NCBI GenBank assembly: GCA_028280845.1
Contig: JANQKZ010000015.1
Span: 1-62,797, forward strand
Source of the DNA: Opitutales bacterium
GTDB lineage: Bacteria; Verrucomicrobiota; Verrucomicrobiia; Opitutales; JABSRG01
DNA: 62,797 nucleotides
Direction: 5' to 3'
The notes beneath the pieces were generated by a model. The model did not search any database, was not told the DNA's origin, and saw only the letters and a list, made by a program, of their open reading frames with translations. Below are positions 1 through 62,797 of this stretch, piece by piece. The position numbers and the translations under genes are program-made. How positions within the stretch are numbered: position 1 is the stretch's first letter; each line of letters begins with the position of its first letter.

Positions 1-144
1 GAATGGCCCTAAGTTAAGGCAAGCATCCAAATATTCTAGCCACGTTGACAAGCAACGGGCCCTACAATTGGGCTTAGTTCGTAGGGCCTCCTGCTTGCAG
101 GATGGCCGCCCACCCCTGAAAAGGAGCTTAACTTAGTGCCATTC
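1..144. mobile_element. MITE-like element with terminal inverted repeats
   Basis: The first 18 bases (GAATGGCCCTAAGTTAAG) are matched by the reverse complement of 126-144 with one mismatch, giving terminal inverted repeats about 144 bases apart. The interior folds further: GGCCCTAC (59-66 region) pairs with GTAGGGCC (81-88), and 85-107 forms a roughly 10-bp hairpin around CCTGC-TT-GCAGG. No reading frame of note lies inside, so this looks like a non-autonomous miniature element. The left tip falls exactly on base 1, so the element may be incomplete or may mark an assembly break. Target duplications cannot be judged because the left flank is absent. Confidence 0.6.
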
Positions 145-218
145 GAATCTATCCCTTATGGCGTGAATAATGCCCGTGAATAGGTATTGTGCATTATGGG
201 TGGGTAGGGAGATAGTCG

Positions 219-674
219 TTGTCGGGGCGTCCAGCTTTTCGTAAAACCATTAGTATGAGCGAGCAACTCTTGAGAGATCCTGCGTTGGAGATTACGCCGG
301 ACCTTTTGAAATCGGAAACCGGCCGGTACTACCCAGCCCTTCGGGATTTTCTTAACGAGATGGGAACCGATTCCCATCCTTTTCAGACGGAATGGCGTTT
401 CTATAAAGATGGGAAGGCCTGGCTTTGTAAGATTTCTTACAAAAAGAAAACGGTGGCTTGGGTGTCGCTTTGGCCCCGCCATTTCAAGGTCGGCTTGTAT
501 TTTACGGAGAAAAGCGGGGGAGGGATCCCTGCCCTCGAGATCGATGAAGGCCTTAAACAGGCCTATCGCTCAGGGAAACCGATCGGTAAACTAAAACCGC
601 TGATCGCCGAGATTACCAAAAAGCCCCAGCTCCGCGATGTGTATCTGCTCATGCGTTACAAGGCGGGAATTTGA
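219..674 (+). CDS. DUF3788 family protein
   Basis: A small soluble protein of 151 residues matching the general pattern of DUF3788: a hydrophilic N-terminus, then a W-x-F/Y...K...W-L core (EWRFYKDGKAWLCKISYKKK), a beta-rich middle (VAWVSLWPRHFKVGLYFTEK) and a C-terminal helix ending DVYLLMRYK. The family has no firmly assigned biochemical role. There are two possible starts. A TTG at 219 has an AGGGAG about 8 bases upstream. The ATG at 255 gives 139 residues (MSEQLLRD) but has no visible ribosome site. It stands alone, between the MITE-like element and the convergent TPR gene. Confidence 0.7.
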   Translation: MSGRPAFRKTISMSEQLLRDPALEITPDLLKSETGRYYPALRDFLNEMGTDSHPFQTEWRFYKDGKAWLCKISYKKKTVAWVSLWPRHFKVGLYFTEKSGGGIPALEIDEGLKQAYRSGKPIGKLKPLIAEITKKPQLRDVYLLMRYKAGI

Positions 675-811
675 CGTCGGGGGTTTACTCAGCAGCATGG
701 GTAGAAGCAGGGCGGGAGATCATTTCGAAAATGGAACCACGATCGACGCTAGAAATCGTTAAGGGGAATTCCATTCGTGGAGATAAGCGCTAAAAACGTG
801 CGGCTTTTCCT

Positions 812-1855
812 CTATCCCAGATTTTCCAAGGCTTCCTGGGCGACTTCGAGATTGGGCTCGAGGATGAGGGCTTGTTCGTAGGCCTGGCGGGCTGCGGCAG
901 GGTCGCTTCGGTTTTCGTAGATCATGCCGAGTCGCCAGTAGGCGGAGGCATGGGAGGGGACCCCGGGCCGTTCGTCCCACGCGATGTACTGTTTGAGGGC
1001 CGCTTCCCCCCGATCGAGCTGTTGGCCGGAGAGAGCGGCATACTTCCCGAGTTGGTAAGTGGCGGAAAAATCTTCAGGATCAGTCTCCAGCAGGAAATCA
1101 ATCGACTGGATAGCGAGATTGTACTCCTCCCGGTTATTGGCTAAGATAACGAGGGCAAAGTGTCCCCGGCGATCGTCAGGTTCTAATGCAATCGCCTGCT
1201 TGAGTTCGAGCAGGGCCCGATCGAATTTTTCTTCGTGAAAGGCGATCCTTGCCCTGGCGAGGTGTCCCATGAAGGGATTCACCTGGGAGAAGTCATCCGC
1301 CATACGCTTCGCTTTGCGCATACTTCCGCCGACGATTCCCGGGGCCTGGATATAATATTCAATCAGACCGAACCAGGGTTCCGGCAACGTGTGATCGAGC
1401 TCCATGGCCAGTTCATAATACTTTGTAATCTTACCCACCATAGTCGCCTTTGCGGCCAGGTTAACATCGACAATCCGGGCGCCGTAGGCGCTGCCGAGGC
1501 CGGCGGCATATTTTGCCTGTCGCGGGGCCAGCGTATGCGCCTTGCGCATCCAAGCGAGTCCAGACTTGGAGTCTCCCCGGAGCAGGTAGAGCCGGGAGCG
1601 TAAATATGCGACTTCGGGATGTTCGGGATAGGCGTCGACGTAAGGGAGGAGGCGCTCCTCAGCCCGGTCGAGTTGGCTTTCATCCATCCATTCGTTGATT
1701 TCCTCCAGTTCGGCTTCTGTGGGAGGGGAGGCCGCCGTGGACAGGAGGCCGCATGCAGGAGCCAGGAGGCAAAAGAGAAGTAAGGCAATCGGCCTTGGGC
1801 GGCCATCGCCCCTTTTCCAAAGTCTGAAAGCTGGGAACGGAGGACCGGCTCTCAC
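812..1855 (-). CDS. TPR-repeat lipoprotein
   Basis: A 347-residue protein with a hydrophobic N-terminal segment ending in a lipobox (LLAPAC, Cys near residue 35), so it is probably a lipoprotein facing the periplasm. The rest is helical with several tetratricopeptide-like units, for example around AERLLPYVDAYPEHPEVAYLRS, the segment ALLELKQAIALEPDD, and the last unit AYEQALILEPNLEVAQ. TPRs serve as protein-binding scaffolds, and the partner is unknown. The GTG start overlaps the stop of the upstream hydrolase in a GTGA arrangement, so the two are probably translationally coupled. Confidence 0.8.
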   Translation of the reverse strand: MRAGPPFPAFRLWKRGDGRPRPIALLLFCLLAPACGLLSTAASPPTEAELEEINEWMDESQLDRAEERLLPYVDAYPEHPEVAYLRSRLYLLRGDSKSGLAWMRKAHTLAPRQAKYAAGLGSAYGARIVDVNLAAKATMVGKITKYYELAMELDHTLPEPWFGLIEYYIQAPGIVGGSMRKAKRMADDFSQVNPFMGHLARARIAFHEEKFDRALLELKQAIALEPDDRRGHFALVILANNREEYNLAIQSIDFLLETDPEDFSATYQLGKYAALSGQQLDRGEAALKQYIAWDERPGVPSHASAYWRLGMIYENRSDPAAARQAYEQALILEPNLEVAQEALENLG

Positions 1856-2763
1856 TTTTGGGCTTCCTCAGGTTGCAGGAGTTTGAGAATGGCGTCCTTG
1901 ATGAGGTCCGGCCGAGTCCAGGGGATAAAGTGATTCAATTCGGGATGCATGTATACCTCGACCGCACTATGCGCAAAGGTGTTCTTCACATAATCTGCAT
2001 TTCCCGGGGGGACCAGCGTGTCTTGCTCTCCTTGGATGACGATGACGGGAATCCTGAGTAGAGGCAGCAGGGGTTCCATGGCCTCGAGCTCACCACGGAG
2101 GGGCATGATTTCATCGTTTGAGGTTTTGAGTGCTCCCGGCAGAAAGAGGCGAACGAACCCATTATCAGCCGCTTTGTTATACCAGCGGTGCACCTCTAAT
2201 TCCGGGCTGATGGAGGGGGCGACCAGAATGAGTCCATCCACCTTGTGCGGATGGTCCACTGCCATGCGAACGGCCACAGGACCACCGAGGGAATGGCCGA
2301 CGAGGATGGCTTTGCGAGGCGCACAGGTGTTTTGCCGGTCGAGGAGGGGGGCCAGTACGTCAGATTGCTCGGTCAGGGTGAGCGCGGGGCCGCCCAGCTC
2401 ACTTTGGCCAAAACCCGGACGATCCGGAGCGACCAGATGGGCCTGGTGGCGAAGATCCGCGTCCGCCATGAAGGTAATAAAATTATCCCAGCTCCCGGGG
2501 GATCCATGGATGAAGACGACCATAGGCATTTCTCGATTCCCGGTCTCGGCAAAGCCGATGGTTCGATTCCCCAGGGAGTAGCTTGCATAAACCGGTTCCG
2601 ATAAGGAACGGCTGGCAAAGACTCTGGCGATTTCATCGTCGTTCATACTGAACGATACACAGCCTGAAATGCCAAGCAAGGCAAAGGCTCCTGAAGCGAG
2701 TAGGGCAAGCAGGGCGTAAAACCATTTGTGGGAACCCAGTCGTTTGAGGAAGCACGTCGGCAT
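1852..2763 (-). CDS. Alpha/beta-hydrolase lipoprotein
   Basis: A 303-residue alpha/beta-hydrolase fold enzyme anchored by an N-terminal hydrophobic segment with a lipobox (LLGISGC). The catalytic triad is readable: the nucleophile Ser in GHSLGG (about residue 155), the acid Asp in QGEQDTLVPPGN, and the His in PELNHFIPW near the C-terminus. HGSPGSWDNF supplies the oxyanion-hole region and APDRPGFGQS is typical of the fold. Substrate cannot be inferred; esterase, lipase or haloalkane-type hydrolysis are all possible. It is the first gene of a two-gene operon with the TPR lipoprotein, overlapping by 4 bases. Confidence 0.85.
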   Translation of the reverse strand: MPTCFLKRLGSHKWFYALLALLASGAFALLGISGCVSFSMNDDEIARVFASRSLSEPVYASYSLGNRTIGFAETGNREMPMVVFIHGSPGSWDNFITFMADADLRHQAHLVAPDRPGFGQSELGGPALTLTEQSDVLAPLLDRQNTCAPRKAILVGHSLGGPVAVRMAVDHPHKVDGLILVAPSISPELEVHRWYNKAADNGFVRLFLPGALKTSNDEIMPLRGELEAMEPLLPLLRIPVIVIQGEQDTLVPPGNADYVKNTFAHSAVEVYMHPELNHFIPWTRPDLIKDAILKLLQPEEAQK

Positions 2764-2896
2764 TGGATTATTTTACCACGAATGGAGGCGAATGGACATG
2801 GATATGGCACCTTACTCCTCCAAACCGGAGAAATCTTAGTGTCTCTGCGCCTTTATGAGCGTATTTTGAGTAAGGTGAAGGGGCGGAAGTATTGGA
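2764..2896. other. Intergenic tract of degenerate low-complexity sequence
   Basis: This spacer contains a phrase-like stretch (ACCACGAATGGAGGCGAATG followed by TTAGTGTCTCTGCGCC). It reads like decayed internally repetitive intergenic sequence. A related fragment, ATTCCATTCGTGGAG, lies at 768-782 in the opposite orientation. No gene, terminator or clear promoter was found. Confidence 0.35.
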
Positions 2897-3472
2897 TCAG
2901 GTTTGGGCGAAGTGGAGATAAAAGGTACGCATGACTTCGCGAAGGTTGCCCTGATGGGTACTAAAGGCGGTTTGGAGCTGGCTCTCTTCGCTGGGGGTCA
3001 GAGAGCGGGCGAGGAAAGTTTCTGCCATGCTTTGGGCGATCTCAGGTTGGGGGCGGGTAGCCCAGAGTGTGGGGAGGCGGGTAGGGCGGTGTGCCGAGAG
3101 GAGCAGCCCCGGACGACTGTGAAACACGCTATAGACGTTTCGGCGGGTCCAACGGGGGACCCATTCCCAGCCGTCGAGGAAGAGGATCTGGTCTGGTCCC
3201 AGGTGATGAAGCGCGATGCGGAGGCGTCGGGCATCCTGCTGATTAAAGCCATCCTGGAAACCGATCCAGGCAGTGGGGATGTCCTGGATTTCGAGGTGTT
3301 GGCGGAAATCCTCCATCCACACCGTTTTGCCGGTGCCGTGGGGGCCTACCACAGCGCCGCGGCGCCCATGGTGCTTAAAACGGCTATAGAGGGACGACCA
3401 GTCGGTGCCCTCCAGGCGGTAGCGAAACTTATCGACTTGGTCGGACCGAAAGGGATTTGATTTCGCTTTCAT
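2897..3472 (-). CDS. P-loop ATPase, hypothetical
   Basis: With the start set at the ATG of MKAKSNPFRSDQ the protein has 191 residues. A longer frame extends upstream to 3625 but runs through the preceding gene and looks spurious. It carries a clean Walker A motif (GPHGTGKT, residues 43-50) and a Walker B-like strand (ILFLDGWEWV), followed by a sensor-like strand (LLLSAHRPT). This is an AAA/STAND-type nucleotide-binding core without an obvious second domain. The C-terminus (SLTPSEESQLQTAF...GNLREVMRTFY) resembles the small helical lid of AAA modules. The start lies 44 bases inside the upstream gene, so the two are probably coupled. The role is unknown; it may act with the adjacent membrane protein. 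Confidence 0.7.
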   Translation of the reverse strand: MKAKSNPFRSDQVDKFRYRLEGTDWSSLYSRFKHHGRRGAVVGPHGTGKTVWMEDFRQHLEIQDIPTAWIGFQDGFNQQDARRLRIALHHLGPDQILFLDGWEWVPRWTRRNVYSVFHSRPGLLLSAHRPTRLPTLWATRPQPEIAQSMAETFLARSLTPSEESQLQTAFSTHQGNLREVMRTFYLHFAQT

Positions 3473-3842
3473 AGGTGGTTTTTGAGATATCGATTTCTGC
3501 CTCACCATGGGTGAGGATGAGGGGGCGGAAGGCTTTATCCTTTCCCTTTTTGAGGGAGCATTCAATGCCCCAGAGAAAGGAGATGAGGCGGCCTGAGCAG
3601 GAGAGTGGGCCCTCGGGCATAACAAAAGAAAAGGTTTGCTTTCCTATGGTGCCCGGGTTGTTCACCATGATGGTTTCAACCAGTTCCTCATCCCGGGTTC
3701 CTTTTCCTTCGGTATACCAGCCCAGGTTGATTTGGATGGTCTCGGGGTCATCCTGAAGATCCCATAAGGCCTCACCGGCTACTGTTTGCCCGGGGCGTGC
3801 AATCCTGGTGTCGCATTCGAGGAGAATCGTGTTTTCGGCCAT
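3429..3842 (-). CDS. Small beta-rich (arrestin-like) hypothetical protein
   Basis: A 137-residue protein without a signal peptide. The alternation of short beta-strands (ILLECDTRIARPGQTVAGEALW, ETIQINLGWYTEGKG, KQTFSFVMPEGPLSCSG, RLISFLWGIECSL) resembles an arrestin/Spo0M-like beta-sandwich. The C-terminal half of the adjacent DUF3592 protein shows a similar pattern (PGTPRLGEPCEVTW, GQQTFSLPVD, IQWTFKIH), so this gene may be a duplicated, separated copy of that domain. It sits 6 bases downstream of that gene and overlaps the P-loop gene that follows, forming a three-gene operon. The fold call is an inference from strand pattern only. Confidence 0.6.
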   Translation of the reverse strand: MAENTILLECDTRIARPGQTVAGEALWDLQDDPETIQINLGWYTEGKGTRDEELVETIMVNNPGTIGKQTFSFVMPEGPLSCSGRLISFLWGIECSLKKGKDKAFRPLILTHGEAEIDISKTTYESEIKSLSVRPSR

Positions 3843-3848
3843 GTTAGA

Positions 3849-5054
3849 TTAACGATGTGGGGGGAGCACGGAGATAGGGAAGACCCCGGAAATGTCAGGC
3901 CAACGGTGTATGTTGGAATGAATCTTGAAGGTCCACTGGATTTCGTTGTTCGACGCCTTGTAGGAATGCATGGTGTCGACCGGCAAACTGAAGGTTTGCT
4001 GGCCGGTGGTCCGCAGGCTGGTCTTGTCCTGGTCGACTAAGATGACCTGCTCAAAAATATTGCGATCCGTCGTGGTGTCGGTCCCGCGTCGGTAGGTAGC
4101 AATTTCCTCGGCCTCCAAGACAATTTTCAGGCTGTCGAGGCGCCCCGTGTTTCCCTCCATAAACCAGGTGACCTCGCAGGGCTCACCCAGGCGTGGTGTG
4201 CCCGGGGTGAGGGTCAAGCGGACCTTTGGGTTAAAGAGGGCGAGAAAGGAATAGAGCACGAGAAAAACCAAACCGATGCCGACCAGAACAAAGGGAATGA
4301 GGAAGAGGGTAAGGAACCACTCCGGGTGGCCCCGAGCAAATCCCTTGATGACCTGGAAGAGAAAGACGGACACAATGCCGTTCCAAAAGGCGGCGAAGAA
4401 CAGGGAGCCGACAAGTTGTGTCACCCTTCCGACTTCGGGAGAGAGGTCGAGGGGATCAGGATTGGCGTCGGGCATCCCATTCTTAACCCCGTAGGCGACT
4501 TTTTTCCGTCGGCGCTTTCCGCGAAAACCAGCCCGGTTTTGTTTGCCGGAGGATGTTTTTGAAAAAACTCCAAACATGAGGGCAGCTCCAACAGCGATGA
4601 AAATGAGGGAGAAGAGGGTGATAAAGACCGGTAACCATCCCAAGCTGCGGGACAGGATGGCTTCCTCCGGGTTTTTAGGATTCACGTAACAGATGGCGGT
4701 GGAGCCCGGGGGGTAGCGGTCGACCACTTTTTGCTTTCCCTTCCTCCCACTGCTGCTCATCCCGATAAAATTGTAGCGGTCTTCGGTGTAGATGCCTTCG
4801 GCGTAGCGGTATTGGTAAGTGATGGAAATCTGGTAGGTCTCCCCATCCCCTGTGACTCGGCTGGAGATGATCCGGCACTCCGCTTCGTCCCAACCGAAGC
4901 TGCCAACCACTTTGATGAAGGGACCGAGGGCCCCGATCCACAGGATGAAGAGGCCCGCCCCGAAGAAAGGAAGACCGAAGAGGAAGAGAAAGATCCTTCC
5001 GCCAAGGCCGCCTTTTTGAGGAGACTGGAAACCGGTATTGGGGGCGGTGGACAT
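3849..5054 (-). CDS. DUF3592 membrane protein with C-terminal beta-sandwich
   Basis: A 401-residue inner-membrane protein. A transmembrane helix near 22-50 is followed by an extracytoplasmic DUF3592 domain (AECRIISSRV...YQISITYQYRYAEG...DRYPPGSTAICYVNPKNPEEA), a second helix (LPVFITLFSLIFIAVGAALMFG), two further helices around 225-285, and a C-terminal beta-rich region from about residue 285 (LTLTPGTPRLGEPCEVTWF) that looks arrestin-like. It heads the operon with the small beta protein and the P-loop ATPase. The function of the family is not established. Confidence 0.75.
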   Translation of the reverse strand: MSTAPNTGFQSPQKGGLGGRIFLFLFGLPFFGAGLFILWIGALGPFIKVVGSFGWDEAECRIISSRVTGDGETYQISITYQYRYAEGIYTEDRYNFIGMSSSGRKGKQKVVDRYPPGSTAICYVNPKNPEEAILSRSLGWLPVFITLFSLIFIAVGAALMFGVFSKTSSGKQNRAGFRGKRRRKKVAYGVKNGMPDANPDPLDLSPEVGRVTQLVGSLFFAAFWNGIVSVFLFQVIKGFARGHPEWFLTLFLIPFVLVGIGLVFLVLYSFLALFNPKVRLTLTPGTPRLGEPCEVTWFMEGNTGRLDSLKIVLEAEEIATYRRGTDTTTDRNIFEQVILVDQDKTSLRTTGQQTFSLPVDTMHSYKASNNEIQWTFKIHSNIHRWPDISGVFPISVLPPHR

Positions 5055-5125
5055 GCGAGGCGGCGAGAGGGGTGCTGCGGGGAATAAGAGTAAGGGATTC
5101 CAACAACTGAAGACTGAAAGCTCTA

Positions 5126-6148
5126 TCAGGCGGCGGGCAGGTAGTCGCGGCCGATTTCATAGCCTAGGGGTTGGAGATGGGATTCTATTTTTTCGCGGGC
5201 ACCACGGGAGCCGACGTAGAGGAGAAGGAAGATATCGCCGGGGTCGGGAAGGACGGATGGGTCGGAGATGGGAATGCCGCGCCATTCGAGTCCGGTTTTG
5301 TTGTCGTCGATATCGATGAAGCGGTTGACGGGGACCCCTTTTTCCAAGAGGGGAGCGAGGCGCATGCGGGAGCGTTTGCCGGCACCCCAGACCCAGATCT
5401 CTTTTTTTCCCTGGAGGCGGCGCTCGATGAGGTGGGCGAGGTAGATCGCTTTAACCAAATAAAAGGCCTCGGTGCGGTAGCGCGAGTCGGTGCGCGACAT
5501 ACGGTCGGGGGAGTCATACCAGTCGAGCAGGATCTCAGGGCATTTCCCCGGGAGGACCCCGGCATCGATCCACCGCAACCAGAGTTCGTAGTCCTCGGGA
5601 AAGGGGCAATTCTCGTAGCCCCCGTGACTCTCAATGAGATGGCTATGGAAACAGATACTGGGGTGGGCAAAGGGAGATTCCACGAAGCGGTAGTTTTTAA
5701 TGTCCTGGGGTTCGACGAGCGAGTTGATCCAGTCGACATACAAGGCGTAGCCCAGATTGGCTTCCCGATCTCCACAGTAATTGACGCAGGAACCGACAAA
5801 CCCGATCTCCGTATGGGTTTCAAGAAATTGAACCTGGGTCTCAAGGCGCTGGGGATAGGCATAGTCGTCCGCATCCATGCGGGCGATGAATTTTCCGGTG
5901 GCCCGGGCGATCCCGAAATTCAGGGCATCCACGATACCCGACCCCGGATTGGTGAAGAGGCGAATTTTTGCGTTTTTGAAGCCGTGCGACTTGGCAATAT
6001 AGGGCGAGGTGTCTAAAGAATGATCATCGACCAGGATGAGCTCCCAGTCCTTTAAGGTCTGCTTCTCGATCGATTCGATGGCGCGAGCCAGGGTAACTTC
6101 AGCGTTTTTGACCGGGAGGATGACGGATACGACCGGGGAGGATGCCAT
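5126..6148 (-). CDS. GT2 family glycosyltransferase with C-terminal Rossmann-like domain
   Basis: A 340-residue enzyme whose first 230 residues form a GT-A glycosyltransferase domain: VSVILPVKNAEVTLARAI, the nucleotide-binding ELILVDDHS, and the metal-binding MDADD motif (FIARMDADDYAYPQR). The C-terminal 90 residues (IWVWGAGKRSRMRLAPLL, then NRFIDIDDNKTG and FLLLYVGSRGA) form a separate Rossmann-like module like those in sugar-modifying enzymes. The donor and acceptor sugars are unknown. It is likely cytosolic or membrane-associated and active in surface polysaccharide or glycoconjugate assembly. It lies 71 bases upstream of the DUF3592 operon on the same strand. Confidence 0.85.
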   Translation of the reverse strand: MASSPVVSVILPVKNAEVTLARAIESIEKQTLKDWELILVDDHSLDTSPYIAKSHGFKNAKIRLFTNPGSGIVDALNFGIARATGKFIARMDADDYAYPQRLETQVQFLETHTEIGFVGSCVNYCGDREANLGYALYVDWINSLVEPQDIKNYRFVESPFAHPSICFHSHLIESHGGYENCPFPEDYELWLRWIDAGVLPGKCPEILLDWYDSPDRMSRTDSRYRTEAFYLVKAIYLAHLIERRLQGKKEIWVWGAGKRSRMRLAPLLEKGVPVNRFIDIDDNKTGLEWRGIPISDPSVLPDPGDIFLLLYVGSRGAREKIESHLQPLGYEIGRDYLPAA

Positions 6149-6182
6149 GGGGTGTAAAGCGGAAACAGCTCAAACCTAATCA

Positions 6183-8222
6183 TCAATTGGATTGCTGATC
6201 AAGGAATTCCATTTGGTCGAGGATATCCATGATGCTGAAGATCCCGACCAGCCGCTTATTTTCAGTGACCAGTACTTTGTTACTTCCCTTGCGGACCATG
6301 ATCTCGATCACTTGTTCAACAGATTGATCAGGATGGACTTGCGGCATATAAATGACCTGGAGGCCACCTAGGGTGGAGTCCTTAGTCACCTCTTTTTTGA
6401 GAATGTATTCGTAGATATCGTCACGTCGAAATACACCGAGGGCCTGTTTCTCCTCATTGCAAACCGGGTAAAAGGAATGGCGCCCCTGTTTCATCAAGGT
6501 CAGCGCATCGCGAACTGTGAGGTCCGGGGTCATATGGAGCGGGTCGGTTTTCATGACTGATTCCATTGGGGCGATGAGCAGTGGTCGGGGGACGGCGCGT
6601 TTGAGGGTATTGAGATCTTCCGTAGTCTGATAAGTCTGCGAGGTATGGGCGAGGAGATGGCGGAAAGGCTCGCTACTCGTCATGACCGCCTGGAATTCCT
6701 GTAAGCCGAGGGAAATGAGTCTGGATGGAGTTTGAGCGATGGCGGTATAGCGCCATTGTTTGTCCCCGAGCAGGGCCCGTTCACCAAAAAACTCTCCCGG
6801 TCGGATGGATTTGATGAGGGTATCACCGTCCATGATGTCGATTTGTCCATCTTTGAGGACATAGAAGGAGAAGGAGGGTTCGCCAGCGTTGAAGAGGATG
6901 TTGCCGGGCTCGAGGTAGACGTCTTTCAAGGACTGTGAGAATCGGGGATTGATGAGGTTGATGTCCTTGGGAAAGAAGAGGTCGAGGGTCCACTCCAGCA
7001 TGACTCGGAGCTTGCGGTCGAGGCCTGGGAGTTTCATGAGGTAGACGCTGCGCCACATCCACCAGGCGATGAAGCCGGAGAAGTGAAGCCCGAGGATATT
7101 GGCTACCGCGGTGCGATGGCCGATGGAGGCAAGTTCCCCGAGCCCGCGGAAGGTGAAAGCCAGGGGCTCTCCGGTTCCCTTGAGTAGGTCGCCGATATTT
7201 TCGCCAAGCAGGTCTCCCTGCCGCATGGCGAATTGGGCGGTGGGTGGACAGAAACCACCTTCGACAATGGGTACGGCGGCACAATCACCGGCGGCCCAGA
7301 GGCCTTCGTGCCCGGCGACCGCCATGGTATCCAGGGTAATGATACGTCCTTTATCGTGTGGGATATCCAGGTCCCGGCATAATTGGAGGACGAGGGGGTG
7401 GGGCGCGTTACCCACGGTTGAAATGACGAGGGAGGTTTCGATCTGGGTCCCGTCGTCGAGATAGACATAGTTAGCGGTGACCGCCTTGACCCGTTTTTCC
7501 ATGAACAACTCGAGCCCGCGCTGGACGAGTTTTTTCTCGGCATATTTCCCGAGGCTTTTACTTAGCGTGGGCAGCAAGTGATCCCGGCTATGAATGAGGC
7601 AGACGCGAAAATCGTCCGGACCGATGTTGGTGTAGAATTTGTGGATCGAGGCGAAGAGATCAAGGAGTTGGCCGGCGGTTTCGACCCCGGAGTAGCCGCC
7701 GCCCACGACGGCGAAGGAGAGCATACGTTTACGTAGTTGCGGGTCGGCTTGTAGATTGGCTTCTTCGAAGCGGGAGAGGGCCGTGGCGCGGAGTTTCATG
7801 GCATCTCCCACATTCTGCATAAGGTAGGCGTGTTCAGGCATGCCCGGGACCCGGCTCAGGTCGATGGTCGCCCCCATGGCGAGGACGAGGTGATCATAGG
7901 TGACTTCTATATTCTGGGAAAAACTGCCGGCATCGAGGGTGAGCCGTTTATTTTTGAAGTCGATGGTCGTGATGGTCCCTCGGTACACCTGAAGGCCGCG
8001 CGCCATGGTGCGTATCGGATTGACAACGAACCCGGGATTGAGGGCGGCACCGGCAACCTCCGGCAACATCGGTTGAAACACGAGGTAGTTTTCGTCGGCG
8101 ATGAGCCCGCAGTTCGCGGCTCGCTTTTTGCCAAGTGATTTGACAAGCGCCTTGGCACAGTAGACGCCAGTGAATCCGCCGCCGAGGATGGCGACTTCCA
8201 AGTGTGATTGAGCAGCCTTCAT
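6183..8222 (-). CDS. Type II NADH dehydrogenase fused to cNMP-binding and CBS domains
   Basis: A 679-residue three-part protein. Residues 1-410 are a pyridine-nucleotide-disulfide oxidoreductase of the NDH-2 type: an FAD-binding GGGFTGV (14-20), an NAD-binding GGGYSGVET (174-182) and the second FAD motif AAGDCAAVP (310-318). Residues 385-425 carry the hydrophobic/basic stretch typical of NDH-2 membrane attachment (GFIAWWMWRSVYLMKLPG). Residues 430-540 form a cyclic-nucleotide-binding domain with a phosphate cassette FGERALL...RYTA (479-494), and residues 550-675 hold a CBS pair. NDH-2 passes electrons from NADH to quinone without pumping protons. The fused sensor domains suggest control by cyclic nucleotide and adenylate ligands (inference). 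Confidence 0.85.
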   Translation of the reverse strand: MKAAQSHLEVAILGGGFTGVYCAKALVKSLGKKRAANCGLIADENYLVFQPMLPEVAGAALNPGFVVNPIRTMARGLQVYRGTITTIDFKNKRLTLDAGSFSQNIEVTYDHLVLAMGATIDLSRVPGMPEHAYLMQNVGDAMKLRATALSRFEEANLQADPQLRKRMLSFAVVGGGYSGVETAGQLLDLFASIHKFYTNIGPDDFRVCLIHSRDHLLPTLSKSLGKYAEKKLVQRGLELFMEKRVKAVTANYVYLDDGTQIETSLVISTVGNAPHPLVLQLCRDLDIPHDKGRIITLDTMAVAGHEGLWAAGDCAAVPIVEGGFCPPTAQFAMRQGDLLGENIGDLLKGTGEPLAFTFRGLGELASIGHRTAVANILGLHFSGFIAWWMWRSVYLMKLPGLDRKLRVMLEWTLDLFFPKDINLINPRFSQSLKDVYLEPGNILFNAGEPSFSFYVLKDGQIDIMDGDTLIKSIRPGEFFGERALLGDKQWRYTAIAQTPSRLISLGLQEFQAVMTSSEPFRHLLAHTSQTYQTTEDLNTLKRAVPRPLLIAPMESVMKTDPLHMTPDLTVRDALTLMKQGRHSFYPVCNEEKQALGVFRRDDIYEYILKKEVTKDSTLGGLQVIYMPQVHPDQSVEQVIEIMVRKGSNKVLVTENKRLVGIFSIMDILDQMEFLDQQSN

Positions 8223-8278
8223 AAAGGGGAGAGCGTTTCCACATTGATGAATAGTAGAAGGGGAGTAAATTACGGATA

Positions 8279-9712
8279 ATGGCTAATTCCAAAAAGTCCC
8301 TGGGTGCCCTGGTCCGTGCCTTAGAGAAGCGGGTGCAGATTGATGAAAAGGCGTGCTACGCAGCCTCATTTGACAGCATGAAATACAGCTTCATGCCGGA
8401 GGCGGTCGTAACCCCGCGGAAAGAGGCCGAGGTGGGGAAGGTGCTGGAGCTGGCAAATACCTATGGGGTGCCGGTTACTCCGCGAGGCGCGGGGACTTCC
8501 CGGACGGCGTCGGCTACGCCGATTGAGGGAGGCTGGGTGTTGGATCTATCAAAGTTGGACAAAATTGTGATTCACTCCATGCAGGGGCAGGCCCAGGTGC
8601 AGGCAGGAGCGGTGACAGCGGCGGTGCAGCAACGGGCGGAAGAAGCGGGATGGTTTTATCCGCCGGATCCCTCCTCGAAAAAATACAGCACGATTGGAGG
8701 TAATATCGCCTGTAACGCGGGTGGTTTACGTGGGGCCAAATATGGGGTGACACGCGATTATGTGGTGGCCCTGCGCGGCTATCTTCCGACGGGAGAAGGA
8801 GTGGAATGGGGGACTGCTACGCGGAAAAATGCGACCGGGTATAATATGCGGGACCTCTGGATCGGGAGTGAGGGGACTCTGGGTGTCGTGACCGGGGCGA
8901 CGCTAAAGCTGGTTCCAAAGCCGGAGACCCGGTGGACCGTGTTGCTGGCCTTTCCGGATGAAGCGACGGCCCTGACGGCAGTGGAAGTCCTCCTGGAAAG
9001 CAAAGTCCTTCCCTCGATCTGTGAGTTCTTAGACCGCAATGCGGTCAAAGGTGCCGAGGCCTTTACCGGTAAGCCGGTGTTTAAAGGGATGCCCGAGCGC
9101 GCCGTGATCCTGTTGGAACTGGATGGTCCGGCGGTTCTGGTGAGGGAGGAAAAAAAACGAGTTCTCGAGTGGGCGAAGCGGTGGGCGGAAGCCTTTAAAC
9201 CCTCTCGCAACGAGGCAGAGGCTGAAGCGCTCTGGGCGGTGCGGCGGGCCTGTAGCCCAGCGATGTTCCGGCTGGCTGACAGCAAGTTGAACGAGGATGT
9301 GGTGGTTCCGCTGGACAAGCAGGTCAAACTGATGCAGGAGGCGAGAAAGCTGGAGAACAGATACAAGTTGCCTGTGGCGGTTTTTGGTCATGCCGGGGAT
9401 GGAAACCTGCATGTGAATATCATGTACCGCCGGGAAGAGCCCAGGGAGGTCAAGCGCGCTCACCAGGCAGTGGAAGCTTTGATGAAAGCGGTGGTTCGCC
9501 TGGGGGGAGCCATGAGCGGGGAGCACGGGATCGGTCTGGCCAAGTCTCCGTTCCTGAGCCTTCAGTTTTCTCCGGTTGAAATCCAGGCCATGAAAGCGAT
9601 CAAGGATGCCTTGGATCCCATAGGGATTTTGAATGGGCGAAAAATCTTTGAGAGAACGCCACTTTGGGAGTTGCGGCCTGTGGAGCACCAGTTTCCGTGG
9701 GATCGGAGTTGA
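8279..9712 (+). CDS. FAD-linked oxidase, GlcD/D-lactate dehydrogenase type
   Basis: A 477-residue protein of the FAD_binding_4/FAD-oxidase_C family, the usual length for a GlcD or D-lactate/D-2-hydroxyacid dehydrogenase. The FAD-binding half shows VTPRGAGTS and IGGNIACNAGG...KYGVTRDYV. The C-terminal half contains VFGHAGDGNLHVNIM and the GAMSGEHGIG metal/FAD signature. No iron-sulfur domain is fused and no glcE/glcF partner follows, so the electron acceptor is unclear. It is divergent from the NDH-2 fusion gene, with 56 bases between the starts, so the two respiratory flavoproteins may share a control region. Confidence 0.85.
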   Translation: MANSKKSLGALVRALEKRVQIDEKACYAASFDSMKYSFMPEAVVTPRKEAEVGKVLELANTYGVPVTPRGAGTSRTASATPIEGGWVLDLSKLDKIVIHSMQGQAQVQAGAVTAAVQQRAEEAGWFYPPDPSSKKYSTIGGNIACNAGGLRGAKYGVTRDYVVALRGYLPTGEGVEWGTATRKNATGYNMRDLWIGSEGTLGVVTGATLKLVPKPETRWTVLLAFPDEATALTAVEVLLESKVLPSICEFLDRNAVKGAEAFTGKPVFKGMPERAVILLELDGPAVLVREEKKRVLEWAKRWAEAFKPSRNEAEAEALWAVRRACSPAMFRLADSKLNEDVVVPLDKQVKLMQEARKLENRYKLPVAVFGHAGDGNLHVNIMYRREEPREVKRAHQAVEALMKAVVRLGGAMSGEHGIGLAKSPFLSLQFSPVEIQAMKAIKDALDPIGILNGRKIFERTPLWELRPVEHQFPWDRS

Positions 9713-9829
9713 GGGGGTGGGTCGGCTCCGCTGGTGTTTCGCTACGACCTTTTGTGGTGAACTGTGAGTTGTGAATTGTGAGTTGGGGGGCTGCTTTCCG
9801 AACTCGGGCCTCCGGTTTGCCGCTTCTGC
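9713..9829. other. Intergenic spacer with short tandem-like GTGA/TTGTGA tract
   Basis: The spacer between two convergent genes contains a run of near-repeats (GTGAACTGTGAG, TTGTGAATTGTGAGTTG) at about 9759-9787. Similar wording recurs at 11479-11515 (GGGAATTGAGAGCTGTGAG). No convincing terminator hairpin was found. Confidence 0.35.
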
Positions 9830-10249
9830 CTACCGGGTGGGAAAGTGGACGGCTTTGAAGGCTTCGACGTCTTCGTTGGAGAGGCGGTAGGGTTTGTTCG
9901 TTTCGATTCCGACGAAGATACCGCGTTGCCTGGCCTTCGCCGCGAGTTCTCCGGTTTTTTGTGAATAGACCTCGAACTGCATCCAGGCGGTTATCCGGGT
10001 GAGCTCGGTGATCCATACATGTATTTCGGCGATGTCCGGAAAGTAGAGCGGTTTTTTATACTGGATGTGGGTTTCGAGGAGAACTGGCATAAAACCCAGT
10101 TGGGCCATCTCCTCAATTGTCCTGTCCACGGCTTTGAGGAGTTCGGTGCGTCCGATCTCCAACCAGCGGATGTAGCTGATATTGCTGACATGCCGGTTGA
10201 GATCGATGTCGAAGGAATGGATTTCCTGCGTAAAGGTAACCTTTTCCAT
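9830..10249 (-). CDS. Acyl-CoA thioesterase, 4HBT hotdog fold
   Basis: A 139-residue hotdog-fold protein of the YbgC/FatA-like 4-hydroxybenzoyl-CoA thioesterase family. The family signature is readable near the N-terminus (FDIDLNRHVSNISYIRWLE, where the first Asp of the motif is the usual catalytic residue), followed by the long helix and the strand IQYKKPLYFPDIAEIHVW. It would hydrolyse an acyl-CoA in the cytosol; chain length is not predictable. It lies 30 bases upstream of an MscS-type channel on the same strand, which implies cotranscription with an envelope-related gene. Confidence 0.8.
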   Translation of the reverse strand: MEKVTFTQEIHSFDIDLNRHVSNISYIRWLEIGRTELLKAVDRTIEEMAQLGFMPVLLETHIQYKKPLYFPDIAEIHVWITELTRITAWMQFEVYSQKTGELAAKARQRGIFVGIETNKPYRLSNEDVEAFKAVHFPTR

Positions 10250-10279
10250 ACTTTCCCGAGATCCCGCAAGGAGGGATTC

Positions 10280-11401
10280 CTATTGGTTGGCGACGCCGAT
10301 GTTGAGGGGCCGTTTGGGATCGCCGGCCACGTGGACCGTTTGAGTGGGGAAGGCGAAGTCGATTCCTGCGGCATTGAATCGCTCGAGAATCTGGTCGTTT
10401 ACCCATTGCGAATAATCCATGTAATCCCAGTAGTCGGGAGGGAAATACCAGTACATGGCGAAAATGTTCAGGGCCGTGGACTGAAAGTCGTTGAAATAGA
10501 CCCGGGGCGGGAATTCTTCGTTGTGGCCGGATTTCAATTCCTGGCCTTCGGGGGTGACCGGGTTGGTTTCGGTCAGGATATCCATCATGATGGTGCGTGC
10601 CTGCTTTACTTTCTCCGGTGGGGTGTCATAGGTGATGGTGATGTTGAGGGCCCGGCGGATGAAAGGGCGCCGCCCGATGTTGTGGATCGGCTTGTGGGCG
10701 AGTTCCCCATTGGGGACAGTGACCTGGTGGCCATCGAGCCGGCGAATGCGGGTGGACCGCAGGCCGACTTCTTCGATCGTGCCATCATGCCCGTCGTAAT
10801 TGATACGCTCCCCGAGTTCGAAGGGTTTGTCTGCCAGGATGAGAAGTGAACCGAAAAAGTTCTTAATGGTATCTTGGGCGGCGAGTGCGACTGCGAGACC
10901 ACCGATCCCTAACCCGGCCAGGATGGTGGAGAGTTCCTCGCCACTCATGATTTGGGCGATTTGTACCACGGTCAGGACTACGATGATCAGCTTGAGCGTT
11001 TTGCTGATTACAGAGACCAGCATGTCGTCCATCTTGCTTTGCGTCTTTAAGGCAAGTTTCAGGAAGAAGCGGGCGGGTACCTCGACCAGGTGAAAGAGGG
11101 TCAGGGCGACGGAGACCGTGATGAAGACTTCTGCCAGCTTGAAAATGATGGGCTCGATGCGGCCGAGGTTGAGAAAGATCAATCCGGTGTAGAGTCCGAT
11201 GCTGGTAAAGAGCAAAGTGGATGATTTGCTGAACGCATCCAGGCCAATGCTGAGGTATTCCTGTCCCTTTCCCTTCAGGATTCCTGCAAAGTGTTTGCTG
11301 ACGAAGGAGGCGGCCTTGCCGAGAATGAATCCGAGGGCGAGAAAAAACACAAAGGTCCCGATCTCCGCGATGCCGTTCGAGGCGATAATATCAGTGTCCA
11401 T
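10280..11401 (-). CDS. MscS-family small-conductance mechanosensitive channel
   Basis: A 373-residue inner-membrane protein. N-terminal helices (FVFFLALGFILGKAAS, LLFTSIGLYTGLIFLNLG, VFITVSVALTLFHLVEV) precede the pore-lining TM3 region (LSTILAGLGIGGLAVALAAQ, with TIKNFFGS) and the MscS beta domain (FELGERINYDGHDGTIEEVGLRSTRIR, VTVPNGELAHKPI). The C-terminal alpha/beta domain follows. Such channels open under membrane tension to release solutes during hypo-osmotic shock. A role for the C-terminal tail (TQTVHVAGDPKRPLNIG) is not apparent. Confidence 0.88.
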   Translation of the reverse strand: MDTDIIASNGIAEIGTFVFFLALGFILGKAASFVSKHFAGILKGKGQEYLSIGLDAFSKSSTLLFTSIGLYTGLIFLNLGRIEPIIFKLAEVFITVSVALTLFHLVEVPARFFLKLALKTQSKMDDMLVSVISKTLKLIIVVLTVVQIAQIMSGEELSTILAGLGIGGLAVALAAQDTIKNFFGSLLILADKPFELGERINYDGHDGTIEEVGLRSTRIRRLDGHQVTVPNGELAHKPIHNIGRRPFIRRALNITITYDTPPEKVKQARTIMMDILTETNPVTPEGQELKSGHNEEFPPRVYFNDFQSTALNIFAMYWYFPPDYWDYMDYSQWVNDQILERFNAAGIDFAFPTQTVHVAGDPKRPLNIGVANQ

Positions 11402-11568
11402 AGGACGGCAAGCTAGGCGGGGAACTGAGAGTTTCCAAGGTCTTTTTCATGAGGGCAGTGCTAGACGAGGGGTGTCTGGGAATTGAGAGCTGTGAGTCGG
11501 GTTGTCGACGGTGAGTGATATCTGGGTTCTGGCACCTGCTATCCGCGGACTTCCGAGATGGTGGTGGT

Positions 11569-13224
11569 TTAAAATTGAAATTCGGATTGATTCCGATTGG
11601 GCGGAGGGAGGGGTCTGGAGAATTCGATCGCATCCTGCCCGGCCACGCGACGGGCTTGGTTCTTCATTTCGCGGAGGGACCCGGTTGATCCCTTTCGGCT
11701 ACCATGGAGTTGATAAACCCGCTTGGCCTCTGATCGTTGAAAATCAGATTTCCTCACTGTGGCCAAGTGGGTGCGGGCTTTTCGAACGGCCTCCTTATGG
11801 TCAACGATCGGCAGCGGGTAGACACCTGGAGTGGCGGTAAGCTCTTCCGTGAGCGGGCTGATTGAAAGCCCGGCTTCGGCTAACTCGAGCGGGGTGGCCT
11901 TCCATGGGGTATGTATCAGATAGTCTGGAATAGCGCGGAGTTCAGGAACCCACTCCCGGATGAACTGGCCCTTGGGGTCATGATCCAAACCCTGCTTGAT
12001 AGGATTATAGATCCGCAGGGTGTTAATCCCCGTGGTACCGGATTGCATCTGGAGTTGGGCATAGTGGATGCCGGGTTCGTAGTCGATAAAGCACCGGGCC
12101 AGTATGTCCTTAAAATCTCTCCAATCCAGCCAGAGGTCATAAGCGGCGAAGGAGACCAACATGGCCCGCATTCTGAAATTGATCCACCCGGTTGACCGAA
12201 GCGCTCGCATGCAGGCATCCACAAACGGATACCCGGTCAACCCATGAGTCCACGCGTAGAGGCGGAGGGCCTGAGTGGTCTTCTCCTGATTGACCAATTC
12301 GTGGATGCGAGGGCGCAGGTGGTTATAGGCGCGATTGAGGGTGTGGAACTCGATATCCGGTTCGGATTCCAGTTTCTGGATAAAGTGGCAATGCCAGTGC
12401 AATCGCCCAATGAATGCGTTAAGGGCGGTCTTTTTCAAGGGAGAGGGGAGATGCCCTCGTTTGGCGGCCATCGCTACCTGATAAACGGAGCGCATAGATA
12501 TACACCCCCAGCTGAGATAAGCACTGAGGCGGGAGCAGCTCTCATAGGCAGTGAGTGGGCTACTCATTTCCCGGTGGTAGCAGGTGCCGCGTCCCTGAAT
12601 GAAGGAGTGCAGGGTTGCCCAGGCATGGGGTTCTCCTCCCGGTGAGGTATTCCCGCGCGGGGAAATCGAGGGAAGCTCCCTGGGATCCGGGAATTCAAAC
12701 CGGTAAGAGCCGAGGTCAGGCGGGAGTGATAGCTGCGGGGGCGGGGGTAAGCCCGGTTTGGCCATTTGGCGATTCCAGCGCTGGGCCCAGCCTTCTCTCG
12801 ACCCGAGACGGCGGATCACCCCGAATTGCTTGAACTCCTTCCAGTGGATACCATTGGCCTGGCACCAGGCCTCCAGCCTGGTATCCCGCTGATAGGTGAG
12901 TGCGTTGCCGGTCTCCTGGTGGGCATAGATTGCTTCTATTTGAACCTTACCCGCGAGCTCCTGAAAAACAGGGAGAACCTCCCCGTGCAGCTCCAGGAGG
13001 GTTGCGCCCCTCCACTCCAGGGCTCGTCTCAAATGGGCTAGTGACGCTTTGATGAAGGAGAGATGAAGCCGATCGAAATCCGGAGCCTGGTAGACAGAGG
13101 GCTCCCAGATATAGAGGGGGATCACCGGGCGATCGATTTGACCGGCGTGGTGAAGCGGCAGGTGATCCCATACACGGAGGTCTCTCTTAAAGTAGATCAC
13201 CGTAACTGGAGTTCTGGACGGCAT
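11569..13224 (-). CDS. Deoxyribodipyrimidine photolyase / cryptochrome family
   Basis: A 551-residue flavoprotein. The N-terminal Rossmann domain starts VTVIYFKRDLRVWDHLPL, as in DNA photolyases. The C-terminal FAD-binding helical domain shows RLSAYLSWGCISMRSVYQ, the segment WTHGLTGYPFVDACMRAL, then GWINFRMRAMLVSFAAYDLWLDW and PGIHYAQLQMQSGTTG. Photolyases use blue light and FADH- to split pyrimidine dimers. The spacing and motifs fit the bacterial group annotated as cryptochrome/photolyase, so a signalling role cannot be excluded. The C-terminal extension of about 60 residues (RKARTHLATVRKSDFQ onward) is hydrophilic and unrecognised. Confidence 0.85.
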   Translation of the reverse strand: MPSRTPVTVIYFKRDLRVWDHLPLHHAGQIDRPVIPLYIWEPSVYQAPDFDRLHLSFIKASLAHLRRALEWRGATLLELHGEVLPVFQELAGKVQIEAIYAHQETGNALTYQRDTRLEAWCQANGIHWKEFKQFGVIRRLGSREGWAQRWNRQMAKPGLPPPPQLSLPPDLGSYRFEFPDPRELPSISPRGNTSPGGEPHAWATLHSFIQGRGTCYHREMSSPLTAYESCSRLSAYLSWGCISMRSVYQVAMAAKRGHLPSPLKKTALNAFIGRLHWHCHFIQKLESEPDIEFHTLNRAYNHLRPRIHELVNQEKTTQALRLYAWTHGLTGYPFVDACMRALRSTGWINFRMRAMLVSFAAYDLWLDWRDFKDILARCFIDYEPGIHYAQLQMQSGTTGINTLRIYNPIKQGLDHDPKGQFIREWVPELRAIPDYLIHTPWKATPLELAEAGLSISPLTEELTATPGVYPLPIVDHKEAVRKARTHLATVRKSDFQRSEAKRVYQLHGSRKGSTGSLREMKNQARRVAGQDAIEFSRPLPPPNRNQSEFQF

Positions 13225-13477
13225 GGGTTACCATCCTTGGAAATTGAGTTAAGTCAACGGTGTGGGGTGTCTAGGACCTGATGGTCTGAAAACTGGCCTC
13301 TGCCTCTGATTTCTGATCTCCAATGGCTGTCCGGATCGTTCAGTCCAGCTGTAGCGGGTTCGATCTGAGAACCGGGAGATCATAATGAAGAGCCCGTTTC
13401 CCCTTTGATGTGGGGGAGGTTTAACATGGAGATGGACTTGGTGGGGGATTGGTAGCAAAGTATTATGTCTTTTTCTG
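13225..13477. promoter_or_regulatory. Divergent intergenic region between photolyase and hybrid kinase
   Basis: These 253 bases separate two divergently transcribed genes and must hold both promoters, but no strong -35/-10 pair stands out. The middle contains a degenerate repeat-like phrase (GCCTCTGCCTCTGATTTCTG at about 13290-13310) similar in style to other intergenic tracts of this window. No RNA gene was recognised. Confidence 0.3.
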
Positions 13478-16453
13478 ATGAACCAGATTGCCTCCTCTAT
13501 GAAAATTCCCATGCCCCATGGGCAGCGGGAAATCGTGGGCACGTTGCTTTTCGGCCTGGCTTACGGTCTGACTGGGGTGTGGTGTCAATCGCTTTATGTG
13601 GAAGATCTTGGGATGGCGGGGTTTGGGGCACCACTTGGAATTGGCCTGGGTTTTATACTGGTCAAGGGGATCTCTAACTGGCCGGGACTGGTTTTGGGAG
13701 AGCTCCTGATTACGTTTGTCGGCGGATCGGATGGCCTAGTGTTCGAGGGGCTCCATGGAGTGGGAAATCTGTTAGGGATCTTAGCGGGCGTCTATATCCT
13801 GAAGCGTGTCCGCTTTAATCCGCAGTTGGTCTCTTTGAGAGACTTATTATGGCTACTTATCCCTGGAGCGCTATTGGTCAGTGTGCTCTCACCTGTCATC
13901 GTCTATGGCTTGGGTGGGTGGTCGATGGCTGACTCCCTGGGATTTTTACCGGCGTGGCCGACTGGGTTTTTTCTGTTATGGATGGCTGGCTATTTGGGTG
14001 TGCTCCTGGTGAGCCCGGTGATTTCTTCCGTCATTGCTCACCGAGATATCCTGGCTTATCGCTTTGTCGGTATCGAGTGGCTTTCGCTTCTGTCGAGTTT
14101 CCTAATCCTGTCTTCGGCTATTTATTTGCTCCCGACTCGGTTAAATGCAGACGCCATGCCAGTGGCCTTTCTTTCCTTTCCCTTTTCGATCTGGGCTGCT
14201 TTGCGATTTGGGATAAAAGGAGTGAGCTGGATTAATCTATTAATCGGCGTGGTGGCGATTGGGGCCAACAGCCTGGGGACTGGTCCATTCCACCGGTTTA
14301 ACCCGGTTCCGGATTATTTTCTAGTTTTCCTGTTTCTCACCACGGTATCGATTACCGGATTGGTCATTGCGATTACGAATGAGCGGCGGGCTCGCGCAGA
14401 GTATACGGTAGATGTACGTAACCAGTTTTTTCGTAAGATCCTGGATGCTATTCCGAACGGCTTGTTGGTGAAAGATAAAGAAGGGGTGATCCTGTTTGCC
14501 AATGACCGCTGGGGGAGGATCAGTGGGACAGATGTGGAGCAGTTGGAGGGCAGCAATGATTATGAATCTGAGGATTCGGATCGCGACAGATGGAAAGCGC
14601 AAGATAATCAGCTGTTCTTGAGACCGGGGCGGTCATTAACATGGGAGAAGGCGGTAGAACCCAAGGATGGAGGGCCCGTTCGTCATATGTCATTCTTTAA
14701 AACTGTGATTGATCTCGGGGATGAGGAATTGGCTCAAGCGATTCTCGTGCATTCCCAGGATCAGACTGAAATCATCCAAGCTCGAGAGCGTCTCAAGCTG
14801 AGTGAAGCTCAGCTCAAGGCGGCCATCGACGGTGCTGAAATTGGCCTTTGGCATTGGGATCTGGAGACGAATACCTTCGTCCGGGATCCCTCCTGGTTTC
14901 ACCTCTTGGGGTATCAGCCAGAGGACTTTGATTCGGGGGAAAGCGCGTGGCAGATTTGCGTTCACCCCGAGGACAAGGAGGAGGTGTTATCCTCGTTCTG
15001 TGAGTGGACCAAGGCGGAGGCATCCGCGATTGAGGTGGAATATCGGTTGAAACACCGGGAGGGGTATTATTTCTGGGTAAATTCAAGGGGCTATGTGACT
15101 GAGCGCACTGCGGCGGGTGCGCCCTCTCAGATCACTGGAGTTTCGATCAATATTGATCCGAAAAAGATAGCCGAGCTGCAAATGGTCCGGGCCAAGGAGG
15201 CGGCGGAGAGCGCGAACCTGGCGAAGAGTCAGTTTCTTGCAAATATCTCTCACGAGATCCGGACCCCGCTGAATGCGATTCTAGGAATGGCCAGTATCCT
15301 CCGGGACACCAAACTGGACACGGAGCAACATGATTGTCTGGAGACCATCTCATCAAGTGGATCCACCCTCGCTACTTTAATTCATGATGTGCTCGATCTC
15401 AGTAAGATTGAATCGGGTAAACTGGAATTGGATAATCAGGAGTTTCCCCTGCCGGTGTGCGCAGAAGATGCGGTAAATCTCTTTAAACACAGCCAGGAAG
15501 CGCAGGGGATCAGGCTGGAGCTGGACATTGAGGCGGGGCTGGATCGGTATTTCCTCGGAGATGTCAACCGCTTGCGGCAAATCCTGATCAACCTAGTGGG
15601 GAATGCGGTCAAATTTACCAATGAAGGGTTTGTCTATCTGCGTGCGAGAGCAGTGGAAGAATCTGATCTGCCCGAGACGCTCCTTCCCCAAGTGAAACTC
15701 ATGCGGGATTATTTCGCTCCGCGAAGGTCCCATCTTATTCAATTTGAGGTAGAGGACACAGGAATAGGGATCCCTGAAGACCGGCATGACAAGATTTTTG
15801 AATCTTTTACTCAGGTGGACTCCAGTACGACGCGGAAATTTGGAGGCACGGGACTTGGCCTCGCAATCTGCAGACGGCTCTCAGAAGCGATGGGAGGGGG
15901 ATTGTGGCTGGATCACTCTGATAAGAACGGCTCCAGCTTTCGGTTTGTTGTTCGGTTGGGGTACCTGAACAGTGATCGAATGACCCCGAATCTTTTTGAC
16001 CGCAAAGCAAAAAACCCGTTGTTGGCGGCGAATCAAGAATTTCGTCAGTTGTCGAAGGCCTATCCCTGCCGGGTCTTAATTGTAGAAGACAATCAGGCAA
16101 ATCAACAGGTCTTGGTTTCTTTGCTCAAGCGCTTTGGCTATTTCCCCACGGTCGTGAACAATGGGAAAGAGGCCCTGGAAACCCTGGTGAACCGGAGTTT
16201 TGATTTAATCTTTATGGATGTGCGCATGCCCGTGATGGATGGTTTAACCACCACCCGGGAAATCCGGACCCACATGCCTGTGGACCGACAGCCTAAGATT
16301 GTGGCCGTCACTGCTCATGCCGTAAAGGGGGAACGAGAACGGTGTCTTCTGAGCGGGATGGATGCTTTCCTCTCCAAGCCAGTAAGGCCCGAGCTGCTGG
16401 AGCAGGTGATTGAGGAGGTATTGAGCGGGGGGTCGGCGGTTGGGCCGAGCTAG
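13478..16453 (+). CDS. MASE1 hybrid sensor histidine kinase with receiver
   Basis: A 991-residue membrane sensor. Residues 15-310 contain about eight hydrophobic helices of the MASE1 type. A PAS domain lies near 320-440 (FRKILDAIPNGLLVKDKEGV) and a second, PAS_3-like, near 447-575 (GAEIGLWHWDLETNT, EVEYRLKHREGYYFWV). The kinase core follows with HisKA at SHEIRTPLNAILGM (phospho-acceptor His592) and HATPase_c (NLVGNAVKFTN, DTGIGIPEDR, GGTGLGLAI). A C-terminal receiver has Asp914 in FMDVRMPVMDG. It would autophosphorylate His592 and pass phosphate to its own receiver. The ligand is unknown. ATG at 13478 lacks a clear ribosome site; an alternative ATG at 13499 (MKIPMPHG) is possible. Confidence 0.9.
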   Translation: MNQIASSMKIPMPHGQREIVGTLLFGLAYGLTGVWCQSLYVEDLGMAGFGAPLGIGLGFILVKGISNWPGLVLGELLITFVGGSDGLVFEGLHGVGNLLGILAGVYILKRVRFNPQLVSLRDLLWLLIPGALLVSVLSPVIVYGLGGWSMADSLGFLPAWPTGFFLLWMAGYLGVLLVSPVISSVIAHRDILAYRFVGIEWLSLLSSFLILSSAIYLLPTRLNADAMPVAFLSFPFSIWAALRFGIKGVSWINLLIGVVAIGANSLGTGPFHRFNPVPDYFLVFLFLTTVSITGLVIAITNERRARAEYTVDVRNQFFRKILDAIPNGLLVKDKEGVILFANDRWGRISGTDVEQLEGSNDYESEDSDRDRWKAQDNQLFLRPGRSLTWEKAVEPKDGGPVRHMSFFKTVIDLGDEELAQAILVHSQDQTEIIQARERLKLSEAQLKAAIDGAEIGLWHWDLETNTFVRDPSWFHLLGYQPEDFDSGESAWQICVHPEDKEEVLSSFCEWTKAEASAIEVEYRLKHREGYYFWVNSRGYVTERTAAGAPSQITGVSINIDPKKIAELQMVRAKEAAESANLAKSQFLANISHEIRTPLNAILGMASILRDTKLDTEQHDCLETISSSGSTLATLIHDVLDLSKIESGKLELDNQEFPLPVCAEDAVNLFKHSQEAQGIRLELDIEAGLDRYFLGDVNRLRQILINLVGNAVKFTNEGFVYLRARAVEESDLPETLLPQVKLMRDYFAPRRSHLIQFEVEDTGIGIPEDRHDKIFESFTQVDSSTTRKFGGTGLGLAICRRLSEAMGGGLWLDHSDKNGSSFRFVVRLGYLNSDRMTPNLFDRKAKNPLLAANQEFRQLSKAYPCRVLIVEDNQANQQVLVSLLKRFGYFPTVVNNGKEALETLVNRSFDLIFMDVRMPVMDGLTTTREIRTHMPVDRQPKIVAVTAHAVKGERERCLLSGMDAFLSKPVRPELLEQVIEEVLSGGSAVGPS

Positions 16454-16572
16454 GGTGTTTTCGTTTTTCAACAGGCCAGGTGGTCACACGGCGAGCAACG
16501 GCCCTGCAGATTCCGAGAGACCAACAAACACTGGTGTTGACGGCGCAGCGCTCTCCCGCGATTTCCCTTTGC

Positions 16573-18267
16573 TTATTCTTGGAGTTGAAGCCGATTATAG
16601 GCACTGACGAGCGCCTTGAGGCCAGCTGTTTCGATATTGGAATCAATTCCACAACCGTAGAAGGCCCGGCCATTCTCGTTAGTCAATTGAACATAGGCCG
16701 CTGAGTCGGTAGCAGATCCACCTCCAATAGCGTGTTGGCGGAAATCGGTAAGGTGGAAGTTTTTCCATCCTGCCTTTTCAAGAGCGTGAACGAAGGCGTT
16801 GATGGGACCATTCCCAGTTCCCTCAATCGTCAGAGGCTCGTTTTGGTAAACGACTTCGGCCACGCAGCGGTACTCGGCCCTTTCGCCTCTTTCACTGGCC
16901 CGGTGAACATCCTCTGAAACCAACTCAAGGGGTGTATTATTCTCGAGATAGATCCGTTGAAAAGCGCCGTAGATTTCCTGCGGGGTGAGTTCGCGTTGCA
17001 GGGCATCGGCATGCTGGTTGATGATCTCACCGACTTCCGGGTGCATGGTTTTGGGGAGTTCAAGGCCATATTCTTCGGCTAGAACGTAGGCAACGCCTCC
17101 TTTGCCGCTTTGAGAGTTAATCCGGATAATGGCTTTGTAATTGCGCCCAATATCGCGGGGGTCGATCAGGAGGTAGGGCACTTCCCAAAGAGGCTGAGCC
17201 TGCTGGTTCGTATACCCGGATCGGCGATCCATACCCTTCTTAATGGCATCCTGGTGAGACCCGCTGAAGGCAGTAAAGACCAGGTCCCCGGCGTAAGGGT
17301 GACGCTCCGGGACTTCCATGCGGGTGATGCGCTCATAAATGGAACGGACCGCCGGAAGGTCGCTGAAGTCGAGATCTGGATTTACTCCCTGAGCGTACAG
17401 GTTGAGAGCGACTGTAACGATATCAAGATTACCGGTGCGTTCACCATTTCCGAACAGGGTCCCCTCCACTCGGTCTGCTCCGGCCATGAGACCCAGCATG
17501 GTTGCGGCCGTCCCACATCCCTGGTCATTGTGGGTATGCAGGGAGATGATGGCCGCTTGGCGAGATTTCATATTGCGGCAAAACCATTCTATCTGGTCTG
17601 CATGGACATTGGGAGGGGCCACTTCGACCGTGGCGGGCAGGTTGAGGATAATGGGGTGCTCCGGAGTGGCTTCCCATGTGTGGAGGACGGCCTCGCATAC
17701 CTCGAGACTGTATTCGATCTCGGTGTCCGAAAAACTCTCCGGGGAGTATTGGAAGAGAATCTCGGTTCCCTCATGCTTTTCGGTCAGTTCCTTAACGAGG
17801 GCGGTGCCCTGAATGGCGATGTCTTTGATCTCTTCCCTGGTCAAGCCGAAGGTCACCTTGCGCTGAATGGGGGAGGTCGAGTTATAGAGATGGACAATGG
17901 CTCGAGGAGCGCCTTGGAGGCTTTCGAAGGTCTTGCGAATGAGGTGCTCTCGAGCTTGGACCAGGACCTGGATATAGACGTCGTCGGGGATGCAATTTTC
18001 CTCGATCAGGCGCCGAGTGAATTCGTACTCGGTATCACTGGCGCTGGGGAAACCAACTTCAATCTGTTTGAACCCGATTTGGGTGAGGAGTTTAAAGTAT
18101 TCCAGCTTTTCTTCGACATTCATGGGAATGGCGAGAGCCTGGTTTCCATCCCGGAGGTCAACGCTGCACCAGATGGGTGCTTTATCAATGATCTGGTCCG
18201 GCCAGCAGCGATTCGACAAGGGAATCTGCTGGTAGGGTTGGTATTTAGTGATGGGCGGTCGTTGCAT
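16573..18267 (-). CDS. leuA: 2-isopropylmalate synthase
   Basis: A 564-residue class-II LeuA, the first committed enzyme of leucine biosynthesis, condensing acetyl-CoA with 2-oxoisovalerate. The catalytic barrel begins with APIWCSVDLRDGNQAL (metal and substrate binding) and includes SLHTHNDQGCG, with the HxH metal ligands, and GNGERTGNLD. The C-terminal LeuA dimer/regulatory domain follows near residue 430 (RAEYRCVAEVVYQNEPLTIEGTGNG), so leucine feedback inhibition is expected. Length is normal for the fungal/actinobacterial-like long class. It ends 119 bases from the convergent kinase gene. A possible leucine-rich leader lies 135 bases upstream. Confidence 0.93.
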   Translation of the reverse strand: MQRPPITKYQPYQQIPLSNRCWPDQIIDKAPIWCSVDLRDGNQALAIPMNVEEKLEYFKLLTQIGFKQIEVGFPSASDTEYEFTRRLIEENCIPDDVYIQVLVQAREHLIRKTFESLQGAPRAIVHLYNSTSPIQRKVTFGLTREEIKDIAIQGTALVKELTEKHEGTEILFQYSPESFSDTEIEYSLEVCEAVLHTWEATPEHPIILNLPATVEVAPPNVHADQIEWFCRNMKSRQAAIISLHTHNDQGCGTAATMLGLMAGADRVEGTLFGNGERTGNLDIVTVALNLYAQGVNPDLDFSDLPAVRSIYERITRMEVPERHPYAGDLVFTAFSGSHQDAIKKGMDRRSGYTNQQAQPLWEVPYLLIDPRDIGRNYKAIIRINSQSGKGGVAYVLAEEYGLELPKTMHPEVGEIINQHADALQRELTPQEIYGAFQRIYLENNTPLELVSEDVHRASERGERAEYRCVAEVVYQNEPLTIEGTGNGPINAFVHALEKAGWKNFHLTDFRQHAIGGGSATDSAAYVQLTNENGRAFYGCGIDSNIETAGLKALVSAYNRLQLQE

Positions 18268-18319
18268 GGAAAGAAAATGATATGAAAGGGTGAAAGGATC
18301 TGGGGCAAAACCATTTCTG

Positions 18320-18410
18320 CGGGATTATTCCCGGCGTAGAGCGATGGGCTGAAAACGATTCAGCGGGCACAGCCAAGCCCGCATTCGATGATGCATCTCC
18401 CCTAAGGGAG
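18320..18410 (-). promoter_or_regulatory. Candidate leucine attenuator region upstream of leuA
   Basis: Three hairpins lie between a leucine-rich mini-ORF and leuA: 18397-18410 (CTCCC/GGGAG, spanning the mini-ORF stop), 18363-18382 (GCGGGC/GCCCGC, loop 8) and 18320-18333 (CGGGA/TCCCG, loop 4). The arrangement recalls attenuation, but none of the hairpins is followed by a strong T-run in the direction of transcription, so the terminator is not convincing. Confidence 0.35.
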
Positions 18411-18500
18411 TAGGTAAAGGTGCATGATAGAAAGCAGCCCTGGGTGGGTTTTTCCGAGGGGGCCTGAAACAAAGAGGCAGGATTGCTTTTCTCTAATCAT
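18402..18500 (-). CDS. Possible leucine leader peptide (leuL-like)
   Basis: A 32-codon reading frame starting with ATG at 18500 and ending in TAG at 18402. Its last 11 residues read LLSIMHLYLLP, with five leucine codons (CTG, CTT, CTT, CTA, CTC). It is placed 135 bases upstream of leuA on the same strand, the typical position of an amino-acid leader peptide. No Shine-Dalgarno sequence is visible, which weakens the case, though many genes of this window also lack one. It is too short to support by homology. Confidence 0.35.
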   Translation of the reverse strand: MIREKQSCLFVSGPLGKTHPGLLSIMHLYLLP

Positions 18501-18651
18501 CAGCGATGAAATAATCGAACCACTCACCGTATTGTGATAATGTGCACTCGGGTCAATCCTTCAGTCAGTAATTTTCACTTGAGAAGACGGGGTGGAAATT
18601 TAATTCTCATACCCATGTACCTCAACGACAGAGTAATCGTGAGCTTGCCCT

Positions 18652-18716
18652 GGCGAGTAAATTAGCCCTCTAATCCTTAGCTCAATTGCATGCCATTGCA
18701 GGTAATTAAACTCGCC
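18652..18716 (+). promoter_or_regulatory. Stem-loop immediately upstream of the pseudokinase gene
   Basis: GGCGAGT (18652-18658) followed by AATTA pairs with TAATT and ACTCGCC (18710-18716), giving about 12 base pairs with one internal mismatch. It closes a loop of roughly 38 bases and ends 10 bases before the ATG at 18727. It may be a 5' leader structure controlling translation, or a protein-binding dyad. No known riboswitch class is recognised. Confidence 0.4.
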
Positions 18717-18726
18717 ACCACAAAGA

Positions 18727-21700
18727 ATGTCCATCTTTGACAAATTCCGGGCTCCTGATTCGGAAGAGGATAAGGAGTACTTTAATCCCGGAGAAGTATT
18801 CGGAGAATACAAGATTCTCAAGGTTGTCAGTTATAACATCATCGGGGTGTTGTACGAGGCGGAGCAACGGGTATCCTTACGGACGGTGAGTATTCTTGTG
18901 ATGCCGACAAAGACCTCGGTGGATGCCCGCTATGGCGAGCGTTTCCGGAACCTGGTAAAGCGGATGCAGGATATATCGCATCCGGGGATTCTGAAGCTAT
19001 TGGACGGGGCGATCATCAACCGCCGGTATGTTTTGGTCTATGAACCGCTGGAGGAGCATACCGTGGTTCTTGAGCAATACCCGCAGGAGTTGGCTGCGGG
19101 AAATATTCAATCCTCCGAACACCCTTTCACGCTTCGTGGTCAGCAAGAAGCAGATGCAAAAAAACGCGGGGAAGTCCTTCCCCCGGCCAGCGCGGAGAGT
19201 GACGACGATGCACCGGAATCCCAACCGACGACTTCCCGATTTCCGTTTTTCCGGACCCGCAATCCCCTGGGCATTGGTTCGCGCTCGCGCAACCTGGCGG
19301 TGCCGTATCGGCGGGCAGCCCCGCTGGTTCGGCAGGTTCTGGAGATCCTGAAGTTTATCCACAGCGAGGGGCTGGATCATTTAAGCCTGACCCCGAGTTC
19401 TATTTTGTATATGCCGAACGGCTCGATAAAACTGTTCGGAGTGGGGCTGACCCATTCTCTGGAGAAGGAGCTTTTTGAGCGGATCGTGTCGGCGGGTATT
19501 GTGCCGATTCAAATTGGTCCGCGGAAAATAACGCTGAACACGATCGATATGTTCAGTCCGGAAATCCGGGCTGGGCAGGCTTACCGGGCCAACAGTGATA
19601 TATACGCCATGGGGGTATTGTGTTACTGGTTATTAACGGGAAAGAAGCCGAGCATGGGCAAATACCAAAGCCCGAGGGAATTTGCCCCGGATCTCCCGAA
19701 TGAGTGGGATTTATTTCTCTACAAGTCGCTCGATACCGATCCTAAGGCACGGTATCCGACCGTCGCCAGCCAGCTCTCTGAGTTTATTAACCTGAACCAA
19801 CCGGATAAGAAGCGGGGTGGTGGGTTAAGCTCCAAGTTGGAGCGCATCCCTGTTCCGGAAAGAATCAGGGAGAGGGGGGAAACGGTCGCCCTGATCTGGC
19901 GCTTGTCCATTATTGGCTTTGTAGGCGTGGTCCTGGTTGGTCTGTTGGCGTGGATTGTTCCTAGTGTCCTGATCGAGGATAGTGAAGCGGAACGGCGGGT
20001 AGCTTACCGCGCGCTGGTGGACGGCGTACCCAATCTTACGATGCGCTTTCAGCCAGAGCGGGTACGCCTCGAGTTTGGGGATGGCAGTACTAAATTTATT
20101 ATCCTTGATGGGGCCATCGACTTAAACATTAAGCGGGGTAACCACAAGGTGCGGATCTCCGCGCCGAATCATTTTCAGCGAGAATTTGAACTTGAAATTC
20201 GGGGTGATCCGATAGGCCCTATCGATGTCAGCCTGATCCCTCAATGGGGTAAACTGGAGGTAAGGGGGAATCCCAACACCCGGATCAGAGCGACCAACGA
20301 AGCCGGTCAAGTCACTGAGGTGGGGGTTATTCCGGGAAGTGGAGTCCTTGTGGTGAATGAAGGTGTCTTTGCGGGAATTTATCAAATTGAAGCGGCTTTA
20401 CCTGATTACGAAAGTATCATCCTTGATGATATAGAATTACCTTTCAATGAACCGGTTTCCCTGGAGGTTCCCCTGGATCCTTTGCCTGGGAAGTTGGAGG
20501 TGGTGTCTGTGCCGCCGGGGGCCCCGATATTTATGGATGGGGAGTGGATGGGCGTGACCCCCTTGTCCCTGGAGGGGTTGCCGGTGAATCAGGATGTTCG
20601 ATTCCGGGTGGCAAAGGAAGGATACCGTGAACTGGAGCAGACTTTGAGTCTGCGTCCCAATGCGGATATTGTTTTGGATTTTGGTAGCCTGATTATGAAG
20701 ACCGGGGAGATTCGTCCCGAAGTGAAGTTGAATGGCAATGAACTGACTCCGGAGGAATTCAGTAATCTGGCCTTTTCGGTCGACGGCGTTATCTTTCCAG
20801 GAGATAGCCAGGTGATTGGTCCGGTTGCGGAAGGCACCCATGAACTGGTGATCGAACACCCCGATTATTTTGCTTCCCGGGTGACATTGCGGGTGGGGGA
20901 CGGACGATTCACCCCGGTGAAGGTGAATCTCCTCCCGAAACCCGGGCAGGTTTCTATACGTCTGGATGCTGGGCTTCCTTTCCAATTCGTGGCAAACGGC
21001 AAGGCCTTGCCGCCCATCGACGGAGCAGGGACGACCTTCTCGCTCGATTCGGGAACCGTGTTTGATCTGGAAGTTCGGATAAGGGATCACCTCACGGTGC
21101 GCCGGAAAATTTCAATGGAACCCAATGAGCAAACGGTCTGGGTTGTGACTCCTGAAAAGATCCCGGCCCCAGCCTTTTCCAATGACTACCTGGTACCTTA
21201 TGTCGGACTGGAACTCATCCCTGTCGCTCCTGGATCCTTTATGATGGGGAGCCCCCCCGAGGAAACCGCTCGTTTACCGGTGGAGGGACCCCAGACTCGG
21301 ATGACGATCAGCTACTCCTTCTGGATCGGTCGGTACGAAACCACGCAGAAGGCGTATATGGAAATAATGGGAGACAATCCCAGCGCCTTCCAAAACCCGG
21401 ATCATCCGGTGGAACAGGTTGATTGGAATACAGCGAACGATTTTTGCAAAAAGCTGACGGCAATTGAACATAAAGCGGGGCGTATCCCGGACGGGTATGT
21501 GTATCGTCTGCCAACGGAGGCAGAATGGGAGTTTGCCGCTCGGGCGGGAAGTGAATCCCCTTTTCACTGGGGGTCCACGGCCAATCCGGACCTGGGCAAT
21601 TTCAAGGGGGTGTATCCCCGCGATTTTAACCGTGATCAGGACATTTCCAGCATTTACGGCACGGTGCCGGTGGGGAGCTACGAACCCAACTCCTTAGGCT

Positions 21701-21945
21701 TGTATGACGTCCATGGAAATGTCGAAGAGTGGACGAATGACTATTGGAATGCCCGACTGCCCGGGGGAAACCAGACGGATTATTTCGGACCAAGCCGCCA
21801 TCCCCAGCGTGCCATTCGTGGCGGGGGCTGGGAGGATTCCGCTCAGCGGAGCCGCGCCGCGGACCGGGTAGCTATGCGTCCCGACACAATCAGTGACGGT
21901 CTTGGGTTCAGAATAGTGCTTGCCCCTGAAATTCTGACCCCCTAG
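18727..21945 (+). CDS. Pseudokinase-PEGA-FGE-like transmembrane protein
   Basis: A 1072-residue protein in four parts. Residues 20-350 have the fold pattern of a Ser/Thr kinase but lack the key residues: the HRDLKPSN loop is HLSLTPSS, DFG is replaced by LFGVG, and no VAIK-type lysine is seen. The C-lobe is still recognisable (SPEIRAGQAYRANSDIYAMGV). A hydrophobic helix lies at about 395-417. Residues 430-800 contain PEGA-type beta repeats (KLEVVSVPPGAPIFMDGEW). Residues 820-1065 form an FGE-sulfatase domain (IPVAPGSFMMGSP, YRLPTEAEWEFAARAG, RAIRGGGWEDS), but the catalytic Cys of true formylglycine enzymes is absent (QRSRAADR). It is probably a non-catalytic scaffold spanning the inner membrane, 11 bases ahead of the LolA-like gene. 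Confidence 0.85.
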   Translation: MSIFDKFRAPDSEEDKEYFNPGEVFGEYKILKVVSYNIIGVLYEAEQRVSLRTVSILVMPTKTSVDARYGERFRNLVKRMQDISHPGILKLLDGAIINRRYVLVYEPLEEHTVVLEQYPQELAAGNIQSSEHPFTLRGQQEADAKKRGEVLPPASAESDDDAPESQPTTSRFPFFRTRNPLGIGSRSRNLAVPYRRAAPLVRQVLEILKFIHSEGLDHLSLTPSSILYMPNGSIKLFGVGLTHSLEKELFERIVSAGIVPIQIGPRKITLNTIDMFSPEIRAGQAYRANSDIYAMGVLCYWLLTGKKPSMGKYQSPREFAPDLPNEWDLFLYKSLDTDPKARYPTVASQLSEFINLNQPDKKRGGGLSSKLERIPVPERIRERGETVALIWRLSIIGFVGVVLVGLLAWIVPSVLIEDSEAERRVAYRALVDGVPNLTMRFQPERVRLEFGDGSTKFIILDGAIDLNIKRGNHKVRISAPNHFQREFELEIRGDPIGPIDVSLIPQWGKLEVRGNPNTRIRATNEAGQVTEVGVIPGSGVLVVNEGVFAGIYQIEAALPDYESIILDDIELPFNEPVSLEVPLDPLPGKLEVVSVPPGAPIFMDGEWMGVTPLSLEGLPVNQDVRFRVAKEGYRELEQTLSLRPNADIVLDFGSLIMKTGEIRPEVKLNGNELTPEEFSNLAFSVDGVIFPGDSQVIGPVAEGTHELVIEHPDYFASRVTLRVGDGRFTPVKVNLLPKPGQVSIRLDAGLPFQFVANGKALPPIDGAGTTFSLDSGTVFDLEVRIRDHLTVRRKISMEPNEQTVWVVTPEKIPAPAFSNDYLVPYVGLELIPVAPGSFMMGSPPEETARLPVEGPQTRMTISYSFWIGRYETTQKAYMEIMGDNPSAFQNPDHPVEQVDWNTANDFCKKLTAIEHKAGRIPDGYVYRLPTEAEWEFAARAGSESPFHWGSTANPDLGNFKGVYPRDFNRDQDISSIYGTVPVGSYEPNSLGLYDVHGNVEEWTNDYWNARLPGGNQTDYFGPSRHPQRAIRGGGWEDSAQRSRAADRVAMRPDTISDGLGFRIVLAPEILTP

Positions 21946-21956
21946 GTCCATTTTCC

Positions 21957-22724
21957 ATGCAGATCTGCAATCTAGTCGGCGTCCTTTCTCGTGGTGTTTC
22001 CCTTTTTGGCTTAGTCGTTTTTTTTGTGTTCATACAAGGGGCGAACGCACGGACTCCAGAGGATCAATCCGCTCCTGCATCCCTGGACTTGCCCGAAGTG
22101 ATCCACCGGTATTTCCAGTCTCATGGAGGACGTCATTACGTCGAGGCCATCAACTCCATACAGTTGGAGGGAGTGTTCGAGGTTGGTGCGAATCGGCTCC
22201 CTATCCTGTTAATCAAAAAGCGGCCTAATCTTATCTATATTCGTCTCACGCTGCAGGGGTATTCATTGATCACGAGTTACGACGGGGAAACCGTTTACCG
22301 TATTGCGGAAAACAATATGGGGTTTCATCAGCAACTTCCGCTGAGCGAACAGGAGAAAGCGTCATTTCTTCGAGATTCCAGTTTTCAGTCAGTCTTGGTG
22401 CGCAACAGCAAGGACTATTCCCGTCTATCTTTTAAGGGAGAGACTCAGCACGACGGTAAGACCTGCTATGTGATCCAGGTTACCGAGGGGGAGGAGGTGT
22501 ACACGGTCTACCTGGATGTCGAAACTTTCCGGGAAGTTTCTATCGAGATGGAGTCCGGAGGAACGACATCCACCACGCGCTACAGTGACTATCAGCAAGT
22601 CGGCCAGTTGTGGGTGCCCCATACGGTGATCCAGGGCAGTGGGGAAAGCTTGCAGAAACTGGAGGTATCCACAGCAAGATTAAACGTTGGCGTGTATGAC
22701 TCCTTCTTTAGGCTAGAGCGTTAA
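21957..22724 (+). CDS. LolA-like periplasmic lipid/lipoprotein-binding protein
   Basis: A 255-residue exported protein. The N-terminal hydrophobic segment (GVSLFGLVVFFVFIQGANA) is a signal peptide with probable cleavage after ANA. The mature part has the half-barrel pattern of the LolA/LolB superfamily: a helix (LPEVIHRYFQSHGG), then strands SIQLEGVFEVG, LIYIRLTLQGYSLITSYDGETVYR, TCYVIQVTEGEEVYTVYLD and EVSIEMES. Proteins of this fold carry lipids or lipoproteins across the periplasm. The fit is by strand pattern rather than a diagnostic motif. Its position between the PEGA scaffold and ydbH, with 11- and 20-base gaps, supports a lipid-transport role. Confidence 0.6.
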   Translation: MQICNLVGVLSRGVSLFGLVVFFVFIQGANARTPEDQSAPASLDLPEVIHRYFQSHGGRHYVEAINSIQLEGVFEVGANRLPILLIKKRPNLIYIRLTLQGYSLITSYDGETVYRIAENNMGFHQQLPLSEQEKASFLRDSSFQSVLVRNSKDYSRLSFKGETQHDGKTCYVIQVTEGEEVYTVYLDVETFREVSIEMESGGTTSTTRYSDYQQVGQLWVPHTVIQGSGESLQKLEVSTARLNVGVYDSFFRLER

Positions 22725-22744
22725 ATCGATCACGCATCCGCTAC

Positions 22745-25339
22745 ATGGCCTCTTCTCAGAAAAAGCCGCTGTTATCCTTCGGGGTGAAAGCCTTATTGGT
22801 GGTTCTGGTCCCTGTCCTGGGGGCCTTGCTCCTTGTGGTATGGTTTCTTCCTCAGATCGTTTCTTTCCAACTGAAGGGATTCCTTGAACGCAAGGGAGTG
22901 ATTGCGGAGGAGCTTGAGATCAAATCCATACGACCGTGGATCTTTGAAACGGATTCCGTCAAGTTGTCACACCCAAATTATGGAGCCCAGATCGCCTTTG
23001 ATCGCTTGGAGGTGACTTTTGGGCCTCGGCGGCTGGTGTCGAATCAGCGATTGGACTCGATTACCTTCCAAAAGCCTGTTGTCGACTTTTCTCTCGACAG
23101 GTTTATGGAGAATCAGACCCACTCCGAGGTTATGGACAACGCTGAAACTGCTGGCGCCCGGCTGGGAGTTCCGCTACTGCTTCCCGTTGATGCTTTCACA
23201 GTGAATGATGGGCGTGCTCGACTAGATTGGAGAGGAGAAATGATTGAGCTGGACGGTAGCCTGAACCTTCTTCGGTTGGACCAGACCTTAGGATTGGTTT
23301 CCAGATTCAGTATTCCCGCATGGGAGGTGGAGGGACAAACCCGGGGGGTACTGGACGAAGCCACCTGGCGATTTAGCCATCACTCCCAAGTGCTCTTTCC
23401 CGATCCGCTCCTGGCGATGGATTGGGCTGAGCCAGAGTGGAAACGGTTTCTTCCTCTCGGAGTAGAGCTGCGGCCAGGGGTGACTCAAGTGGAAATACAA
23501 GCGCGGGGTGGGGTAGATACAGGGTATCCCCAGGTCGATGCTTTGGATGCCCTCGTCCTGATGGAATCCGCGACCGTTCAATTTGAAGCCACCTCCTTCA
23601 CCAGTAGCGGGTTAAGTGGAGCGGTGTTCCTCGATCCCGGGGATATTGCATCCGCCCGTTTTTCCATATTTGGAGTGGTGGAGGCGATCTCCCCGGGCGC
23701 AGGGATCGACGTGCTCCCGTTTCCTTTTGAGGCCGACTGGGCTGCGTGTTCCGGAATGGCTGGAGTCCTCGGCCCGTTGCAGGTCCAACATCCCCTTGGG
23801 GCATTAACGGCTACGTTGGATATGACGCTGGATGGTGCTTATCCCCGTGAACTCATTCGTGCCGATCTCAACCTCAGCCAGGGGGAGTTTATTATTCAAC
23901 GGGATGGGCTGGATATTCGGGGACAGTTGCGAAGCGATCTGTCTACCCGCGAGGAGGGAACTGATCGGTGGTCCGGTCGATTCAGGGCAACTGCCAGTTC
24001 AGTAGAAGCGGTTTGTGCAGGCACCTTTGTCGAAGGGGGTGATCTGAATGCGACGATCGATTTACTTCCCATTGGGCTGAACGAAATCCGGGCGGCCCTT
24101 GGATCCGAAGACTATTCGCTCGAAGCTCTGGTCGAGCTGGCTAGATTGGGGTATTGGGATCTACGCGGGGTGATCCAGTCGATATCCAAACCCGGGCTTG
24201 GTGAATTGAAGGCGGTTTCCTTTTCTCTGGATACTCCCAATCCTGCTGATCCCCGTTTAAATCTTAAGGTCGAAGTGGGGGAGGCCGATGTTCAGGGAAA
24301 CCGGGTCCGTGACCTCATGTTGACCGGAAACCTCGGCCTTGACCACGGCTCCGTGAACCTAAACCTGAATCGAAGTCCTGGTGAGAGACTGACGGCCCAG
24401 GCAAATTATAGATCTCTGGAAGACGGTGGCACGGCAATTGAATTTAGCCTGCCGCCCTACCGGTTTGAATCGGACCCCATTGTCGGAGTATTGGTGCCGG
24501 CGTTGGGATCTGGAACACTCACGGGTGAGGTTGAATTAACCGTAGACAGTACCTATCTTTCGCGGGATGAAATTACGGGAAAGGCCATCTTCTCGGGATC
24601 GGACCTGAGTCTTTCCAGTGATACACTGGGTCTGAGCCTGTCGGGGGGAGAGGTCCTGTTAGAACTGAGTCACCTGTTACCTCTCCGCAGTCTTCCGATT
24701 CAGCGCTTTTACGCGGAGCTGATTCAGTTCGGGCAGATTGAGTTGAGAGATGTGGAAACTCTTTTTGAATTACGGAGCCACACCCTGTTGTGGATCCGGA
24801 GTTTCTCGGCCCATGCCTTTGGGGGGAGGGTGGAGGCAAAGGATATTGAAATGGACCTCAACGATTTGGCGGTTGATCTGGATCTGTCCCTGGAAAAGGT
24901 CTCCCTGGAGGAACTGGTCGCTCTATCGGATCAGTTTCCCGGCGAAGCGACCGGTGTAGTAGATGGGCGGATACGAGCCCGCTGGCGGAACAACAGTATC
25001 GAGATCGGGACCAGTTTCCTCGACCTGGCCGCCAGTGGAGACTCGGTGCTGAAACTCAGCCTGGATGGAAAGGAGATTGAACCTGGGGAGCCGGGATATC
25101 TTCTCCTGCAGAATCTGGGGTCTTCTGCCGTGGCTGTAGAAAGCCTTCGCCATGTTCAGGTAGAATATGCGCGCTTAGACCTGTTTAATCCGGGGAATGC
25201 AGATAGTCCCAATCGTCTTCAGCTAAAAGGGATCAGCTTATCGGTTGATCCTATCGCGCCGATCGATTTAACCGTTAATCTTCGTGGTGATGTGAAAGAA
25301 TCGATTGAGCAGTTTATCGACATTGTCCTCAACCGATGA
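22745..25339 (+). CDS. ydbH: YdbH-like AsmA-family intermembrane transport protein
   Basis: An 864-residue protein with an N-terminal membrane anchor (ALLVVLVPVLGALLLVVWFL) followed by a very long run of beta-strands typical of AsmA-like/RBG bridge proteins, with LKLSLDGKE and IDIVLNR near the end. In E. coli, YdbH, TamB and YhdP are redundant bridges moving phospholipid between inner and outer membranes. The assignment rests mainly on context: the next two genes look like YnbE and YdbL, the same trio as in E. coli. The length matches E. coli YdbH (about 880 residues). It lies 20 bases after the LolA-like gene. Confidence 0.8.
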   Translation: MASSQKKPLLSFGVKALLVVLVPVLGALLLVVWFLPQIVSFQLKGFLERKGVIAEELEIKSIRPWIFETDSVKLSHPNYGAQIAFDRLEVTFGPRRLVSNQRLDSITFQKPVVDFSLDRFMENQTHSEVMDNAETAGARLGVPLLLPVDAFTVNDGRARLDWRGEMIELDGSLNLLRLDQTLGLVSRFSIPAWEVEGQTRGVLDEATWRFSHHSQVLFPDPLLAMDWAEPEWKRFLPLGVELRPGVTQVEIQARGGVDTGYPQVDALDALVLMESATVQFEATSFTSSGLSGAVFLDPGDIASARFSIFGVVEAISPGAGIDVLPFPFEADWAACSGMAGVLGPLQVQHPLGALTATLDMTLDGAYPRELIRADLNLSQGEFIIQRDGLDIRGQLRSDLSTREEGTDRWSGRFRATASSVEAVCAGTFVEGGDLNATIDLLPIGLNEIRAALGSEDYSLEALVELARLGYWDLRGVIQSISKPGLGELKAVSFSLDTPNPADPRLNLKVEVGEADVQGNRVRDLMLTGNLGLDHGSVNLNLNRSPGERLTAQANYRSLEDGGTAIEFSLPPYRFESDPIVGVLVPALGSGTLTGEVELTVDSTYLSRDEITGKAIFSGSDLSLSSDTLGLSLSGGEVLLELSHLLPLRSLPIQRFYAELIQFGQIELRDVETLFELRSHTLLWIRSFSAHAFGGRVEAKDIEMDLNDLAVDLDLSLEKVSLEELVALSDQFPGEATGVVDGRIRARWRNNSIEIGTSFLDLAASGDSVLKLSLDGKEIEPGEPGYLLLQNLGSSAVAVESLRHVQVEYARLDLFNPGNADSPNRLQLKGISLSVDPIAPIDLTVNLRGDVKESIEQFIDIVLNR

Positions 25340-25432
25340 AGGGAACTCCGGGAGCTGGGGTGCTTTTAACGTTTTTTTACGCAACTTTTCTTTGCTCCAC
25401 CCGTTCTAATACAATAACTGATTCATGCACAT

Positions 25433-25642
25433 ATGAAGCGATCCCTCACGATACCTTTGACCTGTTCGGTGTTATTCTTGGCGACCCTCTCCGGATGTTT
25501 TACGATTAAGACTGAACATGAAGTGAAACCTATCCAGATCAATGTGGACGTGAATTTAAAGGTGGAGCGCGAACTGGAAGATCTCTTTGGGGATATCGAT
25601 GCTGCCTCTGATACCATCGTGGATCCCGAATCTGAGAATTAA
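25433..25642 (+). CDS. ynbE: YnbE-like small outer-membrane lipoprotein
   Basis: A 69-residue lipoprotein with a lipobox (LATLSGC, Cys22). The mature part contains the YnbE-type strand KPIQINVDVNLKVERELEDLF, followed by an acidic tail. In E. coli YnbE forms intermolecular beta-stacks with the C-terminus of YdbH at the outer membrane, completing the bridge. The conserved short segment after the Cys fits that role. It lies 93 bases after ydbH and 15 bases before the ydbL start. Confidence 0.82.
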   Translation: MKRSLTIPLTCSVLFLATLSGCFTIKTEHEVKPIQINVDVNLKVERELEDLFGDIDAASDTIVDPESEN

Positions 25643-25657
25643 TTGGAGATGATTTCA

Positions 25658-26032
25658 ATGAGAACGATGACGAAACCTATTTTCATCCTTGCCCTTTTCG
25701 TCGCTGCAACCAGCGGCCTTTTTGCCCAGAATGTGTCCGAAATCCAACAACGGATCAAGGAGCGCCTTCCCAAGGTGGACGAACTGAAACTTTCCCAGAA
25801 GGTTGGGGAGAACAACAAGGGATACCTTGAAGCACGAGCCAGCCTCAGTCCATCCGAACAAAAAATCCTGGCCGAGGTAAACGCTGACCGGAAGACGCTC
25901 TATGGGATTGCCGCCAAGCGTGCGGGGAGCTCGGCTGACCAGGTGGGAAAACAGCGGGCGGCCACTGTTCGTGAGCGGAGTCCGAAGGGGATATGGATCC
26001 AGGAGGCTGACGGGACCTGGAAGAAGAAATAG
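25658..26032 (+). CDS. ydbL: YdbL-like DUF1318 periplasmic protein
   Basis: A 124-residue secreted protein of the DUF1318/YdbL family. The signal peptide (IFILALFVAATSGLFAQ) cleaves after FAQ. The mature chain begins with a helix (VSEIQQRIKERLPKVDELK) and contains the conserved GYLEARASLSPSEQKILAEVNADRKTLYGIAAKR. E. coli YdbL is thought to modulate the YdbH-YnbE complex. ATG 25658 was chosen over the upstream TTG 25643 because a GGAG lies 9 bases ahead of it. It is the last gene of the operon; no terminator is evident. Confidence 0.82.
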   Translation: MRTMTKPIFILALFVAATSGLFAQNVSEIQQRIKERLPKVDELKLSQKVGENNKGYLEARASLSPSEQKILAEVNADRKTLYGIAAKRAGSSADQVGKQRAATVRERSPKGIWIQEADGTWKKK

Positions 26033-26146
26033 CGGGTTGGGCCTTGGACCTGAAGCCTGTTTCCCGGTCCCAAATGATCGGATCGGGAGCCTTTACAGAG
26101 CCGTGCATCTATTGATATAGTCACGACTTTCCTAAATTCATTTCGA

Positions 26147-29100
26147 TTGAGGCAAACGACCGGCAACTCTTCCGGGTCTGTTGAGGCGGAACCCAAGCTC
26201 GCTTCGGTCCAGTGGCATCGGTTACTGGCGCACGCCCTGGTTTTCGGGCTCACCCTTTTAGGGATTAAGCTCGGGCAGCTGATGACGGCCCCGGGGGAGG
26301 AAATCATTAGCGGGCTCATCTGGCCGAACACAGGAATCGGACTTGTATGCATGGTCCTGGGGGGCGTTCCCTACTTGGTGACCTATGCGTTGGGGAATCT
26401 AGCCGGGTTTTTTGTGGAGGGCATGTCCTTTCCCTTTTTGTTTGCTAACGCGGTATCTTACATCGCTGGAGCCTGGGTGGGAGGCAATCTGATCCGCCGG
26501 TTTATGCCGACCCGGTATACGATGGAGCGCATCCGGGACGTATTTGTTTTTTTCCTGACAGGTGTGGTCATGTCGTCGCTTGTGTCTTCTCTGCTGAGTG
26601 TCGCCAGCTTTCTGGTTTTTTTCTCCCATATTACCGGGGGAGATTTTTTTCATCTGTTCTTTCCGCATTGGTTGGCGGATGCCCTGGGCGTGCTCATATT
26701 TGCTCCCTTTTTTCTCGTCTGGTCGGCGAGGGCTCACATTTTCTGGCGGAATAACCAGCTGGTTGAAGTCTTGATCTGGCTATTCGCCCTCGTAGTCTTT
26801 GGCGTATCGGTGTTTGGAAATTGGGCCCCTACCGATACCTTGGGGTATCCCTTGGAACTTGCTTTGTTTCCGCTCATGGCTTGGGGGGCAGTTCGCTTTG
26901 GACAGAAGGGGACTGTGGCGGGAATGGTGGTCCTCGCCATCATGGCGATCTGGCAGCTCCTCAAAGTATTTGGAGATGATCAGCTTTCGCTTTCGCAGAG
27001 CCCAGTTTTCATGTGGGCCTTTATCGGGGTAATCGGGGGAACTACACTGTTTCTCGGTGCTATTATTGCGGAGATCAAATCGAGGGAACAGGAAGCCTCT
27101 GATAATGAAACCCGGCTGCGCGCCTTCATTGATGCTATGCCGGATATCGCCTTCCTCGTGGATGAGGAAGGGACGGTGAGCGAGATATTTTCATCTGGTC
27201 GGGATCTCTATGCGGAGTTTGCCCTTCAGATTCAGCAGCGCCATATCACGGAGATAGTACCAGAGGAAACCATACAATTCATCGACAAGGCCCTCCATAC
27301 GGGGCAGGTCCAGACGGTAGAATACCCACTGGTTCTTAAAAATCAGACGTGGTGGTTTGAAGGCAGAATCTCTCCCTTGGCTGGCTCGGCGGAGGAACTC
27401 TTCGATAGAAAAGGGCTGGGAAGCGTGATCTGGGTGTCTTACGAGATCACGGAACGCAAACGCAATGAGACGATCCTGGCCAAACATGATGCCCTTTTAC
27501 AGGCCTCCTCAACGGCTAAGAACACACTCCTTACCCTGGTTGATTACGAAGAAGCGCTGAACCAGGTGTTGATTACCATCGGGCAGAATCTGGAAACCGG
27601 GCGTATCTATATCTATGAGAATTTTCGCGATCGACGGACGGGGAATGAGCATTGCGAATGCCGATTTGAGTGGACTGACGACGGGGTAAAAACATATCTG
27701 ACGGACGAGGAGGAATCATCCATTGACTATGCTGTCGACCTGCCGGGTTGGTATGAAATCCTCAGGGAACAGCAGATGGTGTCGGGGCGAATCAAGGATT
27801 TTGAGTCTCCTATCCCGGAGTGGATGGAGGCCCGCGGGACCTATGCCATTGCCATTGCCCCGATCATAGTAGATCAGACCTTTTGGGGCTTTCTGGGAGT
27901 GGATGTCCTGGACAAGAGCTGGAGCTGGACCCCAAACGAGCTCAGTGTTCTCGAATTGATGGCTGGCTCTATCGGTGGCTTCCTGAAGACCAAGCAAAAT
28001 GCAGAGGAGTTACAGGAAGCGAAGGTGGCGGCCGACGAGGCCAATGCGGCGAAGAGTGAATTTCTCGCCATGATGAGCCATGAAATTCGCACGCCCATGA
28101 ACGCGATCTTGGGCTTCGCCGATTTGATGAACCAGACGGGTATGCAGGAAGACCAGCGGGAGTACCTTGAAATTATCCAGCGATCCGGAAAATCCCTTCT
28201 CGAACTGATCAACAATATCCTGGACTACTCCAAGATTGAATCGAGGAAGATTGAGCTGGAGGAGGCCCCTTTCAGTTTGGAACAGATCATCTGTGAGGTG
28301 ATTGAAATGGTATTAGTCCGGGCCCAGGAAAAGGGGGTTCAGGTAGATTTTGAAATCATTGGACATATGCCTGAAATGTTCTCCGGTGATCCTCACCGCA
28401 TGCGTCAGATATTCCTCAACCTCGTTAATAATGCAGTTAAATTTACCAAGGAGGGCAGTGTGTGGATTAAGGCAGAGGCCATTCCGACTGGAAAGCCAAA
28501 TGAATTCCAACTGCATAACCGTGTGATTGATACTGGGATCGGGATATCTCCAAGCAAGATTCAGAAGCTGTTCCGGCCGTTTACGCAGGTGGATTCCTCG
28601 ACTACCCGTCAATTTGGAGGAACCGGTTTGGGATTGGTCATCAGCAAGCGACTGGCGGAGCGAATGGGTGGAAAGATGTGGGTCGAAAGTGAAAAGGGGA
28701 AGGGCTCTACCTTTCATTTTACTGCGATCCTGGAAATCCTGGAGCAGGAGGAGATCGAGGAAACCAACTCGCTGACCACTGGCACCAGCCTGGATCCCGA
28801 ATTTGCGCAGCATTACCCTATGAATATTCTTTTGGCTGAGGATGAGCCGGTGAACCAGATGATCGCGGAGGAAATTTTACGCCAACTGGGATATAAGGCG
28901 ACTATCGTAGGTGATGGATTGAAGGCCCTGGGCGAGGTAGAAACGGGCAGATACGATGTCGTTCTAATGGATATTCACATGCCGGGAATTGATGGATGGG
29001 AAGTAACCCGGCGGGTTCGAAACGGGTCCGCTGGCGAGGGGCTCGAAACCCAATACATCGTGGCCCTCACGGCCTTCGCGCTGGAGGAGGACAAAAAGAA

Positions 29101-29218
29101 GTGCCTGGACGCTGGAATGAATGATTACCTGAGTAAGCCCATTCAGATCGAATACCTCAAACTGGCTCTGGAACGAGCCTATTTGGCCCTAAATACTGAA
29201 GCTTCTGAAAAAAATTAG
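26147..29218 (+). CDS. MASE1 hybrid sensor histidine kinase with PAS, GAF and receiver
   Basis: A 1023-residue membrane sensor. About eight helices of a MASE1 domain (roughly 25-310) are followed by a PAS domain (RLRAFIDAMPDIAFLVDEEG, about 325-440) and a GAF domain (about 450-620; LVDYEEALNQVLITIGQNLE, then APIIVDQTFWGFLGVDVL). The transmitter has SHEIRTPMNAILGF with His645, NLVNNAVKFT and GGTGLGLVIS. A receiver follows with the acceptor Asp942 in VLMDIHMPGIDG. The start is TTG at 26147, with no better ATG upstream of the first helix. It is a relative of the kinase at 13478-16453, with GAF replacing the second PAS. The signal is unknown. Confidence 0.88.
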   Translation: MRQTTGNSSGSVEAEPKLASVQWHRLLAHALVFGLTLLGIKLGQLMTAPGEEIISGLIWPNTGIGLVCMVLGGVPYLVTYALGNLAGFFVEGMSFPFLFANAVSYIAGAWVGGNLIRRFMPTRYTMERIRDVFVFFLTGVVMSSLVSSLLSVASFLVFFSHITGGDFFHLFFPHWLADALGVLIFAPFFLVWSARAHIFWRNNQLVEVLIWLFALVVFGVSVFGNWAPTDTLGYPLELALFPLMAWGAVRFGQKGTVAGMVVLAIMAIWQLLKVFGDDQLSLSQSPVFMWAFIGVIGGTTLFLGAIIAEIKSREQEASDNETRLRAFIDAMPDIAFLVDEEGTVSEIFSSGRDLYAEFALQIQQRHITEIVPEETIQFIDKALHTGQVQTVEYPLVLKNQTWWFEGRISPLAGSAEELFDRKGLGSVIWVSYEITERKRNETILAKHDALLQASSTAKNTLLTLVDYEEALNQVLITIGQNLETGRIYIYENFRDRRTGNEHCECRFEWTDDGVKTYLTDEEESSIDYAVDLPGWYEILREQQMVSGRIKDFESPIPEWMEARGTYAIAIAPIIVDQTFWGFLGVDVLDKSWSWTPNELSVLELMAGSIGGFLKTKQNAEELQEAKVAADEANAAKSEFLAMMSHEIRTPMNAILGFADLMNQTGMQEDQREYLEIIQRSGKSLLELINNILDYSKIESRKIELEEAPFSLEQIICEVIEMVLVRAQEKGVQVDFEIIGHMPEMFSGDPHRMRQIFLNLVNNAVKFTKEGSVWIKAEAIPTGKPNEFQLHNRVIDTGIGISPSKIQKLFRPFTQVDSSTTRQFGGTGLGLVISKRLAERMGGKMWVESEKGKGSTFHFTAILEILEQEEIEETNSLTTGTSLDPEFAQHYPMNILLAEDEPVNQMIAEEILRQLGYKATIVGDGLKALGEVETGRYDVVLMDIHMPGIDGWEVTRRVRNGSAGEGLETQYIVALTAFALEEDKKKCLDAGMNDYLSKPIQIEYLKLALERAYLALNTEASEKN

Positions 29219-29269
29219 ACAAAACCTCCGGAGGAGACCGCTTTTTAGAGAAATCTAACCTTGGACCCA

Positions 29270-30205
29270 ATGAAAATTCTGACACTTCAAACGATTCTTT
29301 TTCTGTTGATTACCCCCTTTCTTCTGATGGCAGGGGAGACGGAAACGATTGAAAAATCATTTCCTGTTAACGAGCCCGGGCTCCTCACCGTAGGCTTGGA
29401 CTTTGGTGCTATAGAAGTCAGGGGGGCTGACACGGACACGGTCACCTTCACTGCTGAAATTGACTACCGGACCAATGACTCGAAGGAGATTGCGGACCGA
29501 AAGAAACGCCTTGAATGGTCCTTCGATAGCGGAGATCACGGCGTCGAAATCAACATGGATTACGACCGGCCGAGCGGCGGATGGGGATGGGGTAAGAAAA
29601 GTCCTGAAATTAAGGTCAAAGTGACGGTGCCCCATGAGTTTTCTACCGATCTGGGAACGGCTGGAGGACATATCAAGGTGCACAAGCTGGAAGGTACCAT
29701 TGAAGGGAAGACCGCAGGCGGTCACATTGATCTGAGCCAAATCCACGGAAATGTAAATATGTCTACCAGTGGGGGCCATATTCAGATAGCGAGCACGGAG
29801 GGGGATATCGTCGTCCGTACCAGCGGCGGGCACATTTCGATGAAAGATTCTGTTGGCAAAGTAGACGCTAAGACCAGTGGCGGGCATATCGATCTCAATC
29901 GGGTGCATGGACAAGTTGATGCGAAAACCAGTGGCGGTCACATCAAGGCAGTGATTGATGGTCCGCTGGTCGGTGATTGTTCCATGCGAACGAGTGGTGG
30001 TAGCATCACCGTTTACATCAACGATGATGTGTCGGCTGAACTCTATGCCAAAACTTCAGCCGGATCCGTATCAACCAATGTTCCGGTTCAGCTCGAAGGA
30101 AAATTAAAACGAGATCAGATTGCCGGGAGAATTGGTGAAGGTGGGCATCAGCTCAACCTGCAGACCAGCGGCGGCTCGATTCGGTTGATGAAGCAGGAAT
30201 CCTGA
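29270..30205 (+). CDS. DUF4097-type beta-solenoid protein with GGHI repeats
   Basis: A 311-residue secreted protein. A signal peptide (ILFLLITPFLLMAGE) precedes a region starting TIEKSFPVNEPGLLTVGLDFG, the usual N-terminal part of DUF4097/putative adhesin proteins. From about residue 125 the motif (T)(A/S)GGHI recurs six times, then GGSI twice, at intervals of about 19 residues, as expected of a right-handed beta-solenoid whose turns are stacked. Such proteins are cell-envelope associated; their role is not well defined. The ATG at 29270 is chosen; a TTG 9 bases upstream is in frame. It lies 51 bases after the kinase stop and may be coexpressed. Confidence 0.78.
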   Translation: MKILTLQTILFLLITPFLLMAGETETIEKSFPVNEPGLLTVGLDFGAIEVRGADTDTVTFTAEIDYRTNDSKEIADRKKRLEWSFDSGDHGVEINMDYDRPSGGWGWGKKSPEIKVKVTVPHEFSTDLGTAGGHIKVHKLEGTIEGKTAGGHIDLSQIHGNVNMSTSGGHIQIASTEGDIVVRTSGGHISMKDSVGKVDAKTSGGHIDLNRVHGQVDAKTSGGHIKAVIDGPLVGDCSMRTSGGSITVYINDDVSAELYAKTSAGSVSTNVPVQLEGKLKRDQIAGRIGEGGHQLNLQTSGGSIRLMKQES

Positions 30206-30228
30206 TCAAACAACCGAGTTGTATCTAT

Positions 30229-31254
30229 TTACCGGCCCTGGCGGACTTCCTGGAAGGCTGCCAGGGCTTGTTTTGCTCCCGCATGCTTCCCGTCGGCACG
30301 GATGGCTTTCTGGTAGCTTATGATAGCCTCCTGTGCGTCTTCCATGACGTGAAAAGCAATTTCTCCAACCAAAAACCAGGCCTGGGCATGTCCCGGGTCC
30401 TCTGGGCTGAAGGTAGCATAGAGACCGGCAGATTTTCGTAGCAAGCCATCGGCGCTTTCGAACACTCCCCGAGCGGTTTCCTCTTGGCCTGACTGAATCA
30501 AGACCCTCGCATAGGTGAATAGAATACTCCCCAAGTTCAAGTGACGGTCCGGGTCCTGAGGGGCGGCGTTAACGACCTGAACCAAGGCCTGGATTCCACC
30601 ATTGTAATCCCCGGATTGCAGGCTGGTGAGACCTTCCTTTTCCAGGGCTTTGACGGCTTCTTCGTCGACGTAGAAGCTGGGGTAGCTCCAAGAGCTATTA
30701 AAAAAGGCCTGCGACCAGGAATTCATGACCGGCTTTAGCTGATGGATGAGGTTCGCTCGATCCTCGGAGTAAACACGAAAGGCAAAGCGGTAGGAGATAA
30801 CCATATCCCGAGGGTTATCCACTTTGCGGTAGCGCCACATGTTGAATTCATGAAATCTGGGGGTGTCGTTGTTGTGCACGAGAAAACGAAGACGGGCATC
30901 TTTTCCTCCCTCCACAACCTGGAGGGCCACATTCGAATCGGGGAAAGCCTGTTTGACCGTGGTTTCCTGTTCCCGGGCGAGTTGGCCGGCATCTATACTA
31001 TTGTAGTATGACCGGATAATGAGCGCCTTTGACCAGTTCTCCAGGGTCCGTCGATCAGAGGGAATTGCGGGATCGTGGAAAAAATATTCGTTCAAGACCC
31101 CGGCTTCATCCGCCCCGGAAAACCCGAGATAATAGACTTCATCGAGAAAGGTAAGCCGTTGGGATGGGCGTTGGGTGTCCTGAGCACTGAGTTGTGCCAT
31201 ATTACCAAAAACCGCTACCCAAAGGCAGAGACAGAGGAGGGAAACAAAGCGCAT
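30229..31254 (-). CDS. Secreted TPR protein, hypothetical
   Basis: A 341-residue exported protein when started at the ATG giving MRFVSLLCLCLWVAVFG. The signal peptide ends near QLSAQ. Residues 30-210 form a beta-rich domain of no recognised family (VYYLGFSGADEAGVLNEYFF, ENWSKALIIRSYYNS, ARLRFLVHNND). The C-terminal third carries about three TPR units (GLTSLQSGDYNGGIQALVQV, DPDRHLNLGSILFTYARVL, HAQAWFLVGEIAFHV). It is convergent with the DUF4097 gene, with only 23 bases between. The function is unknown. Confidence 0.7.
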   Translation of the reverse strand: MRFVSLLCLCLWVAVFGNMAQLSAQDTQRPSQRLTFLDEVYYLGFSGADEAGVLNEYFFHDPAIPSDRRTLENWSKALIIRSYYNSIDAGQLAREQETTVKQAFPDSNVALQVVEGGKDARLRFLVHNNDTPRFHEFNMWRYRKVDNPRDMVISYRFAFRVYSEDRANLIHQLKPVMNSWSQAFFNSSWSYPSFYVDEEAVKALEKEGLTSLQSGDYNGGIQALVQVVNAAPQDPDRHLNLGSILFTYARVLIQSGQEETARGVFESADGLLRKSAGLYATFSPEDPGHAQAWFLVGEIAFHVMEDAQEAIISYQKAIRADGKHAGAKQALAAFQEVRQGR

Positions 31255-31361
31255 GGTGTGCAAATATAGCTGATAGTTAGATTTGACCAAGCCTTTTGAA
31301 TGACGCTAATCGTGTAGGTTTAAATCTACTACTCGCGAAAAATCTGCACAAAAATCGTCTC

Positions 31362-32090
31362 ATGCGTCGGGCTATTATCAGTGACATCCATGCCAATATT
31401 CATGCATTGGATGCTGTTCTCAAGGACATTGAGCGCCAGGCGGTAGAGACTATTATCTGTCTCGGAGATGTGGTTGGCTATGGTGCTTTTCCTGAAGATT
31501 GCGTCACTAAGGTCCGGGAACGATGTTCTACCACGATCCTCGGTAACCATGACTACATGGCAGGCAACGACTTTCAGCTTGAAGGATATTTCGATGATGC
31601 CCGAAAGAGCCTGGAATGGACTCGAGGCCGTTTGAACGATGCGGACCGGGCCTTCCTAAACGGTCTTCCAATTCTGTTTGAGGAGAGTCAGACCACTTAT
31701 GTCCATGCCTCTCTTCATGAACCGACCACCTGGGAATACCTGGATTTCGGAGGTGATTTCCAGCGCCACTTTGCTCTGCAGAAAACGCCCGTTTGTTTCG
31801 TCGGGCACACGCATATGCCAGGGATTTTTACGAATGAAGTCATGGGGTCGCATGAGCTTACCTGGAATGCTCCCATTTCCTTACCGAATCGAGATCAGGT
31901 GCTCGTCAATGCCGGTTCGGTTGGACAACCTCGAGACCAGGAACCCCGGGCCTGCTACGTAATTTATGATGAAATGCAGCGGGTCGTGACCTTCCGCCGC
32001 GTTAACTATGAGATTCAACGAGCTCAGAATGGGATTCGGGCTGTCAAGTTGCCTGTCTTTTTGGCGGAACGGTTGGCCGAGGGGGTTTAG
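31362..32090 (+). CDS. Metallophosphoesterase, YfcE/MJ0936-like
   Basis: A 242-residue calcineurin-like phosphoesterase. The metal-binding motifs are all present: RAIISDIHANIHALDAVL (DxH), ICLGDVVGYG (GDxxGYG), LGNHDYM (GNHD), YVHASLHEP and CFVGHTHMPGIF (GHTH), and VNAGSVGQPRD near the end. It would hydrolyse phosphodiesters or phosphomonoesters in the cytosol using two metal ions. The ATG at 31362 is chosen because the protein then begins directly with the first beta-strand; the longer frame adds an unrelated 22 residues. Confidence 0.88.
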   Translation: MRRAIISDIHANIHALDAVLKDIERQAVETIICLGDVVGYGAFPEDCVTKVRERCSTTILGNHDYMAGNDFQLEGYFDDARKSLEWTRGRLNDADRAFLNGLPILFEESQTTYVHASLHEPTTWEYLDFGGDFQRHFALQKTPVCFVGHTHMPGIFTNEVMGSHELTWNAPISLPNRDQVLVNAGSVGQPRDQEPRACYVIYDEMQRVVTFRRVNYEIQRAQNGIRAVKLPVFLAERLAEGV

Positions 32091-32214
32091 GTCAGAGGAC
32101 CTGGGTGACGGAATTTAGAAGGTCGCTCGCCTAAGAGCCGGATTTCACGCTTAACGGGAGAAATAGACCGGGGTAGGCTATGAAACCGGTTGAGTACACC
32201 TAAGGGATTGACCA

Positions 32215-32340
32215 ATGTCCGACTTTGTTAAACCACTCCACAACGGGCTCGAGGGGGTATTATCCATCAATTTGGTCGGATGGGACGTCTACGATATGGT
32301 TCGGGGATTCATTGCTTTGGATTATATCAAAACGCTCTAG
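32215..32340 (+). CDS. Possible small protein, 41 residues
   Basis: An ATG with AAGGGA about 8 bases upstream opens a 41-codon frame, [20 protein letters not shown] continuing to DYIKTL. The composition is protein-like, with amphipathic stretches, and it resembles nothing known to me. It overlaps the end of the convergent tdh gene by 4 bases. It may be chance or a remnant. Confidence 0.25.
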
Positions 32341-33368
32341 GGATTGGACCAGTGGAGGATGACTTTGCCGGAATCTCCGCTCCGCATGACATCAAAGCCT
32401 TCCTGAAAGTCGGTATAATCGAAACGGTGGGTGATGACGGGGGAAATGTCTAACCCAGTCTGGATCATAGCGGTCATCTTGTACCAAGTCTCATACATTT
32501 CCCTCCCATAGATGCCCTTAATGGTGAGCATATTGAAAATTACCTTGTTCCAGTCGATGGCAGCTTGCCCGGGAAGGATACCGAGGAGGGCGATCTTTCC
32601 TCCCTGACAGGAGTTTTGCAAAATGTCGTCCATGGCCTTGGGGTTGCCCGACATTTCGAGGGACACATCGAATCCCTCCTTCATGCCGAGTTCATGCTGA
32701 ACCTGGTCGAGGGATTCCTCCGTGATATTGACGGTGCGAGTGGCGCCCAATCTGGCAGCGAGGGCCAAGCGTTTGGGGTTTACATCGGTAATGACGACGT
32801 GGCGGGCCCCGGCATGCTTGACAATTGCGGCAGCCATACACCCGATAGGGCCTGCGCCCGTGATCAGGATATCTTCCCCCAGGACATCAAAGGACAAGGC
32901 GGTGTGGGTAGCATTACCCAGGGGGTCGAAACAAGAAATAATCTCGAGCGGGATATTGGGATCTGCATGCCAGACATTAGTCATCGGAAGGACGATGTAT
33001 TCAGCAAAGGCACCAGGGCGGTTGACGCCAACGCCTTGAGTGTCCGCACACAAGTGCCGGCGACCTGCCAGACAGTTTCGACATTTCCCGCAGACGACAT
33101 GTCCCTCTCCACTTACTATTTCGCCAGGAAAAAAGTCGTTCACATTACTCCCGACAGATTCGATGACGCCGACAAATTCATGCCCAACCACCATGGGGAC
33201 GGGGATTGTTTTCTGCGCCCATTCATCCCAGTTGTATATATGAACATCGGTACCACAGATAGAGGCCTTGAGGACGCGAATGCATACGTCGTTAATTCCC
33301 ACTTCGGGTTCGGGTACATCGGTGAGCCAGAGCCCCTCCGATGCTTCTTTTTTGACTAAAGCTTTCAT
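32337..33368 (-). CDS. tdh: L-threonine 3-dehydrogenase
   Basis: A 343-residue zinc-dependent medium-chain dehydrogenase oxidising threonine to 2-amino-3-ketobutyrate with NAD+. The catalytic-zinc site is in [15 protein letters not shown] and GHEFVG, the structural-zinc cysteines in [19 protein letters not shown], and the NAD-binding Rossmann motif in [12 protein letters not shown]. The segment [12 protein letters not shown] and the C-terminal [20 protein letters not shown]-like stretch are characteristic of Tdh rather than other alcohol dehydrogenases. No kbl (2-amino-3-ketobutyrate CoA ligase) gene is adjacent. The length is exactly that of typical Tdh. Confidence 0.93.
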
Positions 33369-33536
33369 AAAATTCTAACACATAATCTTATTCTCTGTCA
33401 TAACCTAAAACCAAATCTTAATTCCTTCGTAGGAGCAGGCTTTATCGATGGTGCTTTACGGAAAGGCGCAGAGGTCAGACGGCGATTGCAGATGGTCGAG
33501 GACGGATTCCCCCTTACCGCTCCGGAAATAATGAAC

Positions 33537-35873
33537 CTAGGGTTTGCGAAAGAGCCAGCGAGCAAGGGCGGGCAGGAGGGTCATGGCCCCGATCATATTG
33601 AAAAGGAACATGAAGGTGAGGAGGATCCCCATATCGGCCTGGAACTTGATAGCGGAAAAAATCCAGGTGGCGACACCGGCAGCGAGCGTAAAGCCGGTAA
33701 AGACAACGGCGCTACCGGTGTAGTGGAAGGTATAAAACAGGGCAGACTCGAAGTGTTTCTCTGTTTTCAGGAAGTATTTCAGGCGGGAAAACAGGTAAAT
33801 GCCGTAGTCGACGCCTACCCCCACTCCCAATGCGACGACCGGAAGCGTAGAAACTTTCAGGCCGATACCGAGGATGGCCATGAGGGCGTAGGCCATGACA
33901 GAAACCAGGGCGAGCGGCAGAACAATACAAACCGCGGCGCGCCAAGACCTGAAAACAATCAGGCAGAGGAGGATGACGGCCGTAAACACGTAAAGCAGGA
34001 TAGGGAACTGTGCGTTCGATACGACTTCGTTGGTGGCACCCATGACGCCGACATTGCCGGTTGCGAGTTTGAATTGGGTTTCCTCGGTGGCGTAATTCTC
34101 ACGAAAATCCTTGATGGCGTTGATGACCCGGTCGATGGTCTCCGCCTTATGGTCTTCCAGATAAATGTAAGCCGGCAAGACTGAGCCGTCCGGATTCAGT
34201 AAGCCGGTGCTGGTGTCCACGGGGGAAACTGCCTGAGCCATGGCTGCCGGGTGTCGGGGCAGGACCATCCATTTCATCGCCCCCTCGTTCCATCCGCTAT
34301 TGAGGCGACGGGCAACGCCGGGCAAGGCCAAAACCCCCTGGACCCCCTCCACGTTTTTCATGTGCCACTCAAAACGATCGACCAGTGTCATGACCTCGAA
34401 GTCCACGACCGCATCGGGGAACGCTTCCACAATTACGGTGATGGTATCTACCCCGATGCTGAATTTGTCGGTGATGACAGCGGTGTCCCGGTTATAGCGC
34501 GAGCTCTCTCTCAATTCGGGTACACCGCGGTCCAGATCTCCAATCTGGACTTCCTTGGCTTTTTCCTTCGAAAAGAAAAAGAGAGCCACCCCGGCGAGAA
34601 TAATAAGGACCGAATTGCGAGGGTTGGCGACTTTGCCGACTTTTGACCAGATGGCATCATTTCGCTCGCGGCGGGCGGTTATCTTGTCCTTAAGGCTGTC
34701 CGGCAGATGGACAGAAGAGAGCAAAACGGGGAGGAGGAATAAATTCGTAAAAATGAGGGCGGCCACGCCGATGGTGGCGGCAATAGCGAGTTCCCGGATG
34801 ATCTCGATATCGATAAGTAGCATCGTAATGAAGCCGACGGTATCCGTGACGAGGGCGGTGAGTCCGGGGCCGAGAAGTTGCCTGAAACTGGTCCGGGCCG
34901 ATTGTTTGTTGTCCTTTCCAGCCATATAACTGGAACGGTAGGCCCGTAGCATTTGCACTCCATGGCTTACACTGATGGCAAAAATGAGGAAGGGCACGAG
35001 GATGGACATGGGGTCGATCCCGAAGCCGAGGATGCGCAAGGCTCCAAGCTGCCAGATCACGCCAACGAGTCCGTTTAGAATAAGCCAGAAGGTCAGTTGC
35101 CAGGAGAGGGTGTAGATCGAGACAAATACGGCGGTGATGACCAGGGTCAGGAAAAAGTAGAAAATAATCGTGGTTGCGCCATCACTGATATCTCCGACCA
35201 CTTTGGCAAAACCGATGATATGAATCGACAGGTCCAGATCGTTGCCAATGGCTTCATATTTGTCGCGGATCTCCTCAAGGATTCCGGCAACTCGTATGTA
35301 GTCCAACTGTTCCCCGGTTTCCGGGTTGATCTCCTGGAGATTGATGGAGACCAGGGCGCCCGTGTAATCGTTGGAGACAAGGAGGCCAACTTTTCCACTC
35401 TTTTCGACGTTGCGCCGGACTCGCTCGAGGGCTTCGGGAGAGCCATCAAAATTGGCCGGGACGACATTTCCTCCGGAGAAGCCATCTTCCACAATTTCGA
35501 TGAAGCGGGTGTTGGGAGTCCAAAGAGAAGTGACTGAGGCCCGGTCTACCCCGGGGATAAAAAAAGCCTCATCGGTGACGTCTTTCAGAATCTGAAAAAA
35601 ATCGTTGGTGTAGATATCTCCCTGCCGGACGGTGAGCGCGATGATGACTCGATTGGCACCCCCGAACTCGTCCTGGTATTGCAGGAAGGTCTGAATGTAC
35701 TCGTGCTTGAGGGGAAGTTGCTTGGTGAAGCCCGTATCGACCTTGGTGTTGATCGCGTAATAGAGCATTACGGCGGTGATCGCACTGTAGAGAATAAGCA
35801 TCCAACGACGCTGGTGAAACAGCGCGTTTTCAAGAATCTCTGCGATCGGTTTATTCATGCGGGAGAGAGACAC
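33537..35873 (-). CDS. RND/MMPL-family exporter
   Basis: A 778-residue inner-membrane protein of the RND superfamily, MMPL/HpnN-like branch. It has two repeats, each of one N-terminal helix, a periplasmic domain and a block of five helices (first block around SIHIIGFAKVVGDISDGATT...LVPFLIFAISVSHGVQML; second around ILLYVFTAVILLCLIVFRSW...LGVGVGVDYGIYLFSRLKYF). The Asp in GVGVDYG is the usual proton-relay position. It is the inner-membrane engine of the DUF1302/DUF1329/Ycf48-like cluster, presumed to export a hydrophobic compound. It starts with GTG directly after the upstream stop (TAAGTG); an ATG 15 bases further in is possible. Confidence 0.85.
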   Translation of the reverse strand: MSLSRMNKPIAEILENALFHQRRWMLILYSAITAVMLYYAINTKVDTGFTKQLPLKHEYIQTFLQYQDEFGGANRVIIALTVRQGDIYTNDFFQILKDVTDEAFFIPGVDRASVTSLWTPNTRFIEIVEDGFSGGNVVPANFDGSPEALERVRRNVEKSGKVGLLVSNDYTGALVSINLQEINPETGEQLDYIRVAGILEEIRDKYEAIGNDLDLSIHIIGFAKVVGDISDGATTIIFYFFLTLVITAVFVSIYTLSWQLTFWLILNGLVGVIWQLGALRILGFGIDPMSILVPFLIFAISVSHGVQMLRAYRSSYMAGKDNKQSARTSFRQLLGPGLTALVTDTVGFITMLLIDIEIIRELAIAATIGVAALIFTNLFLLPVLLSSVHLPDSLKDKITARRERNDAIWSKVGKVANPRNSVLIILAGVALFFFSKEKAKEVQIGDLDRGVPELRESSRYNRDTAVITDKFSIGVDTITVIVEAFPDAVVDFEVMTLVDRFEWHMKNVEGVQGVLALPGVARRLNSGWNEGAMKWMVLPRHPAAMAQAVSPVDTSTGLLNPDGSVLPAYIYLEDHKAETIDRVINAIKDFRENYATEETQFKLATGNVGVMGATNEVVSNAQFPILLYVFTAVILLCLIVFRSWRAAVCIVLPLALVSVMAYALMAILGIGLKVSTLPVVALGVGVGVDYGIYLFSRLKYFLKTEKHFESALFYTFHYTGSAVVFTGFTLAAGVATWIFSAIKFQADMGILLTFMFLFNMIGAMTLLPALARWLFRKP

Positions 35874-36866
35874 TTATTGCATTTTGCCTGATACGAGGTC
35901 CTTCACTTCGTTTTGCCTATAGCGTTGGATCCCGCGACTACCTAGGACAAGCAGGCCCCCCTGCGGAGTCTTAATCACCTGGACGATGCTATCGAGTTCA
36001 GGGATACGGTGTGGTCTGAAGGTCAAACCATGATCCCGGGAGATGAAAAAGTTGCCGCCTTGTCCGGCAAGGACCAGGGTGTTGGAATCCAGCCTGGCTC
36101 CGGCAGAAACGATACCTCCACTCTCCACGGATTGGTCGATCCAGGTGTTGCCGCGGTCCTTCGACAGAAAGATATGTCCGCGAAGCCCGTAGAGCAGGAT
36201 GCGGCTGGTCCCGACGGGGAGGAGCCCGTGGTAGGATCCGTAGTAGGGGGATTCCATCTCGATCCAATTTTCTCCACGATCTTCGGAGACCAGGAAGGCC
36301 CCGCTCTCCCCTGCGATGTATAGGGTGCCATCTTCACTCACGGCAATGGCATTGTGATGATAATCGAAATCTGAAATGTAGCGCTGGGACCAGCTGTCGC
36401 CCCCGTTGACCGTCTCCCAGAATTCGCCGTAGGCCCCGATGGCAAACCCTCGATTGTTGTTGAGCATAAGGATATCAAAGAAGATGACATCATATTCTGG
36501 CTCGATGTGTTGAAGCGTCCAGGTGTTTCCCCGATCACGGGTTACGAGGATGGTATTCTGGTGACCGACGGCAACCCCATGGGTTTCATCGCTAAAGGAA
36601 ACACCGGTCAGCATTTCCCGCGTGGGCACGGCTACCTGCTTCCAAGACACTCCATCATCATCACTCACGAGGACATGTCCGCGCTCGCCCACAACAACAA
36701 TACGTTCTCCGGCCAGGGCGGCATCCAGCAGGAGGGACTCTGCAGCCCGGGGGAGAATCTCTGACACCACTTGGCCACTGAGCAGGGATATGAAGCACAA
36801 GTAGGCGAATCCACTCCAACGCAACATGGGGTGACACCAGACACGGGGCTTATGACTAGCTGACAT
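35874..36866 (-). CDS. Ycf48-like BNR/beta-propeller secreted protein
   Basis: A 330-residue exported protein with a signal segment (GFAYLCFISLLSGQVVS) and six to seven propeller blades. Each blade contains a BNR/Asp-box such as VSDDDGVSWKQV, VTRDRGNTWTLQ, ETVNGGDSWSQR, VSEDRGENWIEM, LSKDRGNTWIDQ and ISRDHGLTFRPH. Ycf48 (HCF136) assists photosystem II assembly in plants, but non-photosynthetic bacteria carry paralogs beside RND/DUF1329/DUF1302 genes, as here. It probably helps assembly or function of the export system. An internal ATG (MLRWSGFAYL) may be the true start. Confidence 0.85.
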   Translation of the reverse strand: MSASHKPRVWCHPMLRWSGFAYLCFISLLSGQVVSEILPRAAESLLLDAALAGERIVVVGERGHVLVSDDDGVSWKQVAVPTREMLTGVSFSDETHGVAVGHQNTILVTRDRGNTWTLQHIEPEYDVIFFDILMLNNNRGFAIGAYGEFWETVNGGDSWSQRYISDFDYHHNAIAVSEDGTLYIAGESGAFLVSEDRGENWIEMESPYYGSYHGLLPVGTSRILLYGLRGHIFLSKDRGNTWIDQSVESGGIVSAGARLDSNTLVLAGQGGNFFISRDHGLTFRPHRIPELDSIVQVIKTPQGGLLVLGSRGIQRYRQNEVKDLVSGKMQ

Positions 36867-36869
36867 AAA

Positions 36870-36949
36870 GCAAGGAGAGGGTTCATCCCTCGACCGATGA
36901 ACAGACTTGCGGAAAATCTGTCAGGGTCGAGGCATAAAGCCTCTCCTGC
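36870..36949. repeat. BIME-like three-hairpin palindromic element
   Basis: The ends GCAAGGAGAGG (36870-36880) and CCTCTCCTGC (36940-36949) are inverted. Between them lie GAGGG-TTCAT-CCCTC, a central CAGA...TCTG, and GAGGC-ATAAA-GCCTC hairpins. CCTCGACC also pairs with GGTCGAGG. It is an extragenic palindrome pair in the gap between the DUF1329 and Ycf48-like genes of one operon. A possible half-copy (GTAGGAGCAGGCTTTATCG) lies at 33430-33448. Confidence 0.7.
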
Positions 36950-36977
36950 AAAAGCGTTAACGGGTTAATAGTTCTGG

Positions 36978-38342
36978 TTATCGGCGGCCAGCCCGGCGCA
37001 GGGCAGCAGGGGTGTAGTCTTCCGGTTTCTTGTCGATCCCGAACTTGTACATGGGCTGGTCATTATCGAGGCCGATAGCGAGGTAACGGCCGGCCTGTAG
37101 GTCGGTATGGACTTCCAGGGTCGTCCAGAAGGTGGGGACCTCATAGTAGTTGATGGCGTGGCCCTCCGATACCCGCCATAGTTCCCCGCGAGTATCGAAT
37201 TGGTCGACGGCCAGGATTTGCCAGCTGTCTTCATCGATGTAGAAGCGCCGTTTTGCGTAAATGTGCCGGGTGCCGTCTCGAAGGTCCGCATCGACAACCC
37301 AGACCCGGTGTAATTCGTAGCGAGCGAGATCTTGGTTAATATGGAGCGGGGTAAGGATTTCTCTGGGGGCCACGGAATCGCTATGCAGCTTGTAGGCGTT
37401 ATAAGGGACGAGCATTTCCTGACGACCGACGAGTGTCCAGTCGTAGCGATCGATGGCTCCGGTAAACATATCAAACTGGTCGGAGGTCCGCATGCCGTCG
37501 GAGGCAGTTCCTGGATTATCATAGGCTACATTAGGAGCTCGCCGGACCCGGCGTTGTCCCGGGTTGTAAGTCCATGCCTGGCGTGGTTCTTCCAATTGGT
37601 CGAGCGTTTCCCGAACGATGAGGATCGTCCCGGCTAAGCGGGCGGGACCCAGTACACTTTGCTTAAAGTAAGCCAAGGTATTGTTGAGATTTTCCGGAGT
37701 CATCCCGGGAGTGGAATAATTGAAGAGGAAATCATCTTCAAAATCGACCATGGTATAGGAACCATTTCGTTGAGGAGCTGCTTGCCCGATGCGCCGCATG
37801 GCGGAGTCTCCGCGGTAGCGGCACAGATGGTTCCAGATGGCTTCCATTCCATTTTGGGGAATGGGGAAGGGGATACCGATAGCAGCGCCAGCGATACCGT
37901 TTCCATTACCGGTTACCTCCGCGGTGAGGGCGGTCTGTTTGGTCGCCTCATAGATGCGCTGGGGGAGAGAAGCACTTCGCCGGGTCGGATATACATTGAG
38001 AAAATAGGTGTCGGGGTATGTTTGCAAAAGCGCTTTATGGCCCTCTGTGAGGATGTCCGCATACTGTTCCATATTTCCCGCATTCACCGTATAGAGGACA
38101 TCATCTCCGGCGAAGGGGTCTGGGTGATGCATACCGGGTTCATAGCCTGCGGGCGGGGTGGTAATTCCCCCTTCCCAGGGGGGGATAGTGCCGGCCTCGT
38201 TGCCTGCTTTGATAGCTCCAACCGGAGTCAGATCCTGACCCAGGCGGTTGGCTTCTTCTTGGGATATCGCTCCATATCCCGTAACTACAGCAAACAAGCC
38301 GGAGGAAAGCAGGAGCAGAATAGGTCGCTTAATGGAATTCAT
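36978..38342 (-). CDS. DUF1329 family outer-membrane-associated protein
   Basis: A 454-residue DUF1329 protein with a signal peptide (PILLLLSSGLFAVVTGYGA). The family signatures are easily read: GAIKAGNEAGTIPPWEGGI near the start, AWTYNPGQRRVRRAPNVAYDNP in the middle, and HRVWVVDADLRDGTRHIYAKRRFYIDEDSW toward the end. DUF1329 adopts a LolA/LolB-like half-barrel and is nearly always paired with DUF1302, as here (18 bases downstream). A role in handling a lipid-like cargo at the outer membrane is inferred from fold and context. Confidence 0.93.
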   Translation of the reverse strand: MNSIKRPILLLLSSGLFAVVTGYGAISQEEANRLGQDLTPVGAIKAGNEAGTIPPWEGGITTPPAGYEPGMHHPDPFAGDDVLYTVNAGNMEQYADILTEGHKALLQTYPDTYFLNVYPTRRSASLPQRIYEATKQTALTAEVTGNGNGIAGAAIGIPFPIPQNGMEAIWNHLCRYRGDSAMRRIGQAAPQRNGSYTMVDFEDDFLFNYSTPGMTPENLNNTLAYFKQSVLGPARLAGTILIVRETLDQLEEPRQAWTYNPGQRRVRRAPNVAYDNPGTASDGMRTSDQFDMFTGAIDRYDWTLVGRQEMLVPYNAYKLHSDSVAPREILTPLHINQDLARYELHRVWVVDADLRDGTRHIYAKRRFYIDEDSWQILAVDQFDTRGELWRVSEGHAINYYEVPTFWTTLEVHTDLQAGRYLAIGLDNDQPMYKFGIDKKPEDYTPAALRRAGRR

Positions 38343-38360
38343 GATCGAAGGAAACTGTGT

Positions 38361-40157
38361 TTAAAAGGAATACTTGAAGGTCGCAGATACGAAGTCCCGG
38401 TCGCCCACAAAGTTGCGGCCTGTAGCACCCCAGTAATTAGCAAGACGTAACTCCAATACATAACTGGCCTGGTAGTCGAAATTGATCCCGATGGTGGAGG
38501 ACATGCGGCCTTCGAGGAAGTTGCCCACCGGCAGTGGCGTGTTACCGCTTACATCATGATTGAAGGCGAACAGGGGCGACATATTCACGCCGAAAAAGGC
38601 GTTGTTGAAGTCCCACCGGGTCACGAGGCGGTATCCCCAGGAGAATGAATCGGCAAACGAATTGATATCGGTGGTGGCCGGTTGAACCCCAGCTGTGGTG
38701 AAGATGGGATTTCCACTCGTGTAAGTGGCCGGGCCATCAAAACGGAGGACTTCTTTGCCGGGAAGGTCGGCATGTGTGAAGCCGACCTCGCCCACGAGGA
38801 CCCATTGATCTGCCCCAAAGGTAGGGCCAAATGCTTTGGTAGCGGTCATGGATCCCTGCCACATGGCGCGTTCACGGTTTCCGGAAATTTCTTCGGAGAA
38901 ACTGGCAAACCCCAGCTGACTGTTTTGCCCAAGGAAAAAGGCTCCCTGAAGGTTAGGGTTTGTCGGATCCGCGGGAAGGAGGGCTGAGGGGGCGGAGAGT
39001 GCAGTGAAAAGCAGCTCCACATCGTCGACCTGGAAGGGCATTTTATCCCGATAGGAAATTTCCCCCTGCAGGGCGATGCCCGTGTTGCCAACATCTGTAT
39101 TAAAGCTCAGCCCGAAGAGCTGGATGTCTTCCGGATAGATGGCAAAGTAGTTGGCGCTTCCGGCGTAGTCCCCACCGATGATCCCAGCGAGGGTTCCTGC
39201 CTGACCCGAAATATAGGGAAGGCGGCTGTGATAGTTAATATAATACAGGGCTAACTCGGTGTAGCCCAGTTGGGGGATGAGGAAACGGAGCGCGGCTCCA
39301 TACTGGCCGCCGTTGCTGGCATACCGGTTTTCCCCGCGGGGAACCCGGGCTCCAAATCCGGGAGGGGTGAAGTCGGAGACGGCTCCGAAGCCAAGATAAA
39401 GGGCTTCCCCACCTTCGGATACAAAGTCATTTGAGCTGAAATAGGTGCCGGCAGGATCAATCACAGTCTCTTCCCAGCGGATCTGGTAAAAGCCCTCGAT
39501 GGAAAACAGATCACCCAGGCCGACATTGGCGTAGACCATGGGGACCGGTTGAAGGGCTTCCCGAAGCTCCGCCCCCGGGGAACGAATCTTTGAAACATCG
39601 ATGGGGTTGATCGCGTTGATCCCATTTTGGATGAAGGTGCTTTCACCCCAGTTGAGGACCTGGCTGCCGAGCCTGAGGTCGACCACCGTGATATCCGAAG
39701 CAAAGCTGGCATAGGCATAATAATCAAGAATCTCCAAACGACGTCCTACACGGTCCTCGGCCTGTTTGGAGAGGGGGGTGCGGGCTCTGTCGTTATCCAT
39801 ATTCTCGATGTCATAGAAACCCGTAAACCGGACAAAGCCTCCAAAGTTCTTATAGTCGAGCTGCATCTCGGTGATGAATCGGCCAGACAGGGAGTTGATC
39901 CCCTTTTTGTAGTTCAAATTTCCATCGTCGTAATTGACGGAGAAGGCCGTTCCCCCATTGGCGATACCGATGAGGTCAGGTGAAGGATCGCCGAGTCGGT
40001 AGGAGGCTCCAAAGGCGAGGGTGGTATCAATCCTACCCTCAAGTTCTCCCACAGAAAAAGGGAGAGCCGTCAGCTGGTTAGCGGTAAGGAACAATCCACA
40101 GATCAGGACCAGCACTGGGGTGGTCCATCGTGGCAGGCTTCGGTCTAGTTGGATCAT
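38361..40157 (-). CDS. DUF1302 family outer-membrane beta-barrel protein
   Basis: A 598-residue protein with a signal peptide (TPVLVLICGLFLTANQLTALPF) and many amphipathic beta-strands. It ends in FVSATFKYSF, with the terminal aromatic expected of an outer-membrane barrel. Family-specific segments include LRLGSQVLNWGESTFIQNGI and FSIEGFYQIRWEETVIDP. It should form the outer-membrane component of the export cluster with DUF1329, the Ycf48-like protein and the RND protein. It is the first gene of the operon, and its long upstream region holds two dyads that could bind a regulator. Confidence 0.93.
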   Translation of the reverse strand: MIQLDRSLPRWTTPVLVLICGLFLTANQLTALPFSVGELEGRIDTTLAFGASYRLGDPSPDLIGIANGGTAFSVNYDDGNLNYKKGINSLSGRFITEMQLDYKNFGGFVRFTGFYDIENMDNDRARTPLSKQAEDRVGRRLEILDYYAYASFASDITVVDLRLGSQVLNWGESTFIQNGINAINPIDVSKIRSPGAELREALQPVPMVYANVGLGDLFSIEGFYQIRWEETVIDPAGTYFSSNDFVSEGGEALYLGFGAVSDFTPPGFGARVPRGENRYASNGGQYGAALRFLIPQLGYTELALYYINYHSRLPYISGQAGTLAGIIGGDYAGSANYFAIYPEDIQLFGLSFNTDVGNTGIALQGEISYRDKMPFQVDDVELLFTALSAPSALLPADPTNPNLQGAFFLGQNSQLGFASFSEEISGNRERAMWQGSMTATKAFGPTFGADQWVLVGEVGFTHADLPGKEVLRFDGPATYTSGNPIFTTAGVQPATTDINSFADSFSWGYRLVTRWDFNNAFFGVNMSPLFAFNHDVSGNTPLPVGNFLEGRMSSTIGINFDYQASYVLELRLANYWGATGRNFVGDRDFVSATFKYSF

Positions 40158-40427
40158 AGTTTTTTGCTGGATGAGAAAGGTATCGGGAAGTGGGGTGAGA
40201 TATCTTATTCGACAACAGGCTTATGTTGTACAGCTTTTTCCCGGGTCGTATAGGTCGGGTGTCAGAATAAATAGTTTCTTGGGGTTTGTCTCGGAATATC
40301 CCCTAAGTTGAGGTTTAAAGGATATGCTCTAAAGCGGGGCCTATTGTTACAGGATTGTAAACCTGATTTGAAGGTTTTTTTTGTTAAATTCCCAACCGGA
40401 ACTGGCGCTGAATCGTTCTTCCGGAGC
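40158..40427. promoter_or_regulatory. Regulatory region upstream of the DUF1302 operon
   Basis: Two perfect short dyads lie in this 270-base spacer: ACAAC-8-GTTGT at 40212-40229 and TTACA-GGAT-TGTAA at 40347-40360. They may be operator sites for a transcription factor governing the export operon. A T-run (40375-40382) lies nearby. No reliable -35/-10 pair could be chosen by eye. Confidence 0.35.
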
Positions 40428-41510
40428 TCATTGTAACAGGCGGCTCCAAGTCGGTACTTCATCGGGATGATTGATGATTTCCAGACCTTCTGCCACGAGG
40501 CCGGGGAGTGCCCCCATCGGCTTATCCCGGTCAACGAGGAGTCGGCCCATGGCGTTGTTATGGTAGTCCATGGCACGTTCGTTCGGGGTATTTCCGGGCA
40601 GGGTCTCATGCGCATCAGTGACCTCTTTGGCGAAGGCGGGTCCGAATTCCTGAGTCAGCAAATAACTCCAGGTTACATGTCGTAGAGCATCCTGCTTCCA
40701 ATGGTCTTTGGGAAAGTGGCGTTTTGCGTTGGCCCTGGCGTCGCTGACAAAGGTGATGAGGAAGGGGACGCGGAGAGGGTAGTGGGAGATCAGGTCTATC
40801 TCCTCGGGCGAAAGGGTAACTTCGGCTGTTCTGGCAATCTCGATGATATCTTCCCGGGAAAAGCGAAGCCGGGCGCGCCCCCGATCTACCTCGGTGTAGA
40901 GCAGGGCGGGGCGGATTTCTTTACCGGCCTTTACGTCGACTACACCAATGAAATCCCAGTCGTGGCCAAGGTCATTGGTAATGAAGAGGCGGCGCAGGCC
41001 TGCCAGGATGGATTCGGCCGCCTGACGGGGGTCTAACAGAGGGAAGCCCTCCAGCCGGACATGGCCTTCCCGGAATTCGGAAAAGGGTATGTTTTTCGGC
41101 AGCTCCTCCCGTTGAAACCGAATATTAAAGCCGTTGGCGGAAATCCGACCCTGGAGCTTGATTGGATTGGTCAGCACCACTTCAACCCGTTCGGCGGTGA
41201 AGGTGGAGGGGAGCCCTCCAGGGCGGTCCGGGGCGAGGTCAAACTCCAGGTTAACATCGCGGAAGGTGACGAGGTGCAGCGTGGGACTGATGTGGATATT
41301 GCCCAATTCAAACTTTCTGACTCCGACCCCGACAGATCTAGCCAGAAGCTCGACCCTGGGAACCATGGAGTCGACGATTCGGGGAAGGACCAGGTTGGCT
41401 CCACCCCAAACGACCAGCCAACAAATCCCAAAGGCAGCCAGCAGTTTGATCCAGAGGGGCCGGTTGACCCGCTTTTGCTGTTTCCGGGTCTGGTAAGTTT
41501 CGTAATGCAC
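40428..41510 (-). CDS. AsmA-like anchor fused to DUF6973-type domain
   Basis: A 360-residue membrane-anchored protein. A hydrophobic helix (LLAAFGICWLVVWGGANLVL) precedes a beta-rich stretch resembling the first part of AsmA proteins (VRKFELGNIHISPTLHLVTFRDVNLEFDL, then TAERVEVVLTNPIKLQGRISANGF). From about residue 265 comes a helical domain with conserved polar residues (WKQDALRHVTWSYLL, VTDAHE, and NERAMDYHNNAMGR), the pattern of DUF6973. That domain resembles small lipid- or murein-related domains of unknown activity; its His/Asp/Asn pattern could be catalytic. Not part of an obvious operon. The start is preceded by a strong hairpin. Confidence 0.65.
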   Translation of the reverse strand: MHYETYQTRKQQKRVNRPLWIKLLAAFGICWLVVWGGANLVLPRIVDSMVPRVELLARSVGVGVRKFELGNIHISPTLHLVTFRDVNLEFDLAPDRPGGLPSTFTAERVEVVLTNPIKLQGRISANGFNIRFQREELPKNIPFSEFREGHVRLEGFPLLDPRQAAESILAGLRRLFITNDLGHDWDFIGVVDVKAGKEIRPALLYTEVDRGRARLRFSREDIIEIARTAEVTLSPEEIDLISHYPLRVPFLITFVSDARANAKRHFPKDHWKQDALRHVTWSYLLTQEFGPAFAKEVTDAHETLPGNTPNERAMDYHNNAMGRLLVDRDKPMGALPGLVAEGLEIINHPDEVPTWSRLLQ

Positions 41511-41535
41511 CGGCAGATATCGCTTAAAATGAAGT

Positions 41536-41567
41536 GGCGGCTCACCTGGGGTAAGGGGTGAGCCGCC
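41536..41567. terminator. Strong GC-rich hairpin between the E2 gene and the AsmA-like gene
   Basis: GGCGGCTCACC (41536-41546) and GGTGAGCCGCC (41557-41567) form a perfect 11-bp stem with a 10-base loop. It lies 97 bases beyond the E2 stop in the direction of transcription, followed by ATTTT only, so it would be a weak intrinsic terminator for the dehydrogenase operon. It also sits 26 bases before the start of the next gene and might act in its leader. Confidence 0.5.
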
Positions 41568-41664
41568 GTGACGAGCATTGAATCTCAGTACAGTTTGTAG
41601 TGAGTTAAGCTTGTAGTCTGAAAAGTGATATTTCTGTTATGAAGGCAAATGATGAAGCCAGAGC

Positions 41665-42825
41665 TCAATCCGTCAATGCCATATCATCCATGAATCCCTT
41701 CAACCAGCGGGTGCCTTCACCGCCCGTGATGCAGCGATGATCAAAGCCGAGGGAAAGTGGCATGAATTTATGATTCACACATTGTCCATCCTCTAGCACC
41801 ACCCGCTCATAAATCCGGCCGCAGGCAAGGATCGCAACCGTGGGAGGAACGACGATGGGCAGGCCGTGTTTGCCAGCAAACATGCCAAAATTGGAAAGGG
41901 TAAAGGTATGTCCGCGCAACTCTTCCGGAGGGACCTCCCGGTTGCGGACGGCTTCTTTAAGCCGGTTCAAATCTTTGCGGAGATCGTCGGAGGCGCGATT
42001 TCCGATGTCGTTGATCACGGGGACAAAGAGTCCGTCCTCCGTGTCCATGGCGATGCCGAGGTGGACTTTCTTGATCAGACGCCAACCGCCCTCTTTGGGA
42101 AAATACCAGGCATTGAGAGTCGGCTCGATCTCGCTGGCCTTGGCAATGGCCCGCATGATCCGAATGGTGATATCCTGCTTTCCGGTCCAGGCATGGATAT
42201 CGACTTCATCCATGAGGGAGGCATGAACGACTTCCGCATGCGCGGTTGCCATGGTATTGGCCATGGCGCGTCTCACGCCGCGCAAGGGTTCCATCGGTTC
42301 AATTTCCTGCAGAATTTTATGAACCCGTTCTACGTCGTTCTTTGTAATGATATTATTGGGGCCGGTCGGGGTGACGATTTTAAGATCGACATCCAGTTTC
42401 CGGGCAAGGGCTCGGACCGCGGGTGCTGCCTTATACATGGCTTCACGAGCCCCGGTGACGGAATCTTCGTCTTCCTTTACGACTTCATCGGTCTCTTTCA
42501 GGGCGCCGGCAACGGTGCCTTTGTCCTGCCGTTCTTCGGCGGAATCTTCGGCTTCGACGGCAGGGGCAGGTTCAGCTGCATCTGCTTCCAGTCCATCGCC
42601 AAAGGAGGCCAGGATCTGGCCAACCTCTACAATTTCCCCTTCGTCGAAATGGAGTTTGGTAATGATACCCGTGACCGGGCTGGGAACCTCCACTACCGCT
42701 TTGGCGGTTTCAACGGAAACCAGGGGTTGATCGGCTTCTACCGAGTCACCTGCTTTGACCATCCAGTTTACGATTTCTGCTTCGCTTAGGCCTTCACCTA
42801 GGTCGGGGAGTTTAAGTTCCTTCAT
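41665..42825 (-). CDS. 2-oxo acid dehydrogenase E2 (dihydrolipoyl acyltransferase)
   Basis: A 386-residue E2. Residues 1-77 form one lipoyl domain with the lipoylated Lys in VSVETAKAVVEVPSP. A flexible Ala/Glu-rich linker follows, then a peripheral-subunit-binding domain (AAPAVRALARKLDVDLKIVTPTG, about 133-170) and the catalytic core. The core ends in GFDHRCITGGEG: the catalytic His is present, but the usual HRxxDG motif reads HRCITG, so the Asp is replaced by Thr. The complex could be pyruvate- or branched-chain-specific. It is cotranscribed with E1beta (6-base gap) and E1alpha; no E3 gene is in the window. Confidence 0.88.
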   Translation of the reverse strand: MKELKLPDLGEGLSEAEIVNWMVKAGDSVEADQPLVSVETAKAVVEVPSPVTGIITKLHFDEGEIVEVGQILASFGDGLEADAAEPAPAVEAEDSAEERQDKGTVAGALKETDEVVKEDEDSVTGAREAMYKAAPAVRALARKLDVDLKIVTPTGPNNIITKNDVERVHKILQEIEPMEPLRGVRRAMANTMATAHAEVVHASLMDEVDIHAWTGKQDITIRIMRAIAKASEIEPTLNAWYFPKEGGWRLIKKVHLGIAMDTEDGLFVPVINDIGNRASDDLRKDLNRLKEAVRNREVPPEELRGHTFTLSNFGMFAGKHGLPIVVPPTVAILACGRIYERVVLEDGQCVNHKFMPLSLGFDHRCITGGEGTRWLKGFMDDMALTD

Positions 42826-42831
42826 GAATGA

Positions 42832-43812
42832 TTATTCGAAATTTATCGCCTCCTTTGCCACTTCAACGATACGCGCCGGACTTGGGATGTAAGCCCGTTC
42901 CTGCTTGGCTAAGGGCATGGGGGTGTCGAAACCGGTTACTCGCTTAATGGGCGCGAAGAGGGACATGAGACCTTCTTCCGCTATATTGGCTGCAATTTCA
43001 GCCCCAAATCCCGCCGTGAGGGGGGCTTCCTGGACAATGACGGCGCGGCCGGTCTTTGCGACCGAGTTCAGGATACTCTCCATATCAAGTTGTTTAATCG
43101 TAGCTACATCGAGAACGGCGGCTGAAAGCCCTTCCTCCTCTAGGAGTTTGGCTGCCTGCAGAGTTTCGTGAACCATGGCGCCCCAGGTGATGAGCGTGAC
43201 GTCATCCCCTTCTTTCAGTTTAAAACAAACATCCAGCGGAAGGGCTTCCCCGTCATCCGGGACCTCTTGCCGGTTCATGCGGTAGAGGCGAGAAGGTTCG
43301 AGGAAGATCACGGGGTCCGGGTCTCGTATGGCGGCGAGAAGTAAGCCATAGGCACGGGCGGGCGACGAAGGGATGACCACTCGGATACCGGGGATATGGG
43401 CAAACATGGCTTCGGGCGATTCGGAGTGGTGTTCCGGGGCATGGATCCCACCGAAGCTGGGGGATCGCAGGACCATCGGGCAGGACAGCCGACCCCGGGT
43501 GCGATGGCGCATGCGGCCGGCATGGTTCAAAATATTGTCGATGTTGGAATACATGAAGCCGGAGAACTGAATTTCAGCGACCGGTTTCAAGCGTTGGCTG
43601 GCCATACCCACGGCCATCCCTCCAATCAATACCTCCGCCAGCGGGGTATCAACCACGCGTTCCTTGCCAAATGCTTTCTGGAGTCCATCGGTAGCCCGAA
43701 AGACCCCGCCATTGCAGCCAACATCCTCTCCTAAAATCACCACCTGGGGATCCGCCGCCATTTCATAGCGAAGGGCCTGAGCGATGGCTTCGACCATAGT
43801 AATCTCAGGCAT
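42832..43812 (-). CDS. 2-oxo acid dehydrogenase E1 beta subunit
   Basis: A 326-residue E1beta beginning MPEITMVEAIAQALRYEM. The ATG overlaps the stop of E1alpha (TAATG), which fixes the start; a longer frame to 43833 lies inside E1alpha. Recognisable segments are VVILGEDVGCNGGVFRATDGL, DTPLAEVLIGGMAVGMA, EIQFSGFMYSNIDNI and the C-terminal transketolase domain (DVTLITWGAMVHETLQAA, AVIVQEAPLTAGFGAEIAA). With E1alpha it forms the thiamine-diphosphate-dependent decarboxylase of a pyruvate or branched-chain 2-oxo acid complex. Confidence 0.9.
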   Translation of the reverse strand: MPEITMVEAIAQALRYEMAADPQVVILGEDVGCNGGVFRATDGLQKAFGKERVVDTPLAEVLIGGMAVGMASQRLKPVAEIQFSGFMYSNIDNILNHAGRMRHRTRGRLSCPMVLRSPSFGGIHAPEHHSESPEAMFAHIPGIRVVIPSSPARAYGLLLAAIRDPDPVIFLEPSRLYRMNRQEVPDDGEALPLDVCFKLKEGDDVTLITWGAMVHETLQAAKLLEEEGLSAAVLDVATIKQLDMESILNSVAKTGRAVIVQEAPLTAGFGAEIAANIAEEGLMSLFAPIKRVTGFDTPMPLAKQERAYIPSPARIVEVAKEAINFE

Positions 43813-45008
43813 TAGTGGGATCCTCCCTTCCATTTCAGGGCACGGTCCCGTTGCTTGTGGAGGGTTTTGGGCAAAGTCTCATAGAGATGATCGAAGAGAA
43901 GCTCGCCCGGGTTAGCCGGTTGGATATTAAGGTATTCCTGGACGGTTGTTTCGACCGCTTGCTTGGCTTCCTCCTGGAGCGCATTCTCTTTAGCCTCATC
44001 CCAGAGGCCACGATGCATCAGATATTTTTTAAAGCGACCGATAGGTTCGCGTCGCCAGGCCGCATCGACCTCCTCTTTATTGCGGTAGCGAGAGGAATCG
44101 TCGGCCGTGGTATGGTCATGTAAGCGGTACGACACGGCTTCAACCAGAATGGCGCCTTTCCCGTCCCGGGCGTGTTCCAAGGCCTGCTCCAAGGCATATC
44201 GGGTAGCGAGGATATCGTTGCCATCCACTTGAATGGTTTTGATGCCTGCCCCAATGCCTTTTTGGGCAAGGGTTCCGCAAGCGGTCTGGCCCTCAAGGGA
44301 GAGCGAAATGGCAAATCCGTTATTGGTGACGAGGTAGACCAGGGGAAGGTCCCAGACACCGGCCGCATTGATCCCTTCATAAAAATCGCCCTTTGAGGAA
44401 GCCCCGTCGCCGAGGGAACAGAGGGCCGCCTGTCCTTCACCTCTTAGTTTGAGGGCGTACCCCACGCCCACCGCATGGGTACAGTGGGCCCCAATGGTAA
44501 CCGTCATAGGGAAATCATTCACGCTGGGTCCGCTGAAATCCATTGAACGCTCATCTCCGCTCCAATAGGCGAGAATCGCACTCATGGCGATCCCCCGTCG
44601 GAAGAGGGCGGCTGGTTCACGGTAGCTGGGGAGGTAGACATCGTCAGGACGGAGGGCCCAGCCGAGGGCCACTCCGATCGCCTCCTGTCCCAGGGATGCC
44701 GCATAGGTGCCGAGCTGTCCCGTCCGCTGCAGGTTAACCGCCTTTAAATCAAAGGTTCGGTTGAAGACGAGATCACGATACATCTCAAGCAGCTCAGCCT
44801 CGTTATCGAGGTAAGTGGGACCACGCTGAACCAACTCACCGTCCTCATTTAAAAATTGAAGGTATTCGACTTGGAAGTGGGCAACGGTTTTGGTTTCCGT
44901 TCCAGAAGGGATGAAGGTCGACTTCAATTCCGACGTTTTTTCCATGGGGCGGGAGCTGTTGCGTGGTTCTTCAAGGTAATCGCTAGGATTGGGTTTATCT
45001 CGCAACAT
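43812..45008 (-). CDS. 2-oxo acid dehydrogenase E1 alpha subunit
   Basis: A 398-residue E1alpha, thiamine-diphosphate dependent. The cofactor motif GDG-x(n)-NN is seen in CSLGDGASSKGDFYEGINAA...LVYLVTNNGFAIS. The start region SYREPAALFRRGI and the YRLHDHTTADDSSRYR phosphorylation-loop equivalent favour the branched-chain/AceE-less pyruvate group. The N-terminus has an extra 45 residues before the core (VAHFQVEYLQFLNEDGELVQ is typical of bacterial BCKDH-like E1alpha). The ATG at 45008 is used; an in-frame ATG at 44945 is an alternative. A TTGACA at 45077-45082 (minus strand) could be a -35 box. Confidence 0.9.
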   Translation of the reverse strand: MLRDKPNPSDYLEEPRNSSRPMEKTSELKSTFIPSGTETKTVAHFQVEYLQFLNEDGELVQRGPTYLDNEAELLEMYRDLVFNRTFDLKAVNLQRTGQLGTYAASLGQEAIGVALGWALRPDDVYLPSYREPAALFRRGIAMSAILAYWSGDERSMDFSGPSVNDFPMTVTIGAHCTHAVGVGYALKLRGEGQAALCSLGDGASSKGDFYEGINAAGVWDLPLVYLVTNNGFAISLSLEGQTACGTLAQKGIGAGIKTIQVDGNDILATRYALEQALEHARDGKGAILVEAVSYRLHDHTTADDSSRYRNKEEVDAAWRREPIGRFKKYLMHRGLWDEAKENALQEEAKQAVETTVQEYLNIQPANPGELLFDHLYETLPKTLHKQRDRALKWKGGSH

Positions 45009-45107
45009 TGATGGGTGTTAATGGTTATTGAACTCCTGTTCCGCAAAAAATCAGTGGATGAGATAATGGCTGTTATTGTCAATATCTGACCAGAATAAAG
45101 TCCGTGT

Positions 45108-45716
45108 TCAGCTGGGGCGCTGCATTTCAAATTGATCTCGGGTGTGAACATATGCGGCACCGCCCATGCGTCCGACCGTCTGAAACCGGGACGGGTCGAG
45201 CTGTTGCTGATGGTCGAGGATGTCCCGGCTCAAATGGATGCGCTGGATAACACCTATCACCATGTTACCGGCCAGGGGGCCTTCCCCGATACGAATGATA
45301 TCATGAACACGGCACTCCAGGCTTGCGGGAGATTCTTTGAGCCGGGGGGGACGGACGGTTTCCGATTGAACCGGAGTCAGGCCATAAGCATCAAATTCGC
45401 TCTCCTCGTAGGGAAGCATGGAGGCGGTCTGGTTCATGATCTCCGCATTGGTTTCGGTCACAATATTAACAACAAATTGGGAAACTGCTTCCACATTGAC
45501 GAGTGTATCCTTCTTTCGTCCCTCCCGGTTATTGGCCGGGCAGAAGACAACGGCAGGCGGGCGGGCGGACACGCCGTTGAAAAAGCTATATGGAGCGAGA
45601 TTAGTTTTACCATTGACCGATACAGTGGAGACCCAGGCAATAGGTCGGGGGGTGATCAAATGAATGAGGAGGTGATACATATCCCGGGGGTCGATGGATT
45701 GGGGGTCAATAATCAT
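45108..45716 (-). CDS. Flavin reductase-like (FMN-binding split-barrel) protein
   Basis: A 202-residue protein of the flavin reductase-like domain family. The core motif RPIAWVSTVSVNGKTNLAPYSFFNGVSARPPAVVF is characteristic, followed by KDTLVNVEAVSQFVVNIV and the C-terminal GEGPLAGNMVIGVIQRIHL. It probably binds FMN and reduces flavin or acts as a flavin-dependent oxidoreductase in the cytosol. The ATG at 45716 (MIIDPQS) is chosen; the longer frame adds 33 residues outside the family. Confidence 0.85.
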   Translation of the reverse strand: MIIDPQSIDPRDMYHLLIHLITPRPIAWVSTVSVNGKTNLAPYSFFNGVSARPPAVVFCPANNREGRKKDTLVNVEAVSQFVVNIVTETNAEIMNQTASMLPYEESEFDAYGLTPVQSETVRPPRLKESPASLECRVHDIIRIGEGPLAGNMVIGVIQRIHLSRDILDHQQQLDPSRFQTVGRMGGAAYVHTRDQFEMQRPS

Positions 45717-45820
45717 AGCGATCAAGGTAGACCGAGCCGTAGATAAGGCGACGCCATTTTTCCTTGTCTTGAAATCCATTGACGCTGATTCCGGCACCCG
45801 CCTGAATAACCACACCTACT

Positions 45821-47002
45821 ATGGCCAAACCTGCAGTCTTTTTCTGTTATCCATGGGACCTGTATGATTACGGTGCAGACTTTGCACTGGACCAGATGGT
45901 CGAAGCCGGGGCGACGGGCGTGTCGGTTGGATTGAATTCAACCGGAGTGACTTCGCTCGCACCGATGAACCCGTTCCGGACAGTGTATTATGGTGAGGAG
46001 GGGGTCGTATTTTTTAAGCCCGACAAGGGAGCGTATACGTGGACGACGCTTTTCCCCAAAGTGAGCCGTGAGGTCGATGACCCGGAATATCTATTGTTTT
46101 TGACCGACCTGATCCGTTCTCGAGAATTGAAGTTTGGGGCCTGGGTAAACTACGCCTTCAATTCTCACCTTGCGCTTTCGCACCAGAAGTCGGCCAAGGT
46201 GGATGTATTTGGCAATTCGCACAGCGCTCAGCTATCCCCATCGGACCGCGACTTCCGGCTGTATTCAACCGGGATCACGGAGGATATCTTTGAGCAGGTG
46301 AAACCGAACGAGCTCGTTATTCAGGGGCTCAGTTATTTTCGGTGGGATTATGGGTTTCGTGACAAGGAAGTGCTGTTGAATCTCTCGCCGATTCAAGAAT
46401 TCCTGCTCTCGCTTGATTTTTCGGAGGGAACCATGTCGATGGCAAAGAAATCCGGCCTGTTACCGGAGGACCTCCGCAACGCAGTCATTGACTTGCTGCG
46501 CGAATCGTTGATTCAGGACCCGTCGGAGACGGAAATGAATACCGTGATCGATGCTGCTTTTGTCGACACCCTCTTTGATGGGGCAATAAGCCGTTATCTG
46601 AGTGTGCAGGAAGCCGCCGCCAGCCTCTTGTTTGAAGATGTGGCCCGGGTGGCCAAGGCGGCGGGAGGCAAAGTGGCTACGGTTGGTCCCTTTTCCCAAA
46701 TTGAAAATGGCCTCGATATATTCCGGATTAAAAAGTCAATCGACCGCTTGATTGTGAAATTTCCGGATGACCGCGAGGAGCTGAAAGCGATGGTTACTCA
46801 AATGCGGAAGGACCTGCGTCCGACAATCGAGCTCATTGCACGGGTCACCCCTCCCGAGTTTGAGTCCCGGATCTCCCTGCAGTCGACCTTGGCCCTGCTG
46901 GATGAAGCTGGGATTGATGGGTATTTCTTCTATAATTTTGGGTTGATGCGCCCCGAACACCTGCAGTGGTTGAAGGAATTAAAACCCTATTGGCAAGGTT
47001 AG
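45821..47002 (+). CDS. Hypothetical, TIM-barrel-like protein
   Basis: A 393-residue soluble protein not assignable to a family. The beginning (AVFFCYPWDLYDYGADFALDQMVEAGATGVSVGL) and the end (LLDEAGIDGYFFYNFGLMRPEHLQWLKELK) resemble the first and last strands of a TIM-barrel glycoside hydrolase. The middle has an aromatic-rich pattern (QGLSYFRWDYGF) and a helical insert around 240-275. Without a signal peptide it would be cytosolic. Its neighbours on both sides point away from any sugar pathway. It is divergent from the flavin reductase gene, with 105 bases between. The fold call is inference. Confidence 0.55.
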   Translation: MAKPAVFFCYPWDLYDYGADFALDQMVEAGATGVSVGLNSTGVTSLAPMNPFRTVYYGEEGVVFFKPDKGAYTWTTLFPKVSREVDDPEYLLFLTDLIRSRELKFGAWVNYAFNSHLALSHQKSAKVDVFGNSHSAQLSPSDRDFRLYSTGITEDIFEQVKPNELVIQGLSYFRWDYGFRDKEVLLNLSPIQEFLLSLDFSEGTMSMAKKSGLLPEDLRNAVIDLLRESLIQDPSETEMNTVIDAAFVDTLFDGAISRYLSVQEAAASLLFEDVARVAKAAGGKVATVGPFSQIENGLDIFRIKKSIDRLIVKFPDDREELKAMVTQMRKDLRPTIELIARVTPPEFESRISLQSTLALLDEAGIDGYFFYNFGLMRPEHLQWLKELKPYWQG

Positions 47003-47058
47003 CCGGTTGATTTTCTTTGGATTGGGTCGCTTGCCGGCCAGACTCCAGCCACTCGTCC

Positions 47059-50000
47059 CTATGATTTTGAACCGGGTTGCTCCGCCTTTGCATGCATGTA
47101 AAAAAGGATTGGCACGGCCATCCGGCTGATCAGGAGACTGGCAATTTCACCGGCCATGAGAGCAATGGCCAGGCCCTGAAAGATCGGGTCGGCGAGGATA
47201 ACTGCGGCAGCCACGACAACGGCGAGCGCGGTCAAGAGCATGGGGCGGAATCGGATCGCTCCGGCATCGACCACAGCCTGATCAAGCGGCGATCCCTCCC
47301 GGAGACGGAGTTGGATGAAATCGACCAAGATGATGGAATTTCGTACGACAATGCCTGCCCCCGCCATGAAACCAATCATCGAGGTGGCGGTGAAGAAGGC
47401 CCCCATAGCTCCGTGAGCGGGAAGGATTCCAATGAGGGAGAAGGGAATGGCCGCCATGACGATGAAGGGGATGACAAAGCTCTTAAACCAGCCTACCATC
47501 AGCATGTAGATGAGGACCAGGACGGCGATAAATGCAAGGCCGAGATCACGGAACACCTCGATCGTGATATGCCACTCTCCGTCCCACTTAATGGCGGGTT
47601 TCAACGGGTCGGAGGGGAGGGAGGCATTGTAGATATCGACGCCCCCCGATTCTCCGCCGAAGTCGCCAGCTTGCAGCTCCCTCAGCTTTTGGTTCATTGC
47701 AAGGATGGCATAGGCGGGGCTTTCAGCGACGCCTGCAACATCTGCTGTAACATAGACTACCGGTTGGAGGTTTTTATGATACAGGTTTTGTTCCGATTGT
47801 TTGTAGACCGGTTCGACCAATTCACGCAGTTGGACCAACGCGTCTTGTTCAGATCGCATTTGCAGGGAAAGAATGTCTTCCGGGTGGCCCCGATAGGCTT
47901 GGGGGAGTTCAAGAAACAGGAGGACATCCTCCCGCTCTTGTGGATCGTGCAGGAGTGAAACCGGCTGTCCATTCACCGCTTGTTCGATAAGTTCCTGAAT
48001 ATCCCGGGTCCGCAAGCCATGGAAAGCCGCTTTCTCCTTATCCACTTCAAAACGCACGACCTGCTGGGGATGCTCGACATACCAGTCGATATCAACCACG
48101 CCTTCCGTATTTTCAAAAACTGACTTTACGGCTTTGGCCAGGCGGAGTCGATCTTCGTTTGTGGGGCCATAGACCTCGGCGACCAGGGTTTGCAATACAG
48201 GGGGGCCGGGAGGTACTTCGGCTATAGCAATGGCTGCCCCATGTTGTTCAGCTATCTCCGCCACGAGCGGGCGAATGCGTAAGGCAATATCGTGCGATTG
48301 TTCGGAGCGATGGTGTTTAGCGACCAGGTTGACCTGGATGTCTGCCATGTGATCACCCTGTCGCATAAAGTAATGGCGCACCAGTCCGTTGAAGTTAAAC
48401 GGAGCAGCAGTTCCGGCATAGATCTGGAAATTCCGAACCTCAGGCTCGTACTGAATGGCGCGAGCCATCTCGGACGCCACCTGGGTGGTGGTTTCCAGGC
48501 TGGTTCCCTCAGGCATATCGAGAATAATCTGAAACTCACTCTTATTATCAAAAGGCAGCATCTTTACCTTTACCCAGCCTGTGGCGACCAGAGCCATGCT
48601 TGTCAGAAGCATCATGACAATACTCACGAGGAAAACCCAACGGGCGGCCACGCGATGAATCATCATGTCCATAAAGCGCCGGTAGAGGCGGGTAAACCAG
48701 TCCTCTTTCGCTCCGCTATCCCCGTTGTGATGCCGGGTCGCCGAGCGGTCACGCTTCCAGTATAACAGGCGCACTGCGGCCCAGGGGGTTACGATGAAGG
48801 CGACCAGTAAGGAGAAGACCATGGCCGCGCTGGCGCCAACGGGGATCGGACGCATGTAGGGCCCCATCAATCCTCCAACAAAGGCCATCGGTAGGATGGC
48901 AGCAATAACCGCCCAAGTCGCAAGCACCGTGGGATTGCCGACCTCTGCCACGGATTCAATAGCGATTTGAACGAGGCTCTTTCGCTGGCTCCCGGGCAGG
49001 TTGACATGGCGAACCATGTTTTCCACCACGACGATGGCATCATCGACGAGGATCCCGATGGAAAAGATCAAGGCAAAGAGGGTAATCCGATTCAGGGTGT
49101 ACCCGTATAAGTAAAAGACGGCCAAGGTCAGGCCGAGGGTGGCCGGGATAGCCAAGAGCACGACGAGGGATTCTCGCCAGCCAAGAAAGAACATGATCAG
49201 GAAGGCGACGCTGAACACGGCGATGCCCATATGGAGCAGCAGCTCATTGGATTTCTCGGCCGCCGTTTCCCCGTAGTCCCGGGTCACGGTCACCTCGATC
49301 TGGTTTGGAATGATGATCCCGCGCAGGTCCTCTATTTTTTCCATGACCTGGTTGACGACGCTGATGGCGTTGGCCCCAGGCCGCTTGGCAATACTCAACG
49401 TAACGGCCGGTTCCAGTCGGCCTCCGCCGCCTGAGCCAAAAAAGACATAATTGTCCGGCTCTTCGGGTCCGTCCAGAATGGTAGCCACATCTTTCAGATA
49501 AACCGGCCGTTCTTCAAAGATCCCCACCACGAGATTGGCCACCGCCTCGGTATCCGGGAAAAAGGAACCTGTTTCCACGATCCACTCCTCATTTCCGCTC
49601 GTTATCCGCCCTGCACGAGATTCCCGGTTACTGTCATCCAGAATAGTCCCCAGGTCGCTCAGGGCGAGCTTACGGGAGGCCAGTCGAATAGGATCCACCT
49701 GAATGCGGATTTGTCGCCGAGTGCCACCAATGATGGTCGTTTCCGCCACATTGGGAACCTGTTTGATGTAGTCTTCAACTTGCGCAGCGAGTCGGCGGAG
49801 ATTGAAATGGTCCTGCTCCTGGCCATGGAAGGTAAGGGCGAGGATGGGGACATCATCGATTGATCGTGGTTTGACCAGGGGTTGAGTGACCCCGAGAGGA
49901 ATACGATCAAAATTGGTCTGGAGCTTCTGATTGAGGAGAACGAGGGCCTCTTCCATGTCAGTTCCCACGAAAAAGCGGACTACGGCCAGACTCGCCCCCG

Positions 50001-50295
50001 GTGAAGAGGTGGAGTAGATATATTCTACACCAGGAATTTCCCAGAGGAGTTTTTCCATCGGACGCGTCACGCGTTGTTCGACTTCCTCGGTGCTGGACCC
50101 GGGCATCTGTACCAAAACATCGATCATTGGCACCTTGATCTGCGGTTCCTCTTCCCGAGGCAGCATCAGGGTAGCAGCGGTCCCCACTAGAATGGACCCG
50201 AATATGATGATTGGAGTCAGCTTGGAATCGACAAACCAGGCGGCCAGGGTTCCTGCGAATCCCCGATTATTTGTACGCGAGATACTCATGGCCAT
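47059..50295 (-). CDS. RND efflux permease (AcrB/CusA type)
   Basis: A 1078-residue inner-membrane RND pump with 12 helices in two halves and two large periplasmic loops. TM4 carries the paired proton-relay aspartates in [14 protein letters not shown]. The porter region shows [19 protein letters not shown] and [11 protein letters not shown], and the final helices end in [11 protein letters not shown]. It works with the adaptor gene that overlaps it by one base (TAATG). No outer-membrane TolC-type factor is in the window. The ArsR repressor and DUF2892 gene suggest a reactive sulfur, metal or oxidant-linked regulon rather than a drug response. Confidence 0.9.
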
Positions 50296-51335
50296 TACCA
50301 GATTACACGTTGCCCGTCGTCGAGTTGGTCGAGCCCGTCGGTGATCACGGCTTCACCTGGTTCAAGGCCGGATAAGACCTCTATACGAACTCCCTGCCTC
50401 CTGCCGGTTTTGATCAGGCGTAAATGAGCCCGGCGCTCGGCCTCACCCTGAATGACAAAGACAAATTCCAGCTGCCCCCGCTTGATGACTGATTCCTGAG
50501 GAACTGTCAGCATGCTGGACCCTTCTACGGGAATTAGCATCCGTCCGAACTGTCCGGTCTGCACCCCGGTTTCCGGAGCGATCGCCAGCTTAACGAGAAC
50601 CGTGCGGCTGGTTGGATCTGCGAGAGGTGAGATTTCGCTGACTTCGGTTTCGATCTCTTTTCCCAGGGTTTCCATCCTGACGGAAAATGTATCCCCGATT
50701 TGGATACCTTTGGCCAGGCTTTCCGGAACCTTGACTTCCAGGCGAAATACGCGGGGGTCGAACATCGAGAGGAGATTTCGTCCCGGGGCAGCCAGATCCC
50801 CGACTTCCACCATTTTTTCGGAAACGATCCCGCTAAAGGGGGCGGTGATGGTCGTATAATCCAAAAAGGTCTCGGCTTCCAGAAGGGCGGCGTTTGCCGA
50901 ATTGAGTGCAGATAAGGCGGTGTCGTATTCTCTCTGGCTGATCGCATCATTTTTTATCAGGCGGTTTACGCGGTTAAAATCGAGTTCAGCCTGCTGTTTC
51001 TTCGCTTTGGCCCGTTCCACCCGGGCTTTCATTTCATCTGCCTTTAAGGTGAGGAGAAGTTCTCCCTTGTCGACCCTCGATCCTGGAACTACCGCCAGGG
51101 ATTCTACCTGTCCCTGAATCTTGGCCGAAATGACGGTTTCATTTTCAGAGCGAACGGTTCCCGGGATTTCCTGAGTGCGCAGTCCCATCATGGTTTCCGC
51201 GCGAACACCGGATACCTGAACCGGCGGGCGCACATCTTTCTGCCGGGGGTGGGGTTCATGGTCTTTTGAACAGGAAGTTACCCCCCCTGCCAGGAGGATG
51301 ACTAATAAAGCTTTGGTATGGCGTTTCATGGACAT
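50295..51335 (-). CDS. RND efflux periplasmic adaptor (membrane-fusion lipoprotein)
   Basis: A 346-residue membrane-fusion protein with a lipobox (LLAGGVTSC, Cys22). The biotinyl-lipoyl-like strands ([30 protein letters not shown]) flank a coiled-coil hairpin ([21 protein letters not shown]...[16 protein letters not shown]). The beta-barrel and membrane-proximal domains follow ([19 protein letters not shown], and [20 protein letters not shown]). It links the RND permease to an outer-membrane channel. Start ATG 51335; 13 bases separate it from the DUF2892 gene stop. Confidence 0.9.
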
Positions 51336-51348
51336 GATGATTGGTGGC

Positions 51349-51549
51349 TCAGGCCTGTTCCGGTTCGCAGATTCCAGTCTTTCTCATGAACCATGAGGGA
51401 GGGCAGAAGCCCGTGAACTGAGACTGGATCATGTTCAGTCCAATAAAGCCGGTGAACGCGATAAACCAGGGAGAGACCAAGACGCTTAGCATCGCGCTGA
51501 GCGACACCATGAAGCCTGCGAATACAAATACCTTTTCGTGACATTTCAT
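51349..51549 (-). CDS. DUF2892 (YgaP-type) membrane protein
   Basis: A 66-residue protein with two hydrophobic segments and the DUF2892 signature: FAGFMVSLSAMLSVLVSPWF, then GFIGLNMIQSQFTGFCPPSW, with the conserved Cys and the KTG motif after it. In sulfur-linked operons this domain follows a rhodanese (YgaP); here it stands alone. It is the first gene of the efflux operon, transcribed divergently from the ArsR repressor, with 83 bases between. An overlapping frame at 51326-51544 is a shadow of this one. Confidence 0.8.
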   Translation of the reverse strand: MKCHEKVFVFAGFMVSLSAMLSVLVSPWFIAFTGFIGLNMIQSQFTGFCPPSWFMRKTGICEPEQA

Positions 51550-51585
51550 AAGGATGAATGGGATAAAGATTTTACTTGCCTTTTC

Positions 51586-51622
51586 ATTAATATATGAGTA
51601 TATAGTTATATAATATATAAAT
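51586..51622. promoter_or_regulatory. AT-rich imperfect palindrome, candidate ArsR operator
   Basis: This 37-base stretch (ATTAATATATGAGTATATAG followed by TTATATAATATATAAAT) is almost pure A/T and roughly symmetric about its centre. It lies between the divergent DUF2892 operon and the arsR gene, 11 bases before the repressor's ATG. Winged-helix ArsR repressors usually bind such AT-rich dyads over their own promoters. Confidence 0.5.
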
Positions 51623-51632
51623 TTGTCAACCT

Positions 51633-51983
51633 ATGAAATCAAACAAGCAAAGTCAGTTGGCCAGAGACCTTAAATCGGATGCTTTCATCGTGAAGGTCGC
51701 GGAACGGTTTAAGATGTTGGGCGAACCGATGCGGTTGAAATTGATTCAATCCCTGATGTCGGGCGAACGGACCGTGGGGGAATTGGTTCAATCCACGGGA
51801 GCGGCGCAGGCCAACGTTTCCCGCCATCTCAACCACCTGACTCAGGTGGGTCTATTGGGGCGCCGCAAAGCCGGACTTCATGTATACTATCACATTGAAG
51901 ATGAGAGTATATATGGTTTATGTGAGCTGGTCTGCGGAAGTGTGAGGGCACAGGCCAAGGCTGAGCTGGAGGCTTTGAACTAG
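51633..51983 (+). CDS. ArsR/SmtB-family transcriptional repressor
   Basis: A 116-residue winged-helix protein: FKMLGEPMRLKLIQSLMSGE starts the DNA-binding domain and TGAAQANVSRHLNHLTQVGLLGRRKAGLHVYYHI is the recognition helix and wing. The family detaches from DNA on binding metal or oxidation of Cys. The thiols Cys in GLCELVCGSV near the C-terminus could do this. The other Cys used by sulfur-sensing BigR/SqrR types, near the N-terminus, is absent. It is divergent from the RND operon and presumably represses it. Repeat copy 1 begins 3 bases after its stop codon. Confidence 0.88.
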   Translation: MKSNKQSQLARDLKSDAFIVKVAERFKMLGEPMRLKLIQSLMSGERTVGELVQSTGAAQANVSRHLNHLTQVGLLGRRKAGLHVYYHIEDESIYGLCELVCGSVRAQAKAELEALN

Positions 51984-51986
51984 CTG

Positions 51987-52038
51987 GCTGATAGGAATTT
52001 GCTTTTTAGCGGCGTCAGCCGCCGAGGTGGGGGTTGTA
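51987..52038 (+). repeat. Hairpin repeat family, copy 1
   Basis: The family reads GCTGATAGGAATTTGC, TTTTTAG, a stem-loop, then GAGGTGGGGGTTGTA. In this copy the stem is GCGGC-GTCA-GCCGC. It starts directly behind the arsR stop and marks the left border of the carbohydrate region, downstream of the GH106 gene (minus strand). Confidence 0.88.
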
Positions 52039-52287
52039 TGGGTGAGTGGGGTCCCCTCATGCAAATCCTGGTCACTCCGGGACTCTAAGACACCCAGGGT
52101 TTTCTCGATCACGAAGATCTGGCGAGCGTGTTCGGTTTGTTGGAGAGTTTGGGATTTTCCGCGGTCAGCTTCAGTTTCTGCTGCGTTCTGAGAGCTGGAT
52201 TTTGCGGTAAAACACTATGCCACTATCTGGCGAATCACCGAGTGTACTCGGGCTCGGTATGGGTCCGCTTCGCTGCCACTATGGGTT
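52039..52287. other. Unexplained spacer downstream of the GH106 gene
   Basis: About 250 bases between repeat copy 1 and the GH106 stop codon. A partial frame without stops (GAAGATCTGGCG onward, 52108-52215) could be a coding remnant but matches nothing recognised. A near repeat of CACTATG occurs at 52208 and 52276. Confidence 0.3.
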
Positions 52288-55200
52288 CTACATCCATGTG
52301 GTGATTGGTTTTTCCAGAACAATCGGTGCGTTTATACCGCATAGCTCCAACTCACTTTCTGCATTGGGCATGACCCATTGGGGTGCTGTGGTCTGAATGC
52401 TTCTGAGTTCTCCATACTCCTTCATATCTTCGATGATGCGATTCCGCAAAGTAGTGTATACAGCAACCTCCAGCTCATTTTTCGTTTTCAACAGTCCTTT
52501 GGTCGGAAAACGAGCTTCGGGAAAACAGGAACTACCGATCACAATACCATTCAGTTTTGCTTCGTAGATTACCCTCGTATCGGAAAACCGCAGATACACT
52601 TCACCATCTGCTGGATTCAGAAATGTTGCTGGCGCCTTGAAACTAAGATGATAAATCGCTTTGCCGGAGAAATATCGTATTCGAGAATCACGTGACTTTG
52701 AGAACGATTTCAGTTCGCTTGTTCTCTCTGAAAATGGTTTTTCATTGAAACCAAAGAACTCCACCTCGCCATCAGATATCTCCAATTCCGATGTTTCGGG
52801 TGCCGAAGTTTTGATTTCCGCAGTTTCACCGTTGGTTTTCTTGAGCCGGTAGTTGTTGCTTACCGTACCACGAATCACAATGCCCTCTTGGTCATACTCG
52901 GCTTCTGGAATCGACTCCTTGGACGTACCGGGGAAATGGTGCTCACTCCCGATCCAGACTTGTTTAATCCGATCAGTTCGTCTGGGTTTACGAAATAGGA
53001 CGAACTGGGCTTCTCTTGGTCTCAATGTTATCGGTAGATGTGTGAGGCCGTTAACTTCATCAAAAACCGCAGTTTCGCGGGTTGTGCCTGTTGCTGGATC
53101 CCAGATTTCCGGTTGTTTTCCTGCGATGTTAAATCTGCACTGTAGGTGAACATCACGATCTTCCTGATTCACTAAGAAATAAAGATCATTTTCTCCGAAT
53201 CTCCGGTGTGTGTGAAGCAGGATGGGATCGTCGGGGTTTGCCGTTGAAAAATCAGGCTGTAACCCTAGTTCTTCCACTACCTTGCCAATGGGAGAACCGT
53301 AGATAACCAATCCTTTTTTGTAGTGGTTTTGTGTGACAGACTTACCATCGATAGCACCCCAGAGCCTCGTGCCGATGGTTGCCAATTTCCGGTCGTTGCT
53401 TTCGCTGTTGAGATGAGAAACGGTTTGGGTAGGGCGTGGACCGTAGACCACAGCACCTTGACTCACCAGTTCTTCTATTTTTTCCAAAACGGGAAGATCC
53501 ATTCTAGGAACTTCGGGAAGGATCAGGAGTTTGTAGCTCAAACCATTGATCATTGAGATTTCCCCGTTTGCGAGGTCGCTTCTCATGAGTGCATCTGTAT
53601 TGCACATCTGGATTCCATACTCCCTTGTAGCGAGGTGCAGCTCTTCCGGCATTTCGTGATCATAGGCCTCGTCACCGGCGTAGTACAGAAAATCCGCCAC
53701 ACGAATTCCTTTCTGGAGCATGTACTGTTGGCGTTTTAGATAGTCGAACCAGACAGAGCTTTTTTCCCACCAGGGCATCGTCCTGTTAAAATTCTGACCA
53801 AAGGGCCCCAGGGTGAAGATCAGATCCTTTTCCAATGGTTGGTGCACATGAGTGTGCAGCACCATCTGATTGGTTCCACCCGCACAGATGGCTGCCTCTC
53901 CAAAAAGCTTCATATCCCAGGGAGTTTCGCTGAAATCTGAATATCCTGTAAACGCTTCTGCCGGTACGACACTCCTACCATACAGATTTGCGGAATGTGC
54001 AGTTTCTGAAACTCTAACGTAGGATCTACTCTGGTAATCAAGGCTGCCTCGATTCCAATCGTATGCCCAGAATTCCACCATTGATGTGTCAAACAGACTA
54101 TTGGTTCTAAGGATATCTAAAGGAGGATAGTGGTGACTATGATAGGGTGCTTCTGCGTAGAATTTCAGGCCTGCACGCTCACAGAGTACCTGGTAGTGGT
54201 GGAAGTAGTTCTCCTCGACAAGCTCTGCCAATGTGGTTCGGTAATCCTGCAGGAAGCTTTCGGTTTGGTGGTTTGAATGCACCACATTTCCGCAGATTAC
54301 AGGTATCCATGGGGTAAGGCTGTAGCCTCGACGTTTTTCGAACTCTTCAGGAAGGGCTTTTGTCCAGTTTTGAAACTTGCATTCCCAGCTGTCGACAAAC
54401 AGGAATCGGAAAGTATCCCCGACGTGATCGCCAGCATGATCGATCAGTTTTTGTGGAAACTGGGAAAAGTGGTGTTCAAGGGCCGCTTTGTCCATTTTGT
54501 CACATTCCAGACCAGTGCCCGCTTTGGAGGCTGGAGCATTGACGGTATTGGTAGTTGTGAAGCCAAAGCGAACAACTCTCCAGGTTCCCTCTGGAGCAGA
54601 CCACGTGAATCGTCCATCGGACTGTAGTCGGTCCGTCAAATCCAGGATATCACTCTGCTCGATTGGAGTGAAATCGCTTTGATTTTGATGTGAAAGAGCG
54701 TTTTGGGATACCACATGTTCTCTGGCGACAACTTTATCTATATGATGGGACAGTCCGGGAAAATAGAGCGGAATCTCCCCATTTTGCAGGATTTCCAGAT
54801 GGTTGATCAGGAAAGGAGTGCCTTCTTCGTGCTCTATCAGTTTTCTAAACTCAAACCGAATGTGTCGGACCTTGTCTGTGCGAAATGAAAGCTCGTTGAT
54901 TTCATCGGAAATCAACTGACGAAAGCAGCCTTTTTTCTCAAAGGTCGAACCGTCCTGGGAAGTAAAAACACAGATTTCAAGGTCCTGGTCGTCGGGCGGA
55001 TAGTCTTCTCCAAACGCATACACCGGAAACAATTGGACTATTTCTACGGCGATTGGATCTTTATAGGAGACTTCCAACACATCACCCTCTGCAACACTGA
55101 TTCCCTGACCAAAAGGATATCCATCTCTGAGAACACTGCCGATGTTTTCACCGTTGTGGCGGTAAACGGCATCATTCCTCAACTGCTCGCGAACTCCGGG

Positions 55201-55818
55201 CAGTTGGTAGGCATAGATGGAAACGTCCTCATAGTAACCACGGTTTGAGAATGGAATCGGAAGCTTCGTTTCGATTTCTTGATCACCCTCGATGAGACTG
55301 ATGTTCCACGTGCACATTTTCATCGATTGCTCCGGGGAGTTCCAGGGGCCTCCGGATGTGGACCACCCATCGCAGTTGTGCACACCTATTTTGAGCCCGT
55401 ATACTTTGGCTCTGTCCAGTGCGTATCGAAACAGTTCGTACCACTCATCCGAGTTGAACTTAACAGGAGGTATCCCAAAATCCTGCTCGTTAAACATCGT
55501 CACATTGAAAAGGGTAACCTCTGAAATGTTTTGATCGGCGATGGAGCGTAAATCGCGGTCGATTCCTTCGCGAGTGATGGCATTGTCCATCCAGTGCCAC
55601 CAGGTGTGTATGGTCGTTTCGTTTGTTGGGTCGTGGAACACTCTCTCATCAAAGACCTGATGAGCATTCTTCTGGGCAAGCATCTGGCGTTTTACTGCCT
55701 CTGTTCGGGAAGCAGGCAACAAGCCCGGTAGAACAAAAACTCCAGCACCCACTGCTGACTTTTTGAGAAAATCTCTACGCTTGAGGGATAGAAAACTAGA
55801 ATCTGACGATAGGGGCAT
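52288..55818 (-). CDS. GH106 alpha-L-rhamnosidase-like, Tat-exported
   Basis: A 1176-residue secreted hydrolase of the GH106 type. The N-terminus has a twin-arginine motif (RRDFLKK) and hydrophobic core (SAVGAGVFVLPGLLPASR), so it is folded before export. The catalytic part starts with TWWHWMDNAITREGIDRDL and continues through GVHNCDGWSTSGGPWNSPE and RFLFVDSWECKFQNWTKALP. The C-terminus adds a beta-sandwich (ATFLNPADGEVYLRFSDTRV). GH106 removes terminal rhamnose from plant, algal or bacterial polysaccharides. Its base composition looks more A/T-rich than the core genes. It is flanked by repeat copies 1 and 2. Confidence 0.85.
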   Translation of the reverse strand: MPLSSDSSFLSLKRRDFLKKSAVGAGVFVLPGLLPASRTEAVKRQMLAQKNAHQVFDERVFHDPTNETTIHTWWHWMDNAITREGIDRDLRSIADQNISEVTLFNVTMFNEQDFGIPPVKFNSDEWYELFRYALDRAKVYGLKIGVHNCDGWSTSGGPWNSPEQSMKMCTWNISLIEGDQEIETKLPIPFSNRGYYEDVSIYAYQLPGVREQLRNDAVYRHNGENIGSVLRDGYPFGQGISVAEGDVLEVSYKDPIAVEIVQLFPVYAFGEDYPPDDQDLEICVFTSQDGSTFEKKGCFRQLISDEINELSFRTDKVRHIRFEFRKLIEHEEGTPFLINHLEILQNGEIPLYFPGLSHHIDKVVAREHVVSQNALSHQNQSDFTPIEQSDILDLTDRLQSDGRFTWSAPEGTWRVVRFGFTTTNTVNAPASKAGTGLECDKMDKAALEHHFSQFPQKLIDHAGDHVGDTFRFLFVDSWECKFQNWTKALPEEFEKRRGYSLTPWIPVICGNVVHSNHQTESFLQDYRTTLAELVEENYFHHYQVLCERAGLKFYAEAPYHSHHYPPLDILRTNSLFDTSMVEFWAYDWNRGSLDYQSRSYVRVSETAHSANLYGRSVVPAEAFTGYSDFSETPWDMKLFGEAAICAGGTNQMVLHTHVHQPLEKDLIFTLGPFGQNFNRTMPWWEKSSVWFDYLKRQQYMLQKGIRVADFLYYAGDEAYDHEMPEELHLATREYGIQMCNTDALMRSDLANGEISMINGLSYKLLILPEVPRMDLPVLEKIEELVSQGAVVYGPRPTQTVSHLNSESNDRKLATIGTRLWGAIDGKSVTQNHYKKGLVIYGSPIGKVVEELGLQPDFSTANPDDPILLHTHRRFGENDLYFLVNQEDRDVHLQCRFNIAGKQPEIWDPATGTTRETAVFDEVNGLTHLPITLRPREAQFVLFRKPRRTDRIKQVWIGSEHHFPGTSKESIPEAEYDQEGIVIRGTVSNNYRLKKTNGETAEIKTSAPETSELEISDGEVEFFGFNEKPFSERTSELKSFSKSRDSRIRYFSGKAIYHLSFKAPATFLNPADGEVYLRFSDTRVIYEAKLNGIVIGSSCFPEARFPTKGLLKTKNELEVAVYTTLRNRIIEDMKEYGELRSIQTTAPQWVMPNAESELELCGINAPIVLEKPITTWM

Positions 55819-55887
55819 AAAACTACTGTATCATAGGGTTGTGTCGTATGGGACAGAAAAGAACTGAAACCCATGTAAAATCAGAGA

Positions 55888-55939
55888 GCTGATAGGAATT
55901 TGCTTTTTAGCGGTGTCAGCCGCTGAGGTGGGGGTTGTA
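55888..55939 (+). repeat. Hairpin repeat family, copy 2
   Basis: The stem is AGCGGT-GTCA-GCCGCT, closing with one G-T wobble pair. It lies 69 bases upstream of the GH106 start. On its other side the truncated symporter begins at once. Confidence 0.88.
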
Positions 55940-56610
55940 TGTTCTGGCTGGCATGGGGACGGGTGATGAGAGTCGCTATTTTGGGGCAAAAAGTGATCGC
56001 GATTGCGCTCTACAATCAATGTTACAAGGCGTAACTGTTGCCTTCCGTTGGCCGATGATGATTGGCTTTGCAGTGCTTGGCCTATTTCTAATCAATGAAC
56101 TTTTCCCTAATCAGGATCGCACCGAAGAGACTACCAACATTATTCATGAATACTACCCAGATATTGAGCCTGGCTTCTGGCATGATTTAACCGCAAAAAT
56201 TGTAAATGACCCGGAAGCCTGTGTCCCGGCAATGGTCCGGCAAATCCAGGGAGTACTGGGTGAAGACTGGCAACGAAAGCTGCCGGTGATCAGCTACAAC
56301 GGCACAGTTAATCCGGAACAAATCCTGCCTGCCGTAATGTTGAATCGTATACCTCTTGGCCTTCGTGGATTTTTGCTGGTAGCTATGCTTGCTGCAATGA
56401 TGTCGACCTGAGCAAGCGAAGTAAATAAAAGTGCAGCCCAATTCGTTAAGGATATATATCAGAATTTTCTTCGACCTAGAGCACCTAACAGAGAACTGAT
56501 CGCTATCTCCTGCCTATCGGCAGCAGGCATCGTCATTGGTGCTTTCCGGATGGGTGTTTCTGCGGAAAGTATTAATGATCTGTGGGGCTGATCATCATGA
56601 GTCTGACGCC
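55940..56610 (+). pseudogene. SSS-family sodium/solute symporter remnant
   Basis: The reading frame encodes LAGMGTGDESRYFGAKSDRD, RWPMMIGFAVLGLFLINELF and GLRGFLLVAMLAAMMST, the C-terminal half of a sodium:solute symporter (SLC5). It has an internal TGA at 56409, after which homology continues (EVNKSAAQFVKDIYQNFLRP, then ESINDLWG), a second TGA at 56589 where a one-base loss breaks the WGW-like motif, and no convincing 3' end. The 5' half is absent: the homology starts within a few bases of repeat copy 2. SSS proteins import sugars or acids with Na+. Confidence 0.8.
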
Positions 56611-56671
56611 GAAGGCCTGGAAGCGCTGGGATAGCTTTAGGCAAAAGATTCAGGCCGCTATCTTTTTGTGC

Positions 56672-58090
56672 TCAGGGTATGACCAAAGAGCCATAGAGAT
56701 TGTTATACTTGTCTGATAGAGCTTTGTCTGTGGAGGACCGATCACTGGCATTTAATTGCAGTTGGGCGATGGAGTCCGCCACTTGATCAAAGCGCTCGGC
56801 ATCGACTGAAGAAATTAAATACCGCAATGTCCTCTGACGAAGTTCGGGCTCCGCGATGGAGGCGGCCAATGTGACTGCTGTTGCGGGTTGGGACTCAATG
56901 TAGTGGTGGCTTATCGCTTGGGCGCCGGCGTCTCGAACCACGCCGTCGGGCAATTCGCCAAACCAGGCGATGGTTGACTCATGGTTTTGAATCAACTGAT
57001 GACCGATCAGGCGGCGCGTCGTTTCAGCTTGGGCATTTTCCGGTAGAGCTCTGAGCGCCCCGAATGCCTGGGTCGGATTGTCTTTCGCGACACGATTCAA
57101 AATCGATTCGAAGGTGTCGGTTGCAAATTCGTTCACATGTGGATGGTTCACTACAAAATCCAGGAACACATCTGGCGCCGGATCATCATGAGATCGAATG
57201 TATTCGGTGATAACTGATTCCTGCGAGTGGGGGCTATCCAGCTTGGCCATCCACGACTTCAAGGTCTTCAGATCCTGCCCGTTCCAGTTGCGAACCAACT
57301 CCACGGCGAGTTGGGTATGGATGTTCGAGGCATCCAACTGAAGGACCAGCTCCGAGGCTTCTTCGGGGAAATCTGCAATGTAGCCGCGCATGATGTGCGT
57401 ATAGCAATCGGTGAGCAAATGGTCCGAAGCATCGGAGGTCGCCAAGCCCTCTATCCAGGCAAACGCCAAATCATAGTCCTTACCAATCCAGCCTTCGGCA
57501 ATGGATCGCATGATCACTTCACGGTCACCCTGCTCCTTGACTGTAGGCAAAAGCTCGATGCTTCGCTCGGGATTTGTTTTCGCAAGATGGGCGAGAGCCT
57601 GACGTAAATGCATTTGGTAATCGGACGTGTGCATCGCTTGCTTATTATGCTCAATCCAGAGATACAGGGCTTCGGGCTCTTGAAGCGCCCATTGCCTAGC
57701 AAGGACGCCCGTCATTTCCCGTTTCTGGTCCGCAGGTGCACTCAAGAGGAAATCAGAGGCGGCTATTGGATCACGGGTGCAGAGATTGAGAAAAAAACGA
57801 CTCAGCACATAACCCTCCATTGAGTTTAAAGTATCGTCAAAAACTACCGGGTATTGTTCCGCAATGGATGCCAAAGAGGCGAGGAGCTCCGGCTGAGCTG
57901 GGGCGATCGCATGGTCTTCAATGCGTGGTTTTACGGAGCTTTGAGCATTATCTTTCAGCGAAGATTGAGCGCTCTCGATTACTTCGATGTGTTGATCGTG
58001 AAGTCCATCCACATATGGCCGCAAAGCCATGCCAGCCATCATCGAAATAATAGCAACTGTCAGGTATTTGGCTGAGCGGTTGAAAGACAT
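56672..58090 (-). CDS. Helical-repeat protein, hypothetical
   Basis: A 472-residue protein with an N-terminal membrane anchor (YLTVAIISMMAGMALRPY). The rest is all-helical, with an irregular repeat of about 33-36 residues containing the pattern ALxxWIE/ALxxLPE (for example ALQEPEALYLWIEHNKQ, DYDLAFAWIEGLAT, NPTQAFGALRALPENAQ, ESTIAWFGELPDGVV). Such anchored helical-repeat proteins are common and numerous in Verrucomicrobiota, with no known biochemical role. It likely faces the periplasm and binds other proteins. No operon partner is visible. Confidence 0.7.
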   Translation of the reverse strand: MSFNRSAKYLTVAIISMMAGMALRPYVDGLHDQHIEVIESAQSSLKDNAQSSVKPRIEDHAIAPAQPELLASLASIAEQYPVVFDDTLNSMEGYVLSRFFLNLCTRDPIAASDFLLSAPADQKREMTGVLARQWALQEPEALYLWIEHNKQAMHTSDYQMHLRQALAHLAKTNPERSIELLPTVKEQGDREVIMRSIAEGWIGKDYDLAFAWIEGLATSDASDHLLTDCYTHIMRGYIADFPEEASELVLQLDASNIHTQLAVELVRNWNGQDLKTLKSWMAKLDSPHSQESVITEYIRSHDDPAPDVFLDFVVNHPHVNEFATDTFESILNRVAKDNPTQAFGALRALPENAQAETTRRLIGHQLIQNHESTIAWFGELPDGVVRDAGAQAISHHYIESQPATAVTLAASIAEPELRQRTLRYLISSVDAERFDQVADSIAQLQLNASDRSSTDKALSDKYNNLYGSLVIP

Positions 58091-58219
58091 CTATGTCCGG
58101 TTGAATGGCTATTTCAGGTCAGGAAACGCTTTTCAATTAAGTTTGCGACCAGGAGGCAAACAGTCTCCTGATCACAATCAATCATGAAGATTGTTCCGTT
58201 TGAAGGGTGTTTACGACTT

Positions 58220-59737
58220 CTATTCTTTTTTAATGAAAATCCAGTCTACGTTGGTATCGCCAGTGACGAAAATAAGTTCCACATCAGCAACACCGCGAGA
58301 CATGTTAACGCCTGTCGCGAGGTGAATGGTGTCCCAGTTTTGCCAACCACCGGTCGCTGGCAGATTGACGACGCCGAGATCCTGACCCTTGACTCTCAGC
58401 CTGACTTGCTGGTTTCCTGGGGCCGAATACCTGAGTGTAAAGCGGTAGTTGCCGTTGGCGAAAAACACGCCGATATGCCTTATGCTTTCCCCGGCCTGAG
58501 TCCAGCCCACATTCCAACCATTGCCATCGCCAGTGTCCTGAATGTCCAGATCTCCGCCTCTTCTGAACTTGCCGCCATAGTTGCCTGAGCTAAAGTCATT
58601 GTAAGTGTCACAAGCTTCGGCTTCGAGTTTCATCGTGCGTGCATCCGGATCATTGAATTCCTGCAGGTAGTTGATATACTGGTTGGGATAACTCCAGCCC
58701 GGGGCGTCGCTTCGATAAAGGGCATTCGATTCCTGGTAATTAGTCCATCCCTCGATCAAGGTGAATGAGGTGTCCAGTGTGCTCACAATGCCATTGTAGA
58801 ATGTACTACCATTGTTTCTTGGGATAATCTGATTGGGATTCGTAGGATGACTCGGGTTGACATAGCCGGGAATCACAGTGCCAATGCGATGCTTGTGGTC
58901 AACCACAGTCCAAGGTTCGTTGGGGGGTGAGAACCAGCCATTTAAACCATACACGTCGGGATTGTTGCGAACAGAGCTATCTCCCCAAAATTCGTCAACG
59001 GAAGCTTTATCCGGAACGAAGTAGGGACGAACGCCATAGACCACTTCAAAATGGTTCGCGAGCCAGGTGAGTCGATTCGTGTAGTTGTTTGCGTGGTTGA
59101 TGCAGCCTCCCGTCATTGCTGGGTTCAAGCCCCATATTTGAATGACCGGTCTTCCATTGATGCGATACCACCATTGGGAAGGAACCGTGTTGAACCAGGG
59201 AGCGACATTCTCATCAAAGACAATCCGGGCAAACATATTGTTGTTGGCCAAATCGAATGGCTGACTGTAGATTGATTGGGCTCGTATCCCCCAGTTGGCG
59301 GTATCCAGGAAGCACGCAACTTTCATGATATTTGGCGTAACGCCTGCGCGGTTAAATGCGTCGATCAACCCCGATAGTTCTATGGGGTTCATGTTCCCCT
59401 CTCCCGTGCCGCGAGAGGCCATCAGGATGACAGGCATCCGGGCTTGAATCTGCTCTGCTACCAAATTGTCCCACCAATCCGCATCGCGATTATATGATTT
59501 AAAGAGGGGCTGTTCGCTGCTGGCCGCCGCGTGGTGTTCGTGCACGTCATATCCAGAGAGAGACATGAAGGTGGTACGGGAGCCGGAAGGTGGAAGCAGT
59601 GTAATGTCTGCGGCTGGCACCGCAGCCTCACCGACATTGCTTAACGATAGGCACAATGTTGCTAAGATGGTTTTTGATAAGCAATGAGTGCTGGGGGGGG
59701 ATTTTAGGTGTCTTGTAACACCGTAGAGGGTATTCAT
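58220..59737 (-). CDS. DUF5010-type glycoside hydrolase-like protein with CBM6
   Basis: A 505-residue secreted protein. A signal peptide (ILATLCLSLSNVGEAAVPA) precedes a barrel-like domain with YDVHEHHAAASS, QARMPVILMASRGTG, WWYRINGRPVIQIWGLNP and NPDVYGLNGWFSPPNEPW, a DUF5010/GH71/GH99-like pattern. The last 140 residues form a CBM6 (KLEAEACDTYNDFSSGNYGG, then GGDLDIQDTGDGNGWNVGW, and SAPGNQQVRLRVKG). It probably cleaves an alpha- or beta-glucan/mannan type polymer outside the cytosol; substrate uncertain. Repeat copy 3 ends just 14 bases upstream of the start codon. Confidence 0.75.
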   Translation of the reverse strand: MNTLYGVTRHLKSPPSTHCLSKTILATLCLSLSNVGEAAVPAADITLLPPSGSRTTFMSLSGYDVHEHHAAASSEQPLFKSYNRDADWWDNLVAEQIQARMPVILMASRGTGEGNMNPIELSGLIDAFNRAGVTPNIMKVACFLDTANWGIRAQSIYSQPFDLANNNMFARIVFDENVAPWFNTVPSQWWYRINGRPVIQIWGLNPAMTGGCINHANNYTNRLTWLANHFEVVYGVRPYFVPDKASVDEFWGDSSVRNNPDVYGLNGWFSPPNEPWTVVDHKHRIGTVIPGYVNPSHPTNPNQIIPRNNGSTFYNGIVSTLDTSFTLIEGWTNYQESNALYRSDAPGWSYPNQYINYLQEFNDPDARTMKLEAEACDTYNDFSSGNYGGKFRRGGDLDIQDTGDGNGWNVGWTQAGESIRHIGVFFANGNYRFTLRYSAPGNQQVRLRVKGQDLGVVNLPATGGWQNWDTIHLATGVNMSRGVADVELIFVTGDTNVDWIFIKKE

Positions 59738-59751
59738 CTTTGTATTTTTTG

Positions 59752-59803
59752 GCTGATAGGAATTTGCTTTTTGGCGGCGTCAGCCGCCGAGGTGGGGGTT
59801 GTT
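59752..59803 (+). repeat. Hairpin repeat family, copy 3
   Basis: The stem is GCGGC-GTCA-GCCGC and the run before it reads TTTTTGG instead of TTTTTAG. It lies 14 bases upstream of the DUF5010/CBM6 start codon, so that gene's leader, and perhaps its promoter, must include the repeat. Confidence 0.88.
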
Positions 59804-60039
59804 TGAATGTTTTCCGCTTGCGGCAGAACAAACCCTGCAGTCGCAGGGGAATGGGGTATCCAGTTTCCCCATTTCCTTATCCTAATGGTTTTCAGCAGTT
59901 TAAGATATCATCGCGGCTGCTGGTATTTCATCATTAAACCCTGGAGAAGGGACTGAAACCAATAATGAGAGAGGGTTATTGATTTTCTTAATATGACATC
60001 ATCTATTGTTATGAGCGCGCCTTGGAGGCCTCATAACCA
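59804..60039. other. Spacer between repeat copies 3 and 4
   Basis: No gene was recognised. It contains a hairpin CCTGC-AGTC-GCAGG at about 59839-59852. Near its right end GTTATGAG (60008-60015) and CTCATAAC (60030-60037) enclose GCC-TTGGA-GGC. That makes an 11-bp stem with a 3-base bulge ending 2 bases before repeat copy 4. Confidence 0.5.
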
Positions 60040-60091
60040 GCTGATAGGAATTTGCTTTTTAGCGGTGTCAGCCGCCGAGGTGGGGGTTGTA
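60040..60091 (+). repeat. Hairpin repeat family, copy 4
   Basis: The stem reads GCGGT-GTCA-GCCGC with a T-G wobble. It lies 124 bases beyond the stop codon of the PL6 gene, and directly follows the GTTATGAG/CTCATAAC hairpin. Confidence 0.88.
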
Positions 60092-60215
60092 GCGATTTGT
60101 GTCGTGACTTCCGTGAGGAATAAAGCCCAGGCCGAGAAAGGAATCGACTCCTCGCTTTGTCCAGGTGGGCTGGGACGGCGAGAGTCCAATCGGGTTCGCA
60201 ACACAATCGAGAAAA
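60092..60215. other. Spacer between repeat copy 4 and the PL6 gene
   Basis: About 124 bases downstream of the lyase. On the minus strand a stop-free frame reads LGLGFIPHGSHDTNRYN, which could be a coding remnant truncated at the repeat like the other two. No family could be assigned. Confidence 0.3.
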
Positions 60216-61625
60216 TCACATTCGCATCCAGCGAGGTCCCACATCCGATGGCGCAAGTGGGATCCTGGGGCGAGGTGTCGGTCGCTCATCTGCGCCGATA
60301 TCTGGCCTCGTGTCACGTGGGTCGCCATCGATATCTCGAATCGCCTCCCTCAGCGGTAGTCCGGTATCCACCGCGTCGGCGATATCGGGGCGCAATCGCT
60401 GGACTGCGGACTCGAATGGCGGCGGGGCGGGCACAATCTCGATCCCGGATGGGGGCACCTGCCATTGGGCCGTTTCGTCGTTGGTTGCGAGGAGATTGCT
60501 CTGCCACGTGGTTTCAGCCGTTTGCAGGTAGGGAAAAGGGGGGTCGCTCGGGTTGATAAACAAGTTGTTGCAGACGCGGAGACCTTGGGGCGGGCGCTCT
60601 AGGCCACCGAAGACGATTGCTCCCCCCTGGCCTCCGACAATGGTATTGTGGGCGATCAGCGAATGCAGTGTGCGCTGGTAGCCGCGGGTGGATGGTTCGC
60701 CTGCATCGTAGTCGCCGCCGGGAAACAGAATCGCGCCGTTTTTGGCATCAACGATGTAGTTGTTTACGATGACATTACCGTCTCCATAAGCCCGAATACC
60801 GACATCGGTATTGATGAGGTAGTTGCCTTCCACGCGAGCGGCATTGCCCGCCCGCAGCACGATGCCGCCACGCCAACTGTCTTGGATCGTATTATGGCGG
60901 ATGAGGTTGCCCGAGGATTTGCTGGAGACGATCTCCCGATCGCCGTTGCAATTGATAAACAGGTTTTCTTCGACGATGGTGTGAGAGTAGGCGTATTGCC
61001 AATCCAGGTACACCTGCTGCCCGATTTGCACGGGCTCTTGGCCATTATTGCTGAGCCTGTCGATATCGCGAAAGTAGTTGCGGCGGATGATATTGTGCAC
61101 CGTGCCTTCGCCTTTCTGATCGGGACGGACGAGGATGCTCACACCGATGGAGCGGTTGCCCTCCATGTAGTTAAATTCAAAGATGTTGTGGTTGGCTCCC
61201 GCTCGAAACTGGACGATATGCTTTTTCACGCCTTGACCCGTATTGATAAAAGCGCAGTGGCTGATGCGGCAGCGGTCGGCGGCCGTAAGATTCAAAATGT
61301 TGGGGTGGGGGATATCGGCAAAGCGAAAGCCCTCAAAAATGACATAGGATGCGGAAATATCGATGGTACACGCTTCCGTAAAAGTTACGGATCCTCCCTC
61401 TTCCGCCCGAATCGTGATGGGCGCTTCCGGTTTGCCCGAGCGATCGACGAAGAGGGATACCTGCCGATAGGTACCGGACGCGAGCACATACTCGGAGCCC
61501 GGACGGGCGAGACGCAGCGCTCGCTGGAGATCGGCGACAGACGTAAAGGTCTCGGTCGGCTCCTGCGCTCGCACAGCAGCTAGCACCGTTAGCGCAAAAA
61601 TCGCAGTCCAAAGTAGATTTCGCAT
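60216..61625 (-). CDS. PL6-family polysaccharide lyase (alginate/chondroitinase-B type)
   Basis: A 469-residue secreted lyase. A signal peptide (LLWTAIFALTVLAAVRAQ) precedes a right-handed parallel beta-helix. The PL6 active-site features are visible: the calcium-binding NNGQEPVQIG, then NGDREIVSSKSSGNLIRHN with the conserved Glu and Lys, and GGIVLRAGNAARVEGN with the Arg. PL6 enzymes cleave alginate or related uronate polymers by beta-elimination. The tail (GDPRDTRPDIGADE) is the common beta-helix ending. The gene is more G/C-rich than its GH106 neighbour. It is flanked by repeat copies 4 and 5. Confidence 0.87.
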   Translation of the reverse strand: MRNLLWTAIFALTVLAAVRAQEPTETFTSVADLQRALRLARPGSEYVLASGTYRQVSLFVDRSGKPEAPITIRAEEGGSVTFTEACTIDISASYVIFEGFRFADIPHPNILNLTAADRCRISHCAFINTGQGVKKHIVQFRAGANHNIFEFNYMEGNRSIGVSILVRPDQKGEGTVHNIIRRNYFRDIDRLSNNGQEPVQIGQQVYLDWQYAYSHTIVEENLFINCNGDREIVSSKSSGNLIRHNTIQDSWRGGIVLRAGNAARVEGNYLINTDVGIRAYGDGNVIVNNYIVDAKNGAILFPGGDYDAGEPSTRGYQRTLHSLIAHNTIVGGQGGAIVFGGLERPPQGLRVCNNLFINPSDPPFPYLQTAETTWQSNLLATNDETAQWQVPPSGIEIVPAPPPFESAVQRLRPDIADAVDTGLPLREAIRDIDGDPRDTRPDIGADERPTPRPRIPLAPSDVGPRWMRM

Positions 61626-61690
61626 AAGCCTGACGGAAGGAATTACGGTTTCACCGAGAAGCCATTGTCAGTTCTAGCTATTGCTGGCTG

Positions 61691-61740
61691 GCTAATAGGA
61701 ATTTGCTTTTTAGCGGCGTCAGCCGCCGAGGTGGGGGGTA
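61691..61740 (+). repeat. Hairpin repeat family, copy 5
   Basis: The start reads GCTAATAGG instead of GCTGATAGG, the stem is GCGGC-GTCA-GCCGC, and the end differs (GGGGGGTA). It lies 65 bases upstream of the PL6 start. The bile-acid symporter family gene is cut off at its other edge. Confidence 0.88.
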
Positions 61741-61972
61741 TACAATACTTCAAAGGCGGCATGACCGTATACTGCGCCAGCAAACCGAAGCCGACTAACT
61801 TCCAGCGCTGCACGACACCCACGAAGTCCTTTGGACTCAAGGTCATCCCCATGCCAAACATGATCAGGCCAAGTAGCCACGGGATCGCCGGCTTGGTGGG
61901 GATAAATAGGCCCGACTGCCAGAGCGCCAGAGCCGAGCAGGCAATCGCCAGAGGTAGGAAAATCCGTTTCAC
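61741..61972 (-). pseudogene. Bile acid:sodium symporter family gene, truncated at repeat copy 5
   Basis: Starting with GTG directly after the cupin stop (TAGGTG), it encodes about 77 residues of the N-terminus of a BASS-family transporter: PWLLGLIMFGMGMTLSPKDF, then LVGFGLLAQYTVMPPL. A full gene has about 300 residues. The frame then runs into repeat copy 5 and gains the tail PTSAADAAKKQIPIS before a stop. The rest of the gene is absent. BASS proteins import organic anions with Na+. It is a broken gene, possibly an operon partner of the cupin. Confidence 0.82.
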
Positions 61973-62401
61973 CTATTTTGCGTCTTCTTTGATCACGGCC
62001 AGTGGCTGGTCCTTTACCCCGGCATAAACGACCACGATTTCTGCAGGAACGTCGCCATCATTGCGACCGTAGTGCAGCGTATCGACCATCTCAATGAGGC
62101 CTTCGCCGGCTTTGATCACATGGACCGTGCCATCCTCTGCAGTCACTGTGATTTTGCCACTGATCAAATAGCCCGCATTGATCGAAGGGTGCGTATGCCA
62201 TTTTAATTTGGAGTGCGGAGGCACCGTAACCTTAACAACCGAGATCAGGGGATCTTCCTTCGGATAAGCCGGCAGCTTCTTGCCGTTCCATGATTTGTCC
62301 GACTGGACGAGGATTTCGACTTTAGCGTCGCCATGATCACCATCGGCAAAGGCAAACAACGGCAGCAGGCAGAATGAGAGCAGTAACGTGAGTTGTTTCA
62401 T
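61973..62401 (-). CDS. Secreted cupin-domain protein
   Basis: A 142-residue protein with a signal peptide (QLTLLLSFCLLPLFAFA). The cupin core is clear: VTVPPHSKLKWHTHPSINAGYLISGKITV has the HxH metal-ligand pattern and VIKAGEGLIEMVDTLHYGRN holds the second motif. It may bind metal in the periplasm; the substrate is unknown. The ATG at 62401 is chosen because it begins the signal peptide. A longer frame reaches back through repeat copy 6 to 62506 and is an artefact of the repeat. It is followed immediately by the truncated BASS gene. Confidence 0.83.
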   Translation of the reverse strand: MKQLTLLLSFCLLPLFAFADGDHGDAKVEILVQSDKSWNGKKLPAYPKEDPLISVVKVTVPPHSKLKWHTHPSINAGYLISGKITVTAEDGTVHVIKAGEGLIEMVDTLHYGRNDGDVPAEIVVVYAGVKDQPLAVIKEDAK

Positions 62402-62410
62402 AAAAATCAA

Positions 62411-62457
62411 TGATAGGAATTTGCTTTTTCGAGGCGAAGCCTCAGGGGTGGGGGTGA
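62411..62457 (+). repeat. Hairpin repeat family, divergent copy 6
   Basis: TGATAGGAATTTGCTTTTT is kept, but the stem is GAGGC-GAA-GCCTC instead of GCGGC-GTCA-GCCGC, so both arms changed together. The right flank GGGGTGGGGGT is kept. It ends 9 bases before the cupin ATG (minus strand). Confidence 0.8.
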
Positions 62458-62708
62458 TCCGTTTTCGTCCAAGGGCTACGCTGAGATAGGTAGCGGGTGG
62501 AGGCATCAGCAGGGGAGGAAGGTGATGATATTGGATGAAATCGTAGGTTTGAGCTGGATCCGGTCAACGTAAATGGGGTTTCCCACCCATTTACTGAGCA
62601 TACTGGGCGATTTGTAGCTCATGCTCCACAAAAAGGGTCAGTCCAATTTTTCATGTTTTCCATTGACCACAGGACACAGCCATTCCAAATTTTCGAGCCC
62701 CATAGGCT
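62458..62708. other. Spacer upstream of the RAYT gene with palindromes
   Basis: Two inverted repeats are visible: AAATGGG (62571-62577) with CCCATTT (62586-62592), and GGTCA with TGACC flanking the stretch of about 62636-62671. RAYT genes are often flanked by the repeats they act on; these may be candidates. Confidence 0.4.
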
Positions 62709-62797
62709 ATGTCGCGAAAGAGCAGGATCGAATATGCCGGAGCCCGATACCATCTGATCAACAGGGGCAATTACCGGTCTTGGATTTTCGAAACGGA
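62709..62797 (+). CDS. REP-associated tyrosine transposase (RAYT), N-terminal part
   Basis: An ATG at 62709 opens a frame that runs off the window: MSRKSRIEYAGARYHLINRG followed by NYRSWIFET. The pattern RIEY-x-GARYH-x-I-x-RG-x-x is the typical beginning of the IS200/IS605-like Y1 transposases that mobilise REP hairpins. The HUH motif and the catalytic tyrosine should lie beyond the edge, so activity cannot be judged. The neighbouring hairpin repeats are natural candidate substrates. Confidence 0.85.
   Translation, partial: MSRKSRIEYAGARYHLINRGNYRSWIFET

Follow-up and report, generated by a model that had tools for sequence, protein, structure and literature searches.

Repeat array at the contig end

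The window, i.e., the whole stretch of 62,797 nucleotides analysed here, is the entire contig C9, which belongs to a draft genome of 4.79 Mb and terminates within an array of short hairpin repeats and metabolic genes (Table 1). Six copies of the repeat unit were found (starts at 51990, 55891, 59755, 60043, 61694, and 62412) against a chance expectation of 0.1, all in a single orientation and with none in the rest of the window, which confirms the six-copy, one-orientation repeat of roughly 50 bp described in an earlier sequence-only reading. The unit is approximately 48–50 nt long and reads, on the gene strand, AACCCCCACCTC-N-GCGGC-loop-GCCGC-NN-AAAAGCAAATTCCTATCA, followed by G, T, or A. Its hairpin has a GC-rich stem and a loop of 3–4 nt, and the pairing of the stem is preserved despite substitutions, as in copy 6 (Table 1) and in the relative G003 (GGGGC/GCCCC); 87.5% of the stem cells were paired, versus 25–68% in slid controls. 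The single-strand folding energies of the units were modest (z of -0.9 to -2.5). The ends of the unit are non-complementary, i.e., it has no terminal inverted repeats, as is typical of the IS91 family, and an Rfam search of the unit matched no family. The left edge of solo units is sharp and reads (A/C)AACCCCC across different families, and units are also found in tandem with a period of 49–50 nt. A longer variant carries added sequence ahead of an identical terminus.

Table 1 Repeat units and genes of the array in the window
Feature	Position	Strand	Remarks
Unit 1, putative right end of an IS91-like element	51988..52037	-	Hairpin at 52009-52022; 3' end abuts the stop codon of an ArsR-type gene (51633-51983)
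GH106 alpha-L-rhamnosidase-like gene	52288..55818	-	Between units 2 and 1
Unit 2	55889..55938	-	71 bp ahead of the GH106 start codon
Gene of unknown family, 472 aa	56672..58090	-	Between units 3 and 2
DUF5010 + CBM35/CBM6 gene	58220..59737	-	Between units 3 and 2
Unit 3	59753..59802	-	16 bp ahead of the DUF5010/CBM gene start codon
Unit 4	60041..60090	-	126 bp past the PL6-like gene stop
PL6-like (chondroitinase B family) lyase gene	60216..61625	-	Between units 5 and 4
Unit 5	61692..61739	-	67 bp ahead of the PL6-like gene start codon
Small cupin gene, signal-like N-terminus	61973..62401	-	Between units 6 and 5
Unit 6	62410..62457	-	Variant paired stem GAGGC/GCCTC; just ahead of the cupin start (~62401)
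Unit 6 upstream tail	62458..62606	-	Resembles the C53 element tail

Along the gene strand, one gene precedes each of units 5, 4, and 1, two precede unit 2, and none precedes unit 3, as unit 4 lies 239 bp before it across a gene-free interval. Four of the six units are located approximately 8–71 bp ahead of start codons on the same strand; the gene borders near the units are approximate because the open reading frames were called mechanically. The G+C content is 48–50.5% at positions 52000-60000 and approximately 54% across most of the window, consistent with acquired DNA.

The repeat had initially been read as bracketing polysaccharide-degradation genes. GH106, PL6-like, and DUF5010/CBM genes do lie in the array, and genes beside units outside the window include GH9, GH28, and sulfatase genes, but the link is not exclusive: the 472-aa protein has no Pfam or NCBIfam match and no carbohydrate family, and elsewhere units adjoin RecQ, PQQ dehydrogenase, redox, and transport genes.

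Distribution and orientation of the unit

The genome contains approximately 25 copies of the unit, 19 of which have another copy within 5 kb (1.2 expected from simulations), and a cluster of six copies in 10.5 kb was reached in none of 2000 simulations. The copies are strongly clustered but are not special to this array. Of 373 genomes from the order Opitutales, 23, spread over six families, contained units according to a covariance model; in these genomes, the units were again clustered and had a single orientation in most contigs. An exact-pattern scan of species genomes gave matches only in Opitutales or unspecified-Verrucomicrobiota bins; a viral origin of the unit was rejected, as a scan of viral contigs gave no match. 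The complete genome G211 carries 36 copies of a sister motif, AATTTCCTATCA (none in the reversed control), whose body and hairpin differ from those of the unit and whose terminus is similar. The terminus is common to several unrelated unit bodies. Our literature search, which was incomplete in coverage, found no paper describing this repeat or any IS91-type gene array from Verrucomicrobiota.

Two further palindromic features were observed. Near positions 2593906-2593935 of G211, close to the chromosome skew switch, two sister termini stand head to head and form a perfect palindrome (GTTGATAGGAAATTCAATTGAATTTCCTATCAAC). A second hairpin repeat (CCTGTC...GGCGTAGCCCT-CGGGCGAAGACGGA) occurs directly ahead of some units (L058 ~8300, L057 7017, L011 5030-5089, and window 62458-62500), and may be a further small palindromic element, with the left edge of the unit as its insertion point.

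With respect to replication, 21 of 24 copies in the genome containing the window were on the strand opposite the G excess (10 of 12 loci, p=0.02). In G211, 29 of 34 copies obeyed the replichore rule (p=5e-5 by copies), as did 9 of 10 clusters (p=0.01). In the other drafts, for which local skew was used, the orientation was mixed (e.g., in G063 and G088) or opposite in several. Overall, the units tend to be oriented according to GC skew and replichore, which would be expected of single-stranded-DNA transposition.

Association with IS91-type transposases

In G003, three tandem units are immediately preceded by a Y2 transposase gene on the same strand, and in G226 a second Y2 transposase gene precedes its unit, again on the same strand. 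Both transposases exceed the NCBIfam cut-off for IS91 (NF033538), contain Y2 and zinc-binding domains (PF04986 and PF14319), and carry HPHIH and YYGxY motifs, which places the parent elements among HUH-Y2 transposons with a zinc domain. The transposase C-terminus ends with EDPDPWAHDTEPVFWTD, and remnants of it adjoin units in other genomes; in seven loci with transposase genes or remnants, the distance from the stop codon to the unit end was 249–286 nt. One such remnant, frameshifted and decayed, was found on contig C53 of the same genome as the window (272 nt from stop to unit end). The sister terminus AATTGAATTTCCTATCA was likewise found 231 and 175 nt past the transposase frames of G053 and G190, respectively; for the sister motif, the link is based on these two loci, which encode more distant transposases. 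A hairpin-bearing right end located at a fixed spacing downstream of the transposase gene is characteristic of the IS91 family. Among the 373 genomes, four of the eight with such a transposase also have units (p=0.0007).

Unit 6 and its upstream tail show approximately 68% similarity to the C53 element tail across 198 bp, and the match stops exactly at the unit end. No intact Y2 transposase was found in the draft genome containing the window or in G211; the former absence may reflect an assembly gap because the genome is a draft, whereas the absence in G211, which is complete, is firmer. One transposase remnant (L134) has no downstream unit. Taken together, the adjacency to transposases, the fixed distance, the C53 remnant and its shared tail, the sister termini, and the co-occurrence among genomes provide good evidence that the unit represents the right end of IS91-like elements.

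Junctions and gene turnover

A clear gene-plus-unit presence/absence difference was found between two congeners: G007 carries a unit, a 412-aa gene, and a unit where G088 carries one unit at the same place, with both flanks conserved. This difference supports cassette-like gene turnover. Across loci, the right end is constant and the left parts vary, with several bodies and lengths sharing a 3' end, which is the pattern of one-ended transposition. Alignments ended at unit edges in 72 of 396 cases against 9 expected, an excess that partly just reflects the repeat itself. In three cases, the unit end was joined to sequence that is uninterrupted elsewhere; one of them involves a 1.37-kb segment that is 97% identical between L137 6467-7832 (G211) and L136 3367-4732 (G222), which belong to different families. 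This segment carries a foreign-type unit and is a recent transfer. The IS91 target tetranucleotides (GAAC/CAAG-type) were not seen at three junctions, all of which were diverged and had no clean empty sites. A DNA comparison of a G031 locus likewise gave no clean empty site, and L125, considered as an empty site, was rejected after it was found to contain a degenerate unit too. At L056 (~5560-5760), a chimeric join connects a fragment reading like the N-terminus of a GH29 fucosidase with the right, non-coding portion of the transposon.

Proposed origin of the array and alternative explanations

Rolling-circle transposition of IS91 and IS801 begins at the right end (ori) and often overshoots the left one. 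One-ended transposition and capture have been described for these elements, which mobilize short right-end fragments or adjacent DNA (PMC3189936, PMC5714925). We consider it highly probable that the repeats in the window are solo right ends, of the oriIS/ori91 type, of an Opitutales IS91-like rolling-circle transposon that builds arrays of 'gene + end'. The full element would consist of the transposase gene, approximately 175–286 nt, and the right end. The HUH-Y2 transposase would nick the ~48-nt unit, composed of the hairpin and the conserved terminus AAAGCAAATTCCTATCA, with the nick expected at or beside TGATAGG on the strand 5'-CTGATAGGAATTTGCTTTTT-hairpin-3'. Transposition would begin at this right end and frequently miss the left end, so that short tails, or neighbouring genes together with one end, would be copied into exposed single strands elsewhere, and repeated events would produce direct 'gene + end' arrays in one orientation. 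From these features we infer the nicking at the unit, one-ended transposition as the array builder, and the mobility of the carbohydrate genes in the window. Since the transposase appears to have been lost from this genome, the array is probably a relic or dependent on a transposase from outside.

The cassette arrangement proposed from the sequence alone retains its direct repeats, its mostly single-gene contents, and the G007/G088 difference, but it would arise via transposon ends. The accompanying idea of recombination between copies fared less well: nothing here shows such recombination, and, given that the unit is probably an IS91-like transposon end, one-ended rolling-circle transposition explains the array better.

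The layout of the window fits repeated additions of 'gene + end' and also a 48-nt mini-element inserted between genes. In the latter explanation, which we regard as quite possible although somewhat less likely than not, the unit would be a separate non-autonomous element that originated from the transposon end, has a left edge of its own, and is moved in trans by an IS91-like transposase; the genes would be stationary, and clusters would mark tolerant, acquired regions. The sharp left edge across families and the tandem copies, which are unlike ragged truncations, point in this direction, as does the lower G+C content of the array region, but the gene-plus-unit difference between G007 and G088, the chimeric joins, the varied left parts, and the strong clustering of units argue against it. 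A role for the units in regulating a carbohydrate regulon, as its promoter, operator, or 5' leader, or else as an outward promoter of the ISCR1 kind, is improbable: outward promoters are found in the ISCR1 oriIS (PMC6218425), and most units in the window closely precede start codons, but across the genome the downstream gene is co-oriented in only 15 of 22 cases and the functions of these genes are mixed, while the units have no promoter- or terminator-like match or Rfam family and are linked to a transposase. An outward promoter or another side effect on expression is possible in addition to the transposon-end origin, given how near four units are to the start codons that follow them.

If the units were sites at which an integron-like or Xer-type tyrosine recombinase moved cassettes, a direct array of mostly single genes would be accounted for, and true integron integrases exist in G063. 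This explanation is nevertheless very improbable, as the unit tracks IS91-type transposases and has neither attC boxes (including R boxes) nor complementary ends, and as both the genome containing the window and G211 have only Xer-like recombinases and no integron integrase, with no IntI above the cut-off in the former; the initial judgement that the array is not an integron holds. Two tyrosine recombinases of G211, both Xer-like and the only ones present, were considered as movers and rejected, the location of one at 1.848 Mb near a cluster being judged a coincidence. In G063, which is also unit-rich, contigs C59 and C60 (L074 and L079) encode two integron integrases above the IntI cut-off, plus fragments, of a separate cassette system. 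REP sequences spread by a RAYT (a Y1 HUH transposase) are similarly small intergenic hairpins with replication-linked orientation, and Y1 genes are present in several genomes, but G211 and G088 have no Y1 transposase despite the many copies that each carries (in G211, of the sister motif), the Y1 genes of the genome containing the window are not flanked by units, and the units follow Y2 transposases, so that we give this origin hardly any credence. Retrotransposition, which would also give a fixed 3' end and a ragged 5' end, was set aside because an IS91-type transposase was found.

Marine Verrucomicrobiota have large and variable sets of polysaccharide-degrading genes. A dispersed transposon end at single-gene boundaries offers a testable mechanism for the assembly of such sets. 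As the fixed end makes insertions directional and comparable, IS91-type gene capture, so far studied mainly around resistance and virulence genes, could be examined in an environmental lineage. A bolder and rather unlikely extension is that the 48-nt IS91-type origin is at once a replicating mini-element and the border of a platform for gene shuffling across Opitutales families, integron-like but operating via rolling-circle transposition; if so, 'gene + origin' arrays would acquire and shed individual genes, including carbohydrate genes, and exchange them between these families.

Comparison with known systems

REP/BIME sequences with RAYTs and integron attC arrays share small hairpins, direct arrays, and replication-linked orientation with the units, whereas the key genomes here have no RAYT or integron integrase. 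Like ISCR elements, the parent elements have an IS91-related transposase with the oriIS on its 3' side and are associated with captured genes; in contrast, their transposases scored 119–159 bits on the ISCR clade Ia model (cut-off, 925) and fall outside the ISCR clade, and the units are multi-copy solo ends located beside metabolic rather than resistance genes in environmental Opitutales. Eukaryotic Helitrons also combine an HUH enzyme, a hairpin near the end, capture of gene fragments, and non-autonomous copies (in part, PMC5714925); the transposase here is a bacterial Y2 enzyme with no helicase, and the likeness is drawn from features, not from sequence. The units differ from IS91 and IS801 in that they are mostly solo 48-nt ends in gene arrays, in a genome with no intact transposase, and in that the GAAC/CAAG-type target was not seen at the three diverged junctions. 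They resemble these elements in the Y2 HUH transposase with a zinc domain encoded by relatives, in the essential-type end 3' of the gene, in the fixed right and varied left ends, and in the apparent movement of short right-end fragments and neighbouring DNA (PMC3189936).
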